Assembly (NCBI RefSeq): GCF_003100395.1
Contig: NZ_CP029210.1
Span: forward strand, 2,728,001-2,792,000
Origin: Aquabacterium olei
Lineage (GTDB): Bacteria > Pseudomonadota > Gammaproteobacteria > Burkholderiales > Burkholderiaceae_C
Length of the DNA stretch: 64,000 nt
Direction: 5' to 3'
The notes beneath the pieces were generated by a model. It was not told the DNA's origin. It did not search any database and saw only the letters and a list, made by a program, of their open reading frames with translations. The position numbers were made by a program, and so were the translations under genes. Every line of letters begins with the position of its first letter. Position 1 is the stretch's first letter. This document shows positions 1 through 64,000 of this stretch, piece after piece.

Positions 1-1069
1 CACGCATGTCTTCGATGCGGCTGTTGGTGCACGACCCGATGAAAACCTTGTCGACGCGGATGTCGTTGATGGCCTTGTTGGGTTCGAGCGCCATGTACTG
101 CAGCGCACGCTCCATCGCGGAGCGCTTGACCGGGTCCTTTTCCTTGTCGGGATCCGGCACGCGGTCCTCGATGGACAGCACCATCTCCGGCGAGGTGCCC
201 CAGGTGACCTGTGGCTTGATCTCGTCGGCGTTCAGCTCGACGACCACGTCGAACACGGCGTCCGGATCGGAATGCAGCGTACGCCAGTACGCAACAGCCT
301 GATCCCACTCCACGCCGGAAGGCGTGAAGGGGCGGCCCTTGACGTAGTTGATCGTGGTGTCGTCCACGGCGACAAGGCCGGCGCGCGCACCGGCCTCGAT
401 GGCCATGTTGCACACCGTCATGCGGCCTTCCATGCTGAGTGCGCGGATGGCGCTGCCGGCGAACTCGATGGTGTAGCCGGTGCCGCCCGCTGTGCCGATC
501 TTGCCGATGATGGCCAGCACGATGTCCTTGCCCGAGCAGCCCTTGGGCAGCGTGCCCTCGACCTTCACGAGCATGTTCCTGGCCTTCTTGGCCAGCAGCG
601 TCTGGGTGGCCATGACGTGCTCGACCTCGGACGTGCCGATGCCATGCGCCAGGGCGCCGAACGCGCCGTGGGTGGAGGTGTGGCTGTCGCCGCACACCAC
701 GGTCATGCCGGGCAGCGTGGCACCCTGCTCCGGGCCGATGACGTGGACGATGCCCTGCCGCTTGTCACCCATCTTGAACTGCGTGATGCCAAAGCGGTCG
801 CAGTTCTTGTCAAGGGTGTCGACCTGCAGCTTGGATACCGGGTCCTTGATGCCTTCGCGACGGTCGGTCGTGGGCACGTTGTGGTCGCTGACGGCCAGGT
901 TGGCCGACAGGCGCCACAGCTTGCGGCCAGCAATGTCGAGGCCTTCGAACGCCTGGGGGCTGGTCACTTCGTGCACCAACTGGCGGTCGATGTAAAGGAC
1001 GGCGGTGCCGTCTTCCTCGGTGTGGACGACGTGTTCGTCCCAGATCTTGTCGTAGAGCGTGCGTCCCAT
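1..1069 (-). CDS. leuC: 3-isopropylmalate dehydratase large subunit, partial (cut by window start)
   Basis: Isopropylmalate isomerase large subunit: with LeuD it interconverts 2- and 3-isopropylmalate in leucine synthesis, in the cytoplasm, using a [4Fe-4S] cluster. About 356 codons are present; the 3' part with the rest of the cluster-binding cysteines lies outside the window. The reading frame begins [15 protein letters not shown] and carries the aconitase-family stretches [13 protein letters not shown] and, near the window edge, [12 protein letters not shown], the first cluster cysteine. The spacing and the IGTSEVEHV motif are those of LeuC rather than AcnA or AcnB. The ATG at 1069-1067 follows an AGGA-like ribosome site. 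leuD would be expected further left. It is the first of four aconitase-superfamily genes in the window. Identification is firm. Confidence 0.95.
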
Positions 1070-1452
1070 GATCCTGTCGCGCGGGGAAGGGGCAGACTGC
1101 CCCCAGGTTGGGGAAAGTTGTCAATTTTACGACAGGCAACGGCACCCACGCGCACCCTTCCTCAGGCGATCCCCCCGACAACATGGGCACTTCGCCCCGT
1201 GCGACGGGCTTTCGCGACGGCGTCAGCGACAGCCCGCTTCGGAGGAAGGTGCGGGCGGGCACTCCGATCGGGTATCGGTCCGCACGGGCACGCAGCGGCC
1301 GCCAAGGCCCAGATCGCGATAGCGGGGCGGAAGGGTGCCGAAATGCCCACCACGCACTCGCGGGAGCCCGGACACCACGCGCCAAGAAAAAACCCGGCCG
1401 GGGCCGGGTTTCGAGGGGTTCACTGACCCGACCAGCGGGCCAGGTGAAACGG
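1070..1452. other. leuC-gltA intergenic region (383 bases)
   Basis: No convincing gene was seen on either strand. The gltA-proximal end holds the gltA terminator (1385-1411). The remainder, about 1070-1380, must contain the leuC promoter and leader. A TAAAAT hexamer reads on the minus strand near 1128, but no well-spaced -35 box could be matched to it, so no promoter is called. No leucine-rich leader peptide was recognised. Confidence 0.5.
1385..1411 (-). terminator. Rho-independent terminator of gltA
   Basis: On the minus strand a GC-rich hairpin with arms AACCCGGCC and GGCCGGGTT is followed directly by a run of T. It lies about 40 bases past the gltA stop and ends the sdh-gltA transcription unit before leuC. 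Confidence 0.85.
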
Positions 1453-2763
1453 TCAGCGCTTGGCGATCGGAGCCACGTCGCGCTTCTCGGCGCCGACGAA
1501 CAGCTGACGCGGACGGCCGATCTTGTACTCGGGGTCGCCGATCATTTCGTCGAGCTGGGCGATCCAGCCGACCGTACGGGCCAGCGCGAAGATCGCGGTG
1601 AACAGCGGCACGGGGATGCCAATGGCGCGCTGCACGATGCCCGAGTAGAAGTCGACGTTCGGGTAGAGCTTGCGCTGCACGAAGTAGTCGTCTTCCAGGG
1701 CAATCTGCTCGAGCTTCTTGGCCAGGGCGAACAGCGGGTCGTTTTCCAGGCCCAGCTCGGCCAGCACCTCGTTGCAGGTTTCCTGCATCAGCTTGGCGCG
1801 CGGGTCGTAGTTCTTGTAGACGCGGTGACCGAAGCCCATCAGGCGCACGCCCGAGTTCTTGTCCTTCACCTTTTCCATGAACTCGCCGACCTTCGAGATG
1901 CCGCCCATGGCCTGGATTTCTTCCAGCATGTTCAGGCAGGCCTCGTTGGCACCACCGTGGGCCGGGCCCCACAGGCAGGCCACACCAGCGGCAATGGCCG
2001 CGAACGGGTTGGTGCCCGACGAGCCGCACAGACGCACGGTCGAGGTCGAGGCGTTCTGCTCATGGTCAGCGTGCAGGGTGAAGATGCGGTCCATGGCGCG
2101 CTCGAGCACCGGGTTCACCTTGTACTCTTCGCACGGCGTGGCGAACATCATGCGCAGGAAGTTGCCAGCGTAGGACAGGTCGTTCTTCGGGTAGATGAAC
2201 GGCTGGCCGATCGAGTACTTGTACGCCATGGCCACGAGCGTGGGCATCTTGGCGATCAGGCGGATCGCGGCGACCTTGCGGTGCTCGGGATTGTTGATGT
2301 CCGTGCTGTCGTGATAGAAGGCCGACAGCGCGCCGACCAGGCCGGTCAGCACCGCCATCGGGTGCGCGTCACGACGGAAACCGCGCAGGAAGAACTGCAT
2401 CTGCTCGTTGACCATCGTGTGGTTGGTCACGCGGTTGACGAACTCGTCCTTCTGCGACTGGTTCGGCAGGTCGCCGTTCAGCAGCAGGTAGCAGGTTTCC
2501 AGGAAGTCGCAGTTGGTGGCAAGCTGCTCGATGGGGTAGCCGCGGTACAGCAGCTCACCCTTGTCACCGTCGATGTAGGTGATCTTCGAGTTGCACGACG
2601 CCGTCGACAGGAAGCCAGGGTCGTAGGTGAACTTGCCGGTCTGGCCGTACAGCTTGCGGATGTCAATCACATCCGGGCCGACAGAACCCTTGTAGATGGG
2701 CAGTTCCATGCTGGGGCTGCCGTCAGAAAACGACAGGGTGGCTTTCACGTCGGACGGGGTCAT
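1453..2763 (-). CDS. gltA: Citrate synthase (type II, hexameric)
   Basis: Condenses oxaloacetate with acetyl-CoA to citrate, the entry step of the TCA cycle. The 436-residue product has the length of the NADH-sensitive type II enzymes of Gram-negative bacteria, including the N-terminal beta domain absent from PrpC. Catalytic residues are visible: His269 in [11 protein letters not shown], His313 in [14 protein letters not shown] and Asp371 in PNVDFYSG, matching H264, H305 and D362 of the E. coli enzyme. The ATG at 2763 is chosen because AGGAG (2773-2769) sits five bases upstream; the in-frame GTG at 2769 overlaps that site. It is the last gene of the gntR-sdhCDABE-gltA row and ends at a strong terminator. 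Confidence 0.97.
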
Positions 2764-2835
2764 GAGCACTCCTAAGGGGGTCGGTCTTGTGAGAGAAATG
2801 GAAACTTCGGGTACCAGGGCCGGCTGACAGCAATG

Positions 2836-2872
2836 TGCCCTCTGCAGTCCGCTCGCGCGGCATCAGAGGGCA
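2836..2872 (-). other. Hairpin between sdhE and gltA
   Basis: Nine-base perfect arms TGCCCTCTG (2836-2844) and CAGAGGGCA (2864-2872) enclose a 19-base loop. There is no following T run on the minus strand, so this is more likely an mRNA processing or stability element than a full terminator. It could set gltA expression apart from sdh. The role is inferred. Confidence 0.45.
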
Positions 2873-2876
2873 ACAT

Positions 2877-3164
2877 TCACGCCGGCTTCACACGCATCAG
2901 CGAAAGCACCTGCATGACTTCGGAGGATGCCAGCTCGCCTTCGGGCTCCTTGCGGGCCAACAGGAGATCCAGCAGATCATTGTCAGACAGGTCCATCAAT
3001 TGAAGCAATCCCTGGACCAACGGTGTGGTCAGACTCGCTTCGTGCTGCTCGAAAAACCGATCGATGAAGATGTCGTTTTCAAGCAGCCCGCGACGACAGC
3101 GCCAGCGTAGCCGACGCAGGGTGTCCGGGTCGGGCATCAGGTCGGCAGGCACGGGAGCGGTCAT
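2877..3164 (-). CDS. sdhE: FAD assembly factor for succinate dehydrogenase (SdhE/CptB family)
   Basis: Small protein that helps attach FAD covalently to SdhA. The 95-residue product has the family signature RGLLENDIFIDRF, equivalent to the conserved RGxxE flavinylation motif, followed by the helical LLQLMDLSDNDLLDLLL segment. The length fits the usual 80-100 residues. The ATG at 3164 is chosen; an in-frame TTG at 3200 would add 12 residues but lacks a ribosome site. The gene lies 55 bases past the sdhB stop and before gltA, the standard betaproteobacterial order, which supports the call. No ribosome site is obvious, so it may be translated from the sdhB message by re-initiation. Confidence 0.9.
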   Translation of the reverse strand: MTAPVPADLMPDPDTLRRLRWRCRRGLLENDIFIDRFFEQHEASLTTPLVQGLLQLMDLSDNDLLDLLLARKEPEGELASSEVMQVLSLMRVKPA

Positions 3165-3219
3165 CGGAATGGGTGGGCTGTTGCGCACGAGGGCGAGCAA
3201 GAATGGAAAGCGGGCGGGA

Positions 3220-3927
3220 TCAGACGGCGCGCTTGACCATCAATTCCTTGATCTTGCCAATGGCCTTCGTGGGGTTCAGGCCCTTGGGGCAGACGTCCAC
3301 GCAGTTCATGATGGTGTGGCAACGGAACAGACGGTATGGGTCTTCCAGGTTATCCAGGCGCTCGGCCGTGGCCTGATCGCGGCTGTCGGCGATGAAGCGG
3401 TAGGCCTGCAGCAGACCGGCGGGGCCCACGAACTTGTCGGGATTCCACCAGAAGCTGGGGCAGCTGGTGGAGCAGCTGGCGCACAGGATGCACTCGTACA
3501 GACCGTCGAGCTCTTCGCGCTCTTCGGGCGACTGCAGACGCTCCTTGTCGGGCGGCGGCGTGTCGTTGACCAGGTACGGCTTGATCGAGTTGTACTGCTT
3601 GAAGAACTGCGTCATGTCCACGATCAGGTCGCGGACAACGGGCAGGCCGGGCAGCGGCTTCAGCACGATCGTGCCGGGCAGCGTGCGCATGTTGGTCAGG
3701 CAGGCCAGACCGTTCTTGCCGTTGATGTTCATGGCGTCCGAACCGCACACGCCTTCACGGCACGAACGGCGGAACGACAGGGTGGGGTCCACAGCCTTGA
3801 GCTTGACCAGGGCGTCCAGCAGCATGCGCTCGTGACCGTCGAGTTCGATCTCGATGGTCTGCATGTAGGGCTTGGCGTCCTTGTCAGGATCGTAGCGATA
3901 GATCTGGAAAGTGCGCTTTTGGCTCAT
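3220..3927 (-). CDS. sdhB: Succinate dehydrogenase iron-sulfur subunit
   Basis: Passes electrons from the FAD of SdhA to quinone in respiratory complex II, on the cytoplasmic face of the inner membrane. The 235-residue product shows all three cluster sites in order: [2Fe-2S] from [12 protein letters not shown] plus NGLAC, then [12 protein letters not shown] for the [4Fe-4S] cluster, and [14 protein letters not shown] supplying the [3Fe-4S] ligands. Length and motif spacing are normal for the family. The start at 3927 follows sdhA by 29 bases. Nothing unusual. Confidence 0.97.
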
Positions 3928-3956
3928 GATGAATTCCTAATGCTGGGTCGCTTCGA

Positions 3957-5735
3957 TCAGAAGGTACGGACCTTCGGCGGCACCGATTCCACGGTCAGCG
4001 GCTTGAGGTTCACAGGCTTGTAGTCCAGGCGGTTGCCTTCGGAGTACCACAGCGAGTGCTTCATCCAGTTGTCGTCGTCGCGGTTCGGGAAGTCGTTGTG
4101 GGCATGAGCACCACGCGACTCCGGACGGGCGGCGGCCGACACCATCGTGGCCTGGGCAGCTTCGATGAGGTTCTCGACTTCCAGGGCTTCGATGCGGGCG
4201 GTGTTGAAGACCTTGGAGTTGTCCTTCAGGCCAATGCTCTTCACGCGCTCGCGGACGTCGGCGATCTTCTTGACGCCTTCTTCCATCGAAGCCTGGGTGC
4301 GGAACACGCCAGCGTGCTTCTGCATGGTCGAACGGATGTCGTTGGCGACGTCCTGGCAGTATTCGCCACCCTTCTGGTTGTCCAGACGGGCCAGACGCGA
4401 CAGGGTGTAGTCGGCAGCGTCCTTGGGCAGCGGCTTGTGGTTCTTGGTCTTGAGGTTGAAGTCGACGATGTGGTTGCCGGCGGCACGGCCGAACACCACG
4501 AGGTCGAGCAGCGAGTTGGTGCCCAGGCGGTTGGCGCCGTGCACCGACACGCAGGAGCACTCACCCACGGCGTACAGGCCGTTGATGATCTCGTTGGGCT
4601 TGCCGTTGGCGGGCACGACGACCTGGCCGTGCACGTTCGTCGGAATGCCACCCATCTGGTAGTGGATGGTCGGCACCACGGGGATCGGCTCCTTGGTGAT
4701 GTCGACGTTGGCGAAGTTGTGGCCGATCTCGTACACCGAGGGCAGACGCTTCATGATCGTCTCGGCACCCAGGTGGGTCATGTCCAGCAGCACGTAGTCC
4801 TTGTTGGGACCGCAGCCACGGCCTTCCTTGATTTCCTGGTCCATCGAGCGGGACACGAAGTCACGCGGAGCCAGGTCCTTCAGGGTCGGGGCGTAGCGTT
4901 CCATGAAGCGCTCGCCGTTGGCGTTGCGCAGGATGGCGCCTTCGCCGCGGCAGCCTTCGGTCAGCAGCACGCCCGCGCCGGCCACGCCGGTGGGGTGGAA
5001 CTGCCAGAACTCCATGTCTTCCAGCGGGATGCCGGCGCGAGCCGCCATGCCCAGGCCGTCGCCGGTGTTGATGAAGGCGTTGGTGGAAGCCTGGTAGATG
5101 CGGCCGGCGCCACCGGTGGCGAACAGCACGGTCTTGGCGTGCAGGATGTGCACGTCGCCGGTTTCCATTTCGAGGGCGGTCACACCCACCACGTCGCCGT
5201 CGGCGTCGCGGATCAGGTCGAGGGCCATCCACTCCACGAAGAACTGGGTGCGGGCCTTGACGTTCTGCTGGTACAGGGTGTGCAGCAGGGCGTGGCCGGT
5301 ACGGTCGGCCGCGGCGCAGGCGCGCTGCACGGGCTTTTCACCGTAATTGGCGGTGTGGCCGCCGAACGGACGCTGGTAGATGGTGCCGTCGGGGTTGCGG
5401 TCGAACGGCATGCCGAAGTGCTCGAGCTCGTACACGACCTTCGGTGCTTCGCGGCACATGAACTCGATGGCGTCCTGGTCGCCGAGCCAGTCGGAGCCCT
5501 TGACGGTGTCGAAGAAGTGATAGTGCCAGTTGTCTTCCGACATGTTGCCCAGCGAGGCACCGATGCCGCCCTGCGCCGCGACGGTGTGCGAGCGGGTCGG
5601 GAAGACCTTGGACAGGACAGCGACGTTCAGGCCGGCCAGGGAGAGCTGCAGCGAGGCACGCATGCCGGAGCCGCCGGCACCCACGATGACGACGTCAAAC
5701 TTGCGGGTGGGAAGAGAGGTAGCGATAGCGGTCAT
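3957..5735 (-). CDS. sdhA: Succinate dehydrogenase flavoprotein subunit
   Basis: Catalytic subunit of complex II: oxidises succinate to fumarate with covalently bound FAD. The 592-residue product begins with the dinucleotide-binding loop VIVGAGGSGMRAS, followed by RSHTVAAQGGIGASLGN, which contains the histidine that normally carries the flavin. The substrate-binding HPTGVAGAGVLLTEGCRGEG and the C-terminal HGANRLGTNSLLDLVVFGR region are present. It starts three bases after the sdhD stop and is translated with it. Length is typical. Confidence 0.97.
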   Translation of the reverse strand: MTAIATSLPTRKFDVVIVGAGGSGMRASLQLSLAGLNVAVLSKVFPTRSHTVAAQGGIGASLGNMSEDNWHYHFFDTVKGSDWLGDQDAIEFMCREAPKVVYELEHFGMPFDRNPDGTIYQRPFGGHTANYGEKPVQRACAAADRTGHALLHTLYQQNVKARTQFFVEWMALDLIRDADGDVVGVTALEMETGDVHILHAKTVLFATGGAGRIYQASTNAFINTGDGLGMAARAGIPLEDMEFWQFHPTGVAGAGVLLTEGCRGEGAILRNANGERFMERYAPTLKDLAPRDFVSRSMDQEIKEGRGCGPNKDYVLLDMTHLGAETIMKRLPSVYEIGHNFANVDITKEPIPVVPTIHYQMGGIPTNVHGQVVVPANGKPNEIINGLYAVGECSCVSVHGANRLGTNSLLDLVVFGRAAGNHIVDFNLKTKNHKPLPKDAADYTLSRLARLDNQKGGEYCQDVANDIRSTMQKHAGVFRTQASMEEGVKKIADVRERVKSIGLKDNSKVFNTARIEALEVENLIEAAQATMVSAAARPESRGAHAHNDFPNRDDDNWMKHSLWYSEGNRLDYKPVNLKPLTVESVPPKVRTF

Positions 5736-5738
5736 TTT

Positions 5739-6101
5739 TTACAGTCTCCACAGCACTTGGATGGCCCAGCCGGCACAGCCGACCAGCCACACGATCGAGA
5801 ACACCTGAAGCGTCAGGCGAATGCCGACCGGCTTGATGTAGTCCATGAAGAGGTCACGCATGCCGACCCACACGTGGTAGAGCATGGCGATGATGACGAC
5901 GAAGGTCAGGGTCTTCATCCACTGCTGGGAGAAGATGCCGGCCCAGCTGTCGTAGCCAAGAGGGCCACCGAAGAGGACCTGCGCCAGCAGGACGACGGTG
6001 AACAGGGCCATCAGAACGGCCGTGATGCGCTGCGCCAACCAGTCGCGCAGACCATAGCTGGCACCCGTGACGATGCGCTTGGTTCCGTAGTTTTGGGACA
6101 T
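5739..6101 (-). CDS. sdhD: Succinate dehydrogenase membrane anchor subunit D
   Basis: One of two integral membrane subunits that bind haem b and ubiquinone and anchor SdhAB. The 120-residue product has three hydrophobic segments (about residues 22-45, 55-80 and 92-115). A histidine in the second segment (LYHVWVGMRDLFMDY) is in the place of the haem ligand. It lies between sdhC and sdhA with short gaps, as usual. Anchor subunits diverge strongly, so the call rests mainly on topology, this motif and position. Confidence 0.92.
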   Translation of the reverse strand: MSQNYGTKRIVTGASYGLRDWLAQRITAVLMALFTVVLLAQVLFGGPLGYDSWAGIFSQQWMKTLTFVVIIAMLYHVWVGMRDLFMDYIKPVGIRLTLQVFSIVWLVGCAGWAIQVLWRL

Positions 6102-6122
6102 GCTTGTTTCCTGGGACAGTGA

Positions 6123-6542
6123 TCAGAACAGACCGAACAGCTTGGCGCCCAGCACGACGGTCAGCGCGATGCTGACAGCCAGGGTCGTCACAGCGGTGGA
6201 CTTGCCGGTCTCCTTGGAGTACGAGTGCGACACTTCCATCAGCAGGTGGCGGATGCCAGCGCAGAAGTGGTGCAGGTAGGCCCAGATCAGGCCCAGCGCG
6301 ACCAGCTTGAAGAACCAGCCGGCCTGGCCCGTGAAGACGGCCGTGAATTCGTCATAGGAGATCTCCGAGGAGACGCTCTTGTCGAACATCCAGATGATGA
6401 AGGGCATCAGCAGGAACATGATCGCGCCGCTGATGCGGTGCAGGATCGACACAATGCCGGCCGCCGGGAGCCGGTAGGCGACGATGTCCGAGATGTGAAT
6501 GTTCCGGTAGACGGGGCGTGGGGTTTTCGCGTTGTCAGCCAT
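6123..6542 (-). CDS. sdhC: Succinate dehydrogenase cytochrome b556 subunit
   Basis: Membrane subunit C of complex II. The 139-residue product has the conserved N-terminal RPVYRNIHI stretch and the SILHRISGAIMFLL quinone-site segment, where Ser and Arg are typical. The HHFCAGIRHLLMEVSH segment carries the haem-ligand histidine. Three transmembrane helices are evident. The start at 6542 is the first of the four sdh structural genes; 147 bases separate it from the upstream GntR gene, leaving room for a promoter of its own or for read-through. Confidence 0.95.
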   Translation of the reverse strand: MADNAKTPRPVYRNIHISDIVAYRLPAAGIVSILHRISGAIMFLLMPFIIWMFDKSVSSEISYDEFTAVFTGQAGWFFKLVALGLIWAYLHHFCAGIRHLLMEVSHSYSKETGKSTAVTTLAVSIALTVVLGAKLFGLF

Positions 6543-6617
6543 GTTGTGTGGGGCTCCTGCCGAGCGTCATTAATCTGTCAAGAGAACACGGGATTTTAGG
6601 GCAATCCCCAGCCCGAC

Positions 6618-6676
6618 GGACTCGTTCTGCTTTTGGTCAAAACTGGGTCAGACCCAAAACAGAACGGGGGACTCGT
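6618..6676. repeat. Hairpin element bracketed by an 8-base direct repeat
   Basis: GGACTCGT occurs at 6618-6625 and again at 6669-6676. Between them, arms CGTTCTG (6623-6629) and CAGAACG (6660-6666) are extended by TTTTGG/CCAAAA with one bulge on each side, giving about 13 paired bases around a GGGTCAGACCC core. The direct repeat around an inverted repeat looks like a small inserted element of REP or MITE type. It could also act as a terminator for the GntR gene or as an sdh leader structure. No T run follows. Confidence 0.4.
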
Positions 6677-6689
6677 GAATGTGTGGCGG

Positions 6690-7529
6690 TCAACTCAGTT
6701 CGTTGCGGTAGTAATGCCTGTCCGTACGGTAGAGGCCACGGCGCAGCTCGACGGGCTGGTCACCGTAGGTCAGGGACAGCCGCTCGACACTGAGCAGCGG
6801 GGTCCCCTGCGGTACCTGCAAAGCCTGTGCGATATCCGCATCGGCGGCCACGGCGCGCAGCTTTTCTTCGGCGCGAATCATGCGCACCCCGAACTCGGAT
6901 TCGAAAAGGCCATACATCGGCCCCCGGTATTCGCTGAGGCGATCGGCCGTGAGCCCCTTGAAGAGGCGGCCCGGCAGCCAGATGTCATCGAAGACCACGG
7001 GGCAGCCGGAGAAGTGCAGCACGCGGCGGATCTCGACCACCATGTCGCCCGGCTTGAGATGCAGGGCACGCGCCACGTCGGCGGGCGCGCGCAGGCGGCG
7101 GCAGTCGAGGAACTCACGGCGGGAATCGGTCGACTCGGCCACCGGCTGATCCGGCATCAGTCGCAGAAAGCGGTACTGGACCTGCTCTTCGGCGTGCGTG
7201 GCCACGAAGGTGCCCTTGCCTTGACGGCGGGTCAGCAGGTTCTCGGCGGCGAGTTCATCGACGGCCTTGCGGACGGTGCCCTGGCTGACCTTGAAACGGG
7301 CCGCCAGTTCGATCTCGCTGGGAATGGCCTCGCCCGGACGCCATTCGCCGGACTGCAGGCTGCGCAGGATCAGCGCCTTGATCTGCTGGTAGAGCGGGCT
7401 GAAGGAGGGCCCCGACGCAGATGCGGATGCGCCACCTGCAGGCAGGGCGGCATCGGCAGCATTGTTAGGCGGAGGGGTCACCACAGCGTGTCGGCTCGTC
7501 TTGAAAGCGATCTTCGTGCGATCGGTCAT
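6690..7529 (-). CDS. GntR-family (HutC subfamily) transcriptional regulator, likely TCA-cycle regulator
   Basis: DNA-binding regulator of 279 residues. After about 45 low-complexity residues comes a GntR winged helix (PLYQQIKALILRSLQSGEW, then PSEIELAARFKVSQGTVRKAVDE) and then a ligand-sensing UTRA domain to the C-terminus. The UTRA domain marks it as HutC-type rather than FadR-type. The ATG at 7529 is chosen as the start of recognisable sequence; the frame is open up to 7640 but that stretch covers the palindrome at 7610-7627. The gene precedes sdhCDAB on the same strand and diverges from mdh, a common Burkholderiales arrangement. The palindrome upstream recurs before acnB, so control of sdh-gltA, mdh, acnB and itself is inferred. 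The effector is unknown. Confidence 0.88.
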   Translation of the reverse strand: MTDRTKIAFKTSRHAVVTPPPNNAADAALPAGGASASASGPSFSPLYQQIKALILRSLQSGEWRPGEAIPSEIELAARFKVSQGTVRKAVDELAAENLLTRRQGKGTFVATHAEEQVQYRFLRLMPDQPVAESTDSRREFLDCRRLRAPADVARALHLKPGDMVVEIRRVLHFSGCPVVFDDIWLPGRLFKGLTADRLSEYRGPMYGLFESEFGVRMIRAEEKLRAVAADADIAQALQVPQGTPLLSVERLSLTYGDQPVELRRGLYRTDRHYYRNELS

Positions 7530-7609
7530 GCATTGGTCAGGCCGGATAAGGCCAGGCCGGGCGGTATTGCACCACAACTGCGGCAGGCACGCAACCAATC
7601 TGTCGAATG

Positions 7610-7627
7610 ATGTCTTATATAAGACAT
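7610..7627. promoter_or_regulatory. 18-base perfect palindrome, probable operator in the gntR-mdh divergent region
   Basis: ATGTCTTATATAAGACAT reads the same on both strands and lies 80 bases from the gntR start and 100 from mdh. A further half-site, TAAGAC, follows at 7627-7632. The same core, GTCTTATA-N-AAGAC, is found before acnB at 21977-21996. The natural candidate to bind it is the adjacent GntR protein; this is inference from position, symmetry and recurrence. Confidence 0.65.
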
Positions 7628-7727
7628 AAGACAAAGGCATTTAACGGGGGCTCGCCATAACGCCCCCGGCAACGCTACACTTGCGGGTTTGTTCCACCCG
7701 TCCGTCACCTTCCCTTCGGAGTTGCAT

Positions 7728-8714
7728 ATGAGCAAAGCACCCGTTCGCGTCGCCGTCACCGGCGCTGCTGGCCAGATTGGCTACGCCCTCCTGTTCCGCA
7801 TTGCCTCTGGCGAAATGCTGGGCAAGGACCAGCCCGTGATCCTGCAACTGCTGGAGATCCCTGACGAGAAGGCCCAGAACGCCCTGAAGGGCGTGATCAT
7901 GGAGCTGGAAGACTGCGCCTTCCCGCTGCTGGCCGGCATCGAAGCCCACAGCGATCCGATGACCGCCTTCAAGGACACCGACTACGCCCTGCTGGTCGGC
8001 GCCCGTCCCCGCGGCCCCGGCATGGAGCGTGCCGACCTGCTGGCTGCCAACGCCCAGATCTTCACCGCCCAGGGCAAGGCCCTGAACGCGGTGGCCTCGC
8101 GCAATGTGCGCGTCCTGGTCGTCGGCAACCCCGCCAACACCAACGCCTACATCGCCATGAAGTCGGCCCCGGATCTGCCGGCCAAGAACTTCACCGCCAT
8201 GCTGCGCCTGGACCACAACCGCGCTGCTTCGCAGATCGCCACCAAGATCGGCTGCGCCGTGGGTGACATCGAGAAGCTGGCCGTGTGGGGCAACCACTCG
8301 CCCACGATGTACGCGGACTACCGTTTCGCCACCGTGAACGGCAAGTCGGTCAAGGACACCATCAACGACCACGACTGGAACGCCAACACGTTCCTGCCGA
8401 CCGTGGGCAAGCGTGGCGCCGCCATCATCGCCGCCCGCGGCCTGTCGTCGGCCGCCTCGGCTGCCAACGCCGCCATCGACCACATGCGCGACTGGGCCCT
8501 GGGCACCAACGGCAAGTGGGTCACGATGGGCATCCCGTCGAACGGCGAATACGGCATCCCCAAGGACGTCATGTTCGGCTACCCGGTCACCTGCGAAGGC
8601 GGCGAGTACAAGATCGTCGAAGGCCTGCCCATCGATGCGTTCTCGCAAGAGTGCATCAACAAGACCCTGGCCGAGCTGCAGGGCGAGCAGGACGGCGTGA
8701 AGCACCTGCTGTGA
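7728..8714 (+). CDS. mdh: Malate dehydrogenase
   Basis: NAD-dependent oxidation of malate to oxaloacetate in the TCA cycle. The 328-residue product is the cytosolic-type (LDH/MDH group) enzyme usual in betaproteobacteria. It begins with the nucleotide-binding loop [13 protein letters not shown]. The substrate arginines lie in [13 protein letters not shown] and LDHNRAASQ, and the catalytic histidine is His190 in [13 protein letters not shown]. The ATG at 7728 is preceded by a CGGAG-like ribosome site. It is divergent from the GntR-sdh-gltA row, sharing the control region with the palindrome at 7610-7627, and ends at a terminator at 8753. Confidence 0.97.
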
Positions 8715-8721
8715 TGAGAAC

Positions 8722-8784
8722 GCCCCGGTGATCGGGGCGGCTCGAACCAGACAACCGGCCCGTGGCGACACGAGGCCGGTTTTT
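8722..8784 (+). terminator. Rho-independent terminator of mdh
   Basis: Two hairpins in tandem. The first has arms CCCCG/CGGGG around 8722-8738. The second, at 8753-8781, has arms AACCGGCC and GGCCGGTT followed by further T residues and is the likely release site. Confidence 0.8.
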
Positions 8785-8939
8785 CTTTGGCTGTCGCCAC
8801 GGTGACCTGCCGGCCCGGCGCGTGTTTTGCCCACGTCAATTTGTGCGCTCCGCGTACAACCCGCCGGGCATCCAGGCCGTTTTTCGGTGAGACTGCATCC
8901 TGTGAAGGCCTGCTTCTGGCGAACCCTGTCGAGATCACC

Positions 8940-9953
8940 ATGTCGAACCTGACTGCCATCCATCCCCGCCACGCCCTTTTCGGCGCCGAGAAACCCGTTC
9001 CGATGCTGCCGGTGTGCGATCACTACGCCGGTGTCGAGGAGCGGATGCACAAGAGCCTGAAGCTGCAGGCCGACATGGCGGCTGACGCCGGCCGGCCGGT
9101 GTTCGATGTGACGCTGGACCTGGAAGACGGCGCCCCCGTGGGTGGGGAGCATGAGCACGCGCTGTTGGTGGCCGAGCTGGTGGGCAGCGCCGCGAACGCC
9201 CATGATCGGGTGGGGGTGAGGGTGCACGACTACCGGCACAAGCGCTTCGAGGACGACATCGACACGCTGATCAGCCGGGTGGGCGAGCGACTGGCTTATG
9301 TCATGGTGCCCAAACTCGCCAATGTGGACGACGCGCGGGGGGCCATCGAGGCCATCCGGCAGGCGCGCGTGCGGCACAACATCGGGCGTGCGCTGCCCGT
9401 ACACGGGCTGATCGAAACCCACCGTGCCGTGCAGCAGGTGGCCGAAATTGCAGCCCTGCCGGGGTTGGAATCGCTGTCGTTCGGGCTGATGGACTTCGTG
9501 TCGGAGCACCGCGGCGCGGTCCCGGCTTCGGCGATGAGCGTGCAGGGGCAGTTCAGCCACCCGCTGATCGTGCGGGCCAAGCTGGAAATCGCCGCGGCCT
9601 GCCATGCTGCGCGCATCACGCCGTCGCACTGTGTGGTGACCGAATTCAAGGACACGCGCGCGCTCAGCCAGGCGGCCGAGAAAGCCACGCGGGAGTTGGG
9701 CTACACGCGCATGTGGAGCATCCACCCGGACCAGGTTCCGGTCATCATCGAGGCGTTCGCGCCGGTGACGGCCGAGGTGGACGACGCCATCGAGATCCTG
9801 CTGGCGGCCCAGGCGGCCCACTGGGCGCCAACCGCACACCGCAAGGTGCTGCATGACCGGGCCAGCTACCGCCACTACTGGCACGTGCTGGAACGGGCCT
9901 GGCTGACCGGGCAGCCGCTGCCGGCCGAGATCGAGCAGGCTTTTTTCAGCTGA
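8940..9953 (+). CDS. CoA-ester lyase of the HpcH/HpaI (citrate lyase beta) family
   Basis: A 337-residue TIM-barrel aldolase of the CitE/malyl-CoA lyase group, which cleaves or forms carbon-carbon bonds in beta-hydroxyacyl-CoA esters. Family features include VTLDLEDGAP (acidic metal-site residues), YVMVPKLANVDD, HGLIETHRAV and LSFGLMDFVSEH, and the C-terminal MWSIHPDQVPVI that contacts CoA. The ATG at 8940 is the start of family-like sequence. It follows mdh beyond a terminator, so it probably has its own promoter. The substrate cannot be read from sequence; malyl-, citramalyl- or methylmalyl-CoA are possible. Its place beside mdh and the prp genes fits a role in C3/C4 acid metabolism. Confidence 0.85.
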   Translation: MSNLTAIHPRHALFGAEKPVPMLPVCDHYAGVEERMHKSLKLQADMAADAGRPVFDVTLDLEDGAPVGGEHEHALLVAELVGSAANAHDRVGVRVHDYRHKRFEDDIDTLISRVGERLAYVMVPKLANVDDARGAIEAIRQARVRHNIGRALPVHGLIETHRAVQQVAEIAALPGLESLSFGLMDFVSEHRGAVPASAMSVQGQFSHPLIVRAKLEIAAACHAARITPSHCVVTEFKDTRALSQAAEKATRELGYTRMWSIHPDQVPVIIEAFAPVTAEVDDAIEILLAAQAAHWAPTAHRKVLHDRASYRHYWHVLERAWLTGQPLPAEIEQAFFS

Positions 9954-10067
9954 CCGTCAAACCCCTGTCCAGCCTGCCCGAGGAAGATGGCATAGCCTGC
10001 CCATTTTTTGAGCAGGGAAACCCGGCCGCTGGGGCGCGGGCTGGTTCCCCCGGGCTTCCCCACAAAC

Positions 10068-10090
10068 TTGTCCACAGGATCCGTGGACAA
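10068..10090. promoter_or_regulatory. Inverted repeat resembling a pair of DnaA boxes
   Basis: Arms TTGTCCAC (10068-10075) and GTGGACAA (10083-10090) are separated by seven bases that include GGATCC. Each arm extended by one base is within one or two changes of the DnaA box TTATCCACA. It lies 35 bases before a small hypothetical gene. A DnaA-responsive promoter or an unrelated operator are both possible. Confidence 0.35.
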
Positions 10091-10124
10091 CCCTGCCCAC
10101 GTCCCCAAGAGATACAGTGTCGGG

Positions 10125-10561
10125 ATGCCTTCTGAAGCGCCCTCGCCCGCCCCGATGCCACCAGACCTGGTCTGGAGCTTTGCCGGATCCGAGGTGTCGG
10201 GCTGGCGGCGCGAGGGCGATGCGCTGCTGATCCGGCTGGCCGTGGCGGCAGTACGTGGCACGCTCGATGCGCAAACCGGTCCGGTGGACGCCAATCTGAT
10301 TCCTTTGTGTGTGCGCTGCGACGCGGTGACCGAGTGGCCCGCGGCGGCCGAGCACCCACAGGCGCTCGCCGAAGGCGGGCTGCATGACGGCACCGCCATG
10401 CGCCGCATGTTGCCCGTGCCGGGTCGGATCGAGGCCGCTGGGAGCGGCGACCTGCTGACGCTCACGCTGTCCTGGCGGGGGGGCGGCAGTCTCGTCGTGC
10501 GGTGTCGAAGCGTCGCCCTTCTCTTGCAGCCCGATTCGCGCCTGATCGAATCGTGGGCCTG

Positions 10562-10565
<4 letters not shown>
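10125..10565 (+). CDS. Hypothetical protein, 146 residues
   Basis: Not recognised. The product is mixed and beta-rich with no signal peptide or membrane segment. It has a WSFAGSEVSGWRREGDALLIRLA stretch near the N-terminus that looks like a strand pair, two cysteines close together in the middle (LCVRCDAVTEW) and a C-terminal VRCRSVALLLQPDSR. The start at 10125 is a guess; in-frame starts also lie at 10008 and 10155. It is convergent with prpR and the two stop codons share bases within CTAG (10562-10565). The coding-like composition and the tight fit between neighbours argue that it is real. No function is assigned. Confidence 0.6.
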
Positions 10566-12598
<2,033 letters not shown>

Positions 12599-12627
12599 GG
12601 CGAGGCGTTTTCAGCGGGATGTTCCAC

Positions 12628-12678
12628 GTTTCATGAACCAGCAGTCTATCCGTTTCATGCATGAAACCAAAATGAAAC
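12628..12678. promoter_or_regulatory. Cluster of TTTCATG/ATGAAA repeats, probable PrpR binding region
   Basis: A perfect palindrome GTTTCATGCATGAAAC lies at 12652-12667, with a partner GTTTCATGAAC at 12628-12638 and another half-site ATGAAAC at 12672-12678. The cluster lies about 100-145 bases before the -24 element of the prpB promoter, the usual place for an enhancer-type site of a sigma-54 activator. Assignment to PrpR is inference from position. Confidence 0.6.
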
Positions 12679-12773
12679 ACCGCCCGATATCCCGTCGACA
12701 GCGAGAACAAGAAACGCTTTGAATTCAAAGACTTGAACGAGTGCTCGGCAACGACGGACCCGACCGATCGGGC

Positions 12774-12788
12774 TGGCACGCACGTTGC
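12774..12788 (+). promoter_or_regulatory. Sigma-54 (-24/-12) promoter of the prp operon
   Basis: TGGCACG, four bases, then TTGC: the consensus -24/-12 promoter with the invariant GG and GC ten bases apart. It lies 50 bases before the prpB start and between the divergent prpR and prpB genes. Transcription would begin near position 12800. Confidence 0.85.
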
Positions 12789-12837
12789 GCTGTTTCTTCC
12801 ACACACCGGTTCACCCGCATCCCACCAAGGAGCACAC

Positions 12838-13722
12838 ATGGCCAACATGACCCCCGGCGCCCGTTTCCGCCAGGCTCTTCAGGAAGAATCCCCGCTGCAA
12901 GTGATCGGCGCGATCAACGCCAACCACGCCCTGCTGGCCAAGCGCGCCGGCTTCAAGGCGATCTACCTGTCGGGGGGCGGTGTGGCAGCGGGCTCGCTGG
13001 GCCTGCCCGACCTGGGCATCAACACGATGGACGACGTGCTGATCGACGTGCGCCGCATCACCGACGTGTGCGACCTGCCTCTGCTGGTCGACATCGACAC
13101 CGGCTTCGGCCCGAGCGCCTTCAACATCGAGCGCACCGTCAAGAGCCTGATCAAGGCCGGCGCCGCTGCCTGCCACATCGAAGACCAGGTGGGCGCCAAG
13201 CGTTGCGGCCATCGCCCCGGCAAGGAAATCGTGTCGACCGAAGAGATGGTCGACCGCGTGAAGGCCGCCGCCGATGCCAAGACCGACAAGGACTTCTTCC
13301 TGATCGCCCGCACCGACGCGATCCAGGTGCACGGCGTGGATGCTGCCATCGAGCGGGCCATTGCCTGCGTGGAAGCCGGCGCCGACGGCATCTTCGCCGA
13401 AGCGGCGTACGATCTGGAGACCTACAAGAAGTTCGTGGACGCCGTGAAGGTGCCCGTGCTGGCCAACATCACCGAGTTCGGCAAGACCCCGCTGTTCTCG
13501 ACCGACGACCTGCGCCCCACCGGCGTGGGCATGGTGCTCTACCCCCTGAGCGCCTTCCGGGCCATGAACAAGGCCGCAGAGACCGTCTACACCGCGATCC
13601 GGCGTGACGGCCACCAGCGCAATGTCGTCGACATCATGCAGACCCGCGACGAGCTGTATGACCGCATCGGCTACCACGCCTTCGAAGGCAAGCTGGACGC
13701 GCTGTTTGCCGCCAAGAAGTGA
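12838..13722 (+). CDS. prpB: 2-methylisocitrate lyase
   Basis: Cleaves 2-methylisocitrate to pyruvate and succinate, the last step of the methylcitrate cycle. The 294-residue product belongs to the isocitrate lyase/PEP mutase superfamily. Visible are the [17 protein letters not shown] phosphate/carboxylate loop, the DIDTGFG metal site and the active-site loop KRCGH with catalytic Cys123. The ATG at 12838 is preceded by AGGAG at a good distance; upstream in-frame sequence covers the sigma-54 promoter and is not coding. It is the first gene of the prp row, with prpC 63 bases downstream. Confidence 0.97.
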
Positions 13723-13785
13723 GTCGTCACCGACGACCCCGACCGTTTGACTGCTGAATCAACCTCTGACCAGGAGATCCCATCC

Positions 13786-14949
13786 ATGAGCGCCACGCCC
13801 GAGACCACCACGCCCGGCTTCAAGCCCAAGAAGTCCGTTGCCCTGTCGGGCACCGCGGCCGGCAACACCGCGCTGTGCACCGTGGGCCGTACCGGCAATG
13901 ACCTGGCCTACCGCGGCTACGACATCCTGGACGTCGCCACGACCTGCGAGTTCGAGGAAATCGCCCACCTGCTGGTGCACGGCAAGCTGCCCAACGTGGC
14001 CGAACTGGCCGGCTACAAGGCCAAGCTCAAGTCGCTGCGCGGCCTGCCCGCCGCCGTGAAGGTGGCGCTGGAGCAACTGCCCCCGTCGGCCCACCCGATG
14101 GACGTGATGCGCACCGGCGTGTCGGTGCTGGGTTGCGTCAAGCCCGAGAAGGAAGACCACAACCACCCGGGCGCCCGCGACATCGCCGACAAGCTGATGG
14201 CCTCGCTGGGCTCGATGCTGCTGTACTGGTACCACTTTGCCTACAACGGCAAGCGCATCGAGGTGGAAACCGACGACGACTCGATCGGCGGCCACTTCCT
14301 GCACCTGCTTCACGGCGAAAAGCCCCGCGACAGCTGGGTGCGTGCGATGCACACCTCGTTGATCCTGTACGCCGAGCACGAGTTCAACGCCTCGACCTTC
14401 ACCTCGCGCGTGGTGGCCGGCACGGGCTCGGACATGTACTCGGCGCTGTGCGGTGGCATCGGTGCCCTGCGTGGCCCGAAGCACGGCGGCGCCAACGAAG
14501 TGGCCTTCGAGATCCAGAAGCGCTACGACAACCCGGATGAGGCCGAGGCCGACATCCGCGCCCGCGTGGAAAAGAAGGAAGTCGTGATCGGCTTCGGCCA
14601 CCCCGTCTACACCGTGAGCGACCCGCGCAACGTGGTCATCAAGAAGGTGGCCGAGGACCTGTCGAAGGAACAGGGCAACATGAAGATGTACGACATCGCC
14701 GAGCGCCTGGAGTCGGTGATGTGGGAAATCAAGAAGATGTTCCCGAACCTGGACTGGTTCAGCGCTGTGAGCTACCACATGATGGGCGTGCCCACCGACA
14801 TGTTCACCCCGCTGTTCGTGATCGCCCGCACCTCGGGCTGGTCGGCCCACATCATCGAGCAGCGCATCGACGGCAAGATCATCCGCCCGAGCGCCAACTA
14901 CGTCGGCCCCGAAGACCAGGTCTTCGTCCCGCTGAAGGACCGCAAGTAA
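13786..14949 (+). CDS. prpC: 2-methylcitrate synthase
   Basis: Condenses propionyl-CoA with oxaloacetate to 2-methylcitrate. The 387-residue product is a citrate-synthase family member of the short form, lacking the N-terminal domain of GltA. The catalytic histidines lie in [12 protein letters not shown] and [14 protein letters not shown], and the aspartate in [16 protein letters not shown]; the SAVSYH wording is typical of PrpC rather than citrate synthase. CAGGAG lies about 12 bases before the ATG at 13786. It sits between prpB and acnD. An inverted repeat follows the stop and may reduce transcription of the distal genes. Confidence 0.95.
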
Positions 14950-14961
14950 GCAAGCCAGAGG

Positions 14962-14999
14962 AAGGCGCCACATTGCCCCGGGTGATGTGGCGCCTTTCT
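14962..14999 (+). terminator. Terminator-like hairpin between prpC and acnD
   Basis: Twelve-base perfect arms AAGGCGCCACAT and ATGTGGCGCCTT, 11-base loop, followed by a short pyrimidine stretch with few T residues. It probably attenuates rather than fully stops transcription, since acnD and prpF are needed with prpBC. Confidence 0.6.
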
Positions 15000-15089
15000 G
15001 CCTTGTGGCCGCGCCTCGCTGCCACCCCGAACCGACGTCGGCCCCGACGCCCCGATCGTCCGCCCCACTTTGCTGACTGCCCCACGGCC

Positions 15090-17711
15090 ATGAGCAACAT
15101 CAACACCCAATACCGCAAGCCGCTGCCCGGCACGAACCTCGATTACTTCGACACGCAAGCTGCCGTCGAAGCCATCCAGCCCGGCGCCTGGGCCACCCTG
15201 CCCTACACCGCCCGCGTGCACGCCGAGAACATCGTGCGCAAGGCCGATCCGGCCATCGTCACCGATTGCCTCAAGCAGATCGTCGAGCGCAAGCGCGACC
15301 TGGACTTCCCCTGGTTCCCGGCCCGCGTGGCGTGCCACGACATCCTGGGTCAGACCGCCCTTGTGGACCTGGCCGGCCTGCGTGACGCCATTGCCAAGGA
15401 AGGCGGCGACCCGGCCAAGGTGAACCCGGTGGTGCCCGTGCAGCTGATCGTGGACCACTCGCTGGCTGTGGAGTGCGGGGGCTTCGACCCGCAAGCCTTC
15501 CAGAAGAACCGCGACATCGAAGAGCGCCGCAACGAAGACCGCTTCCACTTCATCGAGTGGACGAAGAAGGCCTTCGCCAACGTGGACGTGATCCCCGCGG
15601 GCAACGGCATCATGCACCAGATCAACCTGGAGAAGATGTCGCCGGTGATCCATGCCGACAACGGCGTGGCCTACCCCGACACCTGCGTCGGCACCGACTC
15701 GCACACCCCGCACGTGGACGCGCTGGGCGTGATCGCCATCGGCGTGGGCGGCCTGGAAGCCGAGAACGTGATGCTGGGCCGCGCCTCGTGGATGCGCTTG
15801 CCTGAAATCGTGGGTGTGAAGCTCACCGGCCAACGCCAACCCGGCATCACCGCCACCGACGTGGTGCTGGCCCTGACCGAGTTCCTGCGCAAGAACAAGG
15901 TGGTGGGCGCCTACCTCGAGTTCTACGGCGAAGGTGCGTCGAAGCTGACGATTGGCGACCGCGCCACCATCTCGAACATGGCCCCCGAATACGGCGCGAC
16001 CGCCGCCATGTTCAGCATCGACGAACAGACGCTGGAGTACCTGACGCTGACCGGCCGGACGGCCGAGCAGGTCAAGCTGGTCGAAACCTATGCCAAGACC
16101 GCGGGCCTGTGGTCCGACAGCCTGAAGAACGCCGTGTACGAGCGCAACCTCGAGTTCGACCTGTCGAGCGTGGTGCGCAACATGGCCGGTCCGTCGAACC
16201 CGCACGCCCGTGTGGCCACGTCGGATCTGGCCTCGAAGGGCATTGCCGGCCAATGGCAGATGCCGGCTGCCGGTGAAGGCACCATGCCCGACGGCGCCGT
16301 GATCATCGCGGCCATCACCTCGTGCACCAACACCTCCAACCCTCGCAACGTGATCGCGGCCGCCCTGCTGGCCCGCAACGCCAACAAGCTGGGCCTGACG
16401 CGCAAGCCCTGGGTGAAGTCGTCGCTGGCCCCTGGCTCGAAGGCGGTGGAGCTGTACCTGAAGGAAGCCAACCTGCTGGGCGACCTGGAGAAGCTCGGCT
16501 TCGGCATCGTGGCCTTTGCCTGCACCACCTGCAACGGCATGTCGGGCGCGCTCGACCCGGTCATCCAGAAGGAAATCGTTGACCGCGACCTGTACGCCAC
16601 CGCCGTGCTCTCGGGCAACCGCAACTTCGACGGTCGCATCCACCCGTATGCCAAGCAGGCCTTCCTGGCCTCGCCGCCGCTGGTGGTCGCCTACGCCATC
16701 GCCGGCACCGTGCGCTTCGACATCGAAAACGACGTGCTGACGGTCGTCGATGGCAAGGAAATCCGCCTCAAGGACATCTGGCCGTCGGACGAAGAGATCG
16801 ACGCCGTGGTCAAGACCGCCGTGAAGCCCGAGCAGTACCGCGCCGTGTACGAGCCCATGTTCGCCATCCAGGCCGACAAGGGTGAGAAGGTCAGCCCGCA
16901 GTACGACTGGCGCCCGATGTCGACCTACATCCGCCGCCCGCCCTACTGGGACACCGAAGGCGTCGGGGCTCTCGCCGCCAACCCGCGCACGCTGAAAGCC
17001 ATGCGCCCGCTGGCCATCCTGCCGGACAACATCACCACCGACCACCTGTCGCCGTCCAACGCGATCCTGATGAACTCGGCCGCCGGTGAGTACCTGCACA
17101 AGATGGGCCTGCCCGAGGAGGACTTCAACTCCTACGCCACCCACCGTGGCGACCACCTGACCGCCATGCGCGCCACCTTCGCCAACCCCACGCTCAAGAA
17201 CGAGATGGTGCGCAAGGAAGACGGCTCGATCAAGGTGGGCTCGTGGGCCCGCGTGGAGCCCGAGGGCCAGGTCATGCGCATGTGGGAGGCGATGGAGACC
17301 TACCTCAACCGCCGCCAGCCGCTGATCATCATCGCAGGCGCCGACTACGGTCAGGGCTCCTCGCGTGACTGGGCGGCCAAGGGCGTGCGCCTGGCGGGTG
17401 TCGAGACGGTCGTGGCCGAAGGCTTCGAGCGCATCCACCGCACCAACCTGATCGGCATGGGCGTGCTGCCGCTGGAGTTCAAGCCGGGCACCACCCGCCT
17501 GACCCTGGGCCTGGACGGCACCGAAACCTTCGACGTGGAAGGCGACCTGAAGCCGCGCGCCGACCTGACGCTGGTGATCCACCGCAAGAATGGTCAGACC
17601 GAGCGCGTGACCGTGACCAGCCGCCTGGACACCGCCGAAGAAGTGTCGGTGTACGAAGCCGGTGGCGTGCTGCAGCGTTTCGCCCAGGACTTCCTGGCGG
17701 CGAACAAGTGA
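15090..17711 (+). CDS. acnD: 2-methylcitrate dehydratase, Fe/S-dependent (AcnD)
   Basis: Aconitase-family enzyme that dehydrates 2-methylcitrate to an isomer of 2-methylaconitate; PrpF then isomerises the product, so the pair replaces PrpD. The 873-residue product carries the cluster cysteines Cys412 ([10 protein letters not shown]), Cys478 and Cys481 (ACTTCNG), and the C-terminal swivel motif [13 protein letters not shown]. The wording CNGMSGALDP and the genomic link to prpB, prpC and prpF favour AcnD over AcnA; a true AcnA is present at 36731. No prpD is seen. The ATG at 15090 begins family-like sequence. After it, 109 bases with two hairpins separate it from the three-gene cassette. Confidence 0.94.
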   Translation: MSNINTQYRKPLPGTNLDYFDTQAAVEAIQPGAWATLPYTARVHAENIVRKADPAIVTDCLKQIVERKRDLDFPWFPARVACHDILGQTALVDLAGLRDAIAKEGGDPAKVNPVVPVQLIVDHSLAVECGGFDPQAFQKNRDIEERRNEDRFHFIEWTKKAFANVDVIPAGNGIMHQINLEKMSPVIHADNGVAYPDTCVGTDSHTPHVDALGVIAIGVGGLEAENVMLGRASWMRLPEIVGVKLTGQRQPGITATDVVLALTEFLRKNKVVGAYLEFYGEGASKLTIGDRATISNMAPEYGATAAMFSIDEQTLEYLTLTGRTAEQVKLVETYAKTAGLWSDSLKNAVYERNLEFDLSSVVRNMAGPSNPHARVATSDLASKGIAGQWQMPAAGEGTMPDGAVIIAAITSCTNTSNPRNVIAAALLARNANKLGLTRKPWVKSSLAPGSKAVELYLKEANLLGDLEKLGFGIVAFACTTCNGMSGALDPVIQKEIVDRDLYATAVLSGNRNFDGRIHPYAKQAFLASPPLVVAYAIAGTVRFDIENDVLTVVDGKEIRLKDIWPSDEEIDAVVKTAVKPEQYRAVYEPMFAIQADKGEKVSPQYDWRPMSTYIRRPPYWDTEGVGALAANPRTLKAMRPLAILPDNITTDHLSPSNAILMNSAAGEYLHKMGLPEEDFNSYATHRGDHLTAMRATFANPTLKNEMVRKEDGSIKVGSWARVEPEGQVMRMWEAMETYLNRRQPLIIIAGADYGQGSSRDWAAKGVRLAGVETVVAEGFERIHRTNLIGMGVLPLEFKPGTTRLTLGLDGTETFDVEGDLKPRADLTLVIHRKNGQTERVTVTSRLDTAEEVSVYEAGGVLQRFAQDFLAANK

Positions 17712-17727
17712 CCTCTCCGAGCGCCTT

Positions 17728-17784
17728 CGCCTCCCACAAGGAGGCGGAGCCCGGGCAAGCAAAGTCCACGAGGCTTTGCTTGCC
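17728..17784. repeat. Two adjacent hairpins between acnD and the ATPase gene
   Basis: The first has arms CGCCTCC (17728-17734) and GGAGGCG (17740-17746). The second has 11-base perfect arms GGCAAGCAAAG (17754-17764) and CTTTGCTTGCC (17774-17784). Neither is followed by a T run. They mark the left boundary of the ATPase-PIN-ligase cassette and could be a weak terminator, a processing site or scars of the insertion. Confidence 0.5.
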
Positions 17785-17820
17785 TGGCGGTGGCCGGGCC
17801 CCCTTCGCAAACCCGAAACC

Positions 17821-18657
17821 ATGCTGACTTCTCTGCGCATCCGTCACTTCCGGGCGTGGCAAGACACCGGGCCCGTGCGGCTCGCGCCGCTCACCGTGTT
17901 CTTCGGTGAGCACGGCACCGGCAAGAGCAGCCTGGGCCATGCACTGGCCCTGCTGGATCCGCACGCCCACGAGGCGGTGTCCGGCCAGCAGGCCGGCTTT
18001 GCGCTGGATGCGGTGTGGCAAGCCGGTGGCCAGCGTGTCAGTCGACACCTTTCCGCAGCATCGGCTCCTGAGCGAGCGTCAGCCCCCCTCACCTTTGTCG
18101 ACACCGAGGCACAGGGAGACCGCATCCCGCTGCCGTCGGCCGGCGACCCGGCCGTGTCGCACTGGCTGCACGCCATGGGCCTGGATGCGCCCTCGACGGC
18201 CTCGCAAACCGGCCGCAGTGCCCGCCATGCACAGCACCTGCTGGGGCATCTCCTCAACGCCCCGGAGGGTGGCACCATCTGGCTCGAGCACCCGGAGAAC
18301 CACCTGCACCCGAAGGCCCAGGCCGTGCTGGCCGACGCCCTGATCGCCGCTGTCCAGTCGACGGCTGAAGGTCAGCATCCAGGCGTTCAGTGCATCGTCG
18401 AAAGCCACTCCGAAGCCCTCCTCAACCGCCTGCAACGCCGCGTGGCCGAAGCGGTGATCCCGCCCGAGGAGCTCGCGCTGTATGTGTGCCGCCTGCGTGG
18501 CCCGCATGCCGAACTGGAAGCACTGCGGCTCAATGCCTATGGTGACATCGAGAACTGGCCCGAAGACCTGTTCGGTCACGACATGACCGACATCACCGCC
18601 CGCACGGTGGCTGCATTGCGTCGCCGCCAGGCCGAGGCCCGGGAGCCGAAGGCATGA
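17821..18657 (+). CDS. AAA ATPase of the DUF3696/OLD-like type, first gene of an ATPase-PIN-RNA ligase cassette
   Basis: An ABC/SMC-like ATPase of 278 residues. It starts with the characteristic LRIRHFRAW strand followed by Walker A GEHGTGKSS (Gly29-Ser36). The C-terminal half has IWLEHPENHLHPKAQ, the Walker B-like box of RecF/OLD/DUF3696 ATPases, and ESHSEALLNRLQRRVAEAVI, the DUF3696-type sensor region. At 278 residues it is shorter than the 350-400 usual for such proteins; the insert between the halves is reduced to about 100 residues. The ATG at 17821 has no clear ribosome site. The stop overlaps the next start by ATGA. It lies between acnD and prpF, two partner enzymes, and probably powers or gates the nuclease/ligase pair; that role is inferred. 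Base composition is like the neighbours. Confidence 0.82.
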   Translation: MLTSLRIRHFRAWQDTGPVRLAPLTVFFGEHGTGKSSLGHALALLDPHAHEAVSGQQAGFALDAVWQAGGQRVSRHLSAASAPERASAPLTFVDTEAQGDRIPLPSAGDPAVSHWLHAMGLDAPSTASQTGRSARHAQHLLGHLLNAPEGGTIWLEHPENHLHPKAQAVLADALIAAVQSTAEGQHPGVQCIVESHSEALLNRLQRRVAEAVIPPEELALYVCRLRGPHAELEALRLNAYGDIENWPEDLFGHDMTDITARTVAALRRRQAEAREPKA

Positions 18658-19202
18658 AGGCCGTGATCGACACCAATGTGCTGCTGGTCGCCAACGGCCA
18701 GCACCCCGATGTCTCGCCCGACTGCGTGACCGCCTGTGTAGAGCGACTGCAGGCCATGCAGTCCGATGGCGTGACGGTCATCGACGACGGCCATCGCATC
18801 CTGGACGAGTACCTGCACAAGACCCAGGCCAACCGCCCCAAGGGCGTCGGCGACGTGTTCCTGAAATGGCTGCTTCGCCAGGTGGCCAATCCTCAGCGCG
18901 TCGAACAGGTGCCACTGACGGAGACCGGCGAGCAGACCTACGCCGAGTTCCCGTCGACCGCCCTGCAACCCCGCTTCGACCCATCCGACCGCAAGTTCGC
19001 CGCCGTCGCCCACGCCCACCCCGACAAGCCGCCCATCTGGGAAGCCGCCGACAGCAAGTGGCTGGACTGGTGGCCGGCCCTCAAGGCCTGCGGCGTGCAG
19101 GTCGAGTTCCTCTGCCCCGAAGACACGTGCGACTTCTACCGCAAGAAGTTTCCGGACCACCCGCTTCCGCCGCTGCCTCGCGCACCGGCCACCTCAGCAT
19201 GA
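18654..19202 (+). CDS. PIN-like nuclease domain protein
   Basis: A 182-residue protein with the PIN fold pattern. The N-terminal strand is MKAVIDTNVLL with Asp6. An acidic helix ILDEYLHK carries Glu52, FDPSDRKFAAVAHAH carries Asp112, and AADSKWLDW carries Asp133, which together would form the metal site of a ribonuclease. The central part is longer than in VapC toxins (130-140 residues) and ends with a proline-rich tail. The start overlaps the ATPase stop and its own stop overlaps the ligase start, both by ATGA, so the three are translationally coupled. No antitoxin gene is adjacent, which argues against a simple VapBC pair. The RNA target is unknown; the nuclease function is inferred from the acidic quartet. 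Confidence 0.75.
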   Translation: MKAVIDTNVLLVANGQHPDVSPDCVTACVERLQAMQSDGVTVIDDGHRILDEYLHKTQANRPKGVGDVFLKWLLRQVANPQRVEQVPLTETGEQTYAEFPSTALQPRFDPSDRKFAAVAHAHPDKPPIWEAADSKWLDWWPALKACGVQVEFLCPEDTCDFYRKKFPDHPLPPLPRAPATSA

Positions 19203-19897
19203 CGGATTTCTTTCGCTTCCCGCACACCCCGCACATCGCCTGGCTGGCTGCCGGCGAACCGCGCGAGGACAAGGTGCTGTCGCCCGCCGAGGCCCATGCC
19301 CTGCTGGCACACAAGGTCGTGGTCGAAGAGAAGCTCGACGGCGCGAACCTCGGCTTCTCGCTCGACGAGCACGGCGAGTTGCGTGCGCAGAACCGCGGGC
19401 AGTATCTGAGCGATCCGCACGCGGGCCAGTTCGCCCGCATCCCGCTGTGGCTGCAGCAGCATGGCGACGCCTTGCTGGCCGAGCTGACACCGGACCTCAT
19501 CTTCTTCGGCGAATGGTGCGCCGCGCGCCACTCGCTGGACTATGGCGCCCTGCCCGACTGGTTCCTGTTGTTCGACGTGTACGAACGCAGCCAGGGCCGC
19601 TTCTGGAGCACCGCCCGCCGCAATGCGCTGGCCGCCCGCGCCGGCCTGGTCACCGTGCCCCGCCTGTTCGAGGGCCACACCACACTGGACGCGCTCAAGC
19701 TCATGGTGTCCAGCACCCCGAGTCGCTACCGCAAGGGCCCGCTCGAAGGCATGGTGATCCGCCACGAATCCGAAACCTGGTGTGAAAACCGAGCCAAGCT
19801 CGTGCGCCCCGATTTCACCCAGGCCATCGACACCCACTGGCGCAAACGCGCCATCGAATGGAACCGCGTCGACCACGATGCGGCCTACCGCAACTGA
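19199..19897 (+). CDS. Minimal ATP-dependent RNA ligase family protein
   Basis: A 232-residue nucleotidyltransferase with the ligase motifs in order: motif I EEKLDGANLGF with Lys45 as the AMP acceptor, motif III FFGEWC (Glu105), motif IV LEGMVIRHE (Glu183), and motif V AKLVRPDF (Lys200). The N-terminal FPHTPHIAWL and the SLDYGALPDWFLLFDVY stretch after motif III are typical of a widespread short bacterial RNA ligase family (RNA_ligase, PF09414 type) lacking the C-terminal domain of T4 Rnl2. It would seal RNA ends, in the cytoplasm. It is coupled to the PIN gene by an ATGA overlap, and prpF starts 20 bases after its stop. Pairing of an RNA-cutting and an RNA-sealing enzyme suggests RNA repair, defence or controlled processing. 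The substrate is unknown. Confidence 0.85.
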   Translation: MTDFFRFPHTPHIAWLAAGEPREDKVLSPAEAHALLAHKVVVEEKLDGANLGFSLDEHGELRAQNRGQYLSDPHAGQFARIPLWLQQHGDALLAELTPDLIFFGEWCAARHSLDYGALPDWFLLFDVYERSQGRFWSTARRNALAARAGLVTVPRLFEGHTTLDALKLMVSSTPSRYRKGPLEGMVIRHESETWCENRAKLVRPDFTQAIDTHWRKRAIEWNRVDHDAAYRN

Positions 19898-19917
19898 CCT
19901 CTCCACCGGACACAGCC

Positions 19918-21105
19918 ATGGCACACGCACCCCAAGTCAAGATCCCGGCCACCTACATCCGCGGCGGCACCAGCAAGGGCGTCTTCTTCCGCCTGCAGGA
20001 CCTCCCCGCAGCCTGCCAGGTGCCCGGCGAAGCGCGCGACAAGCTGTTCCTGCGCGTCATCGGCAGCCCCGACCCGTATGCGGCCCACATCGACGGCATG
20101 GGCGGCGCCACGTCCAGCACCAGCAAGTGCGTGATCCTGTCAAAGGCCAGCCAGCCCGACCACGATGTGGACTACCTTTACGGCCAGATCTCGATCGACA
20201 AGCCCTTCGTGGACTGGTCCGGCAACTGCGGCAACCTGTCCACCGCCGCGGGCGCCTTCGCGATCCACGCCGGCCTGGTCGACCCGGCCCGCATCCCGCA
20301 GAACGGCACGGCCGTGGTTCGCATCTGGCAGGCCAACATCGGCAAGACCATCATCGCGCACGTGCCCGTCACCAACGGCCAGGTGCAGGAAACCGGCGAT
20401 TTCGAGCTCGATGGCGTGACCTTCCCGGCCGCTGAGATCGTGCTCGAGTTCATGGACCCGTCCGACGATGGCGACGAAGGCGGCTCGATGTTCCCCACCG
20501 GCAACCTGGTGGACGACCTGGAAGTGCCCGGCATCGGCATGCTGAAGGCCACGATGATCACGGCCGGCATCCCGACCGTGTTCGTCAATGCCAAGGACAT
20601 CGGCTACACCGGCATGGAACTGCGTGAGCACATCAACAGCGACGCCGAAGCGCTCAAGCGCTTCGAGGCCATCCGCGTGGCGGGTGCGCTGCGCATGGGC
20701 CTGATCAAGACGCCCGAAGAAGCCGCCACCCGCCAGCACACGCCCAAGATCGCCTTCGTCGCACCGCCCACCACCTACACCGCATCCAGCGGCAAGACCA
20801 TCGAGGCGGTGGACGTCGATCTGCTGGTGCGCGCGCTGTCGATGGGCAAGCTGCACCACGCCATGATGGGCACCTGTGCGGTGGCGATCGGCACGGCAGC
20901 CGCCATCCCCGGCACGCTGGTCAACCAGGCCGCTGGCGGCGGCGAGCGCGAGGCCGTGCGCTTCGGCCACCCCTCCGGCACCCTGCGCGTCGGCGCCCAG
21001 GCGAAACAAGTCAACGGTCAGTGGACCGTCACCAAGGCCATCATGAGCCGAAGCGCCCGCATCCTCATGGAAGGCTGGGTGCGCGTGCCGGGCGACACGT
21101 TCTGA
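19918..21105 (+). CDS. prpF: 2-methylaconitate cis-trans isomerase
   Basis: Works after AcnD in the methylcitrate cycle, converting its product to cis-2-methylaconitate for the aconitase that hydrates it. The 395-residue product has the PrpF N-terminal signature ATYIRGGTSKGVFF, the DGMGGATSSTSKC motif and GNCGNLSTAAGAFAI, giving a DapF-like two-domain fold. The ATG at 19918 is chosen at the start of family sequence, 20 bases after the RNA ligase gene. That places it on the same message as the cassette, so the foreign-looking genes are almost certainly transcribed with prp. It ends the prp row; a hairpin (21123-21141) without a T run follows. Confidence 0.94.
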   Translation: MAHAPQVKIPATYIRGGTSKGVFFRLQDLPAACQVPGEARDKLFLRVIGSPDPYAAHIDGMGGATSSTSKCVILSKASQPDHDVDYLYGQISIDKPFVDWSGNCGNLSTAAGAFAIHAGLVDPARIPQNGTAVVRIWQANIGKTIIAHVPVTNGQVQETGDFELDGVTFPAAEIVLEFMDPSDDGDEGGSMFPTGNLVDDLEVPGIGMLKATMITAGIPTVFVNAKDIGYTGMELREHINSDAEALKRFEAIRVAGALRMGLIKTPEEAATRQHTPKIAFVAPPTTYTASSGKTIEAVDVDLLVRALSMGKLHHAMMGTCAVAIGTAAAIPGTLVNQAAGGGEREAVRFGHPSGTLRVGAQAKQVNGQWTVTKAIMSRSARILMEGWVRVPGDTF

Positions 21106-21122
21106 TCCGTGGGTCAGGGCAT

Positions 21123-21141
21123 GGCCCCTGGTGAAGGGGCC
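21123..21141 (+). terminator. Hairpin after prpF
   Basis: Arms GGCCCC and GGGGCC with a seven-base loop, 17 bases past the prpF stop. The absence of a T run makes rho-independent release uncertain. Confidence 0.35.
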
Positions 21142-21281
21142 GCCCCGCGGCGATCCACCGTGACGGGCGCACACCCCGGGTCAGTTCCGGTGTCCACGCC
21201 CGGCAGATCGGTGGCAATATTCGAACTTGACGCCTGCTCGTCTGACCGATTCACTGTTTGCCGCGACACCCGCCTACCGCC

Positions 21282-21821
21282 ATGAGCCACACCCTCCGCC
21301 AGATCCAACGCATCCGCACCCTCGCCCTGTCGGCCGGCGTCATGCTCGGCATGGTGGTCACCACCTTCGGCCCGCAGTTCGCCCATGCCGCGGAGGTCAA
21401 GAAGACCAAGCGCACGCTGGTCGAGAAGATCGTGGCCCTGCCGGAAGCCACCGTCGAGCAACTGCAGGCCGCCGAGCGCGTGCTGATCGGCAAGTACCAG
21501 TGCGAGTTCGGCAAGGCCGTGTCCATCGACCGTCACGCGCGCAACAACGGCTATTTCGACCTGCGCCTCGGCCAGCAGTCGTGGACGATGAAGCCCGTGC
21601 TGTCGTCGACCGGTGCGGTGCGCCTGGAAGACGTCAAGGGCGCCGCGCTGATGATCCAGATCCTGACCAAGTCGATGCTGATGGACCCCAAGCGCGGCCA
21701 GCGTCTGGTGGACGGCTGCATGCACGACACGCAACGCGCGGCCGACGAAGACCTCAAGCGCAACCCGCGGCCCTCGGTCTTCGGGCTCAACAGCGACACG
21801 CCGGCCGACGGCAACCGCTGA
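21282..21821 (+). CDS. Exported hypothetical protein upstream of acnB
   Basis: Not assigned to a known family. The 179-residue product has a good signal peptide: basic start, hydrophobic core about residues 14-30, and cleavage predicted after FAHA (about residue 36). The mature part contains GKYQCEFGKAVSIDRH and GYFDLRLGQQSWTM, a beta-strand pattern with a single early cysteine, then a basic tail rich in Arg and Asn. The ATG at 21282 gives a complete signal peptide; an in-frame GTG-like start at 21258 is less likely. It stands alone between prpF and acnB and ends at a strong terminator at 21835. Probably a periplasmic protein; function unknown. Confidence 0.75.
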   Translation: MSHTLRQIQRIRTLALSAGVMLGMVVTTFGPQFAHAAEVKKTKRTLVEKIVALPEATVEQLQAAERVLIGKYQCEFGKAVSIDRHARNNGYFDLRLGQQSWTMKPVLSSTGAVRLEDVKGAALMIQILTKSMLMDPKRGQRLVDGCMHDTQRAADEDLKRNPRPSVFGLNSDTPADGNR

Positions 21822-21834
21822 CCTTCCCCCCTCG

Positions 21835-21868
21835 CATCAGCCGGACACCCGTCCGGCTGATGTCTTTT
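21835..21868 (+). terminator. Rho-independent terminator
   Basis: Twelve-base perfect arms CATCAGCCGGAC and GTCCGGCTGATG around an ACCC loop, followed by TCTTTTC. It ends the gene at 21282 and insulates acnB. Confidence 0.85.
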
Positions 21869-21976
21869 CGGGCCCCCGATTGATGCGCAACGGCCGCGTG
21901 TGCGCACGAGTTCGACAGTTTTTCGCTCCCCCCTGTGGCATTCCGTCCGCTCCTGGGCGAAAATAGCCAATTGTGC

Positions 21977-21996
21977 GAAGTCTTATAGAAGACTTC
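21977..21996. promoter_or_regulatory. Palindrome before acnB matching the gntR-mdh operator
   Basis: GAAGTCTTATAGAAGACTTC has eight-base perfect arms around ATAG and lies 85 bases before the acnB start. Its core GTCTTATA-N-AAGAC is the same as in the 18-base palindrome at 7610-7627. It is probably a target of the GntR-family regulator encoded at 6690-7529; that link is inferred. Confidence 0.6.
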
Positions 21997-22080
21997 CAGC
22001 CTCCAGGTCGAGCCGCACCTCCCCGTGCGGCCCCGCCGCGGTGAATTCTTTTCAGTCCCCGCCCCACAAAGGTGATCACC

Positions 22081-24672
22081 ATGTTGCAAGCCTACCGCCA
22101 ACACGTTGCCGAGCGCGCCGCGCTGGGTATCCCCCCGCTGCCCCTGTCGGCCCAGCAAGTCGCCGAGCTGATCGAGCTGATCAAGAACCCGCCGGCCGGT
22201 GAAGATGCATTCCTGCTCGACCTGCTGACGCACCGCGTGCCGCCGGGCGTGGACGACGCCGCCAAGGTGAAGGCCTCCTTCCTGGCCGCTGTGGCCCATG
22301 GCGACGTGAGCGTCGGCCTGATCTCGAAGGCCAAGGCCACCGAGCTGCTGGGCACCATGGTCGGTGGCTACAACGTCAAGCCGCTGGTCGACCTGCTGTC
22401 GGACGCCGAAGTCGGCACCGTGGCCGCCGAAGCCCTGAAGAAGACCCTGCTGATGTTCGACGCGTTCCACGACGTCGCCGAGCTGGTCAAGGCCGGCAAC
22501 GCCAACGCCAAGGCCGTGATGCAGTCGTGGGCCGACGCCGAGTGGTTCACCACCCGTCCGGAAGTCGCCAAGAAGATCACCGTGACCGTGTTCAAGGTGC
22601 CGGGCGAAACCAACACCGACGACCTGTCGCCCGCCCCGGACGCCTGGAGCCGCCCGGACATCCCGATGCACTACCTCGCCATGCTGAAGAACACGCGCCC
22701 TGACGCGGCCTTCAAGCCCGAGGAAGACGGCAAGCGCGGTCCGATGCAGTTCATCGAAGACCTGAAGAAGAAGGGCAATCTGGTCGCCTACGTGGGCGAT
22801 GTGGTCGGTACCGGTTCTTCGCGCAAGTCGGCCACCAACAGCGTGATCTGGGCCACCGGCGAAGACATCCCCTTCGTGCCGAACAAGCGCTTCGGCGGCG
22901 TCACGCTCGGCGGCAAGATCGCCCCCATCTTCTTCAACACGCAGGAAGACTCCGGCTCGCTGCCCATCGAAGTGGACGTGTCCAACTTCGAAATGGGTGA
23001 CGTGATCGACATCTACCCGTACGACGGCAAGATCGAGAAGAACGGCGCCGAAGCCGCCAAGTTCGAACTGAAGTCGCAAGTGCTGCTGGACGAAGTGCGC
23101 GCCGGCGGCCGCATCAACCTGATCATCGGCCGCTCGCTGACCGGCAAGGCCCGTGAGTTCCTGGGTCTGCCCGCCTCGACCGCCTTCCGCCTGCCCCAGG
23201 CCCCGGCCGACACCGGCAAGGGCTACACCCTGGCCCAGAAGATGGTCGGCCGCGCCTGCGGTCTGCCGGAAGGCCAGGGCGTGCGTCCCGGCACCTACTG
23301 CGAGCCGAAGATGACCACCGTGGGTTCGCAGGACACCACCGGCCCGATGACCCGTGACGAGCTGAAGGACCTGGCCTGCCTGGGCTTCTCGGCCGACCTG
23401 GTCATGCAGTCGTTCTGCCACACCGCCGCTTATCCGAAGCCGGTGGACGTGAAGATGCACCGCGAGCTGCCCGCCTTCATCTCGAACCGCGGCGGCGTGG
23501 CCCTGCGTCCGGGCGACGGCGTGATCCACTCGTGGCTGAACCGCCTGCTGCTGCCCGACACCGTCGGCACCGGTGGCGACTCGCACACCCGCTTCCCGAT
23601 CGGCATCTCCTTCCCCGCCGGTTCGGGCCTGGTCGCCTTCGGCGCGGCCACCGGCGTGATGCCGCTCGACATGCCGGAATCGGTGCTGGTGCGCTTCAAG
23701 GGCCAGATGCAGCCTGGCGTCACCCTGCGTGACCTGGTGCATGCCATCCCCCTGTACGCCATCAAGGCCGGTCTGCTGACCGTCGCCAAGGCCGGCAAGA
23801 AGAACATCTTCTCGGGCCGCATCCTCGAAATCGAAGGCCTGCCTGACCTGAAGGTCGAGCAAGCATTCGAACTGTCGGACGCCTCGGCCGAGCGCTCGGC
23901 TGCCGGCTGCACGATCAAGCTCAACAAGGAGCCGATCGCCGAGTACCTGAAGTCGAACATCGTTCTGATGAAGAACATGATCGCCGACGGCTACCAGGAC
24001 GCCCGCACGCTGCAGCGCCGCATCGAAGCCCAGGAAGCCTGGCTGGCCAACCCGAACCTGCTGGAAGCCGACAAGGACGCCGAATACGCGGCCGTGATCG
24101 AGATCGACCTGAACGACATCAAGGAACCGATCGTCTGCTGCCCGAACGACCCGGACGACGCCAAGTTCCTGTCCGAAGTCGCCGGCACCAAGATCGACGA
24201 AGCCTTCATCGGTTCGTGCATGACCAACATCGGTCACTTCCGCGCCGCCGGCAAGCTGCTGGAAGGCAAGAAGGACATCCCGGTGCGTCTGTGGGTGGCC
24301 CCGCCGACCAAGATGGACGCCGCCGAGCTGACCAAGGAAGGCTTCTACAACACCTTCGGCACCGCCGGCGCCCGCACCGAAATGCCCGGCTGCTCGCTGT
24401 GCATGGGCAACCAGGCTCAGATCAAGGAAGGCTCGACCTGTATCTCCACGTCGACGCGTAACTTCCCGAACCGTCTGGGCAAGAACACCAACGTGTTCCT
24501 GGGCTCGGCCGAGCTGACCGCCGTGGCCTCGAAGCTGGGCAAGCTGCCGACGCCGGCCGAGTACCTGGCCGAAATCGGTGTGGTGTCGAAGGACGCCGAC
24601 AAGATCTACAAGTACATGAACTTCAACCAGATTGAAGAGTACGTGGAGACCGCCAAGACCGTGCAGGCCTGA
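22081..24672 (+). CDS. acnB: Bifunctional aconitate hydratase 2 / 2-methylisocitrate dehydratase
   Basis: Main TCA-cycle aconitase: citrate to isocitrate via cis-aconitate. AcnB also hydrates 2-methylaconitate, so it can complete the methylcitrate cycle beside AcnD and PrpF. The 863-residue product has the B-type domain order: an N-terminal HEAT-like helical domain (about 1-160), then the swivel domain ([31 protein letters not shown]), then the catalytic domains. The cluster cysteines lie in [12 protein letters not shown] and [12 protein letters not shown]. The ATG at 22081 opens family-like sequence ([16 protein letters not shown]). It is controlled from its own promoter region, which carries a palindrome shared with gntR-mdh. 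Confidence 0.97.
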
Positions 24673-24718
24673 GGCCTGACCACGCCACAGCCGTGCCCTT
24701 CCGGGGCCGGCTGACACG

Positions 24719-24749
24719 AAACCCGCCCGGGCAACCTGGCGGGTTTTTT
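24719..24749 (+). terminator. Rho-independent terminator of acnB
   Basis: Arms AAACCCGCC and GGCGGGTTT followed by a run of T, 47 bases after the acnB stop. The facing minus-strand gene ends at 24787. Confidence 0.88.
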
Positions 24750-24786
24750 CATGGCCGGGCGCAGCGCGCGCCGGCCCGCGCCAGCG

Positions 24787-25389
24787 TCAGAAGCCGCCGC
24801 GCTTCAGCCAGTCGTCCACCATGTCGAAACGGTCGAAGCCCCAGAAAGGCTCACCGTCCACGAAGACGAAAGGGCTGCCGAACACGCCGCGGGCCTCGGC
24901 GGCGCCCACCTCGTGCTTGAGCTGGTCCTTCACCGCCGGGTCGGCCATGCCTTCGGTGATGGCGTCGGCGTCCAGCCCCTGCGCGGCGGCCACCTCGCGC
25001 ACGACATCGACCTCGCCGATGTTCTTGTTGTCGACGAAGTAGGCGCGATAGAGCGCCAGCGCCAGCTGCTTGGCCGCCGCCTCGTCGCTGCGCGCCACGA
25101 ACAGCACCGCGCGCGCCGGGTTCTGCGAGGCAATCGGGAAGACGCTGGGCATCTTGAACGGGATGCCGGTCAGGCGCGAGATGCGCTCCCAGTCGCGGCG
25201 CACATAGTCCTTCTTGATGGGCACCTGCGTGAGCGGCGCCATGCCGGTGCTCTTGAAGATCACGCCGAGCAGCACCGGGTGCCAGTCGACCGTTCGACCG
25301 TGGCGCTCGGCCAGGGCCTCGACCCGTTCGGCGGCAAAATAGCCGTAGGGGGACGAGAACTCGAAGTAGAAGTCGATGGCAGCGGACAT
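24787..25389 (-). CDS. 2-hydroxychromene-2-carboxylate isomerase-like (DsbA-fold, kappa-GST type)
   Basis: A 200-residue thioredoxin-fold protein of the HCCA isomerase/GST-kappa group. It begins IDFYFEFSSPYGYFA, where the SSPY serine takes the place of the first cysteine of DsbA. It continues with LGVIFKSTG and RDWERISRLTGIPF, and ends with GVFGSPFVFVDGEPFWGFDRFDMVDDWL. In naphthalene degraders NahD acts on hydroxychromene carboxylate; here no aromatic-degradation genes are nearby, so the true role may be a glutathione-dependent isomerase or detoxifier. The ATG at 25389 fits the family start. Convergent with acnB. Confidence 0.85.
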   Translation of the reverse strand: MSAAIDFYFEFSSPYGYFAAERVEALAERHGRTVDWHPVLLGVIFKSTGMAPLTQVPIKKDYVRRDWERISRLTGIPFKMPSVFPIASQNPARAVLFVARSDEAAAKQLALALYRAYFVDNKNIGEVDVVREVAAAQGLDADAITEGMADPAVKDQLKHEVGAAEARGVFGSPFVFVDGEPFWGFDRFDMVDDWLKRGGF

Positions 25390-25525
25390 GGCGAGGGGGC
25401 GAAAAATGAGGACGCCGCCAGCCTAGCATGGGCGCCCGTTGGGACGGCCGGCGGCAGCAGGGCGCGCTGCATCGGATAATCGCGCTCTTCGGACTCTGAC
25501 GGCGCCCGGCTGGGCCGCCCGTTCC

Positions 25526-27880
25526 ATGCGCAAGACCTTCTCTGCCCGCCCTCACGGTGCACGTGGCTTCATCCTCCTTGCCGCCCTGGGCGCGGTGGCC
25601 GCCATGGCGGTGGCCCTGCTCGTCACGGCGGCGGTGCTCTACCCTTCCTTGCCGGACACCAGCTCGCTGTCGAACTACCAGCCGAAACAGCCCTTGCGTG
25701 TGTACACGGCCGATGGCGTCGAAATCGGCGGCTTTGGCAGCGAGAAACGCCAGTATCTGAAGCTGGAGCAGATCCCCAAGCTCATGCGCGACAGCCTGCT
25801 GGCCGTCGAGGACTCGCGGTTCTACGAGCATCCCGGCATCGACGTGATCGGCGTGCTGCGGGCCATCGTCTCGAACGTGACCGGCGGCCGCACGCAGGGC
25901 GCCTCGACCATCACCCAGCAGGTGGCGCGCACCTTCTTCCTCACCCGGGAGAAGACCATGACGCGCAAGATCAAGGAGGCCATGCTGTCGCTGAAGATCG
26001 AGGGGCAACTGAGCAAGGACCAGATCCTCGAGCTCTACATGAACCAGATCTACCTGGGCGCGCGCTCCTACGGTTTTGCCGAAGCGGCCCAGACCTACTT
26101 CGGCAAGCCGCTGGGTGCGCTGTCGCCCGCGGAATGCGCGATGCTGGCCGGCCTGCCGCAGAACCCGGCCAACGCCAACCCGATCAAGAATCCGCAGCGC
26201 GCCCGCGCACGCCAGCTGGTGGTGCTGTCGCGCATGCACACCGAGGGCGTGCTGGACGACGCCGCCTATGAAAAGGCCAAAGCCGAAAAGCTCGCGGTGC
26301 GCCCGCCTGGCGAGATGGACGTGCACGCCGAGTACGTGGCCGAGATGGCGCGCGCCCAGGTCTATGCGCAGTATGGCGAGTCGGCCTACACCACCGGCAT
26401 GAAGGTGGTGACCACGCTGCGCGCCGCCGACCAGCAAGCCGCCTGGAAGGCCCTGCGTCGCACGCTGATCGACCGCGAGACCGGCCTGCCCTGGCGGGGC
26501 CCCGAGGCCTGGGAAGAGCTGGACAGCGACCTGAAGGACGAGGACCCGGCCGTGTCGCAGGTGCTGGCCGACTACAACGACGACGAGATGTTGCGCGTGG
26601 CGATCGTGACCGCGGCGAGCGCGAAGGAAGTGCGCGCGGTGCTGGCGAGCGGCGACGTGGTGCGCATCAGCGGCAAGGGCCTGCGCCAGGCGCAGCCTGG
26701 GCTGGCGCGCAACGCGAGCGACAAGCTGCGCCTGCGCCGCGGCTCGGTGGTGCGGCTGGTGGAGCTCAACGATGAGTGGCGACTGACCCAGTGGCCGGAA
26801 GCCGAAGGCGCGCTGGTGGCCATGGACCCGCACGACGGCCAGGTGCGCGCGCTGGTCGGCGGCTTCGACTTTCAGCGCAACCAGTTCAACCACGTCACGC
26901 AGGGCTGGCGCCAGCCGGGCTCGGCGTACAAGCCCTTCCTGTACTCCGCCGCGCTGGAGAACGGCGTGATGCCCGAGACGCTCATCAACGACGCCCCGCT
27001 GGCCAATGTGGGCAACTGGACGCCGTCGAACTCGGATGGCAGTGCCGACGGCCCCATTCCGCTGCACACGGCGCTGGCCAAGTCGAAGAACCTGGTCAGC
27101 ATCCGGCTGGTGCAGCTGATGGGCACGCAGAAGTCGCGCGAATGGACGGGGCACTTCGGCTTCGAGGTGGGCAAGCAGCCCGACAACCTCACGCTGGCCC
27201 TGGGTTCGGGCTCGACCACCCCCATGCAGATGGCGAGCGCCTACGCCGTCATTGCCAATGGCGGGCTGAAGGTGTCGCCGGTGGTGATCCGCCGCATCAC
27301 CGACGGCGATGGCAAGGTGGTGTTCGATGCCACGTTGAAGCGGGCCGACGAGGCCGACCGCGTGGTGCCGGCGCGCAATGCCTTCCTGACGGGCACGCTG
27401 CTCAATGAGGTGACCCGCACCGGCACCGCCGCACGCGCCCAGGCCCAACTGCGTCGCCCCGATCTGTTCGGCAAGACGGGCACCACCAACGACGTGTTCG
27501 ATGCGTGGTTTGCAGGCTTCCAGCCCAATCTGGTGGCGGTGGTCTGGCTGGGTTACGACACCCCGCGCAGCCTCGGCAGCCACGCCTCGGGCAGTTCGCT
27601 GGCCCTGCCGGCGTGGATCCAGTTCATGGCCACGGCGCTCAAGCGCGAGCCGGTGGTGTCGATGCCCGTGCCGGATGGCGTGGTGCGAATGGAATCGGGC
27701 TGGCGCTACAGCGAGTGGGCCGAGGGCGGCTTCCTGACGGAGCTCGGCATGGATGACGCCCCGATCGACCCGAGCCTCATCCCGGCCCCGCCGGTGCCCC
27801 CCGGTTCGGCGCCTTCGTCGGCCGAGGGCGAAGGCAATGTGGAAGACCGCCTGAAGGCCTTCATCGACCGCCTGTTCTGA
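25526..27880 (+). CDS. mrcA: Penicillin-binding protein 1A (bifunctional peptidoglycan synthase)
   Basis: Polymerises glycan strands and cross-links peptides in the periplasm. The 784-residue product has one N-terminal membrane anchor (about 15-40). A GT51 glycosyltransferase domain follows (catalytic glutamate in EDSRFYEHPGIDVIG; QGASTITQQVARTFFL). The C-terminal transpeptidase has its serine in GSAYKPF (SxxK), SKN in AKSKNLVS and KTG in FGKTGTTND. A linker between the two has an OB-like insert. The ATG at 25526 starts just before the basic flank of the anchor. It stands as a single gene facing the YgjP-like gene downstream. Confidence 0.94.
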   Translation: MRKTFSARPHGARGFILLAALGAVAAMAVALLVTAAVLYPSLPDTSSLSNYQPKQPLRVYTADGVEIGGFGSEKRQYLKLEQIPKLMRDSLLAVEDSRFYEHPGIDVIGVLRAIVSNVTGGRTQGASTITQQVARTFFLTREKTMTRKIKEAMLSLKIEGQLSKDQILELYMNQIYLGARSYGFAEAAQTYFGKPLGALSPAECAMLAGLPQNPANANPIKNPQRARARQLVVLSRMHTEGVLDDAAYEKAKAEKLAVRPPGEMDVHAEYVAEMARAQVYAQYGESAYTTGMKVVTTLRAADQQAAWKALRRTLIDRETGLPWRGPEAWEELDSDLKDEDPAVSQVLADYNDDEMLRVAIVTAASAKEVRAVLASGDVVRISGKGLRQAQPGLARNASDKLRLRRGSVVRLVELNDEWRLTQWPEAEGALVAMDPHDGQVRALVGGFDFQRNQFNHVTQGWRQPGSAYKPFLYSAALENGVMPETLINDAPLANVGNWTPSNSDGSADGPIPLHTALAKSKNLVSIRLVQLMGTQKSREWTGHFGFEVGKQPDNLTLALGSGSTTPMQMASAYAVIANGGLKVSPVVIRRITDGDGKVVFDATLKRADEADRVVPARNAFLTGTLLNEVTRTGTAARAQAQLRRPDLFGKTGTTNDVFDAWFAGFQPNLVAVVWLGYDTPRSLGSHASGSSLALPAWIQFMATALKREPVVSMPVPDGVVRMESGWRYSEWAEGGFLTELGMDDAPIDPSLIPAPPVPPGSAPSSAEGEGNVEDRLKAFIDRLF

Positions 27881-27896
27881 ACCAGGCTGGCGGCGT

Positions 27897-28439
27897 TCAG
27901 GCCGTCAGCTGGCCGATGTCCCGGGCGGTGAGCCACAGGCGCAGGTCGAACTCGTACTGGTGATAGGCCGGCTCCATGTGGCAGCACAGCGCATAGAAGG
28001 CCTTGTCATGGGCCTTCTCCTTGAGGTGAGCCAGTTCGTGCACCACGATCATCTGCAGGAACTCGGGCGGCGTGTCCTTGAACAGGCTGGCCACGCGGAT
28101 CTCGCGCTTGGCCTTGAGCTTGCCGCCCTGCACGCGTGAGGCCACCGTGTGGGTGCCCAGCGCCTGCTGGATCACCTGGATCTGCCCGTCGTAGGCGACC
28201 TTGCTGAGCGGCTCGCTGCTGCGCAGGTACTGCTGCTTGAGCGCCATCACGTGCTCGTACAGCAGCTTGTCGGTGCGCACCTCGTGGTGATCGGGGTAGC
28301 GCTTCTGAAGCACCGCTCCCAGGCGGCCTGCGTCGATCAGCTCCTGGGCCTGCGCGAGCAGTTGCGCCGGATAGCCGCCCAGGTAGCGCAGCACGGCCGA
28401 CTGCACGGGCGGCGGGGCGAGGTGAACAACGCGGGACAT
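27897..28439 (-). CDS. YgjP-like zinc metallopeptidase (M48-related)
   Basis: A 180-residue protein with the zinc-protease signature VHELAHLKEKAHDKAFY: the HExxH histidines and glutamate, with the third ligand in the following helix. The family (YgjP, DUF45/WLM-type) is cytoplasmic. The N-terminal half is helical, without membrane segment or signal. It starts three bases after the exonuclease I stop, so the two are probably co-transcribed, and it converges with mrcA. The substrate is unknown. Confidence 0.85.
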   Translation of the reverse strand: MSRVVHLAPPPVQSAVLRYLGGYPAQLLAQAQELIDAGRLGAVLQKRYPDHHEVRTDKLLYEHVMALKQQYLRSSEPLSKVAYDGQIQVIQQALGTHTVASRVQGGKLKAKREIRVASLFKDTPPEFLQMIVVHELAHLKEKAHDKAFYALCCHMEPAYHQYEFDLRLWLTARDIGQLTA

Positions 28440-28442
28440 GGC

Positions 28443-29912
28443 TCAGGGCGCGATCTGCTCGGCGTACTCGTAGAGCAGGCCGAGGATTTCCTGGCCGCGC
28501 TCGTCGTCCTCGGGCAGTTGCTCGCCCAGCGCGTCGATGCGGTCGAAGAAGGCCTGCAGCGACATCCCACCCACTCCCTCGTGCAGCCGGGCCTGGCGCA
28601 GCGCCTGCCAGCGGGCCTGATCGGCCTCGTCGAGCGTGTCAGGAAAGTTGCGCGCGCGGTAGCGGAACAGCAACTCTTCCAGTCGCTCGTCGACAAAGCC
28701 AGGGCGCTTGTCGGCCAGCTGCTCGCCGCTCAGGCCGCGCAGGCGCTGCAGCACGCGGCGATCATCGTTGCCGACAAAGCCGCCGTACAGGTCTTCGTCC
28801 ACGTCCGGCGTGGCCGCCTGGCGGGCATCGCGGTCGCGGCCGCCATACACCTCGGCCCAGATGCCGTCCATGCTGGCACCGTGCGCTGCAGCAACCTCTG
28901 CCCGCTGCAGCGCCTGCTCGATGTTCACACCCCAGCGCGCCGCCACCTCCGGCGTCAGCACCTTGAGGTTGCCGATCACCACGGGCGACTTGTTGATGTG
29001 CACGCCCTTGATGGGCAGGCGGGTCACGCCTTCGGGCAGGTCGTCGCGCCGCGTGAACAGGCGCAGGCGGATCTCTTCGGCACTCAGGCCGAACAGCTCG
29101 CTCGGATCGTGAGCCAGGTCCCAGCACAGGATTTCGTTCTTGTTGGTCGGGTGCTGGGCCAGCGGCCACACCAGCGCCATGAAGCCGCGCTCGGCACCGA
29201 ACTGGCTGGTGATGTGCAGAAAGGGCTTCCACTGGCTGCGGGGCTTGTCGAGCCCGGCTTCGGCCAGCACGGCGTCCTTCTTGCGCAGCTTCAGACAGAA
29301 ATCCCACAGGCGGGGCTGCCGGGTCTTGATCAGCCGCGCCACGGCGATGGTCGCGCGCACGTCGGACAGCGCATCGTGCGCGGCTTCGTGGGCCAGGCCA
29401 TTGGCCGCCGTCAGGTGCTCGAGCTTGAACGAGGGGCGCCCGTCGTCGTAACGGGGCCATTCGATGCCCTCGGGGCGCAGTGCCCAGGTGGTGCGCACCA
29501 GGTCGATCAGGTCCCAGCGACCGCAGCCGTTCTGCCATTCGCGCGCATAGGGGTCGATGAGGTTGCGCCAGAAGAGGTGTCGCGTCACCTCGTCGTCGAA
29601 GCGGATGGTGTTGTAGCCGACGCCCACGGTGTGGGGCTCGGCCAGTTCGCGCTCGATGGCCTCGGCAAAGCGGTGCTCGGGCACGCCCTGCGCCAGGCAG
29701 GTCTGCGGCACGATGCCAGTCAGCAGACACGACTCGGGATCAGGCAGGTAGTCGGGCGCGGGCTGGCAGTACTGCATCAACGGAGCCCCGATCTCGTTGA
29801 GCTCGGCGTCGGTGCGGATGCCGGCGAACTGGGCCGGCCGGTCTCGACGCGGCACGCGGCCGAAGGTCTCGTAGTCGTGCCAGTAAAAGGTGTAGGAGGT
29901 GTCTGAAGACAT
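28443..29912 (-). CDS. sbcB: Exodeoxyribonuclease I
   Basis: Degrades single-stranded DNA from the 3' end, in recombination and mismatch repair. The 489-residue product begins with the DEDDh exonuclease site FYWHDYETFG, continues with GYNTIRFDDEVTRHLFWRN and AAHDALSDVRATIAVA, and then the SH3-like and helical C-terminal domains of ExoI (PIKGVHINKSPVVIG). Length is typical (about 475-490). The ATG at 29912 is chosen; an in-frame GTG at 29921 would add three residues, and no ribosome site decides between them. Confidence 0.94.
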   Translation of the reverse strand: MSSDTSYTFYWHDYETFGRVPRRDRPAQFAGIRTDAELNEIGAPLMQYCQPAPDYLPDPESCLLTGIVPQTCLAQGVPEHRFAEAIERELAEPHTVGVGYNTIRFDDEVTRHLFWRNLIDPYAREWQNGCGRWDLIDLVRTTWALRPEGIEWPRYDDGRPSFKLEHLTAANGLAHEAAHDALSDVRATIAVARLIKTRQPRLWDFCLKLRKKDAVLAEAGLDKPRSQWKPFLHITSQFGAERGFMALVWPLAQHPTNKNEILCWDLAHDPSELFGLSAEEIRLRLFTRRDDLPEGVTRLPIKGVHINKSPVVIGNLKVLTPEVAARWGVNIEQALQRAEVAAAHGASMDGIWAEVYGGRDRDARQAATPDVDEDLYGGFVGNDDRRVLQRLRGLSGEQLADKRPGFVDERLEELLFRYRARNFPDTLDEADQARWQALRQARLHEGVGGMSLQAFFDRIDALGEQLPEDDERGQEILGLLYEYAEQIAP

Positions 29913-29951
29913 GGGCGTCACGATACAGGAAGCCGAGGGCCACCCTGGGGG

Positions 29952-29985
29952 GGCTCAAAGACAAACGCCCGCTGCAGCGGGCGTT
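29952..29985 (-). terminator. Terminator after the FabH-like gene
   Basis: Perfect 22-base inverted repeat with arms AACGCCCGCTG and CAGCGGGCGTT, followed on the minus strand by TTGTCTTTGAG. It lies just past the stop at 30014 and before sbcB on the same strand. Confidence 0.7.
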
Positions 29986-30013
29986 GTGGGCAGATGGGCG
30001 GCGCGCGGAGGGC

Positions 30014-31135
30014 TTACCGCTTGCGCAGCACCAGGCTGCCGACGGAATAGCCCGCGCCGAACGAGCAGATCACGCCCAGGTCCCCCGCCTTCAGGTCACC
30101 GCGATGCAGGTGGAAGGCAATGATGGAGCCGGCCGACGCGGTGTTGGCGTACTCGTCCAGAATCATCGGGGCCACGTCCTGCGTGGGCTCGGCGTTGATC
30201 AGCTTTCTGATGACCAGCTGGTTCATGCCCGAGTTGGCCTGGTGCAGCCAGTATCGGCGCACGTCGGTCGGCTGGATGTGCAGCTGGGTCAGTTGGCCTT
30301 CGATGTGGGCCGCGGCAACAGGCACCACTTCCTTGAACACCTTGCGGCCTTCCTGGCGGAAGGTCTTGTCGCGGGCAGTCGGGTCGCTGTCTTCGGCACG
30401 GTTCATGAAGCCGAAGTTGTTGCGGATGTTGTTGGAGAACTGCGTGGCCAGCTGCGAGCCCAGCACTTCCCACTGGTCCTTGGAGGTGGCGGTGTCGGCG
30501 CGCTCGACGATCACGGCGGTGCACACATCACCGAAGATGAAGTGGCAGTCGCGGTCCTTCCATTCCTGGTGGGCCGAGGTGATCTCGGGGTTGACCACCA
30601 GCACGCAGCTGGCCGAGCCCGAGCGCACGGCGTTGACGGCCTGCTCCAGCGCGAAGGTGGCGGCCGAGCAGGCCACGTTCATGTCGAAGCCATAGCCGCG
30701 GGCGCCGATGGCCTGCTGGATCTCGATGGCCATGGCCGGGTAGGCGCGCTGCATGTTGGCCGACGAGCAGATGACGGCGTCGATGTCCTTGCCCTCCTTG
30801 CCAGCGGCGGCCATGGCCTTCTTCGCGGCATCGACGGCGATCTCGGCCATCAGCGAGAGCTGGTCGTCCGGGCGCGGCTCGAAGCGCGGGTACATCCGGT
30901 TGATGTCGAGAATGCCTTCCTTCTCGATCACGTAGCGCTGCTTGATGCCCGAGGCCTTCTCGATGAACTCCACGCTCGAGGGCGACAGCGCCGTCAGCGT
31001 GCCGGCTTCGATCTCGGCGGCGTGCTCGGCGTTGTACTTGGCCACGTAGGCGTTGAAGGAGGCCACCAGCTCGGCGTTGGTGATGATGTTGGGCGGCTGG
31101 TAAAGACCGGTACCCGAGATGACGACAGCGCTCAT
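30014..31135 (-). CDS. Beta-ketoacyl-ACP synthase III-like protein
   Basis: A 373-residue thiolase-fold condensing enzyme of the FabH group. The catalytic triad is visible: Cys in MNVACSAATFALE, His in WLHQANSGMN and Asn in EYANTASAGSI. It is about 50 residues longer than housekeeping FabH (about 320), with an extra N-terminal segment (NAELVASFNAYVAKYNAEH). This matches the long FabH-like proteins of proteobacteria such as the Pseudomonas PA3286 type, which condense medium-chain acyl-CoA with malonyl-ACP; that parallel is inferred. The ATG at 31135 has GGAG nine bases upstream. It stands alone, not in a fatty-acid cluster. Confidence 0.85.
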   Translation of the reverse strand: MSAVVISGTGLYQPPNIITNAELVASFNAYVAKYNAEHAAEIEAGTLTALSPSSVEFIEKASGIKQRYVIEKEGILDINRMYPRFEPRPDDQLSLMAEIAVDAAKKAMAAAGKEGKDIDAVICSSANMQRAYPAMAIEIQQAIGARGYGFDMNVACSAATFALEQAVNAVRSGSASCVLVVNPEITSAHQEWKDRDCHFIFGDVCTAVIVERADTATSKDQWEVLGSQLATQFSNNIRNNFGFMNRAEDSDPTARDKTFRQEGRKVFKEVVPVAAAHIEGQLTQLHIQPTDVRRYWLHQANSGMNQLVIRKLINAEPTQDVAPMILDEYANTASAGSIIAFHLHRGDLKAGDLGVICSFGAGYSVGSLVLRKR

Positions 31136-31370
31136 CGAGGATGACTCCACAGGAAAACCTGCGATTTTGCCACCGATCCCCCGCTGGCCCCATGGGGCTT
31201 CGCCCTGAGGTGATGCGCGTCAACCCCCTTTCGGGGCGGGCACAGGGTGCTCCGCTTGCCCCGTGCTGGCGCCTCTGCTAGAACCAGGGGCATGGGGCTT
31301 GGGAGGGCGCGCGGTCCGTCCCCCGAGTACGGGCCTCGCGCCGGAGTGGTACCGCGTCACGGAGAACGGA

Positions 31371-34802
<3,432 letters not shown>

Positions 34803-34821
34803 TGGCCCCCAAAGGGATGGA

Positions 34822-35538
34822 TCAGAACGGCGGCGGGCTCGTCCAGTGGAGCGGCCGCCCGGTCACAGGGTGATCCAGCGCGAGTGAGCGGGCGTGCAGC
34901 AGCAGCCGGGGCGCGGCCGCCTGGCTTTGGGGCGGGCCATAAAGCGGATCCCCCTGGATGGGATGCCCGAGCGCCAGCATGTGCACGCGCAACTGGTGCG
35001 AGCGCCCGGTGACAGGCTCGAGTTCAACGCGCGTGCAAGCCCGGCCCGCATCCCGCGACAGCACCCGCCAGCGTGTCAGCGCTGAGCGGCCGTGCTCGGT
35101 GTCCACCTTTTGCATGGGCCGCCAGTCCCAGTCGGTGCCCAGCGGCAGGCCCACCTCGCCGGCATCACCCAGCTCGGCGGAAAGCACGCCGTGCAGCACC
35201 GCTTCGTAGCGCTTGCTCACCACCCTGGCCCGAAAGGCGGCGCTCAAGGCCGCCTGCGCAGCCCCGCCGCGCCCGAACACCACCAGCCCGGACGTGGCCA
35301 GGTCCAGCCGATGCACCACGCCCGCATCGGGCCAGCATTGCTGGGCGCGATGCAGCAGGCAGTCCTGATGCGCCGTACCGCGCCCCGGCACCGTGAGCAG
35401 CCCGGCGGGCTTGTCCAGCACCAGCAGGCAAGCATCCTCGTAGACGGGCTGTAAAGGCCCGGCGGGCGGCGGTGCATAGACGATGGGCGGGCACAGCGAC
35501 GGTGCGCTCGGCGGGGGCAGCCCGCGAAAACGACCCAT
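34822..35538 (-). CDS. RluA-family pseudouridine synthase
   Basis: Converts uridine to pseudouridine in rRNA or tRNA. The 238-residue product has the catalytic [13 protein letters not shown] motif with its aspartate, the N-terminal [14 protein letters not shown] strand, and [17 protein letters not shown] near the end. There is no S4 domain, so it is the short RluA/TruC-like form. The proline-rich first 30 residues are atypical and the true start may be further in. It ends 20 bases from the convergent kinase gene and begins five bases after the stop of the SBF transporter gene, so the two minus-strand genes form one unit. Confidence 0.88.
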
Positions 35539-35542
35539 GGAT

Positions 35543-36571
35543 TCAGACCACCCGCTGCGTGCTGCGGGCCGCGTAGCGCCGGGCCATCACCGCGCACACG
35601 AACAACTGCAGCTGGTGGTACAGCATGATGGGCAGCACCAGCACGCCCATGGCCGCGCTGCCGCCGAACAGCAGCTTGGCCATCGGCATGCCCGAGGCCA
35701 GCGTCTTCTTCGAGCCGCAGAACACGGCGACGATCTCGTCTTCCACCGGCAGGCCCTGGCGCCGTGCCAGCCAGCGCGTCACCCACAGCATCGGCATCAG
35801 GAACAGCACCACCCCGACGGCGGCCTGCAGCAACAGGCCCACCCCGTGGCGCGACCACAGGCCATCGGCCACCGAATCACTGAACGCCGACCACACCAGC
35901 AGCACGATGACGCCCCGGTCGAACACGGTGGTGTAGCGCTTGATGCGCGCGAAGAACGTGCCCAGCACCGGCCGGAGCAGGTGGCCCGCAACGAACGGCA
36001 GCAGCAGCATCTGCGCCACCTTCAGCATGGTCGGACCGACCTCCATGCCGGCACCGGTGGCGCTCTGCCCGATCACCAGGCTGACGAGCAAGGGGGTGAG
36101 GAAGACGCCAAGCAGCGTCGAGAGCGTGGCGTTCAGCACCGCCGCGGCCACATGCCCGCGCGCCACGGCGGTCAGCGCGACCGACGACGACACCGTGGAT
36201 GGCAACACCGCCAGGTAGAAGAAACCCATCAGCAGATCGTGCGGCACCCAGCGCCCCACCAGCAGCGCCAGCACGGCCCACCACAGCGGGAACAGCACAT
36301 AGGTGCAGCCCTGCACCAGCAGATGCAGCTTCCAGCGCGTGGCGCCGGCTTTGAGGCTGTCGGTCGACAGGCCCATGCCGTGAAGAAAGAACAGCAGGAA
36401 CACGCCGACGTCGGTCACCTGCCCCAGGTGCAGCGGCCCCTCGCTGCGCCCCCACTGTGGCGCAAACGAAGCAATGGCCACCGCAACGATCATGGCCGCC
36501 AGAAACCAGTCGATGACGCCCGACTGGCGAGCGCGGGCAGCACGGGGTGGACGCGAGGTGGGCAGGAACAT
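35543..36571 (-). CDS. Bile acid:sodium symporter-like transporter (SBF family)
   Basis: Inner-membrane transporter of 342 residues with about ten hydrophobic segments. Family marks are [30 protein letters not shown], where polar residues cluster in a crossing helix, and [14 protein letters not shown] in the second inverted repeat. These match the SBF-like (PF13593) branch that includes yeast Rch1 and YfeH. The substrate is not known; most bacterial members are not bile-acid carriers. The start at 36571 follows a purine-rich stretch. It is read together with the pseudouridine synthase gene downstream and is divergent from acnA. Confidence 0.85.
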
Positions 36572-36730
36572 GACAACAAAACCGGCAAAACCCCGAGCCT
36601 ATCGCAGTTGCAGGCCGGGCCGCTGGACAGACAGGCACGCTGCCTGCCCAATGGTTCCAGGCGGGTCCGGCACACCGCGGCCGTGTCACGCGCCCGAGAC
36701 GCCCACCATCCACTTCACACAGGAGCCGCC

Positions 36731-39472
<2,742 letters not shown>

Positions 39473-39582
39473 GCACCGTGGCTGGCGGGGATTGAACCCG
39501 GGCCTCCCCGACGAGGGGCAGACACATTCGACACGTCGCGTTAGATTGTTATGCACCGCAACCAAATCGGGAGACCTGCATC

Positions 39583-40494
39583 ATGCGTTTGCTCCGCACC
39601 CTGCTGCTGGCGGCCGCCGGCAGCCTGCTTGCCCTCACCGCCACCACGGGCCATGCCGCGCCCGTCACATCGGCCACCGAGGCCGCCACACGCCACCCCA
39701 TCGTGCTGGTGCACGGCTTCATGGGGTTCAAGGAGATCCTCGGGGTCGACTACTTCTACCAGGTGCCCGATCTGCTGCGCCGCCACGGCGCCAAGGTCTA
39801 CGTCGCCGCCGTGTCCGAAGTGAACTCGAGCAGCGTGCGCGGCGAACAGTTGCTGCAGCAGATGAAGCAGTGGGCCGCGCGCGATGGGATCAGCAAGTTC
39901 AACCTGATCGGACACAGCCAGGGCGGCCCCACCAGCCGCTATGTGGCTGGCGTCGCGCCCGACATGGTCGCCAGCGTGACCACCATCGGCAGCCCCACCA
40001 TCGTCACACCCCAGCAGGACGCCGAAAGCAACATTGCCAACGGCCTGCGCACCTACGGCTCGTGGGTCGAATTTGCCGGCACGGTCGTGGCCTGGCTCTC
40101 GGGCCAGCCGCAACTGCCGCAGGACGCGGCGGCGCTCACGCTGAAGCAGGAGTTGGACGACTTCGCCCGACGCTTTCCGGCAGGTCTGCCGGCCACTTAC
40201 TGCGGCAACGGCGCCCCGGTCGTCCACGGCATCCGCTATTACTCGGCCACCGGCACGGGGGTGAAGACGAACGCCTGGGACATCTCTGACCTGGCAATGC
40301 AGCAGCTTTCGGAGCCGAGCGACGGTGCGATCGTGGCCTGCACGGCGCGCCTCGGCCAGGTCATCCGCGCCGACTACCCCTGGAACCACATCGACGAGAT
40401 GAACCACGTCTTCGGGCTGATCGGCCGTGGCGCGCCGGACCCGGCCCAGTTCTATCTGACGCACGCCAACCGCCTGAAGACAGCCGGGCTGTGA
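39583..40494 (+). CDS. Secreted triacylglycerol lipase (alpha/beta hydrolase)
   Basis: Extracellular or periplasmic lipase of 303 residues. It has a signal peptide (about residues 1-25, cleavage after GHAA), an oxyanion-hole region HPIVLVHGFMGFKE and the nucleophile elbow GHSQGG. The acid and histidine of the triad are likely in SDGAIV and NHIDEMNHVFG. Cysteines in TYCGNG and VACTARLG could form the disulfide known in Pseudomonas/Burkholderia family I lipases. Those lipases normally have a foldase gene (lif) directly downstream; here the next gene is an ArsC-like protein on the other strand, so this lipase may fold without a chaperone or belong to a foldase-independent group. ATG at 39583. 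Confidence 0.88.
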   Translation: MRLLRTLLLAAAGSLLALTATTGHAAPVTSATEAATRHPIVLVHGFMGFKEILGVDYFYQVPDLLRRHGAKVYVAAVSEVNSSSVRGEQLLQQMKQWAARDGISKFNLIGHSQGGPTSRYVAGVAPDMVASVTTIGSPTIVTPQQDAESNIANGLRTYGSWVEFAGTVVAWLSGQPQLPQDAAALTLKQELDDFARRFPAGLPATYCGNGAPVVHGIRYYSATGTGVKTNAWDISDLAMQQLSEPSDGAIVACTARLGQVIRADYPWNHIDEMNHVFGLIGRGAPDPAQFYLTHANRLKTAGL

Positions 40495-40533
40495 TGCGCG
40501 GGGTTGCGCCGGCCCCGTTCAATCCATCGGTGT

Positions 40534-40893
40534 TCAGAGCGCCGCGGCCACCGCCTGCGCACGCGCCTCATCGAAGCCGACGGCCAGCACGCGGCCGTCC
40601 AGCTCGATCACGGGCCGCTTGATCACGCTGGCCTGCGTCAGCATCACGGCCTTGGCACTGGCGGCGTCGGTCACGCCCTCGCGTGTGGCCTCATCCAGCT
40701 TGCGCCAGGTCGTGCCCTGGCGGTTCAGCAGCTTCTCCCAGCCAGCGGCCGCGATCCAGGCGTCCAGCCGCTCGGCGGGCACGCCCAGCTTCTTGTAGTC
40801 GTGGAAGGTGTAGGCCGCGCCCTGCTCTTCCAGCCAGGCGCGGGCTTTCTTGACGGTGCTGCAGTTGGGGATGCCGTAAACAATCAGGCTCAT
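40534..40893 (-). CDS. ArsC/Spx-family protein (YffB-like)
   Basis: A 119-residue thioredoxin-fold protein of the arsenate-reductase-like group. It starts LIVYGIPNCSTVKKARAWLEE with a single N-terminal cysteine (no CxxC), and has the helical YKKLGVPAERLDAWIAAAGW and the cis-proline strand IKRPVIELDGRVLAVGF. These features match YffB, which is not a proven arsenate reductase; a glutathione-linked reductase role is possible. The ATG at 40893 is the start of family sequence; the frame continues upstream but is basic and unlike the family. It converges with the lipase gene. Confidence 0.88.
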   Translation of the reverse strand: MSLIVYGIPNCSTVKKARAWLEEQGAAYTFHDYKKLGVPAERLDAWIAAAGWEKLLNRQGTTWRKLDEATREGVTDAASAKAVMLTQASVIKRPVIELDGRVLAVGFDEARAQAVAAAL

Positions 40894-40954
40894 GGTCGGT
40901 TCAGAAAGCAGAAAACACGGCCTGAACTGTCGCACAGCCGACCGGCCCTGCCGT

Positions 40955-41353
40955 TCAGCGGGCCTTCGTGGCCGCCTCCTGGGCTTCAAGCTGGTGCCAC
41001 TCTTCGTCGGTCCACAGCCGCGTGCGGCTCACGAAATGATGGCCGTCCGCGTCTTCCAGCGAGAACGTCCCCAGGCTGCCCGGCGCCACATCCAGCGTCA
41101 GCTGCGAGCCCAGCAGGTACTCGCACTGCGAGCGACTCACGTGAAACGGCACGCCGCCCACCTCGCCCAGCTGCACGTCGTCGGGCATCAGCGTCATGTC
41201 GCCCTCGGCGTAGCACATCGGTGAGCTGCCCTCACAGCACCCCCCAGCCTGGTAAAAGAAGATCGCCCCGTGGCGCTGCCTCAGCTGCTGCACCAGCGCC
41301 AGGGCGGCGTCGGTGGCGGTCACGCGGTGAATCATGCGGTGCTCGCTTTCCAT
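40955..41353 (-). CDS. DUF779 domain protein linked to aldehyde dehydrogenase
   Basis: A 132-residue cytoplasmic protein of the DUF779 family, whose genes are regularly next to ExaC/AcoD-type aldehyde dehydrogenases. Conserved features are FYQAGGCCEGSSPMCY, a cysteine-rich loop that may bind metal, and the C-terminal RTRLWTDEEW. Starts are possible at 41353 or 41335; neither has a strong ribosome site. It lies 81 bases after the aldehyde dehydrogenase stop on the same strand, but a terminator lies between them. The biochemical role of the family is not established. Confidence 0.85.
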   Translation of the reverse strand: MESEHRMIHRVTATDAALALVQQLRQRHGAIFFYQAGGCCEGSSPMCYAEGDMTLMPDDVQLGEVGGVPFHVSRSQCEYLLGSQLTLDVAPGSLGTFSLEDADGHHFVSRTRLWTDEEWHQLEAQEAATKAR

Positions 41354-41363
41354 GTCGGGTGTG

Positions 41364-41396
41364 AAAAGAAAAAAGGGGGCGACCGAAGCCGCCCCC
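41364..41396 (-). terminator. Rho-independent terminator after the aldehyde dehydrogenase gene
   Basis: On the minus strand, GGGGGC and GCCCCC arms enclose a ten-base loop containing TTCG and are followed by a T-rich run. It lies just before the DUF779 start, so the second gene receives reduced read-through. Confidence 0.85.
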
Positions 41397-41434
41397 AAAC
41401 GCTGTCACTGAACGAACTCAAAAAACCCCGGGGA

Positions 41435-42958
<1,524 letters not shown>

Positions 42959-43389
42959 GGGGGTCTCCTTCAGAGGTCTGCCGGGTATGTCAGCGGTTGA
43001 GCTTGTGAGTCGCCTCGGCCTGCGGGTGTCACAGGTGTCGGCTTCCGGGGCCAATAAGGGCATGGCCCGTGCCAACGCGGGTTTCCACCGAGATTCCATC
43101 CCCCTGCGGGCCCGCTGCAACGACCGGGCAGAACGCGCCAAACCCCTTTGGCTGCTGGAGAAAACCGCGATGGAGGGCGCGCCGGTACTGCGCAGACCCG
43201 ACTCGATGCATCAGGGCCACTTGCTCCACGGTTTGCGACGCTTTGTGACGATGCTCCGCGTTGACACAGGGGGAACCCGCATGTGACAGACCGCGACAGG
43301 GACCATACTGCGACCCGTTAACGGAATTCGGACGGGCCCCGTTCCTGCAGGGGGATTGGCGTCCGAAAACACTGCTCCCCGAGGCGCCC
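42959..43389. other. Divergent control region between the aldehyde dehydrogenase and acoR-like genes (431 bases)
   Basis: No gene was recognised; the open frames here look like extensions of the neighbours. It holds a sigma-54 promoter for the aldehyde dehydrogenase (43060-43074). Several TGTGAC/TGCGAC-like words (for example around 43230-43310) could be binding sites for the AcoR-like activator, but no clean inverted repeat could be defined. Confidence 0.5.
43060..43074 (-). promoter_or_regulatory. Sigma-54 (-24/-12) promoter of the aldehyde dehydrogenase gene
   Basis: On the minus strand: TGGCACG, four bases, ATGC, with the invariant GG and GC exactly ten bases apart. The -12 half departs from the usual TTGC by one base. 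Transcription would begin near 43048, about 90 bases before the start codon. Confidence 0.75.
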
Positions 43390-45417
43390 ATGCAACTGAC
43401 TCCGCAAGCCACCGCCGACCAACTGCGTCACGCACGTCGCTGTCTGCTTGAAACCGGCGAAGTGCCGGAAGGCGTCGTCAGCCTGCAGGTGTCCCTGTCC
43501 TGGCAACGCAGTCAGATGGCCGGCCTCTCGCCCGTCGAGCCCCCTGTCGCCCCGCCCATCACCTCGGCTGCCGACCTGCGCCGCGCCCTCGCGTGCGAGT
43601 ACGACCTGCTGGCCCACGCGCGCCCGGTGATGGAGTTCCTGCACGACCAGATGCGCGACAGCGGCAGCGTCATCGTGCTGGCCGATTCCCAGGGCCTGCT
43701 GCTCCACAGCCTGGGCGACGCCGACTTCCTCACCCGGGCCGAGCGCGTCTCGCTGGCCCCGGGCGCGCTGTGGCGCGAAGAGCACCGCGGCACCAACGCC
43801 ATCGGCACCGCCATCGCCAACGGCTGCCCCACCGTCATCCACGGCGCCGAGCACTACCTCGAGCGCAACAGCTTCCTGACCTGTTCGGCCTCACCCGTCA
43901 TGGCGCCCGACGGCCGGCTTCGCGGTGTGCTCGACATCTCGGTCGACCAGAGCGGCTACCACCCGCACACCTTTGCGCTGGTGCGCTCGGCCGCGCGCAT
44001 GATCGAAGACCGCCTCTTCCACGCACGGCACATCAACGACCCGCTGCTGCGCCTGCACCCGCACGTCGAAGGCCTCGGCGCCGTCGGAGAAGGCCTGCTG
44101 GCCGTCTCGGAAGACGGCTGGATCATGGGCGCCAATGCCATCGCCCAGCACTGGCTGAACCTCAGCGCCAGCCAGATCGGCGCCATCACGCTCGACCGCG
44201 TCTTCGGCCCCCAGGCCCTGCGGCTCCAGTCCCTGCCTGCGACCGGCCAGCCCACCCGCGTCACCACCATGCAGGGCCACACCCTGTATGTGCGCGACGA
44301 ACCCGACCGCCGCCGTCGCGTCTGGGCGGCCACACCCGTCAGCCACACCCGCTCGCGTTCCGGTGCTGCAGCGCCATCTGCCGCGGCCGCTGCGGCCGCC
44401 GCCCGTGGGCGCCCGCCGATGGCCCAGGACCGCCGTGACGACCGCCGCATGGTGCAGGCCCTGACACGCGCGCTGCGCGTTCAGGCCCAGGGCATCCCGG
44501 TCCTGCTTCAGGGCGAGGCGGGCACCGGCAAGGAGGTCTTTGCCCGCACGCTGCACGCCGAGGGCGATCGCGCCACCAAGCCCTTTGTCGCCGTCAACTG
44601 CGCCTCGCTGCCCGAGGCACTCATGGAAGTCGAACTGTTCGGCCACGTAGGCGGCGCCTTCCCCGGGGCACGCCCCGAGGGGTCACCCGGCCGCATCCGT
44701 CAGGCCGAGGGGGGCACTCTGTTTCTCGACGAGATCGGCGAGCTCGCCCCGGCACTGCAGGCGCGGCTGCTGCGCGTGCTGCAGGACAAGCAGGTCGTGC
44801 CCGTCGGTGCGCTGCATCCCGAGCCGGTCGACTTCGTCCTCGTCTGCGCCACCCACCAGGCCCTGCGCGACGCCGTCTCGGCCAGCCGCTTCCGCGAAGA
44901 CCTGTACTGGCGCGTCAACGGCCTCACGGTCCAGATCCCCGCGCTGCGCGAGCGGGGCGACACGGCCGACCTGATCGACGACATGCTTGCCTCCATCGCA
45001 CTCGACATGAAGCGGGTGGAACCGCCACGCATCACTGTCGAGGTCGTCGAGGCCCTTCTGCAGCACCCCTGGCCCGGCAACCTGCGCCAGCTGCATGCGG
45101 TGCTGCGCACGGCCTGCGCACTGCTGGGCCCGCACGAAGACGAGCTGCACTGGGAGCACTTCAGCGAAGACCTCTGGTACGACGTGTTCTCGCGGCCCTA
45201 CCGCGACGACGCGCCCGCGGCACCCCGAATCGACAGCCTGCCGCCCCCGCCCCTGGCCAGCGCGGAAGAGGCCAGCGAGGTCAACCTGCGGCGCCTCTCG
45301 CACAGCGCCATCGAGCGCGCCATCCAGGCGTCCAACGGCAACATGTCCGAGGCCGCCCGCAAGCTGGGCATCAGCCGCAACACGCTCTACCGGCGTCTCA
45401 AACAGGTCAGCGACTGA
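43390..45417 (+). CDS. acoR: AcoR-like sigma-54-dependent activator with altered GAFTGA loop
   Basis: Probable activator of the divergent aldehyde dehydrogenase gene. The 675-residue product has an N-terminal GAF-type sensor (about 60-220, with [14 protein letters not shown]), a PAS-like segment (about 225-310), an alanine-rich linker, an AAA+ domain (Walker A GEAGTGKE; Walker B FLDEIGE) and a C-terminal Fis helix-turn-helix ([16 protein letters not shown]). The architecture is that of AcoR. The loop that contacts sigma-54, normally GAFTGA, reads GAFPGA with Pro425 in place of threonine, so activation ability is uncertain. The ATG at 43390 begins the family-like sequence; about 40 further in-frame codons upstream lack similarity. 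Confidence 0.88.
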
Positions 45418-45461
45418 GGGCGATTCCGGACGAGGCGTCTGCTCGGGTTAGCATCTCGTCC

Positions 45462-46166
45462 ATGACGAACGCCGACCCCCAAGAACTCGCCAAATTCAGC
45501 GACCTGGCCCACAAGTGGTGGGACCCTGAGAGCGAATTCCGGCCGCTGCACCAGATCAACCCGCTGCGCCTGGACTGGATCGACCAGCTCGCCTCGATCA
45601 AGGGCAAGACGGTGGTGGACGTCGGCTGTGGCGGCGGCATCCTCGCCGAATCCATGGCCCGCCGTGGCGCGGAAGTGCTGGGCATCGACCTGGCCGACCG
45701 ACCACTCAAGGTCGCCATGCTGCACGCCATGGAGGCCGGCGTGGCCAACGTGAGCTACCGCGCGGTGGCCGCCGAAGCCCTCGCCGCCGAACAGCCGGGC
45801 CACTTCGACGTCGTGACCTGCATGGAGATGCTCGAACACGTGCCCGACCCGTCTGCCGTCGTGCGCGCCTGTGCCCAGATGGCCAAGCCCGGCGGCTGGG
45901 TCTTCTTCTCGACGCTGAACCGCAACCCCAAGTCCTACCTGTTCGCCATTCTGGGGGCCGAGTACGTGCTCAAGCTGCTGCCCAAGGGCACGCACGAGTT
46001 CTCGCGCTTCATCCGCCCTGCCGAGCTGTCGCGCTGGATCCGGGAAGCGGGCCTCGATCACCGCGAGTTCAAGGGCATGGGCTACAACCCGCTCACCCGC
46101 ATCTACAGCCTCAACCAGGACACCAGCGTGAACTACCTGGTGGCCTGCCGCAAGCCGGCCGCCTGA
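45462..46166 (+). CDS. ubiG: Bifunctional 3-demethylubiquinone / polyprenyl-hydroxybenzoate O-methyltransferase
   Basis: Carries out both O-methylations of ubiquinone synthesis with S-adenosylmethionine. The 234-residue product has the SAM-binding motif [27 protein letters not shown], the conserved N-terminal [19 protein letters not shown] with [11 protein letters not shown], and the membrane-interacting region near [16 protein letters not shown]. Length is typical. It starts 45 bases after the AcoR-like gene and is followed by gph after 11 bases, a common proteobacterial pair. Other ubiquinone genes, ubiJ and ubiB, lie 6 kb downstream. Confidence 0.96.
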
Positions 46167-46177
46167 GGCCCACGCCC

Positions 46178-46879
46178 ATGACCGCCCTGCACGCCCACCA
46201 CGCTCCCAGCCGCATCCGCTGGTCAGCCCCGCCGCAAGCGGTGCTGTTCGACCTGGACGGCACGCTGGCCGACACCGCGGGCGACCTCGTCGGTGCGCTC
46301 AACCGCCTTCGTGTGCAGCGCGGCCTGCCGCCCATGCCGCTGGAGACCTTGCGCCCGTACGCCTCGGCGGGTGCGCGGGGCCTCATCGGCGCCGGCCTCG
46401 ACATCCATCCGGGCCACGACGAGTTCGAGCCGCTGCGCCTGGCCTTTCTGGCTGCCTACACACAGTGCCTGAGCGAGACCACCGCCCTGTTCGAAGGCAT
46501 GGCCGAATTGCTGGACCAGCTCGAGGCGCGGGGGCTGAAATGGGGCGTGGTGACCAACAAGCCGCACCGCTTCACCGTGCCGGTGATGGAAGGCCTCGGC
46601 CTCACGGCCCGCGCGGGGGTCATCATCAGCGGCGACAGCACGGCCCACGCCAAGCCGCACCCGCTCCCCCTGCTCACGGCATGCGAACAACTGGGGGTGC
46701 CGCCGGCGTGTGCCCTCTACGTGGGCGATGACCTGCGCGACATCCAGGCCGCCCAGGCGGCCGCCATGCCGAGTGCCGCCGCACGCTGGGGCTACATCGG
46801 CCACAACGGCGACATCGCCGACTGGGGCGCCGACGTGATCGCCGCCACACCACTCGACCTGCTGCACTTCCTGGACTGA
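46178..46879 (+). CDS. gph: Phosphoglycolate phosphatase-like HAD hydrolase
   Basis: HAD-family phosphatase that removes phosphate from 2-phosphoglycolate or, in the MupP branch, from N-acetylmuramic acid 6-phosphate. The 233-residue product has HAD motif I LFDLDGTLADT, motif II/III GVVTNKPHRF and KPHPLPLL, and motif IV YVGDDLRDIQAAQAA, with the small alpha-helical cap between I and II. The pairing directly after ubiG is the same as for gph/mupP in many proteobacteria, so either activity is possible. It ends before a bidirectional terminator shared with manC. Confidence 0.88.
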   Translation: MTALHAHHAPSRIRWSAPPQAVLFDLDGTLADTAGDLVGALNRLRVQRGLPPMPLETLRPYASAGARGLIGAGLDIHPGHDEFEPLRLAFLAAYTQCLSETTALFEGMAELLDQLEARGLKWGVVTNKPHRFTVPVMEGLGLTARAGVIISGDSTAHAKPHPLPLLTACEQLGVPPACALYVGDDLRDIQAAQAAAMPSAAARWGYIGHNGDIADWGADVIAATPLDLLHFLD

Positions 46880-46899
46880 AGCCGAGGGGGCCCAGAAGC

Positions 46900-46927
46900 A
46901 AAAAGCCACCGCACGCGGTGGCTTTTT
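46900..46927. terminator. Bidirectional terminator between gph and manC
   Basis: Arms GCCACCGC and GCGGTGGC around a two-base loop, with an A run on the left and a T run on the right, so it works for gph on the plus strand and manC on the minus strand. Confidence 0.88.
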
Positions 46928-46945
46928 GATGGGTGGGTCAACCGA

Positions 46946-48400
46946 TCAGGCCGAGCGACCGTAGTTGTCCTGGAAGCGCACGATGTCGTCCTCGCCCAGA
47001 TAGCTGCCCGACTGCACTTCGATGATCTCCAGCGGGATTGCGCCCGGGTTGACCAGCCGATGCACGGTGCCCAGCGGGATGTAGGTCGACTGGTTCTCGC
47101 CCAGCAGCAGCACCTGGTCGCCGTTGGTGACCTCGGCCGTGCCGCTGACCACGATCCAGTGCTCGGCACGGTGGTGGTGCATCTGCAGGCTCAAGGACGC
47201 CTTCGGCTTCACCATGATGCGCTTGACCTGGAAGCGCGGCCCCATGTCGATCGAGTCATACCAGCCCCAGGGCCGGTGCACGCGACGGTGCAGGGTGCCT
47301 TCCGAACGCGACTGCTTCTCCAGCGTGGCCACGATCTTCTTGACGTCCTGGCTGCTGTTGCGGTCGGCCACCAGCACGGCGTCCGGCGTTTCGACCACCA
47401 CCACGTTGTCGAGGCCGACTGCGGCCACCAGGCGGCTCGTGGCGTGCACCAGCGTGTTGGTGCTGCTCTGGAACAGCGCATCGCCCTGGGCCGCGTTGCC
47501 GTTCGCATCGCGCTCGCTGACCTGCCACACGGCGTCCCATGCGCCCAGATCGGACCAGCCCGCATCCAGCGGCACCATGCGGACCTTGAAGCCGGCCTCC
47601 GGGTGGCTCGGACACTGCTCCATCACCGCGTAGTCGACCGACTCGGACGGCACGGCCGCGAACTCGGCCTTGCCCGGACGCACGAACTGCGCGTCGGTGC
47701 CACGCGCGGCAAACGAGGCCTGCGTGGCCGCAAGGATGTCCGGACGGAAATGCCCCAGCGCCGCGAGCCAGCGCGAGGCCCGCATCACGAACATACCGCT
47801 GTTCCAGAAGTAGCCGCCATCGGCCACGTAGGCCTTGGCCTTCTCCAGGTCAGGCTTCTCGACGAAGGCGTCCACGCCGCGCACGCCCACCGCGTCGGCG
47901 TCACTCGTGCGGATGTAGCCAAAACCGGTCTCGGGGCGATCCGGGGTGATGCCCAGGATCACGATGTCGCCCTCGGCCGCGGCGCGCACGGCGGTCTGCA
48001 CCGCCTGCGTGAAAGCGCGCTCGTTCGTCACGGTCTGGTCGGCCGGCGTCACCACCATGATCGGGTCGGCACCTTCGGCCGTGGCCTGCAGCGCCGCCAG
48101 CGTCACGGCCGGCGCGGTGTTCCGCCCCACGGGTTCGAGCAGCAGCGAAGACGGCTCGCCCTTCAGTTCGCGCAACTGGTCGAGCACCAGAAAACGGTGT
48201 TCTTCGTTGCCGACCACACACGGCTTGCCCACCGCGATGTCATCGGCCGCGAGCGACTGGAGGCGCAGGTGGGCCTGCTGGAACAGGCTCTGCGTGCCTT
48301 GCAGCACCAGAAACTGTTTGGGATACAGCGCGCGCGACAGCGGCCACAGGCGGGTGCCGGAGCCACCGGCCATGATGACGGGAAGCAGTGCGTGGGTCAT
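46946..48400 (-). CDS. manC: Mannose-1-phosphate guanylyltransferase / mannose-6-phosphate isomerase
   Basis: Makes GDP-mannose for polysaccharide synthesis. The 484-residue product is the bifunctional type II form. The N-terminal pyrophosphorylase has MAGGSGTRLWPLSRALYPKQF and the FVEKPDLEKA site; the C-terminal isomerase cupin begins at RPWGWYDSID and includes QMHHHRAEHWIVVSG metal ligands. It is the last gene of the minus-strand row wcaJ-like, epsL, galE, manC, which places it in exopolysaccharide formation. Confidence 0.95.
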   Translation of the reverse strand: MTHALLPVIMAGGSGTRLWPLSRALYPKQFLVLQGTQSLFQQAHLRLQSLAADDIAVGKPCVVGNEEHRFLVLDQLRELKGEPSSLLLEPVGRNTAPAVTLAALQATAEGADPIMVVTPADQTVTNERAFTQAVQTAVRAAAEGDIVILGITPDRPETGFGYIRTSDADAVGVRGVDAFVEKPDLEKAKAYVADGGYFWNSGMFVMRASRWLAALGHFRPDILAATQASFAARGTDAQFVRPGKAEFAAVPSESVDYAVMEQCPSHPEAGFKVRMVPLDAGWSDLGAWDAVWQVSERDANGNAAQGDALFQSSTNTLVHATSRLVAAVGLDNVVVVETPDAVLVADRNSSQDVKKIVATLEKQSRSEGTLHRRVHRPWGWYDSIDMGPRFQVKRIMVKPKASLSLQMHHHRAEHWIVVSGTAEVTNGDQVLLLGENQSTYIPLGTVHRLVNPGAIPLEIIEVQSGSYLGEDDIVRFQDNYGRSA

Positions 48401-48462
48401 GAGTCAGAGATGCGAGTAGGCGCCACGGCAGGTTACACGCAAGGCGCGGGAGGATGAAAGGG

Positions 48463-49500
48463 TCAGCCCTCGAAACCGAGGGGGTTGAGGGATTGCCAGC
48501 GCCATGAATCGGCGCACATGTCCGGCAGGCCACGGGTGGCGCGCCACCCCATGGTTTCCAGCGCCGCACGCGGATCGGCATAGCAGGCGTCGACGTCGCC
48601 TGGGCGCCGAGGTGCAAACACCAGCGGAATCTCGCGGCCGGCCGCATCGCCATAGGCGCGGGCCAGTTCCAGCACGCTGTAGCCCCGGCCAGTGCCGAGG
48701 TTGACCGTCAATGAGCGCTGCTGCTCGGCCAGATAACGCAGGGCTGCCACATGGCCTTCAGCGAGGTCACAGACGTGAATGTAGTCGCGCACGCCTGTGC
48801 CATCCGGCGTGTCGTAGTCGTTGCCGAACACGTTCAGGTGAGCGCGCTTGCCCACCGCCACCTGGGCCACATACGGCATCAGGTTGTTGGGCACGCCGCG
48901 CGGGTCTTCGCCGATCAGGCCGCTCGGATGCGCGCCCACCGGGTTGAAGTAGCGCAGGCAGGCAATGTGCCAGCGAGGATCGCACCGCTCGAGTTCGCGC
49001 AGCAGTTCCTCGCCGATCAGCTTGGTCTGCCCGTAAGGGTTGGTGGCACGCAGCGGCGCATCTTCGGTGATGGGCAGCGACTCGGGCTTGCCATACACCG
49101 TGGCCGACGAACTGAACACGAGATCGTGCACGCCATGGCGCTTCATCGCCTGGCACACCGACAGCAGGCCGCCGATGTTGTTCTCGAAATAGTCGAGCGG
49201 CTTTTCGGTGGACTCGCCCACCGCCTTGAGGGCCGCGAAATGGACCACGGCAGAGATGCCACCAAAGCGCGCCTGCCCCACGTCGAAACACCGGTCCAGT
49301 GTGACCGCATCGCGCACATCACCTTCAACAAAGACTGGATCGCGGCCAGAGAGCTGCTGCAGCCGCGGCAGCACCCGCGCCGAGCTGTTCACCAGGCTGT
49401 CGACGCCAATGACGTCAAACCCGGCCTCCTGAAGCGCCAGCCAGGTATGGGATGCGATGTAGCCGGTGGCCCCGGTCAACAGAACAGCGGGCATGGGCAT
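48463..49500 (-). CDS. galE: UDP-glucose 4-epimerase
   Basis: Interconverts UDP-glucose and UDP-galactose. The 345-residue extended-SDR protein begins LLTGATGYIASHTW (glycine-rich NAD loop, last glycine replaced by alanine as in some members). It has the active-site serine in FSSSATVYG, the YxxxK pair in NPYGQTKLIGEE, and GVRDYIHVCDLAEGHV. The ATG at 49500 overlaps the stop of the preceding epsL gene (TGATG), giving translational coupling; an in-frame TTG at 49503 is less likely. It supplies galactose units to the exopolysaccharide encoded around it. Confidence 0.94.
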   Translation of the reverse strand: MPMPAVLLTGATGYIASHTWLALQEAGFDVIGVDSLVNSSARVLPRLQQLSGRDPVFVEGDVRDAVTLDRCFDVGQARFGGISAVVHFAALKAVGESTEKPLDYFENNIGGLLSVCQAMKRHGVHDLVFSSSATVYGKPESLPITEDAPLRATNPYGQTKLIGEELLRELERCDPRWHIACLRYFNPVGAHPSGLIGEDPRGVPNNLMPYVAQVAVGKRAHLNVFGNDYDTPDGTGVRDYIHVCDLAEGHVAALRYLAEQQRSLTVNLGTGRGYSVLELARAYGDAAGREIPLVFAPRRPGDVDACYADPRAALETMGWRATRGLPDMCADSWRWQSLNPLGFEG

Positions 49501-50747
49501 CAATCGAGGGTGAAGGTAGCGGTGCAGCCGTACGCGTGACCGCTGAAGGCGCGACGGAAGAAGTCGGCGGTCTGGTCGTAGCGCGACACGTTGCAGCCCA
49601 GCTTCAGCGACCGCATGGCGGCGTAATCGCCTGCCAGCGACAGCTCGGAGAAATGGCTGCTGCGCTGGGTGTTGCCCGCATCGATCACCGCACCGTTGTC
49701 GAACCGCGAGGTGGCCGCACGGTTGATGTCGTACTTGGCGTACGAGTAGGCCGCCGTCAGCCCGATCTTGGCCGTTGGCTGGTAGCGTGCCGACATGTTC
49801 ACGCCGGTCGTGATGGTGTTGTAGTCGAAGTTGGCATCGAACCCGGTGCCGAAGAACGACTGTCGCTGTGTGTAGCGATCACTGCCCGTTGAGCGCGACA
49901 GACCCACGCGGTAGACGATCAGCCCCCGCGGTGTGAACTCCCAGTTCAGCGAGCCCACCCAGTTGTTGAGCTTGCGACCGGTGATCGAGTAGCGGCTGTC
50001 ACGGCGACTCAGCACCGCGTCCAGGCTGCTCTGGCCGGTGGCCTGCCACCCCACCTGGAAGTCGATGTTGTTGTCGCGGACCTGCTCGTTGTTGCGGTAC
50101 GGATACTCGGTCTCGACGCGCCGCAAACCCACCCCCCACTGGAGGGTGTCCGTCACGTTGTAGAGCACACGGGCAGCCCGGGCCTGCTGGTCGAGGTTCA
50201 GCGTCCGGTAGGCGGGCTCCGAAAAGGTCTGCTTGTTGTTCTCGATCGAGCCCACCAGGCTGAAGCGCCCCCCGAGACCGTACTGCAACGAGGCGGAATT
50301 GCCGGTCAGGGTGCGGATGTTGCGCACCACACGCAACTCGCCGTTGTTGTTGTTCTGAATCGGGTTCAGGCCCTGGTTGTACTGCCCGCTCAAAGACAGC
50401 CTGAAATTGCGCCCGAACTCCGACGTGAACTGCCCGTCCAGCCGCTTGGTGTCATTGCGCAGGTACTCGAAGTTGCGATAGCGCTGCGCGCCCAGCGTGC
50501 CGGCCAGCCGGTAGGTCTGGCGACCATAGCTCTTGCTGAACCCACCGCCAACGGACGTCGTGCTCACGGTCTCGGACGCTTCGGCCGCGTTGCGGGAGAA
50601 GTTCGAGTCCTGGCGTACCGACTGGCTCAGTGTCAGAAACAGCGGCAGATCCTCGTCATTGGCGTGCGCGCCAGACGCACCCAGTGCCATCATCGCCATC
50701 ACGACGCTGCGGGCCAGGGGAAAAGCGTGCCGGTACCTCTGGGTCAT
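49500..50747 (-). CDS. epsL: EpsL-type outer-membrane beta-barrel protein of exopolysaccharide export
   Basis: Probably an outer-membrane component for polysaccharide export. The 415-residue product has a signal peptide (about 1-30, cleavage after SGAHA) and then repeated amphipathic strands with alternating hydrophobic residues, ending in the strand-like ATFTLD with C-terminal acidic residue typical of barrels. The wording LTLSQSVRQDSNFSR and the pair of late cysteines match the EpsL family linked to exosortase B systems. The ATG at 50747 has GAGG about seven bases upstream; an in-frame GTG at 50753 is an alternative. It lies between the initiating glycosyltransferase gene and galE. No exosortase gene is visible in this window. 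Confidence 0.8.
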   Translation of the reverse strand: MTQRYRHAFPLARSVVMAMMALGASGAHANDEDLPLFLTLSQSVRQDSNFSRNAAEASETVSTTSVGGGFSKSYGRQTYRLAGTLGAQRYRNFEYLRNDTKRLDGQFTSEFGRNFRLSLSGQYNQGLNPIQNNNNGELRVVRNIRTLTGNSASLQYGLGGRFSLVGSIENNKQTFSEPAYRTLNLDQQARAARVLYNVTDTLQWGVGLRRVETEYPYRNNEQVRDNNIDFQVGWQATGQSSLDAVLSRRDSRYSITGRKLNNWVGSLNWEFTPRGLIVYRVGLSRSTGSDRYTQRQSFFGTGFDANFDYNTITTGVNMSARYQPTAKIGLTAAYSYAKYDINRAATSRFDNGAVIDAGNTQRSSHFSELSLAGDYAAMRSLKLGCNVSRYDQTADFFRRAFSGHAYGCTATFTLD

Positions 50748-50774
50748 GGTCACCTCGGTGTTCAGGTTGAATTC

Positions 50775-52169
50775 TCAGTAGGCGTTTCGATCGAACACCA
50801 TCACGCGGACCGTGCGGATGATGATCTGCAGGTCGAGCGCCAGCGACCAGTTGCGCAGGTACTCGAGGTCGTACTCGACCCGCGCCTGCATCTTGTCGAT
50901 CGTTTCGGTTTCGCCGCGCAGGCCATGTACCTGGGCCCAGCCCGTGATGCCCGGCTTGACCTTGTGCCGGACCATGTAGGCCTTGATCAGGCGGCGGTAT
51001 TCCTCGTTGTGCGCGACCGCGTGCGGGCGGGGGCCCACGATGCTCATGCGTCCCTGCAGCACGTTGATGAACTGTGGCAGCTCGTCCAGCGAGGTCTTGC
51101 GGATGAAGGCGCCGAACGGCGTGATGCGCGGGTCGCCCTTGGTCGCCTGCTTCACCACCGGTCCGTTGTCCTGGGTGCGCATCGACCGGAACTTGTAGAC
51201 GATGATCTCCTCACCATCCAGCCCGTTGCGGCGCTGCTTGAAGATGATCGGGCCCGGCGAACTCATCTTGACTCCGATCGCCAGCGCCAGCAGGATCGGC
51301 GAGATCAGCACGAGGATGATGCCGGCCAGCACGATGTCGGACACCCGCTTGACCAGTTCGTTGGTGCCGGTGAACGGCGTTTCGCAGATGCCGACCACCG
51401 GGACCCCATTCATGTCCTGCAGTCGGCCCTGGATGATGCTGATGCCGAACACGTCGGGAACGAAGTACAGCGAGGCGGTGGTGCCCTGCACGGCCTCCAG
51501 CAGTTCGACGATGCGGGGCTGCGAGCCGAGCGGCAGGGTGATGTAGACCTCGTGAATGCCGTGCGCGTAGACATAGTTGGCCACGTCGCGCAGGCCGCCG
51601 AGCCGCATGCTGACGGCCTCGGTCAGCACGCGCGAATCGGTCCGGTCGTCGAAATAGCCCACGAACTCGGTGGCCTGGTCCGGGTGTCCCTGCAGCGCCC
51701 GCGCGACCTTGCCACCCAGCGGGCCCGCGCCCACGACGATGGCACGCCGCCGCGCATGCGGCTGGGCCGACCGGTGCTTGATCACCGCCTTGCCGAGCAG
51801 CACGGCCAGCCACTGCAGCGCGGGCGTCAGCACGGCCCATACCAGCATGACCCGGAAGTCGAAGAACATCAGGCTGTTGGTGGCGTAACCGCACAGCCAC
51901 AGGATGGCGAGCATCGACACCCACGAGCCGAGGATGTCGATGGCCGCTTCCAGACGCGAATCGACAAATCGGTTACGCCCCGGAAACGTCAGCGCGAACA
52001 CCAGCAGGCACAAGGCCATGGCAGCCCGCTGCACGGGCTCGCCATACCACGCCATGGTGGCCAACAGCGACGCCACCGTGATGGAGGGCTCGAGGAAGGC
52101 CGCCACGAACGAGGTGACCGACTGCGGCGCGTTGAAGAACGTACGGTTGTAGTTGCGGTTGTTAAACAT
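50775..52169 (-). CDS. Undecaprenyl-phosphate glucose phosphotransferase (WcaJ-like)
   Basis: Transfers the first sugar phosphate to undecaprenyl phosphate to start an exopolysaccharide unit, at the inner membrane. The 464-residue product has four or five N-terminal membrane helices (about 20-125), a CoA-binding-like Rossmann domain (AIVVGAGPLGGKVARAL, FVGYFDDR) and a C-terminal sugar transferase domain (KRVSDIVLAG, FIRKTSLDELPQFINVL, GRMSIVGPRPHA, KPGITGWAQVHGLRGETET). It is the first gene of the four-gene polysaccharide operon. The ATG at 52169 is selected because the long open frame before it is proline- and arginine-rich shadow sequence. Confidence 0.92.
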   Translation of the reverse strand: MFNNRNYNRTFFNAPQSVTSFVAAFLEPSITVASLLATMAWYGEPVQRAAMALCLLVFALTFPGRNRFVDSRLEAAIDILGSWVSMLAILWLCGYATNSLMFFDFRVMLVWAVLTPALQWLAVLLGKAVIKHRSAQPHARRRAIVVGAGPLGGKVARALQGHPDQATEFVGYFDDRTDSRVLTEAVSMRLGGLRDVANYVYAHGIHEVYITLPLGSQPRIVELLEAVQGTTASLYFVPDVFGISIIQGRLQDMNGVPVVGICETPFTGTNELVKRVSDIVLAGIILVLISPILLALAIGVKMSSPGPIIFKQRRNGLDGEEIIVYKFRSMRTQDNGPVVKQATKGDPRITPFGAFIRKTSLDELPQFINVLQGRMSIVGPRPHAVAHNEEYRRLIKAYMVRHKVKPGITGWAQVHGLRGETETIDKMQARVEYDLEYLRNWSLALDLQIIIRTVRVMVFDRNAY

Positions 52170-52358
52170 GTACGCCGGGGACTTTCCCAGGGTCGACAGG
52201 ATGAAACGGAGCCGGCGGGAGGGCACCGGATCGCATGCGCCAGCGGGCGGACCCGGGTTCGGATCATTGTGGCGCAAAACCCCTGGGGCGCCGGGTGCGA
52301 CCACCCGACATGGGGGCGAGTTCCGCCGGAATGTCGGCCCCCCCCTACAATCGGGGGC

Positions 52359-52901
52359 ATGACTGCCTCCCCGCTCTCGTGGATCGGACCGCTGGCCCTG
52401 CCGCGCCTGGTCCTGCTGCTCAATCACATCGTGTCCAGCGAACCGCAAGCGGTGAGCCGCCTGCAGCCGCACGCCGGGCGCACGATCGAGATTCGCTGGC
52501 GCAGCGCGGTGGCAGACGCTGCCCTGCCCGGGCTGTTGAGCCGCATCGCACCGGCCGCCGACAGCTGGTTGCCGCCGCCCGTGCGACTCCAGATCACCCC
52601 CGCAGGCCTGTTCGATGCCGATGCCCCGGTCGACGTGCCTGCCGGCCTGGTGTTGACGGTGGCGCTCCCCGATCCCCTGACGCTGGCCCGCAAGGTCCTG
52701 CGCGGTGAACGGCCCGACGTGGCGATCGAGGGCGACGCCGCGCTCGCCGAGGTGGCCTCCTGGCTGATGAACAATCTGCGCTGGGACGCACAGGATGACG
52801 TGGCCCGCTGGATGGGCACGGCGCCCGCCGAGATGCTGCGCATGCTGGGCGGGGCCGTCCGGCAGGCGCTGCAGCGCTGGCGTCCCGGCATGCCACGCTG
52901 A
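52359..52901 (+). CDS. ubiJ: Ubiquinone biosynthesis accessory factor UbiJ
   Basis: SCP2-domain protein that binds ubiquinone intermediates in the soluble Ubi complex. The 180-residue product has a hydrophobic helical start ([25 protein letters not shown]), the SCP2-like lipid-binding domain (IEIRW to [18 protein letters not shown]) and the C-terminal helix ending in [19 protein letters not shown], characteristic of UbiJ. It is shorter than the 200 residues of E. coli UbiJ. ubiB follows after eight bases. It is divergent from the exopolysaccharide operon. Confidence 0.88.
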
Positions 52902-52909
52902 CGGTTCCG

Positions 52910-54472
52910 ATGCGCGCCCTGCTTCGCCCGGTCTTCATCGGCCTGATCGTCCTGCGCTACGGCCTGGACGGCCTGATGCTCGACAGCCTGCGCCGCCCCG
53001 GCCTGTCGCTGCTGGGCCGCGTGCTGGCCACCGGCCGGCGGCTGGACGCCCCGCGCGGTCAGCGCCTGCGCGAAGCACTGGAACGCCTCGGCCCCATCTT
53101 CGTGAAGTTCGGGCAGATGCTGTCCACGCGGCGCGACCTGATACCCGCCGATGTGGCCGACGAACTCGCTCGCCTGCAGGACCGCGTCCCGCCCTTTCCT
53201 GGCGAAGAGTCGGTCCTGCTGATCGAGAAGGCCTTGGGGCGCCCCATCGCCGCCGTCTTCCGCGACTTCGAGGTGCAGCCCGTGGCCAGCGCCTCGATTG
53301 CCCAGGTGCACTTCGGCGTGCTGCACGACGGCCGCGAGGTGGCGGTCAAGGTGCTGCGCCCCGGCATGCTGGCCGTGATCGACGATGACCTGGCCCTGAT
53401 GCGCACCCTGGCCGGCTGGGTCGAGAAGCTCTGGGCCGACGGCAAGCGCCTCAAACCCCGCGAGGTGGTCGCCGAGTTCGACAAGTACCTGCACGACGAG
53501 CTGGATCTGGTGCGCGAGGCGGCCAACGCGGCCCAGCTGCGCCGCAACATGCAGGGGCTCGATCTGGTGCTCGTGCCCGAGATGATCTGGGACCTGTGCA
53601 CCCCCACCGTCATGGTGATGGAGCGCATGAAGGGCGTGCCCATCAGCCAGATGACGCGGCTGCGCGAGGCCGGCGTCGACATCAAGAAGCTCGCCCGCGA
53701 TGGCGTGACCATCTTCTTCACCCAGGTCTTCCGCGATGGCTTCTTCCACGCGGACATGCACCCGGGCAACATCCAGGTGAGCCTGGCACCCGAAACCTTC
53801 GGTCGCTACATCGCGCTGGACTTCGGCATCATCGGCACGCTCACCGAGGTCGACAAGGACTACCTGGCGCAGAACTTCATCGCCTTCTTCCACCGCGACT
53901 ACAAGCGCGTGGCCGAGCTGCACATCGAAAGCGGCTGGGTGCCGGCCGCCACGCGGGTGGACGAACTCGAAGGCGCCGTGCGCACCGTGTGCGAGCCCTA
54001 CTTCGACCGGCCGCTCAAGGAGATTTCGCTGGGTCAGGTGCTGATGCGCCTGTTCCAGATCTCGCGGCGCTTCAACGTCGAAATCCAGCCGCAACTGGTG
54101 CTGCTGCAGAAGACCCTGCTCAACGTCGAAGGCCTGGGGCGCGATCTCGATCCCGACCTCGACCTGTGGAGCACCGCCAAGCCCTTTCTCGAGCGCTGGA
54201 TGCACGAGCAGGTGGGCTGGCGAGGCCTGCTGCACCGCCTCAAACGCGAAGCACCCCGCTACGCCAAGCTGCTGCCCGAACTGCCGAGACTGGTTCACCA
54301 CAACCTCGAACGCGGCGACACGGCGCTGCGTCGCGACCTGATGGCCATCCTGATCGAGCAGCGTCGCACCAACCGCATCCTGTCGGCCGTGCTGTGGATC
54401 GGGCTGGGCTTCGTGATGGGCCTGCTGGTGGCCCGCCTCTTGCTGCAACTGCACGGGGCCGGCGCCCTGTAA
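52910..54472 (+). CDS. ubiB: Ubiquinone biosynthesis regulatory kinase-like protein UbiB
   Basis: Atypical ABC1/ADCK kinase-like ATPase needed for ubiquinone synthesis. The 520-residue product has the family motif [14 protein letters not shown] (KxGQ), the alanine-rich [10 protein letters not shown] loop that replaces the glycine loop, VAVKVLRPG, and HADMHPGN of the catalytic loop. A C-terminal transmembrane segment (about 480-510) anchors it in the inner membrane. It is 8 bases downstream of ubiJ. Confidence 0.95.
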
Positions 54473-54601
54473 GGCGCAGGTTCTCCCCCCGCTCGCCGCG
54501 CCAGGCACCCTCGCGGGCACTACACTCCGCCCCCGGATCTCCACACGGCCTTACGGCCGCCCCTTGTTCTTCGGCCTGTCAGTTGAAAGGTTCTGCCGAA
54601 C

Positions 54602-56050
54602 ATGAACACGACCTTGCTCGCCTTTGTCATCCTCTACCTCGTGGGGACGATGGCCATCGGGATGTACGCGGGCACACGCGTCAAGAACGCCACCGACTTT
54701 GCGGTCGCCGGCCACAGCCTGCCGCTGGCCATGGTGATCACGACCACCTTCGCCACCTGGTTCGGCGCCGAAACAGTGATGGGCATCCCAGCGAAGTTCG
54801 TGGAGGGCGGCCTCAATGCGGTGATCGAAGACCCGTTCGGGGCCTCGATGTGTCTGGTGCTGGTGGGGGCGTTCTTCGCCACGCGCCTGTACAGGATGAA
54901 CCTGATGACGATCGGCGACTTCTACCGTGACCGCTACGGTCCCGGGGTCGAGATCTTCTGCTCCATCGCCATCATCCTCAGCTACCTCGGCTGGGTGGCC
55001 GCCCAGATCACGGCGCTCGGCCTCGTTTTCTCGGTGCTGTCCGGCGGTGCCATCGCCACGTCGACCGGCATGGTGATCGGCACCGCCCTGGTGCTGGCCT
55101 ATGTGCTGGTCGGCGGCATGCTGGCCGTGGCATGGACCGACTTCGTGCAGATGATCGTGCTGGTGGTGGGCCTTTCGCTGATCGCCTACATGGCGGCCGA
55201 TCAGGCTGGCGGCGCACGCCAGGTGCTGGCTCTGGCCGAGGCGCGAGACTGGTTCCGCATCCTGCCCGAGGCCACACCGCATGGCTGGGTGTGGTTCATC
55301 GCGGCGGCGATCACGATGATGTTCGGCTCCATCCCGCAGCAGGACGTGTTCCAGCGCGTGATGTCGGCCAAGGACGGTGCCACCGCGCGCAAGGGTGCCA
55401 TCATCGGCGGCCTGGGCTACCTGACCTTCGCCTTCGTGCCGATGTTCATCGTGGCGTCGGCACTGATCGTGATGCCGACCGAGACGCAGGCCCTGCTCGC
55501 GCACGATCCGCAACAGGTCCTGCCCACGCTGATCCTGACCAAGATGCCCCTGGTCGCGCAGATTTTCTTCTTTGGCGCCCTGGTGTCGGCGATCAAATCC
55601 ACTTCATCGGCCACGCTGCTGGCGCCATCCACCAGCTTCGTGGAGAACATCCTGAAGCACCTGCGACCCGGCATGAGCGACCGCCAGGTGCTGCTGGCCA
55701 TGCGGATCACGCTGTTCGTCTTCACGGCGCTGGTGCTGACCTACGCCATCGTGATGCAGGGCACGGCCATCTACGATCTGGTGTCGGCCGCCTACCAGAT
55801 CCCGCTGGTGGGGGCTTTCATCCCGCTGACCTTCGGGCTGTACTGGCGACGCGCCACCACGCAGGGCGCCTTCCTGTCCATCACGCTGGGCATCGGCACG
55901 CTCGCGCTGTTCACGCTGCACAGCGGCCTGGGCGAAGCCTTCCCGGGCCAGCTGGCCGGTCTCGGCATGGCCCTGCTCGGCATGCTGCTGGGCTCTCTGG
56001 GGCCCCAGCTGCTCGCCAACAAGCGTCCCCGCCCGGCGGATGCGGGCTGA
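54602..56050 (+). CDS. Sodium:solute symporter (SSS family)
   Basis: Inner-membrane cation-coupled transporter of 482 residues with about 13 hydrophobic segments. The SSS pattern is seen in TDFAVAGHSLPLAMVITTTFATWFG (the AGxSL and ATWFG segments in TM1-2), GGMLAVAWTDFVQMIVL, TMMFGSIPQQDVFQRV, and FFFGALVSAIKSTSSATLLAPS, where adjacent Ser/Thr residues are part of the sodium site. The substrate (for example proline, pantothenate or a monocarboxylate) cannot be told from sequence. It lies between ubiB and fmdB with its own upstream gap of 129 bases. Confidence 0.88.
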   Translation: MNTTLLAFVILYLVGTMAIGMYAGTRVKNATDFAVAGHSLPLAMVITTTFATWFGAETVMGIPAKFVEGGLNAVIEDPFGASMCLVLVGAFFATRLYRMNLMTIGDFYRDRYGPGVEIFCSIAIILSYLGWVAAQITALGLVFSVLSGGAIATSTGMVIGTALVLAYVLVGGMLAVAWTDFVQMIVLVVGLSLIAYMAADQAGGARQVLALAEARDWFRILPEATPHGWVWFIAAAITMMFGSIPQQDVFQRVMSAKDGATARKGAIIGGLGYLTFAFVPMFIVASALIVMPTETQALLAHDPQQVLPTLILTKMPLVAQIFFFGALVSAIKSTSSATLLAPSTSFVENILKHLRPGMSDRQVLLAMRITLFVFTALVLTYAIVMQGTAIYDLVSAAYQIPLVGAFIPLTFGLYWRRATTQGAFLSITLGIGTLALFTLHSGLGEAFPGQLAGLGMALLGMLLGSLGPQLLANKRPRPADAG

Positions 56051-56151
56051 ACGGTGCGTCAGATTTCGCGGGGCCCCTTGCCCCCTTGAAACGGGCGCAC
56101 GATGACCCCATTTAAAATGGTGCTTTCACGGGTTAGCCCGAGGTAGTCAAG

Positions 56152-56481
56152 ATGCCCATTTACGCCTATCGCTGCGAGTCCTGTGGCCACGCCAAGGACG
56201 TTCTGCAAAAAATCTCCGACCCGGTCCTGAGCACCTGTCCGGCCTGCGGCGCCGAAACATTCAAGAAGCAGCTGACCGCAGCCGGCTTCCAACTCAAGGG
56301 CTCCGGCTGGTACGTGACCGACTTCCGCGGCGGCTCCGGCGGCACCAGCGCCCCGGCCACGGCGGGCGCCGCTGCCACCGCGGCTGCAGCGCCTGCTGCT
56401 GCAGCGGCTTCCAGCGACAGCAGCAGCGGGGGCGACACGCCGGCCGCAGGCGGCTGCGGCAGCGCCTGCGCCTGCCATTGA
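56152..56481 (+). CDS. FmdB-family zinc-ribbon protein
   Basis: Small putative regulatory zinc-ribbon protein of 109 residues. The N-terminal domain (residues 1-45) has the FmdB pattern MPIYAYRCESCGH with ligands Cys8, Cys11, Cys29 and Cys32. The rest is low-complexity alanine/serine/glycine ending in a cysteine-rich CGSACACH, a form common in betaproteobacteria. It is followed by the DUF502 gene and aspS, a conserved trio. The function of the family is not settled; FmdB was proposed to regulate formamidase/acetamidase genes. Confidence 0.9.
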   Translation: MPIYAYRCESCGHAKDVLQKISDPVLSTCPACGAETFKKQLTAAGFQLKGSGWYVTDFRGGSGGTSAPATAGAAATAAAAPAAAAASSDSSSGGDTPAAGGCGSACACH

Positions 56482-56624
56482 TCTGTCCTTGAAGGCGCTT
56501 CCGGGCATCTCGCTCCGGGCGCCAGCCGGGCAGCCAGCCCTGCTCGGGCCGTCCAGCGGGCGGCCCGCGGCCGTTTGTCGGGCATGATGCGCGGGCCCGT
56601 TTTCCACCCTCACCCGTTCCACAC

Positions 56625-57299
56625 GTGAAGAAATACATCCTGACCGGCCTGCTCGTCTGGCTGCCGCTGACCATCACCATCTGGGTGCTGATGAGCGTCG
56701 TTGGCGCCCTCGACGGTGTTTTCGCCTGGCTGGTCGTCGCCGCCCAGACCGTGCTGCCCGAGAGCCTGCGGCCGGCGCTCCAGCAACTGCGCGAGATCCC
56801 CGGGCTGAGCGTCATCATCGTCGTCGCAGCGCTGTTGCTGACGGGCATGGCGGTGTCGAACATGGCGGGCCAGTGGCTGGTCGACCAGTCCAACCGGCTG
56901 TTCTCCAACATCCCCATCGTCAAGAGCATCTACAGCTCGGTCAAGCAGGTGTCCGACACGCTGTTTTCGAGCAGCGGGCAGGCCTTCCGCGAGGCGGTGC
57001 TGGTGCAGTACCCCCGTGCCGGATCCTGGACGATCGCCTTCGTGACGGGCCGCCCTTCCGGCGAAGTGGCCGACAAGCTTCCGGACGACATGCTGACGCT
57101 GTACGTGCCGACCACCCCCAACCCCACCTCGGGTTTCATGTTGCTGGTGCCTCGCACCGACGTGCGCGAACTGGGCATGTCGGTCGACGAGGCCCTGAAG
57201 TACATCATCTCCATGGGTGTCGTGGCGCCGCCCGCCACCCCGGCCCGCCCGGCCAGCCCCACAGCGGCCTCGACCAGCGCGCCGACACGCCAATCCTGA
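56625..57299 (+). CDS. DUF502 family membrane protein
   Basis: A 224-residue inner-membrane protein with two transmembrane helices (about 5-30 and 62-82), connected by a short loop, and a soluble C-terminal domain. Family features are LLVWLPLTITIWVL, FSNIPIVKSIYSSVKQV and PTTPNPTSGFMLLVP, close to the most conserved stretches in DUF502. The start codon is GTG at 56625. The Ser/Pro/Thr-rich tail is variable. It sits between fmdB and aspS, as in most betaproteobacteria; the role is unknown. Confidence 0.9.
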   Translation: MKKYILTGLLVWLPLTITIWVLMSVVGALDGVFAWLVVAAQTVLPESLRPALQQLREIPGLSVIIVVAALLLTGMAVSNMAGQWLVDQSNRLFSNIPIVKSIYSSVKQVSDTLFSSSGQAFREAVLVQYPRAGSWTIAFVTGRPSGEVADKLPDDMLTLYVPTTPNPTSGFMLLVPRTDVRELGMSVDEALKYIISMGVVAPPATPARPASPTAASTSAPTRQS

Positions 57300-57373
57300 A
57301 CGACAATCGAGGGTTCGGGACGCGGTGACTGCGCCGCGCCCCACCCGATCCACCTCCGAAAGAGAACACGACA

Positions 57374-59176
57374 ATGCGCACCACTTACTGTGGTCTGGTC
57401 AGCGAAGCGCTGATGGGCCAGACCGTGACGCTGATGGGCTGGGCCCACCGTCGCCGCGACCACGGCGGCGTGATCTTCATCGACCTGCGTGACCGTGAAG
57501 GCCTGGTGCAGGTGGTGTTCGACCCGGACCGCGCCGACTCCTTCAAGGTGGCCGAGGATGTGCGCAACGAGTTCTGCCTGAAGGTGACCGGCGTCGTGCG
57601 CGCCCGCCCCGCCGGCACCGAGAACGCTGGCCTGACCAGCGGCAAGATCGAAATCCTGGGCCACACGCTGGAAGTGTTGAACGCCTCGGTGACGCCGCCG
57701 TTCCAGATCGACGATGAGAATCTGTCGGAGACCACGCGCCTGACGCACCGCGTGCTGGACCTGCGCCGCCCCTACATGCAGAAGAACCTGATGCTGCGCT
57801 ACCGCGTGGCGATGGAAGCGCGCAAGTTCCTGGACGAGCACGGCTTTGTCGACATCGAAACGCCGATGTTGACCAAGTCGACCCCGGAAGGCGCCCGCGA
57901 CTACCTGGTGCCCTCGCGCGTGCACGACGGCCAGTTCTTCGCGCTGCCGCAGTCGCCCCAGCTGTTCAAGCAGCTGCTGATGGTGGCCGGCTTCGACCGC
58001 TACTACCAGATCACCAAGTGCTTCCGTGACGAGGACCTGCGCGCCGACCGCCAGCCCGAATTCACGCAGATCGACATCGAGACGAGCTTCCTGACCGAGC
58101 AGGAAATCCGCGACATGTTCGAAGGCATGATCCGTCACGTCTTCATGAAGGCGCTGAACGTCGACCTGGGCGCCTACCCGGTGATGACCTACGCCGACGC
58201 CATGCACCTGTACGGCTCGGACAAACCCGACCTGCGCGTGAAGCTGCAGTTCACCGAGCTCACCGATGTGATGGGCGACGTCGACTTCAAGGTGTTCTCG
58301 ACCCCGGCGACCACCAAGGGTGGCCGTGTGGTGGCCCTGTGCGTGCCGGGCGGTGGCGCCATGTCGCGCGGCGAGATCGACGCCTACACCGAATTCGTCA
58401 AGATCTACGGCGCCAAGGGCCTGGCCTGGATCAAGGTCAACGAGGTCGCCAAGGGTCGCGAAGGCCTGCAGTCGCCCATCGTGAAGAACCTGCATGATGC
58501 CGCCATCGCCAAGATCCTGGAGCGCACCGGCGCCAAGGACGGCGACCTCATCTTCTTCGGTGCCGACAAGGCCAAGGTGGTCAACGACGCCATCGGCGCA
58601 CTGCGTCTGAAGGTGGGCCACTCGGAGTTCGGCAAGAAGTCGGGCCTGTTCGAGGACCGCTGGGCGCCGCTGTGGGTGGTCGACTTCCCGATGTTCGAGT
58701 ACGACGACGAGGAAGACCGCTGGAACGCCGTGCACCACCCGTTCACGGCGCCGAAGGACGGCCACGAAGACTACATGGACACCGACCCGGGCAAGTGCAT
58801 CGCCAAGGCCTACGACATGGTGCTCAACGGCTGGGAACTGGGTGGCGGCTCGATCCGCATCCATCGCGCCGAAGTGCAGTCCAAGGTGTTCAAGGCCCTG
58901 AAGATCACCGACGAGGACGCCAAGGTGAAGTTCGGCTTCCTGCTGGACGCGCTGCAGTACGGCGCGCCCCCGCACGGTGGCCTGGCCTTCGGTCTGGACC
59001 GTCTGGTCACGCTGATGACCAAGGCCGAGTCCATCCGCGACGTGATCGCCTTCCCCAAGACCCAGCGCGCCCAGTGCCTGCTGACCGGCGCCCCGTCGAA
59101 CGTCGACGAGAAACAGCTGCGCGAGCTGCACATCCGCCTGCGCAACACGATGGCCGGTCAGGCGCCTGCGGCCTGA
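57374..59176 (+). CDS. aspS: Aspartate-tRNA ligase
   Basis: Class II synthetase that charges tRNA-Asp; in many betaproteobacteria it is non-discriminating and also charges tRNA-Asn. The 600-residue product has the anticodon-binding OB fold (about 15-110, [19 protein letters not shown]), motif 2 [18 protein letters not shown], a GAD insertion (about 290-420), and motif 3 [15 protein letters not shown]. The ATG at 57374 lies in a purine-rich ribosome region. It is the last gene of the fmdB-DUF502-aspS row and ends at a good terminator. Whether it is discriminating cannot be decided here. Confidence 0.97.
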
Positions 59177-59208
59177 TTCCGGAGCCCCTGCGGGCCACCC
59201 GACGAGAG

Positions 59209-59231
59209 AGCCACCTTCGGGTGGCTTTTTT
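59209..59231 (+). terminator. Rho-independent terminator of aspS
   Basis: Seven-base arms AGCCACC and GGTGGCT around a TTCG loop, followed by a T run, 33 bases past the aspS stop. Confidence 0.9.
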
Positions 59232-59325
59232 CGTTACCCGGAACCGGCGCCCCCGCGTGCAGGAAATCGGCCCGCCTTTGTTTTCCAAAGGTAAAGCACC
59301 CGTGTTCCAGGGGCGTGAGACCCCG

Positions 59326-59337
59326 TTGACGTGTCAA
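59326..59337. promoter_or_regulatory. Small inverted repeat before the metal-efflux operon
   Basis: TTGACGTGTCAA, a 5-2-5 repeat, lies 89 bases before the first czc-like gene. It could be part of a -35 element or an operator; no well-spaced -10 box was found. Low confidence. Confidence 0.3.
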
Positions 59338-59425
59338 AAATAGGCTACAACTGCAAACTCTCGTTCCGCAGGGTTGAACAAGCTGATTTACCCTAGGATC
59401 ACCCTCTCCACCTCTTCTCAGTTTC

Positions 59426-59803
59426 ATGCGCGCTGTCTCGTCGTGGCTGAAGTTCCTGCTGCTGGCCCACCTCACGTTGCTCGTGATGGCCGCGCACGCG
59501 TGGACTCCGACGGCCGGCGCTGACCTCGCAGGGCAACTGCCCGCGGAAGCCGCCATGGCCTCGGTGGCCCTGTCGGAATTGACCGAGACGGACAGCGCCT
59601 CGGCAGAAGAGAAACGCCTTCCTGACAACCCGGTCAACCTCCCTTGCGGAGACGAAGACCGCGGTGAGCCCTATCCGGTGCAATCGTGCCGCTGGCCAGA
59701 CGCTGTGGCGTCCGGCCGCCACCGTCCCGCGCCGGCCCTGGCCCAGCCAGGGCCTTGGCTCCGCCTGCCGTTGCGCCCGCCGCAGCGTTCACACGCAATC
59801 TGA
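59426..59803 (+). CDS. Small exported protein, CzcI-like in position
   Basis: A 125-residue protein with a signal peptide (MRAVSSWLKFLLLAHLTLLVMAAHA, cleavage after residue 25). The mature part is short, acidic at first (ELTETDSASAEEK), with two cysteines (LPCGDEDRG and QSCRWPDA) and a proline/arginine-rich tail. CzcI proteins, small periplasmic regulators of metal efflux, occupy this place before czcC in Cupriavidus and relatives. The primary sequence here is only vaguely similar, so the name rests mainly on position, size and export signal. Confidence 0.55.
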   Translation: MRAVSSWLKFLLLAHLTLLVMAAHAWTPTAGADLAGQLPAEAAMASVALSELTETDSASAEEKRLPDNPVNLPCGDEDRGEPYPVQSCRWPDAVASGRHRPAPALAQPGPWLRLPLRPPQRSHAI

Positions 59804-59919
59804 TCGCCCCTCGGGGCGAAGTGTGCGCGCGCAGGTTCCGCGGTCCGTGACGGCCCGCGCACGGTTGCTTGCCGAGCAAGTTTTCAGCTCTTTCACCGCA
59901 TCCGCGGTGCCCTCCTTTC

Positions 59920-61263
59920 ATGTCTCATCCTGTCCTGTCCCCCTCCTTGATGGCGGGTCTGGTCTCGTTGTGTTTGCTGACGACGGCGACGACGCTTCGG
60001 GCACAGACGCCGCAGACGCCCGATTTCCTGTTGTCTGCCGCGCCGCCCACCACCGGCGACCGTGAAGCTGCCGAGCGCGCGCAGCCGCTCACCCTGGCCG
60101 AGCTGATCCAGACCGTGGTGGCCCACAACACCGAGCTCCTGGCCGCCCAGCAAGCCCGCGTCGGTGCGCTGGCGGGCGTGCGGACCGCCTCGGCCTACGC
60201 CAACCCCCGGGTCGAGTGGCAGACGGGACGCAATCAGGCCCGCATGCCTGGCACCGCAGCCGGCAACGTCCAGGGCTGGGGTGTCTCGCAGCTGATCGAG
60301 AACCCGTCGGCACGCAGCGCGCGCATCGACGCGGCAGACGCCTTGGCCCGCGGCTCGGAGCACGCGATCGCCCTGACCCGCAACGCGCTCATCAGCGAGA
60401 CCCGGTTGCGCGCGAGCGAATACCAGCTGCGGAGGGCCGAGGCCACGGTCAGTGCGGAGAACCTGGCCCTGCTGGAGCAGGTTCGCGAACGGGTGCAGCT
60501 GCGCGTTCGCAGCGGAGAAGCCGCGCGTTATGAGCTGATCAAGGCCGATGCAGAAATCGTGCACGCCCGCGAGCGGCTGCAGACCGCCAGGCTGCAGGCG
60601 GAACAGGTGCTCATCTCGCTGAATCGGCTGGCGGCGGGCCGGCTCCCGGCGCGCTGGACCTTGACAGGGTCCCTGGAGGACGGCGCCCCCAGGCCCTCGC
60701 TGGCCGACCTGCAGCAACAGGCGGACGAGGGCAACCCGGAACTGCGCGCCTTGCAGACCGAGGTCGACCGCGCCGAAGCGCAACTGCGCGGCGCGCGGGC
60801 CAGCCGCCTTCCCGGCGTGGAGGTGCGCGTGGGGCAGACGAACGAGCCGGAAGTGCGGCAGTCCACCGTCGGGCTCAACCTGCAGGTACCGCTGTTCGAC
60901 CGACGGGACGGCGTGATCGGCGAAGCCGCCGCCGACCTCGAACGTCTGCGCGGACGGATGGAGGGCCGCCGCGCCGAGCTGCGCCAGCAGGTCCGCCTGG
61001 CATGGCAGTCGCTTGAGATCGCCACCCTGCGTGTGCAGGCGCTGAGCGAGGGCGTCGTAAAGGACGCTGAAGCCGCCCTGAGGGTGGCCCAGGCCGCCTA
61101 CCAGTTTGGCGAGCGCGGGATTCTCGACGTGCTGGACGCGCAGCGGGTGCTGCGCTCCGCACGGGCCGACCTGCTCCTGGCGCGATTCCAGGTGCAGGCC
61201 GCCAGCATCGAACTCGACACCCTGGCCGGCCGCTTCGCGACTGCGCCTACCCCACAACCCTGA
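59920..61263 (+). CDS. czcC: Outer-membrane factor of an RND metal-efflux pump (CzcC-like)
   Basis: TolC-family channel that carries metal ions from the periplasm to the outside. The 447-residue product has a signal peptide (about 1-28) and two OEP repeats with long alternating helices (about 60-230 and 245-430). Family patterns are LTLAELIQTVVAHNTELLAAQ, LNLQVPLFDRRDGVIGEAAADL and YQFGERGILDVLDAQRVL. The ATG at 59920 gives a standard signal peptide; an upstream TTG at 59869 would add 17 residues. It is followed by czcB after 12 bases and czcA, the usual CBA order. Confidence 0.88.
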   Translation: MSHPVLSPSLMAGLVSLCLLTTATTLRAQTPQTPDFLLSAAPPTTGDREAAERAQPLTLAELIQTVVAHNTELLAAQQARVGALAGVRTASAYANPRVEWQTGRNQARMPGTAAGNVQGWGVSQLIENPSARSARIDAADALARGSEHAIALTRNALISETRLRASEYQLRRAEATVSAENLALLEQVRERVQLRVRSGEAARYELIKADAEIVHARERLQTARLQAEQVLISLNRLAAGRLPARWTLTGSLEDGAPRPSLADLQQQADEGNPELRALQTEVDRAEAQLRGARASRLPGVEVRVGQTNEPEVRQSTVGLNLQVPLFDRRDGVIGEAAADLERLRGRMEGRRAELRQQVRLAWQSLEIATLRVQALSEGVVKDAEAALRVAQAAYQFGERGILDVLDAQRVLRSARADLLLARFQVQAASIELDTLAGRFATAPTPQP

Positions 61264-61275
61264 TTTCCACGCACC

Positions 61276-62469
61276 ATGAAGACGCTTCATACATTTCCTC
61301 TGACCTGGTCTGCCGCCCTGGTTTCGGTCCTGGCGCTGACGCTGTCGGCTTGTGGTGATGCCGGAAAGGACGCCGAGGCCCAGAAGCCGGCGGCAGCGGC
61401 CTCCGCCGCGTCGGCTGCCGCCGCGCAAGACCCGATGGTGGTCAACGTGCCGGCCGGCATGGTCAGTCAGTTCAAGGTCGACAAGGTGGGCCGCGCAGAG
61501 ATGGCCCAGATCCTGGAAGTCAGTGGCCGCATCGAGGCCAACGAGCGCCAGGTGGCGCGCATCGGGGCGGGCGTGACAGGCCGCGTGACCCAGGTGCTGG
61601 CCGAAGTGGGCGACCGGGTGCGTCCCGGCCAGGTGCTCGCCCACGTCGCCAGCCCGGAGCTCTCCACCGCCCAGCTGAACTACCTGCGCGCCAACGCGTC
61701 GACCCAACTGGCCGAGCGCGCCGTGGAACGCGCCCGTCAGCTGATCCAGGCTGACGTCATCGGGTCGGCCGAGCTGCTGCGCCGCGAGTCGGAACTGGCC
61801 ATCGCCCGTGCCGAACTGCGCGCGGCCGGCGACCAGCTCGCCCTGGTCGGCATCCCGCGTGATGCGGTGGCCAAGCTGCGTGAATCGGGCAGCCTGTTCC
61901 CGCACGCAGCCGTGCTGGCCACGCAAGCCGGTGTGGTCATCGAGCGCAAGGTGAGCCAGGGCCAGGTGGCCCAGCCGGGCGATCCATTGTTCACCGTGGC
62001 CGACCTCAACACCGTGTGGGTGGTGGGCTCGCTGCCCGAGCAGGCCGCGCGCAATGCCAAGGCCGGGCAGTCGGTCGAGATCGATGTGCCGGCCATCGGC
62101 AAGCAGTTGTCCGGTCGCGTGGTGTACGTGGCGGACACGGTGTCGCCAGAGACACGCACCGTGCCGATCCGCACGCAGGTGGACAACGCCGATCAGGCCC
62201 TGAAGCCGCAGATGCTGGCGACCATGCTGATTGCAGGTCAGGCCAGCGAGACCCTGGCGATCCCGTCCGGGGCGGTGGTGCGCGACAACGACCGCGACCA
62301 TGTGTATGTGCAGACGGCCGCGAACCGGTTCCGGCTCACGCCTGTGGAACTCGGCCCGGCCAGCGGCGGGAAGCGACCCGTGCTCAAGGGCCTGAGTGAA
62401 GGCACGCCGATCGTGATCGAGGGCGCCTTCCACCTGAACAACGAGCGCAAGCGCGCCGAGCTGGAGTAA
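61276..62469 (+). CDS. czcB: Periplasmic adaptor of an RND metal-efflux pump (CzcB-like lipoprotein)
   Basis: Membrane fusion protein that links the inner-membrane pump to CzcC. The 397-residue product has a lipoprotein signal ending in LTLSAC, so Cys26 is likely acylated. An alanine-rich linker follows, then a lipoyl/barrel-sandwich hybrid (GRVTQVLAEVGDRVRPGQVLAHV), a helical hairpin, and beta-barrel and membrane-proximal domains to the end. There is no histidine-rich metal-binding N-terminus of the kind seen in some Cus or Czc adaptors. It overlaps the ribosome site of czcA with its stop. Confidence 0.92.
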   Translation: MKTLHTFPLTWSAALVSVLALTLSACGDAGKDAEAQKPAAAASAASAAAAQDPMVVNVPAGMVSQFKVDKVGRAEMAQILEVSGRIEANERQVARIGAGVTGRVTQVLAEVGDRVRPGQVLAHVASPELSTAQLNYLRANASTQLAERAVERARQLIQADVIGSAELLRRESELAIARAELRAAGDQLALVGIPRDAVAKLRESGSLFPHAAVLATQAGVVIERKVSQGQVAQPGDPLFTVADLNTVWVVGSLPEQAARNAKAGQSVEIDVPAIGKQLSGRVVYVADTVSPETRTVPIRTQVDNADQALKPQMLATMLIAGQASETLAIPSGAVVRDNDRDHVYVQTAANRFRLTPVELGPASGGKRPVLKGLSEGTPIVIEGAFHLNNERKRAELE

Positions 62470-62473
62470 GCCC

Positions 62474-64000
62474 ATGATTGCATCCATGATCCGGGCCGCG
62501 CTCAGCCAGCGGCTGGTGGTGGTCGTCCTGGCGCTGGTGGTGTGCGGCTTCGGCCTGCGCGCCGCCATGAAGCTGTCGGTCGACGCATTCCCTGATGTGA
62601 CGAACGTGCAGGTGCAGATCGCGACCGAAGCCCCGGGCCGTTCGCCTGAGGAGATCGAGCGCTTCGTGACCGTGCCGCTCGAGATTGCGATGACCGGCCT
62701 GCCCGGCATCGTGGAGATGCGCTCGCTCAACAAGAGCGGGCTGTCCATCATCACGCTGGTGTTCACGGACACCACCGATGTCTACTTCGCGCGGCAGCTC
62801 GTCACCGAGCGGCTCATCGAGGTGTCCACCCGCATGCCGGAGGGCATCGTGCCCGTGCTGGGGCCGGTGTCGACCGGGCTGGGCGAGGTCTACCAGTACA
62901 CGCTGGAGAAGGCCGATGACGGCAAGCGCGCGCTGACTCCGCAGGAGCTGGCCGACCGGCGTGCCGTTCAGGACTGGGTGGTGCGGCCGTTGCTGCGCTC
63001 GATCCCCGGTGTGGCCGAGATCAACTCGCAGGGTGGCTACGTGAAGCAGTACCAGGCGCTGGTGGATCCCGGCCGGCTGCGTCACTATGGGCTGTCCGTG
63101 CAGCAGATCGTGCACGCGATCGCCTCGAACAACGCCAACACGAGTGGCGGCATCCTGCCCCAGGTGACCGAGCAGTACCTGATCCGCGGTGTCGGCCTGA
63201 TCCGCACGCTGGAAGACATCGGCAACATCGTCGTCAAGGAAGACGGGAGCGTGCCGGTGTACGTGAAGGACGTGGCCGAGGTGAGGATCGGCAGCGAGGT
63301 GCGCCAGGGCGCCATCATCAAGGGTGGCTACACCGAAGGCGTGTCGGGCATCGTGCTGATGATGCGGGGCGGCAATGCCAAGGAAATCGTCACGCGGGTG
63401 AAGGAACGTGTCGACGAGATCAACAGCAAGGGCATGCTGCCCGATGGGCTGAAGATCGTGCCGTACTACGACCGCACCGACCTGGTCGACGCGGCACTGT
63501 GGACGGTGGGCAAGGTGCTGATCGAAGGCATCTTCCTGGTGGTCGTGATCCTGTTCGTGTTCCTGGGCGATGTGCGTTCGAGCCTCATCGTCGTGGCCAC
63601 GCTGATCATTGCGCCGCTGACGACCTTCATCCTGATGAACCGCTACGGCATCTCGGCCAACCTGATGTCGCTCGGCGGCCTGGCCATCGCGATCGGCCTG
63701 ATGGTGGACGCGACCGTGGTGGTGGTGGAGAACGTGTATCACAAGCTCGGCCAGGCGGGCGACAGCATGGGCGCGCGCGTGCGCACCGTGCTGACCGCCA
63801 CGACCGAGGTGGCCACGCCGACCATCTTCGGCATCGCGATCATCATCCTGGTGTTCCTGCCGCTGATGACGCTGCAGGGCATCGAGGGCAAGATGTTCGC
63901 GCCGCTGGCCCTGACCATCGCCATGGCCCTGGCCGTGTCGCTGGCGGTGTCGCTGTTCCTGTCGCCGGTGCTGTGTTCCTACTTCCTGAAGGGCGGCTCG
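62474..64000 (+). CDS. czcA: RND heavy-metal efflux pump inner-membrane subunit, partial (CzcA-like, cut by window end)
   Basis: Proton-driven export of metal cations. About 509 codons are present of an expected 1040 or so: TM1 (about 10-33), the first periplasmic loop with porter domains, and TM2 to TM6. The TM4 relay motif reads AIAIGLMVDATVVVVEN. It keeps Asp412 and Glu419, matching CzcA D408 and E415, but has Ala406 where CzcA has D402, and lacks the DFG/DGA words of the Zn/Co/Cd group. The motif is nearer the monovalent or unassigned HME groups, so the metal substrate is open. The ATG at 62474 follows GGAG within the czcB stop. Confidence 0.92.
   Translation, partial: MIASMIRAALSQRLVVVVLALVVCGFGLRAAMKLSVDAFPDVTNVQVQIATEAPGRSPEEIERFVTVPLEIAMTGLPGIVEMRSLNKSGLSIITLVFTDTTDVYFARQLVTERLIEVSTRMPEGIVPVLGPVSTGLGEVYQYTLEKADDGKRALTPQELADRRAVQDWVVRPLLRSIPGVAEINSQGGYVKQYQALVDPGRLRHYGLSVQQIVHAIASNNANTSGGILPQVTEQYLIRGVGLIRTLEDIGNIVVKEDGSVPVYVKDVAEVRIGSEVRQGAIIKGGYTEGVSGIVLMMRGGNAKEIVTRVKERVDEINSKGMLPDGLKIVPYYDRTDLVDAALWTVGKVLIEGIFLVVVILFVFLGDVRSSLIVVATLIIAPLTTFILMNRYGISANLMSLGGLAIAIGLMVDATVVVVENVYHKLGQAGDSMGARVRTVLTATTEVATPTIFGIAIIILVFLPLMTLQGIEGKMFAPLALTIAMALAVSLAVSLFLSPVLCSYFLKGGS

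Follow-up and report, generated by a model that had tools for sequence, protein, structure and literature searches.

The Cassette and Its Host Genes

Three genes joined by two ATGA overlaps lie between acnD and prpF in the prp operon of Aquabacterium olei, exactly where the original prediction had placed them within the 64,000-nucleotide stretch of DNA analyzed here (the window). The features of the locus are as follows:

15090..17711, forward strand: acnD, the host gene upstream of the insertion, which also adjoins the cassette in L014, L026, L027, and L028
17712..17820, forward strand: spacer between acnD and the cassette, with two strong hairpins of 10 and 16 pairs (fold z −3.17)
17821..18657, forward strand: shortened SMC/OLD-like ABC ATPase, 278 amino acids, HEC-03B family, DUF3696 C-terminus (Pfam, PADLOC, alignments, AF2, Foldseek, dN/dS)
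18654..18657, forward strand: ATGA start-stop overlap of the ATPase and PIN genes; the −4 spacing also occurs in 33 of 61 related loci
18654..19202, forward strand: PIN-fold nuclease, 182 amino acids, HEC-03A family, acidic residues D6, E52, D109, D112, and D133
19199..19202, forward strand: ATGA start-stop overlap of the PIN and ligase genes; the −4 spacing also occurs in 24 of 61 related loci
19199..19897, forward strand: minimal ATP-dependent RNA ligase, 232 amino acids, PF09414 (Pfam 2.7e-34; motif residues)
19918..21105, forward strand: prpF, the host gene downstream of the insertion, which also adjoins the cassette in L014, L026, L027, and L028

The spacer differs by one base in L014, L027, and L028. 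A scan of it (17712..17820) for consensus promoters and terminators found none, and the window gave no Rfam match at the gathering score.

Among the loci examined, the window, L014 and L026 (one genome), L027, and L028 are the only ones that have the cassette in the prp operon; at the other 22 of 24 prpF loci of Aquabacterium, prpF occurs without it. Of 18 other Aquabacterium loci showing both acnD and prpF, 14 have a gap of 11–150 bp between the two genes, two hold a VapB/VapC-like pair there, and two hold a membrane-protein-like frame (the last two judged by eye); among four further loci, three carry inserts of 2.1–3.2 kb without a match to the trio, and one is a contig showing no acnD. The gap between acnD and prpF is thus a general insertion spot, since various inserts occupy it in relatives. 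Expression of the cassette was expected to follow propionate induction, and such a propionate-responsive coupling was rejected: in the loci examined, the prp position is shared by no more than the window and three closely related records of Aquabacterium, and in other species the same gap holds other inserts.

Families and Conserved Residues of the Three Proteins

The predicted gene families, i.e., a DUF3696/OLD-like ATPase, a PIN fold, and a minimal RNA ligase, were confirmed by Pfam, PADLOC, and structure comparison. PIN_3 is the sole Pfam match of the PIN protein at E values up to 1, and residues 1–160 of its 182 match the PADLOC model HEC-03A at 1.5e-28. Sequence searches of solved structures yielded no usable homologue, and Foldseek with the PIN model returned no PIN match under an E value of 0.001; in a second look by structural alignment, the fold was closest to VapC toxins, with a Z score of 9.4 to VapC21 vs. 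6.3–6.8 to HARP entries. The assignment is based on this second alignment, the acidic residues, and PADLOC, and, as in VapC-like PIN nucleases, the protein combines a PIN fold and a set of three to four acidic residues.

An RNA ligase family is the sole Pfam match of the ligase at E values up to 1; PF18330 is absent from these matches, and TIGR01209, another RNA ligase model, is matched weakly (19.5 bits, with a cut-off of 136.9). No PADLOC model was matched by the three ligases scanned. The ligase contains nucleotidyltransferase motifs I (K45LDG), III (FGE105), IV (E183G), and V (K200), and residues K45, D47, G48, E105, E183, G184, and K200 are invariant in 93 of 93 ligases, in agreement with the motif criterion for PF09414. 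The expectation that homologues would keep the PIN and ligase active sites was borne out, the catalytic residues being invariant. A phage origin of the ligase was rejected, as the phage matches are only distant (26–31 percent, in 10 phage records). Relatives are encoded in 7 of 88 candidate stretches from IMG/VR, one of which (L150) starts at the ligase, and the trio is present in L151, an IMG/VR contig of phage or host DNA.

The window ATPase matches HEC-03B at 1.8e-41 in PADLOC and contains Walker A (G29-EHGTG-K35-S36), the Walker B region TIWLEHPENHLHP (residues 152–164), and ESHSE (194–198). Alignments with full-length relatives reveal that approximately 187 residues are missing mid-protein and that two glycines of the signature are gone. 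The aligned full-length relatives keep the region between the P-loop and the signature; the loss of these residues, like the altered signature described next, is common to the window and the records closest to it, and the gap divides the HEC-03B match into two stretches. A complete deletion of the signature was considered and softened: where relatives have DVGFGVSQ, the window protein has DAPSTASQ (122–129, matched by eye), in which, by eye, D122, S128, and Q129 are spaced as in DVGFGVSQ, although the alignment itself does not put them there. In the AF2 model (pLDDT 81.2, pTM 0.84), a helix begins at residue 129, and Foldseek places the model nearest to the ATPases of retron Eco8, the SMC head, Rad50, PtuA, and GajA. 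Judging from residues, by which the cutting and sealing enzymes are intact, the window copy may act as an RNA system of two enzymes, accompanied by a residual ATPase.

Distribution, Mobility, and Defense-Gene Company

Recurrence of the trio in unrelated contexts had been put forward as the sign of a mobile system, and the neighborhood search found a mobile three-gene unit that often lies among restriction genes. The order ATPase-PIN-ligase is present in 68 of the best 80 ligase loci from the genome collection, mostly in beta- and gammaproteobacteria; L015 is a trio locus, and full-length trios occur in Variovorax paradoxus (L034) and on the Azotobacter plasmid pAcX50e (L106). The trio is carried on conjugative or mobilizable plasmids (conjugative in Aeromonas and Rhodococcus), as confirmed by profile. 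Trio DNA from Lelliottia had no match in 20,395 records of E. coli. PIN-led searches, independent of the ligase, covered 26 genomes: the ATPase adjoins PIN in all 26, and the ligase does so in 20 of the 25 that could be judged. The other five PIN-ATPase loci, including the strongest HEC-03A matches (L109, L110, and L179), have no ligase within 1.5 kb; the ligase is therefore not obligatory. Conversely, three loci (L049, L056, and L058) have the ligase without PIN.

Seventeen trios are flanked by a methylase and an HNH nuclease, three of the best 80 loci (L033, L036, and L041) carry it with hsdS on one side and hsdR on the other, and five trios lie beside Argonaute. The 112 immediate neighbors include 16 HNH genes, 7–8 IIG/DrmMI methylases, and five pAgo genes. 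In 48 of the best 80 loci, partly owing to short contigs, no cluster of restriction or Argonaute genes lies within a distance of four genes. The window locus is not in a defense island, judging from a scan of the neighboring genes: the 45 other genes of the window include no HNH, IIG/DrmMI methylase, or pAgo match and no type I restriction subunit, and one of them matches the methylase model mad2.

Matched ATPase-PIN Classes and Class Changes on the Ligase Tree

Among 62 loci with a full-length ATPase, the ATPase and PIN classes are always matched (34 A/A, 28 B/B, no cross pairing); the two classes are a simplification drawn from the best 80 loci, and the PIN-led L111, L113, L116, L172, and L181 score in between. 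Two class B PINs that were scanned are unrecognized by the PADLOC HEC-03A model. The ligase tree behaves differently: counted over class A and B rows alone, leaving out rows without a core, it contains 19 class changes, at least nine of which are forced by well-supported branches, although class labels remain grouped on the tree (4–6 of 500 shuffles gave values as low). Tentatively, the ligase would serve two ATPase-PIN cores that differ greatly from each other and would have been traded between them, a view that forms part of the reversible-switch reading considered below.

Comparison With Known Systems

The closest catalogued system is HEC-03 (PADLOC Hma-embedded candidate 03), whose two components, the HEC-03A PIN and the adjacent HEC-03B ATPase, are both found in the window; the ATPase of a full-length relative (L067) matches HEC-03B at 8.7e-130. 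The cassette differs in that its ligase is outside the PADLOC models, the strongest HEC-03A loci having none nearby, and in that the window ATPase does not retain an intact core between the P-loop and signature, the criterion that we applied. In the open-licence PubMed Central literature, no paper was found that treats ATPase, PIN, and ligase as a single system, although the study defining the embedded candidates may include the ligase. The original statement that the trio is not a named system accordingly stands for the three-gene unit, which is apparently undescribed, but not for the ATPase-PIN pair already catalogued as HEC-03, to which the ligase is apparently an undescribed third gene. 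Several HECs are reported to be active against phages, in passages that do not name HEC-03 (PMC12988326).

PrrC and RloC likewise combine an ABC-type ATPase with an RNA nuclease (here predicted) and a link to type I restriction, which the trio displays in three of the best 80 loci and the window copy lacks. The abstracted account of PrrC describes its linkage to type I restriction genes and the repair of PrrC damage by T4 (PMC2610378). The cassette differs in that its ATPase and PIN are encoded separately, both in the window and across the 61 complete loci used for comparison, that PIN stands in place of the PrrC nuclease domain, and that the ligase is host-owned rather than phage-owned. HARP and Rnl3 similarly unite a PIN-superfamily RNase with a genetically linked RNA ligase; as far as the excerpted text of that report extends, their genes are mostly divergently oriented, no ATPase is mentioned, and the hosts are extremophiles (PMC12153264). 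The Rnl3 family is PF18330/TIGR01209, to neither of which the window ligase belongs by profile. Unlike VapBC, the window PIN gene is adjoined by the ATPase and ligase only, with no VapB-type antitoxin, and unlike Pnkp-Rnl-Hen1, the window ligase adjoins only the PIN gene and prpF, with no kinase-phosphatase or methyltransferase partner. PARIS, Septu, Gabija, retron Eco8, and Ec78 also place an SMC/OLD-like ATPase beside a nuclease, which is Toprim or HNH where the cassette has PIN; to our knowledge, none of them includes a ligase.

Proposed Mechanism and Alternatives

We give about an even chance to the reading that the cassette in the window is a reduced version of a mobile defense-type module that is widespread, in which an ATPase-gated PIN ribonuclease is paired with a ligase resealing its cuts; RNA as the target, the gating, the resealing, and phage defense are the steps that we infer. 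An SMC-like ATPase of the HEC-03B type would bind and gate a PIN ribonuclease that is VapC-like and of the HEC-03A type; an RNA ligase dedicated to this core would travel with it. Infection, perhaps sensed when DNA or a linked restriction system is disturbed, would cause the ATPase to unleash the PIN enzyme on RNA needed for translation (tRNA is a guess), and the ligase would undo leaky or finished cleavage, yielding a cut-and-reseal switch. PIN enzymes leave 5′-phosphate and 3′-OH ends, and the ligase class of the cassette joins such ends directly, without a healing enzyme, so that the ligase could undo PIN cleavage. The earlier view that both enzymes act under one ATPase is doubtful in the window, where the ATPase is shrunken, and ten Aquabacterium genomes have a PIN-ligase pair that no such ATPase adjoins.

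These ten genomes, with PIN and ligase in stable chromosomal places, bear on an unlikely but viable alternative, in which PIN trims or excises a segment of cellular RNA, the ligase joins or circularizes the ends, the ATPase is an optional remodeller, and the defense context is secondary. The pairs adjoin exeA/exeB-like genes at nine of the ten loci, the tenth lying at a contig end, and L076, L079, and L080, likewise PIN-ligase without ATPase, are all in one shared chromosomal place; for such stable ATPase-less pairs, RNA processing fits as well as defense. The co-occurrence of the PIN-family RNase P HARP with Rnl3 in extremophiles, as stated in the excerpt, points the same way (PMC12153264). 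A core RNA-processing step would hardly be as patchy, however, with PIN in 13 of 26 Aquabacterium genomes (the ligase in the same 13) and HEC-03A in 13 of 398 genomes of a phylum sample, nor would it be expected on conjugative plasmids or in the company of restriction genes.

Protection of RNA against enemy nucleases, with PIN and ligase cleaning and resealing phage- or toxin-broken RNA, is less probable still. Its attraction is that the ligase motifs are fully conserved, that the ligase is not bound to one core, and that distant ligases on other plasmids adjoin an AAA ATPase gene without a recognizable PIN. Precedents, as summarized in the sources, are Pnkp1-Rnl-Hen1, an immunity-linked RNA repair system (PMC4411300), and RtcB, which reverses MazF cuts (PMC5408214). 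The module has no end-healing enzyme, however, whereas PrrC-type cuts, per the same abstracted account, require healing first (PMC2610378), and PIN-ATPase pairs exist without a ligase.

That the window cassette is a decaying remnant without present function appears improbable. The ATPase has lost its middle and both signature glycines, residues 46–144 of it evolve at a dN/dS of 0.39–0.62 in five of six comparisons (the sixth shows no synonymous difference), and constraint on each of the three genes is weaker than on acnD and, for the most part, than on prpF. Yet the reading frames are open in four records and all three window genes are under purifying selection: dN/dS is 0.12–0.23 for PIN, 0.10–0.30 for the ligase, and, between the window and three relatives, 0.27–0.31 for the ATPase, with a synonymous excess for the window against L014 at p 3.3e-6. 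The first 45 ATPase residues have zero non-synonymous changes, and the ATPase model still folds. Finally, a DNA-directed defense, with DNA as the target of PIN and with DNA or RNA-DNA nicks as the ligase substrate, is very improbable: the ATPase belongs to the SMC/Rad50/OLD class, which has relatives acting on DNA, the neighbors are DNA restriction enzymes, and DNA could be the PIN substrate inasmuch as the fold search does not decide between substrates, but the only Pfam family of the ligase at E values up to 1 is an RNA ligase, with TIGR01209 weak, and PIN is nearest to VapC RNases.

Meaning and Perspective

Returning to the ATPase-gated module with its resealing ligase, we suggest with some reserve that it would have a built-in reset, i.e., that breakage of RNA would be reversible, that the module would serve as a plug-in second line in many restriction systems and beside Argonaute, and that its ligase would be the host-owned counterpart of T4 repair. 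Defenses that cut RNA are mostly viewed as a one-way shutdown, and the best-known reversal, the T4 repair of PrrC damage, is phage-borne. The cassette adds a recognizable third gene to HEC-03, a catalogued and seemingly unexplained candidate, and its chemistry is testable in vitro with three small proteins. Trios, ATPase-PIN pairs without a ligase, PIN-ligase pairs without an ATPase, and the form with a shrunken ATPase together provide a natural experiment. If the reading is true, a nuclease and a ligase in one module would make reversibility a part of immunity and could account for the survival of cells in which the system fires by accident.

Organization of the Cassette and Its Surroundings

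As originally predicted, three overlapping genes lie between acnD and prpF; the prp gene names follow that prediction and common usage.

Genes and junctions of the cassette
to 17711, +: acnD, upstream of the cassette
17821-18657, +: ATPase gene (first; 278 codons)
18654-18657, +: ATGA overlap, ATPase/PIN
18654-19202, +: PIN nuclease gene (second; 182 codons)
19199-19202, +: ATGA overlap, PIN/ligase
19199-19897, +: RNA ligase gene (third; 232 codons)
from 19918, +: prpF, downstream of the cassette

The spacer between acnD and the ATPase gene (17712-17820) contains two strong hairpins, one of 10 and one of 16 pairs (fold z -3.17), without a T run and is near-identical in three relatives; the hairpins could affect the reach of transcription, or mRNA decay, into the cassette. 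The remaining genes of the window look, from their translations, like housekeeping genes. None of the 45 other called genes matched HNH, IIG-methylase, type I, or Argonaute models, and their PADLOC matches comprise RtcR-type activators (two genes) and RTasSbcB, mad2, and DEDDh (one each). PrpR (10562-12598) is only 80 percent identical to that of a relative (L014:471-2468, genome G007), whereas PrpB, PrpC, and AcnD are 99 percent identical, a contrast that perhaps marks a breakpoint of recombination among the prp genes.

Distribution and Mobility of the Module

The ligase-led set comprised the best 80 of 468 stretches encoding ligase relatives in one genome-collection scan and is biased to near relatives. 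The window (G000:C1:2728001-2792000) lies in an Aquabacterium genome, and the closest matches among named records that share its cassette likewise belong to this genus. Profiles identified ATPase, PIN, and ligase in 67 of these 80 loci, and a divergent PIN recognized by eye (L043) raises the total to 68. In the other 12, a PIN-ligase pair occurs without ATPase (L076, L079, L080), a contig end interrupts the locus (L046, L085, L087, L104), a PIN fragment remains (L054, L060), or PIN is absent (L049, L056, L058).

Searches led by PIN are free of the selection through the ligase. HEC-03A, the PIN model of the PADLOC candidate defence system HEC-03, matched 13/398, 10/399, and 6/369 genomes in overlapping samples, i.e., 23 distinct genomes, in all of which an ATPase adjoins PIN; a ligase lies within 1.5 kb in 17 and is absent from that distance in five (L109, L110, L119, L179, L180), and the locus L178 stands at a contig end. 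A 64-row PIN profile matched 13/399 genomes, including three new ones, each with the full trio. In Aquabacterium, PIN occurs in 13 of 26 genomes and the ligase in the identical 13; an ATPase accompanies the pair in three (the window genome G000, G004, and G007) and is missing in ten, of which nine pairs adjoin genes that are presumably exeA- and exeB-like and one is at a contig end. In all 38 genomes found via PIN, it is accompanied by ATPase, ligase, or both.

Plasmids carrying the trio (genes confirmed by profile)
Azotobacter pAcX50e: mobilizable
Aeromonas salmonicida pAsa9-like plasmid: conjugative
A. veronii plasmid: conjugative
Tistrella pTM2: plasmid
Rhodococcus aetherivorans plasmid: conjugative; different phylum; ligase 46 percent identical

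AbiEii/AbiGii and Hok genes are annotated upstream of the trio on the Aeromonas plasmids. The neighborhood search suggested with the original prediction thus returned the trio from unrelated contexts, namely plasmids, restriction and Argonaute loci, and another phylum.

Company of Restriction and Argonaute Genes

Among 112 of the 116 immediate neighbors, HNH nuclease models matched 16, Argonaute models five, and models for type IIG or DrmMI-like methylases seven to eight. The 446 neighbors within four genes in the best 80 of 468 loci were clustered, and one member per cluster was scanned. In these 80 loci, a methylase cluster lies upstream in 20, an HNH cluster downstream in 24, and both in 18 (17 full trios and L049); Argonaute neighbors occur in five, four of which include the REase partner of Argonaute. 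Counting one further restriction cluster, 32/80 loci have a neighbor from restriction or Argonaute clusters. The order hsdM-hsdS-[trio]-hsdR (L033, L036, L041) is reminiscent of PrrC, which combines ATPase and nuclease, is associated with a type I restriction enzyme, and is counteracted by repair enzymes of T4 (PMC2610378); since the three ligases are near-identical, this arrangement perhaps reflects one recent spread.

Four loci (L034, L048, L052, L068) carry methylase, REase-type Argonaute partner, Argonaute, trio, and HNH nuclease in a single run, which includes a HEC-05/PDC-M55C-like gene in the latter three, and constitute a putative composite defence locus. At L049:4008-6738, a PIN-less ligase adjoining a different ATPase-like gene is likewise flanked by the methylase and HNH clusters, so the slot seems open to other cassettes. 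Plasmids of Pseudomonas and Variovorax (L123:5956-7974, L125:5965-8458) encode distantly related RNA ligases (32-34 percent) upstream of an AAA ATPase gene; neither locus gave a PIN match by profile, and they perhaps represent another ligase-ATPase unit.

ATPase-PIN Coupling and Probable Ligase Exchange

In the best 80 of 468 loci, 34 pair ATPase and PIN of class A, 28 pair those of class B, none is crossed by score, and five further loci have short or cut ATPases; outside this set, intermediate scores occur. Across 61 loci, ATPase and PIN distances are correlated (Mantel 0.86), and ligase distances hardly follow this ATPase-PIN core (0.25, 0.17), although within one class the ligase correlates with both (0.34-0.68). 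Between-class distances are 0.67 for ATPase, 0.73 for PIN, and 0.34 for ligase, the last equaling the ligase distance inside class A. On the 92-row ligase tree, core class switches 19 times, at least nine of them forced by well-supported branches. Owing to the weak distance match and these switches, we read the ligase as a single type serving two cores and exchanged between them. A spacing of -4 is found at 33/61 ATPase-PIN and 24/61 PIN-ligase junctions.

Shortened ATPase and the acnD-prpF Gap

The window ATPase lacks approximately 187 residues of a 465-residue relative and, by eye, has DAPSTASQ where relatives have DVGFGVSQ. Among the 68 ATPases of the best 80 of 468 loci, only L026-L028, likewise in prp operons, are similarly short; two other incomplete ones are cut by contig ends. 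The cassette frames are open in four records, and ATPase dN/dS is 0.27-0.31 in window comparisons (synonymous excess versus L014, p 3.3e-6), and its first 45 residues are free of non-synonymous substitutions; values are 0.12-0.23 for PIN, 0.10-0.30 for ligase, 0.04 for acnD, and 0.03-0.08 for prpF. Given these frames and ratios, the ATPase does not look dead. Its model retains an SMC-head-like core (pLDDT 81).

Within Aquabacterium, the acnD-prpF gap serves as an insertion site with variable content. In G004 and G013 (L144, L148), a 680 bp gap holds, by eye, a VapB-like and VapC-like (PIN) pair, a second PIN module where the window has the trio. Further species (L128, L139, L182, L184, L185) have inserts of 0.8-3.2 kb without a trio match, containing membrane-protein-like and other frames by eye, and the gap therefore seems a general insertion spot. 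Such variability leaves a functional tie to propionate unsupported, and propionate induction, expected in the original prediction, is not a conserved feature.

Proposed Mechanism and Perspective

The observation of the trio is confirmed, on firmer ground than sequence alone could give, and its interpretation as an RNA damage-and-repair or defence trio is partly supported. Recurrence, mobility, and restriction company favor it; the system is not wholly unnamed, since two of the three genes are the already catalogued candidate pair HEC-03. The name HEC, for Hma-embedded candidate, goes back to a guilt-by-embedding analysis to which PMC12988326 and PMC10855318 refer; according to PMC12988326, several HECs, HEC-06 among them, have antiviral activity, in passages that do not mention HEC-03. 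The literature searched appears to contain no description of the RNA ligase as a third member that is conserved and exchangeable, or of the shrunken-ATPase form in the prp operon.

PIN nucleases leave 5′-phosphate and 3′-OH ends, and RNA ligases of this class join such ends. The favored reading draws on fold, residues, gene order, gene company, and this general chemistry. Precedents are the validated role of PIN nucleases in phage defence (PMC13092281), the undoing of MazF cuts by RtcB (PMC5408214), and HARP with Rnl3, for which toxin-antitoxin function and RNA circularization have been considered (PMC12153264). In the mechanism that we prefer, the ATPase would sense and gate, the PIN enzyme would cut RNA, and the ligase would reseal the RNA thus cut.
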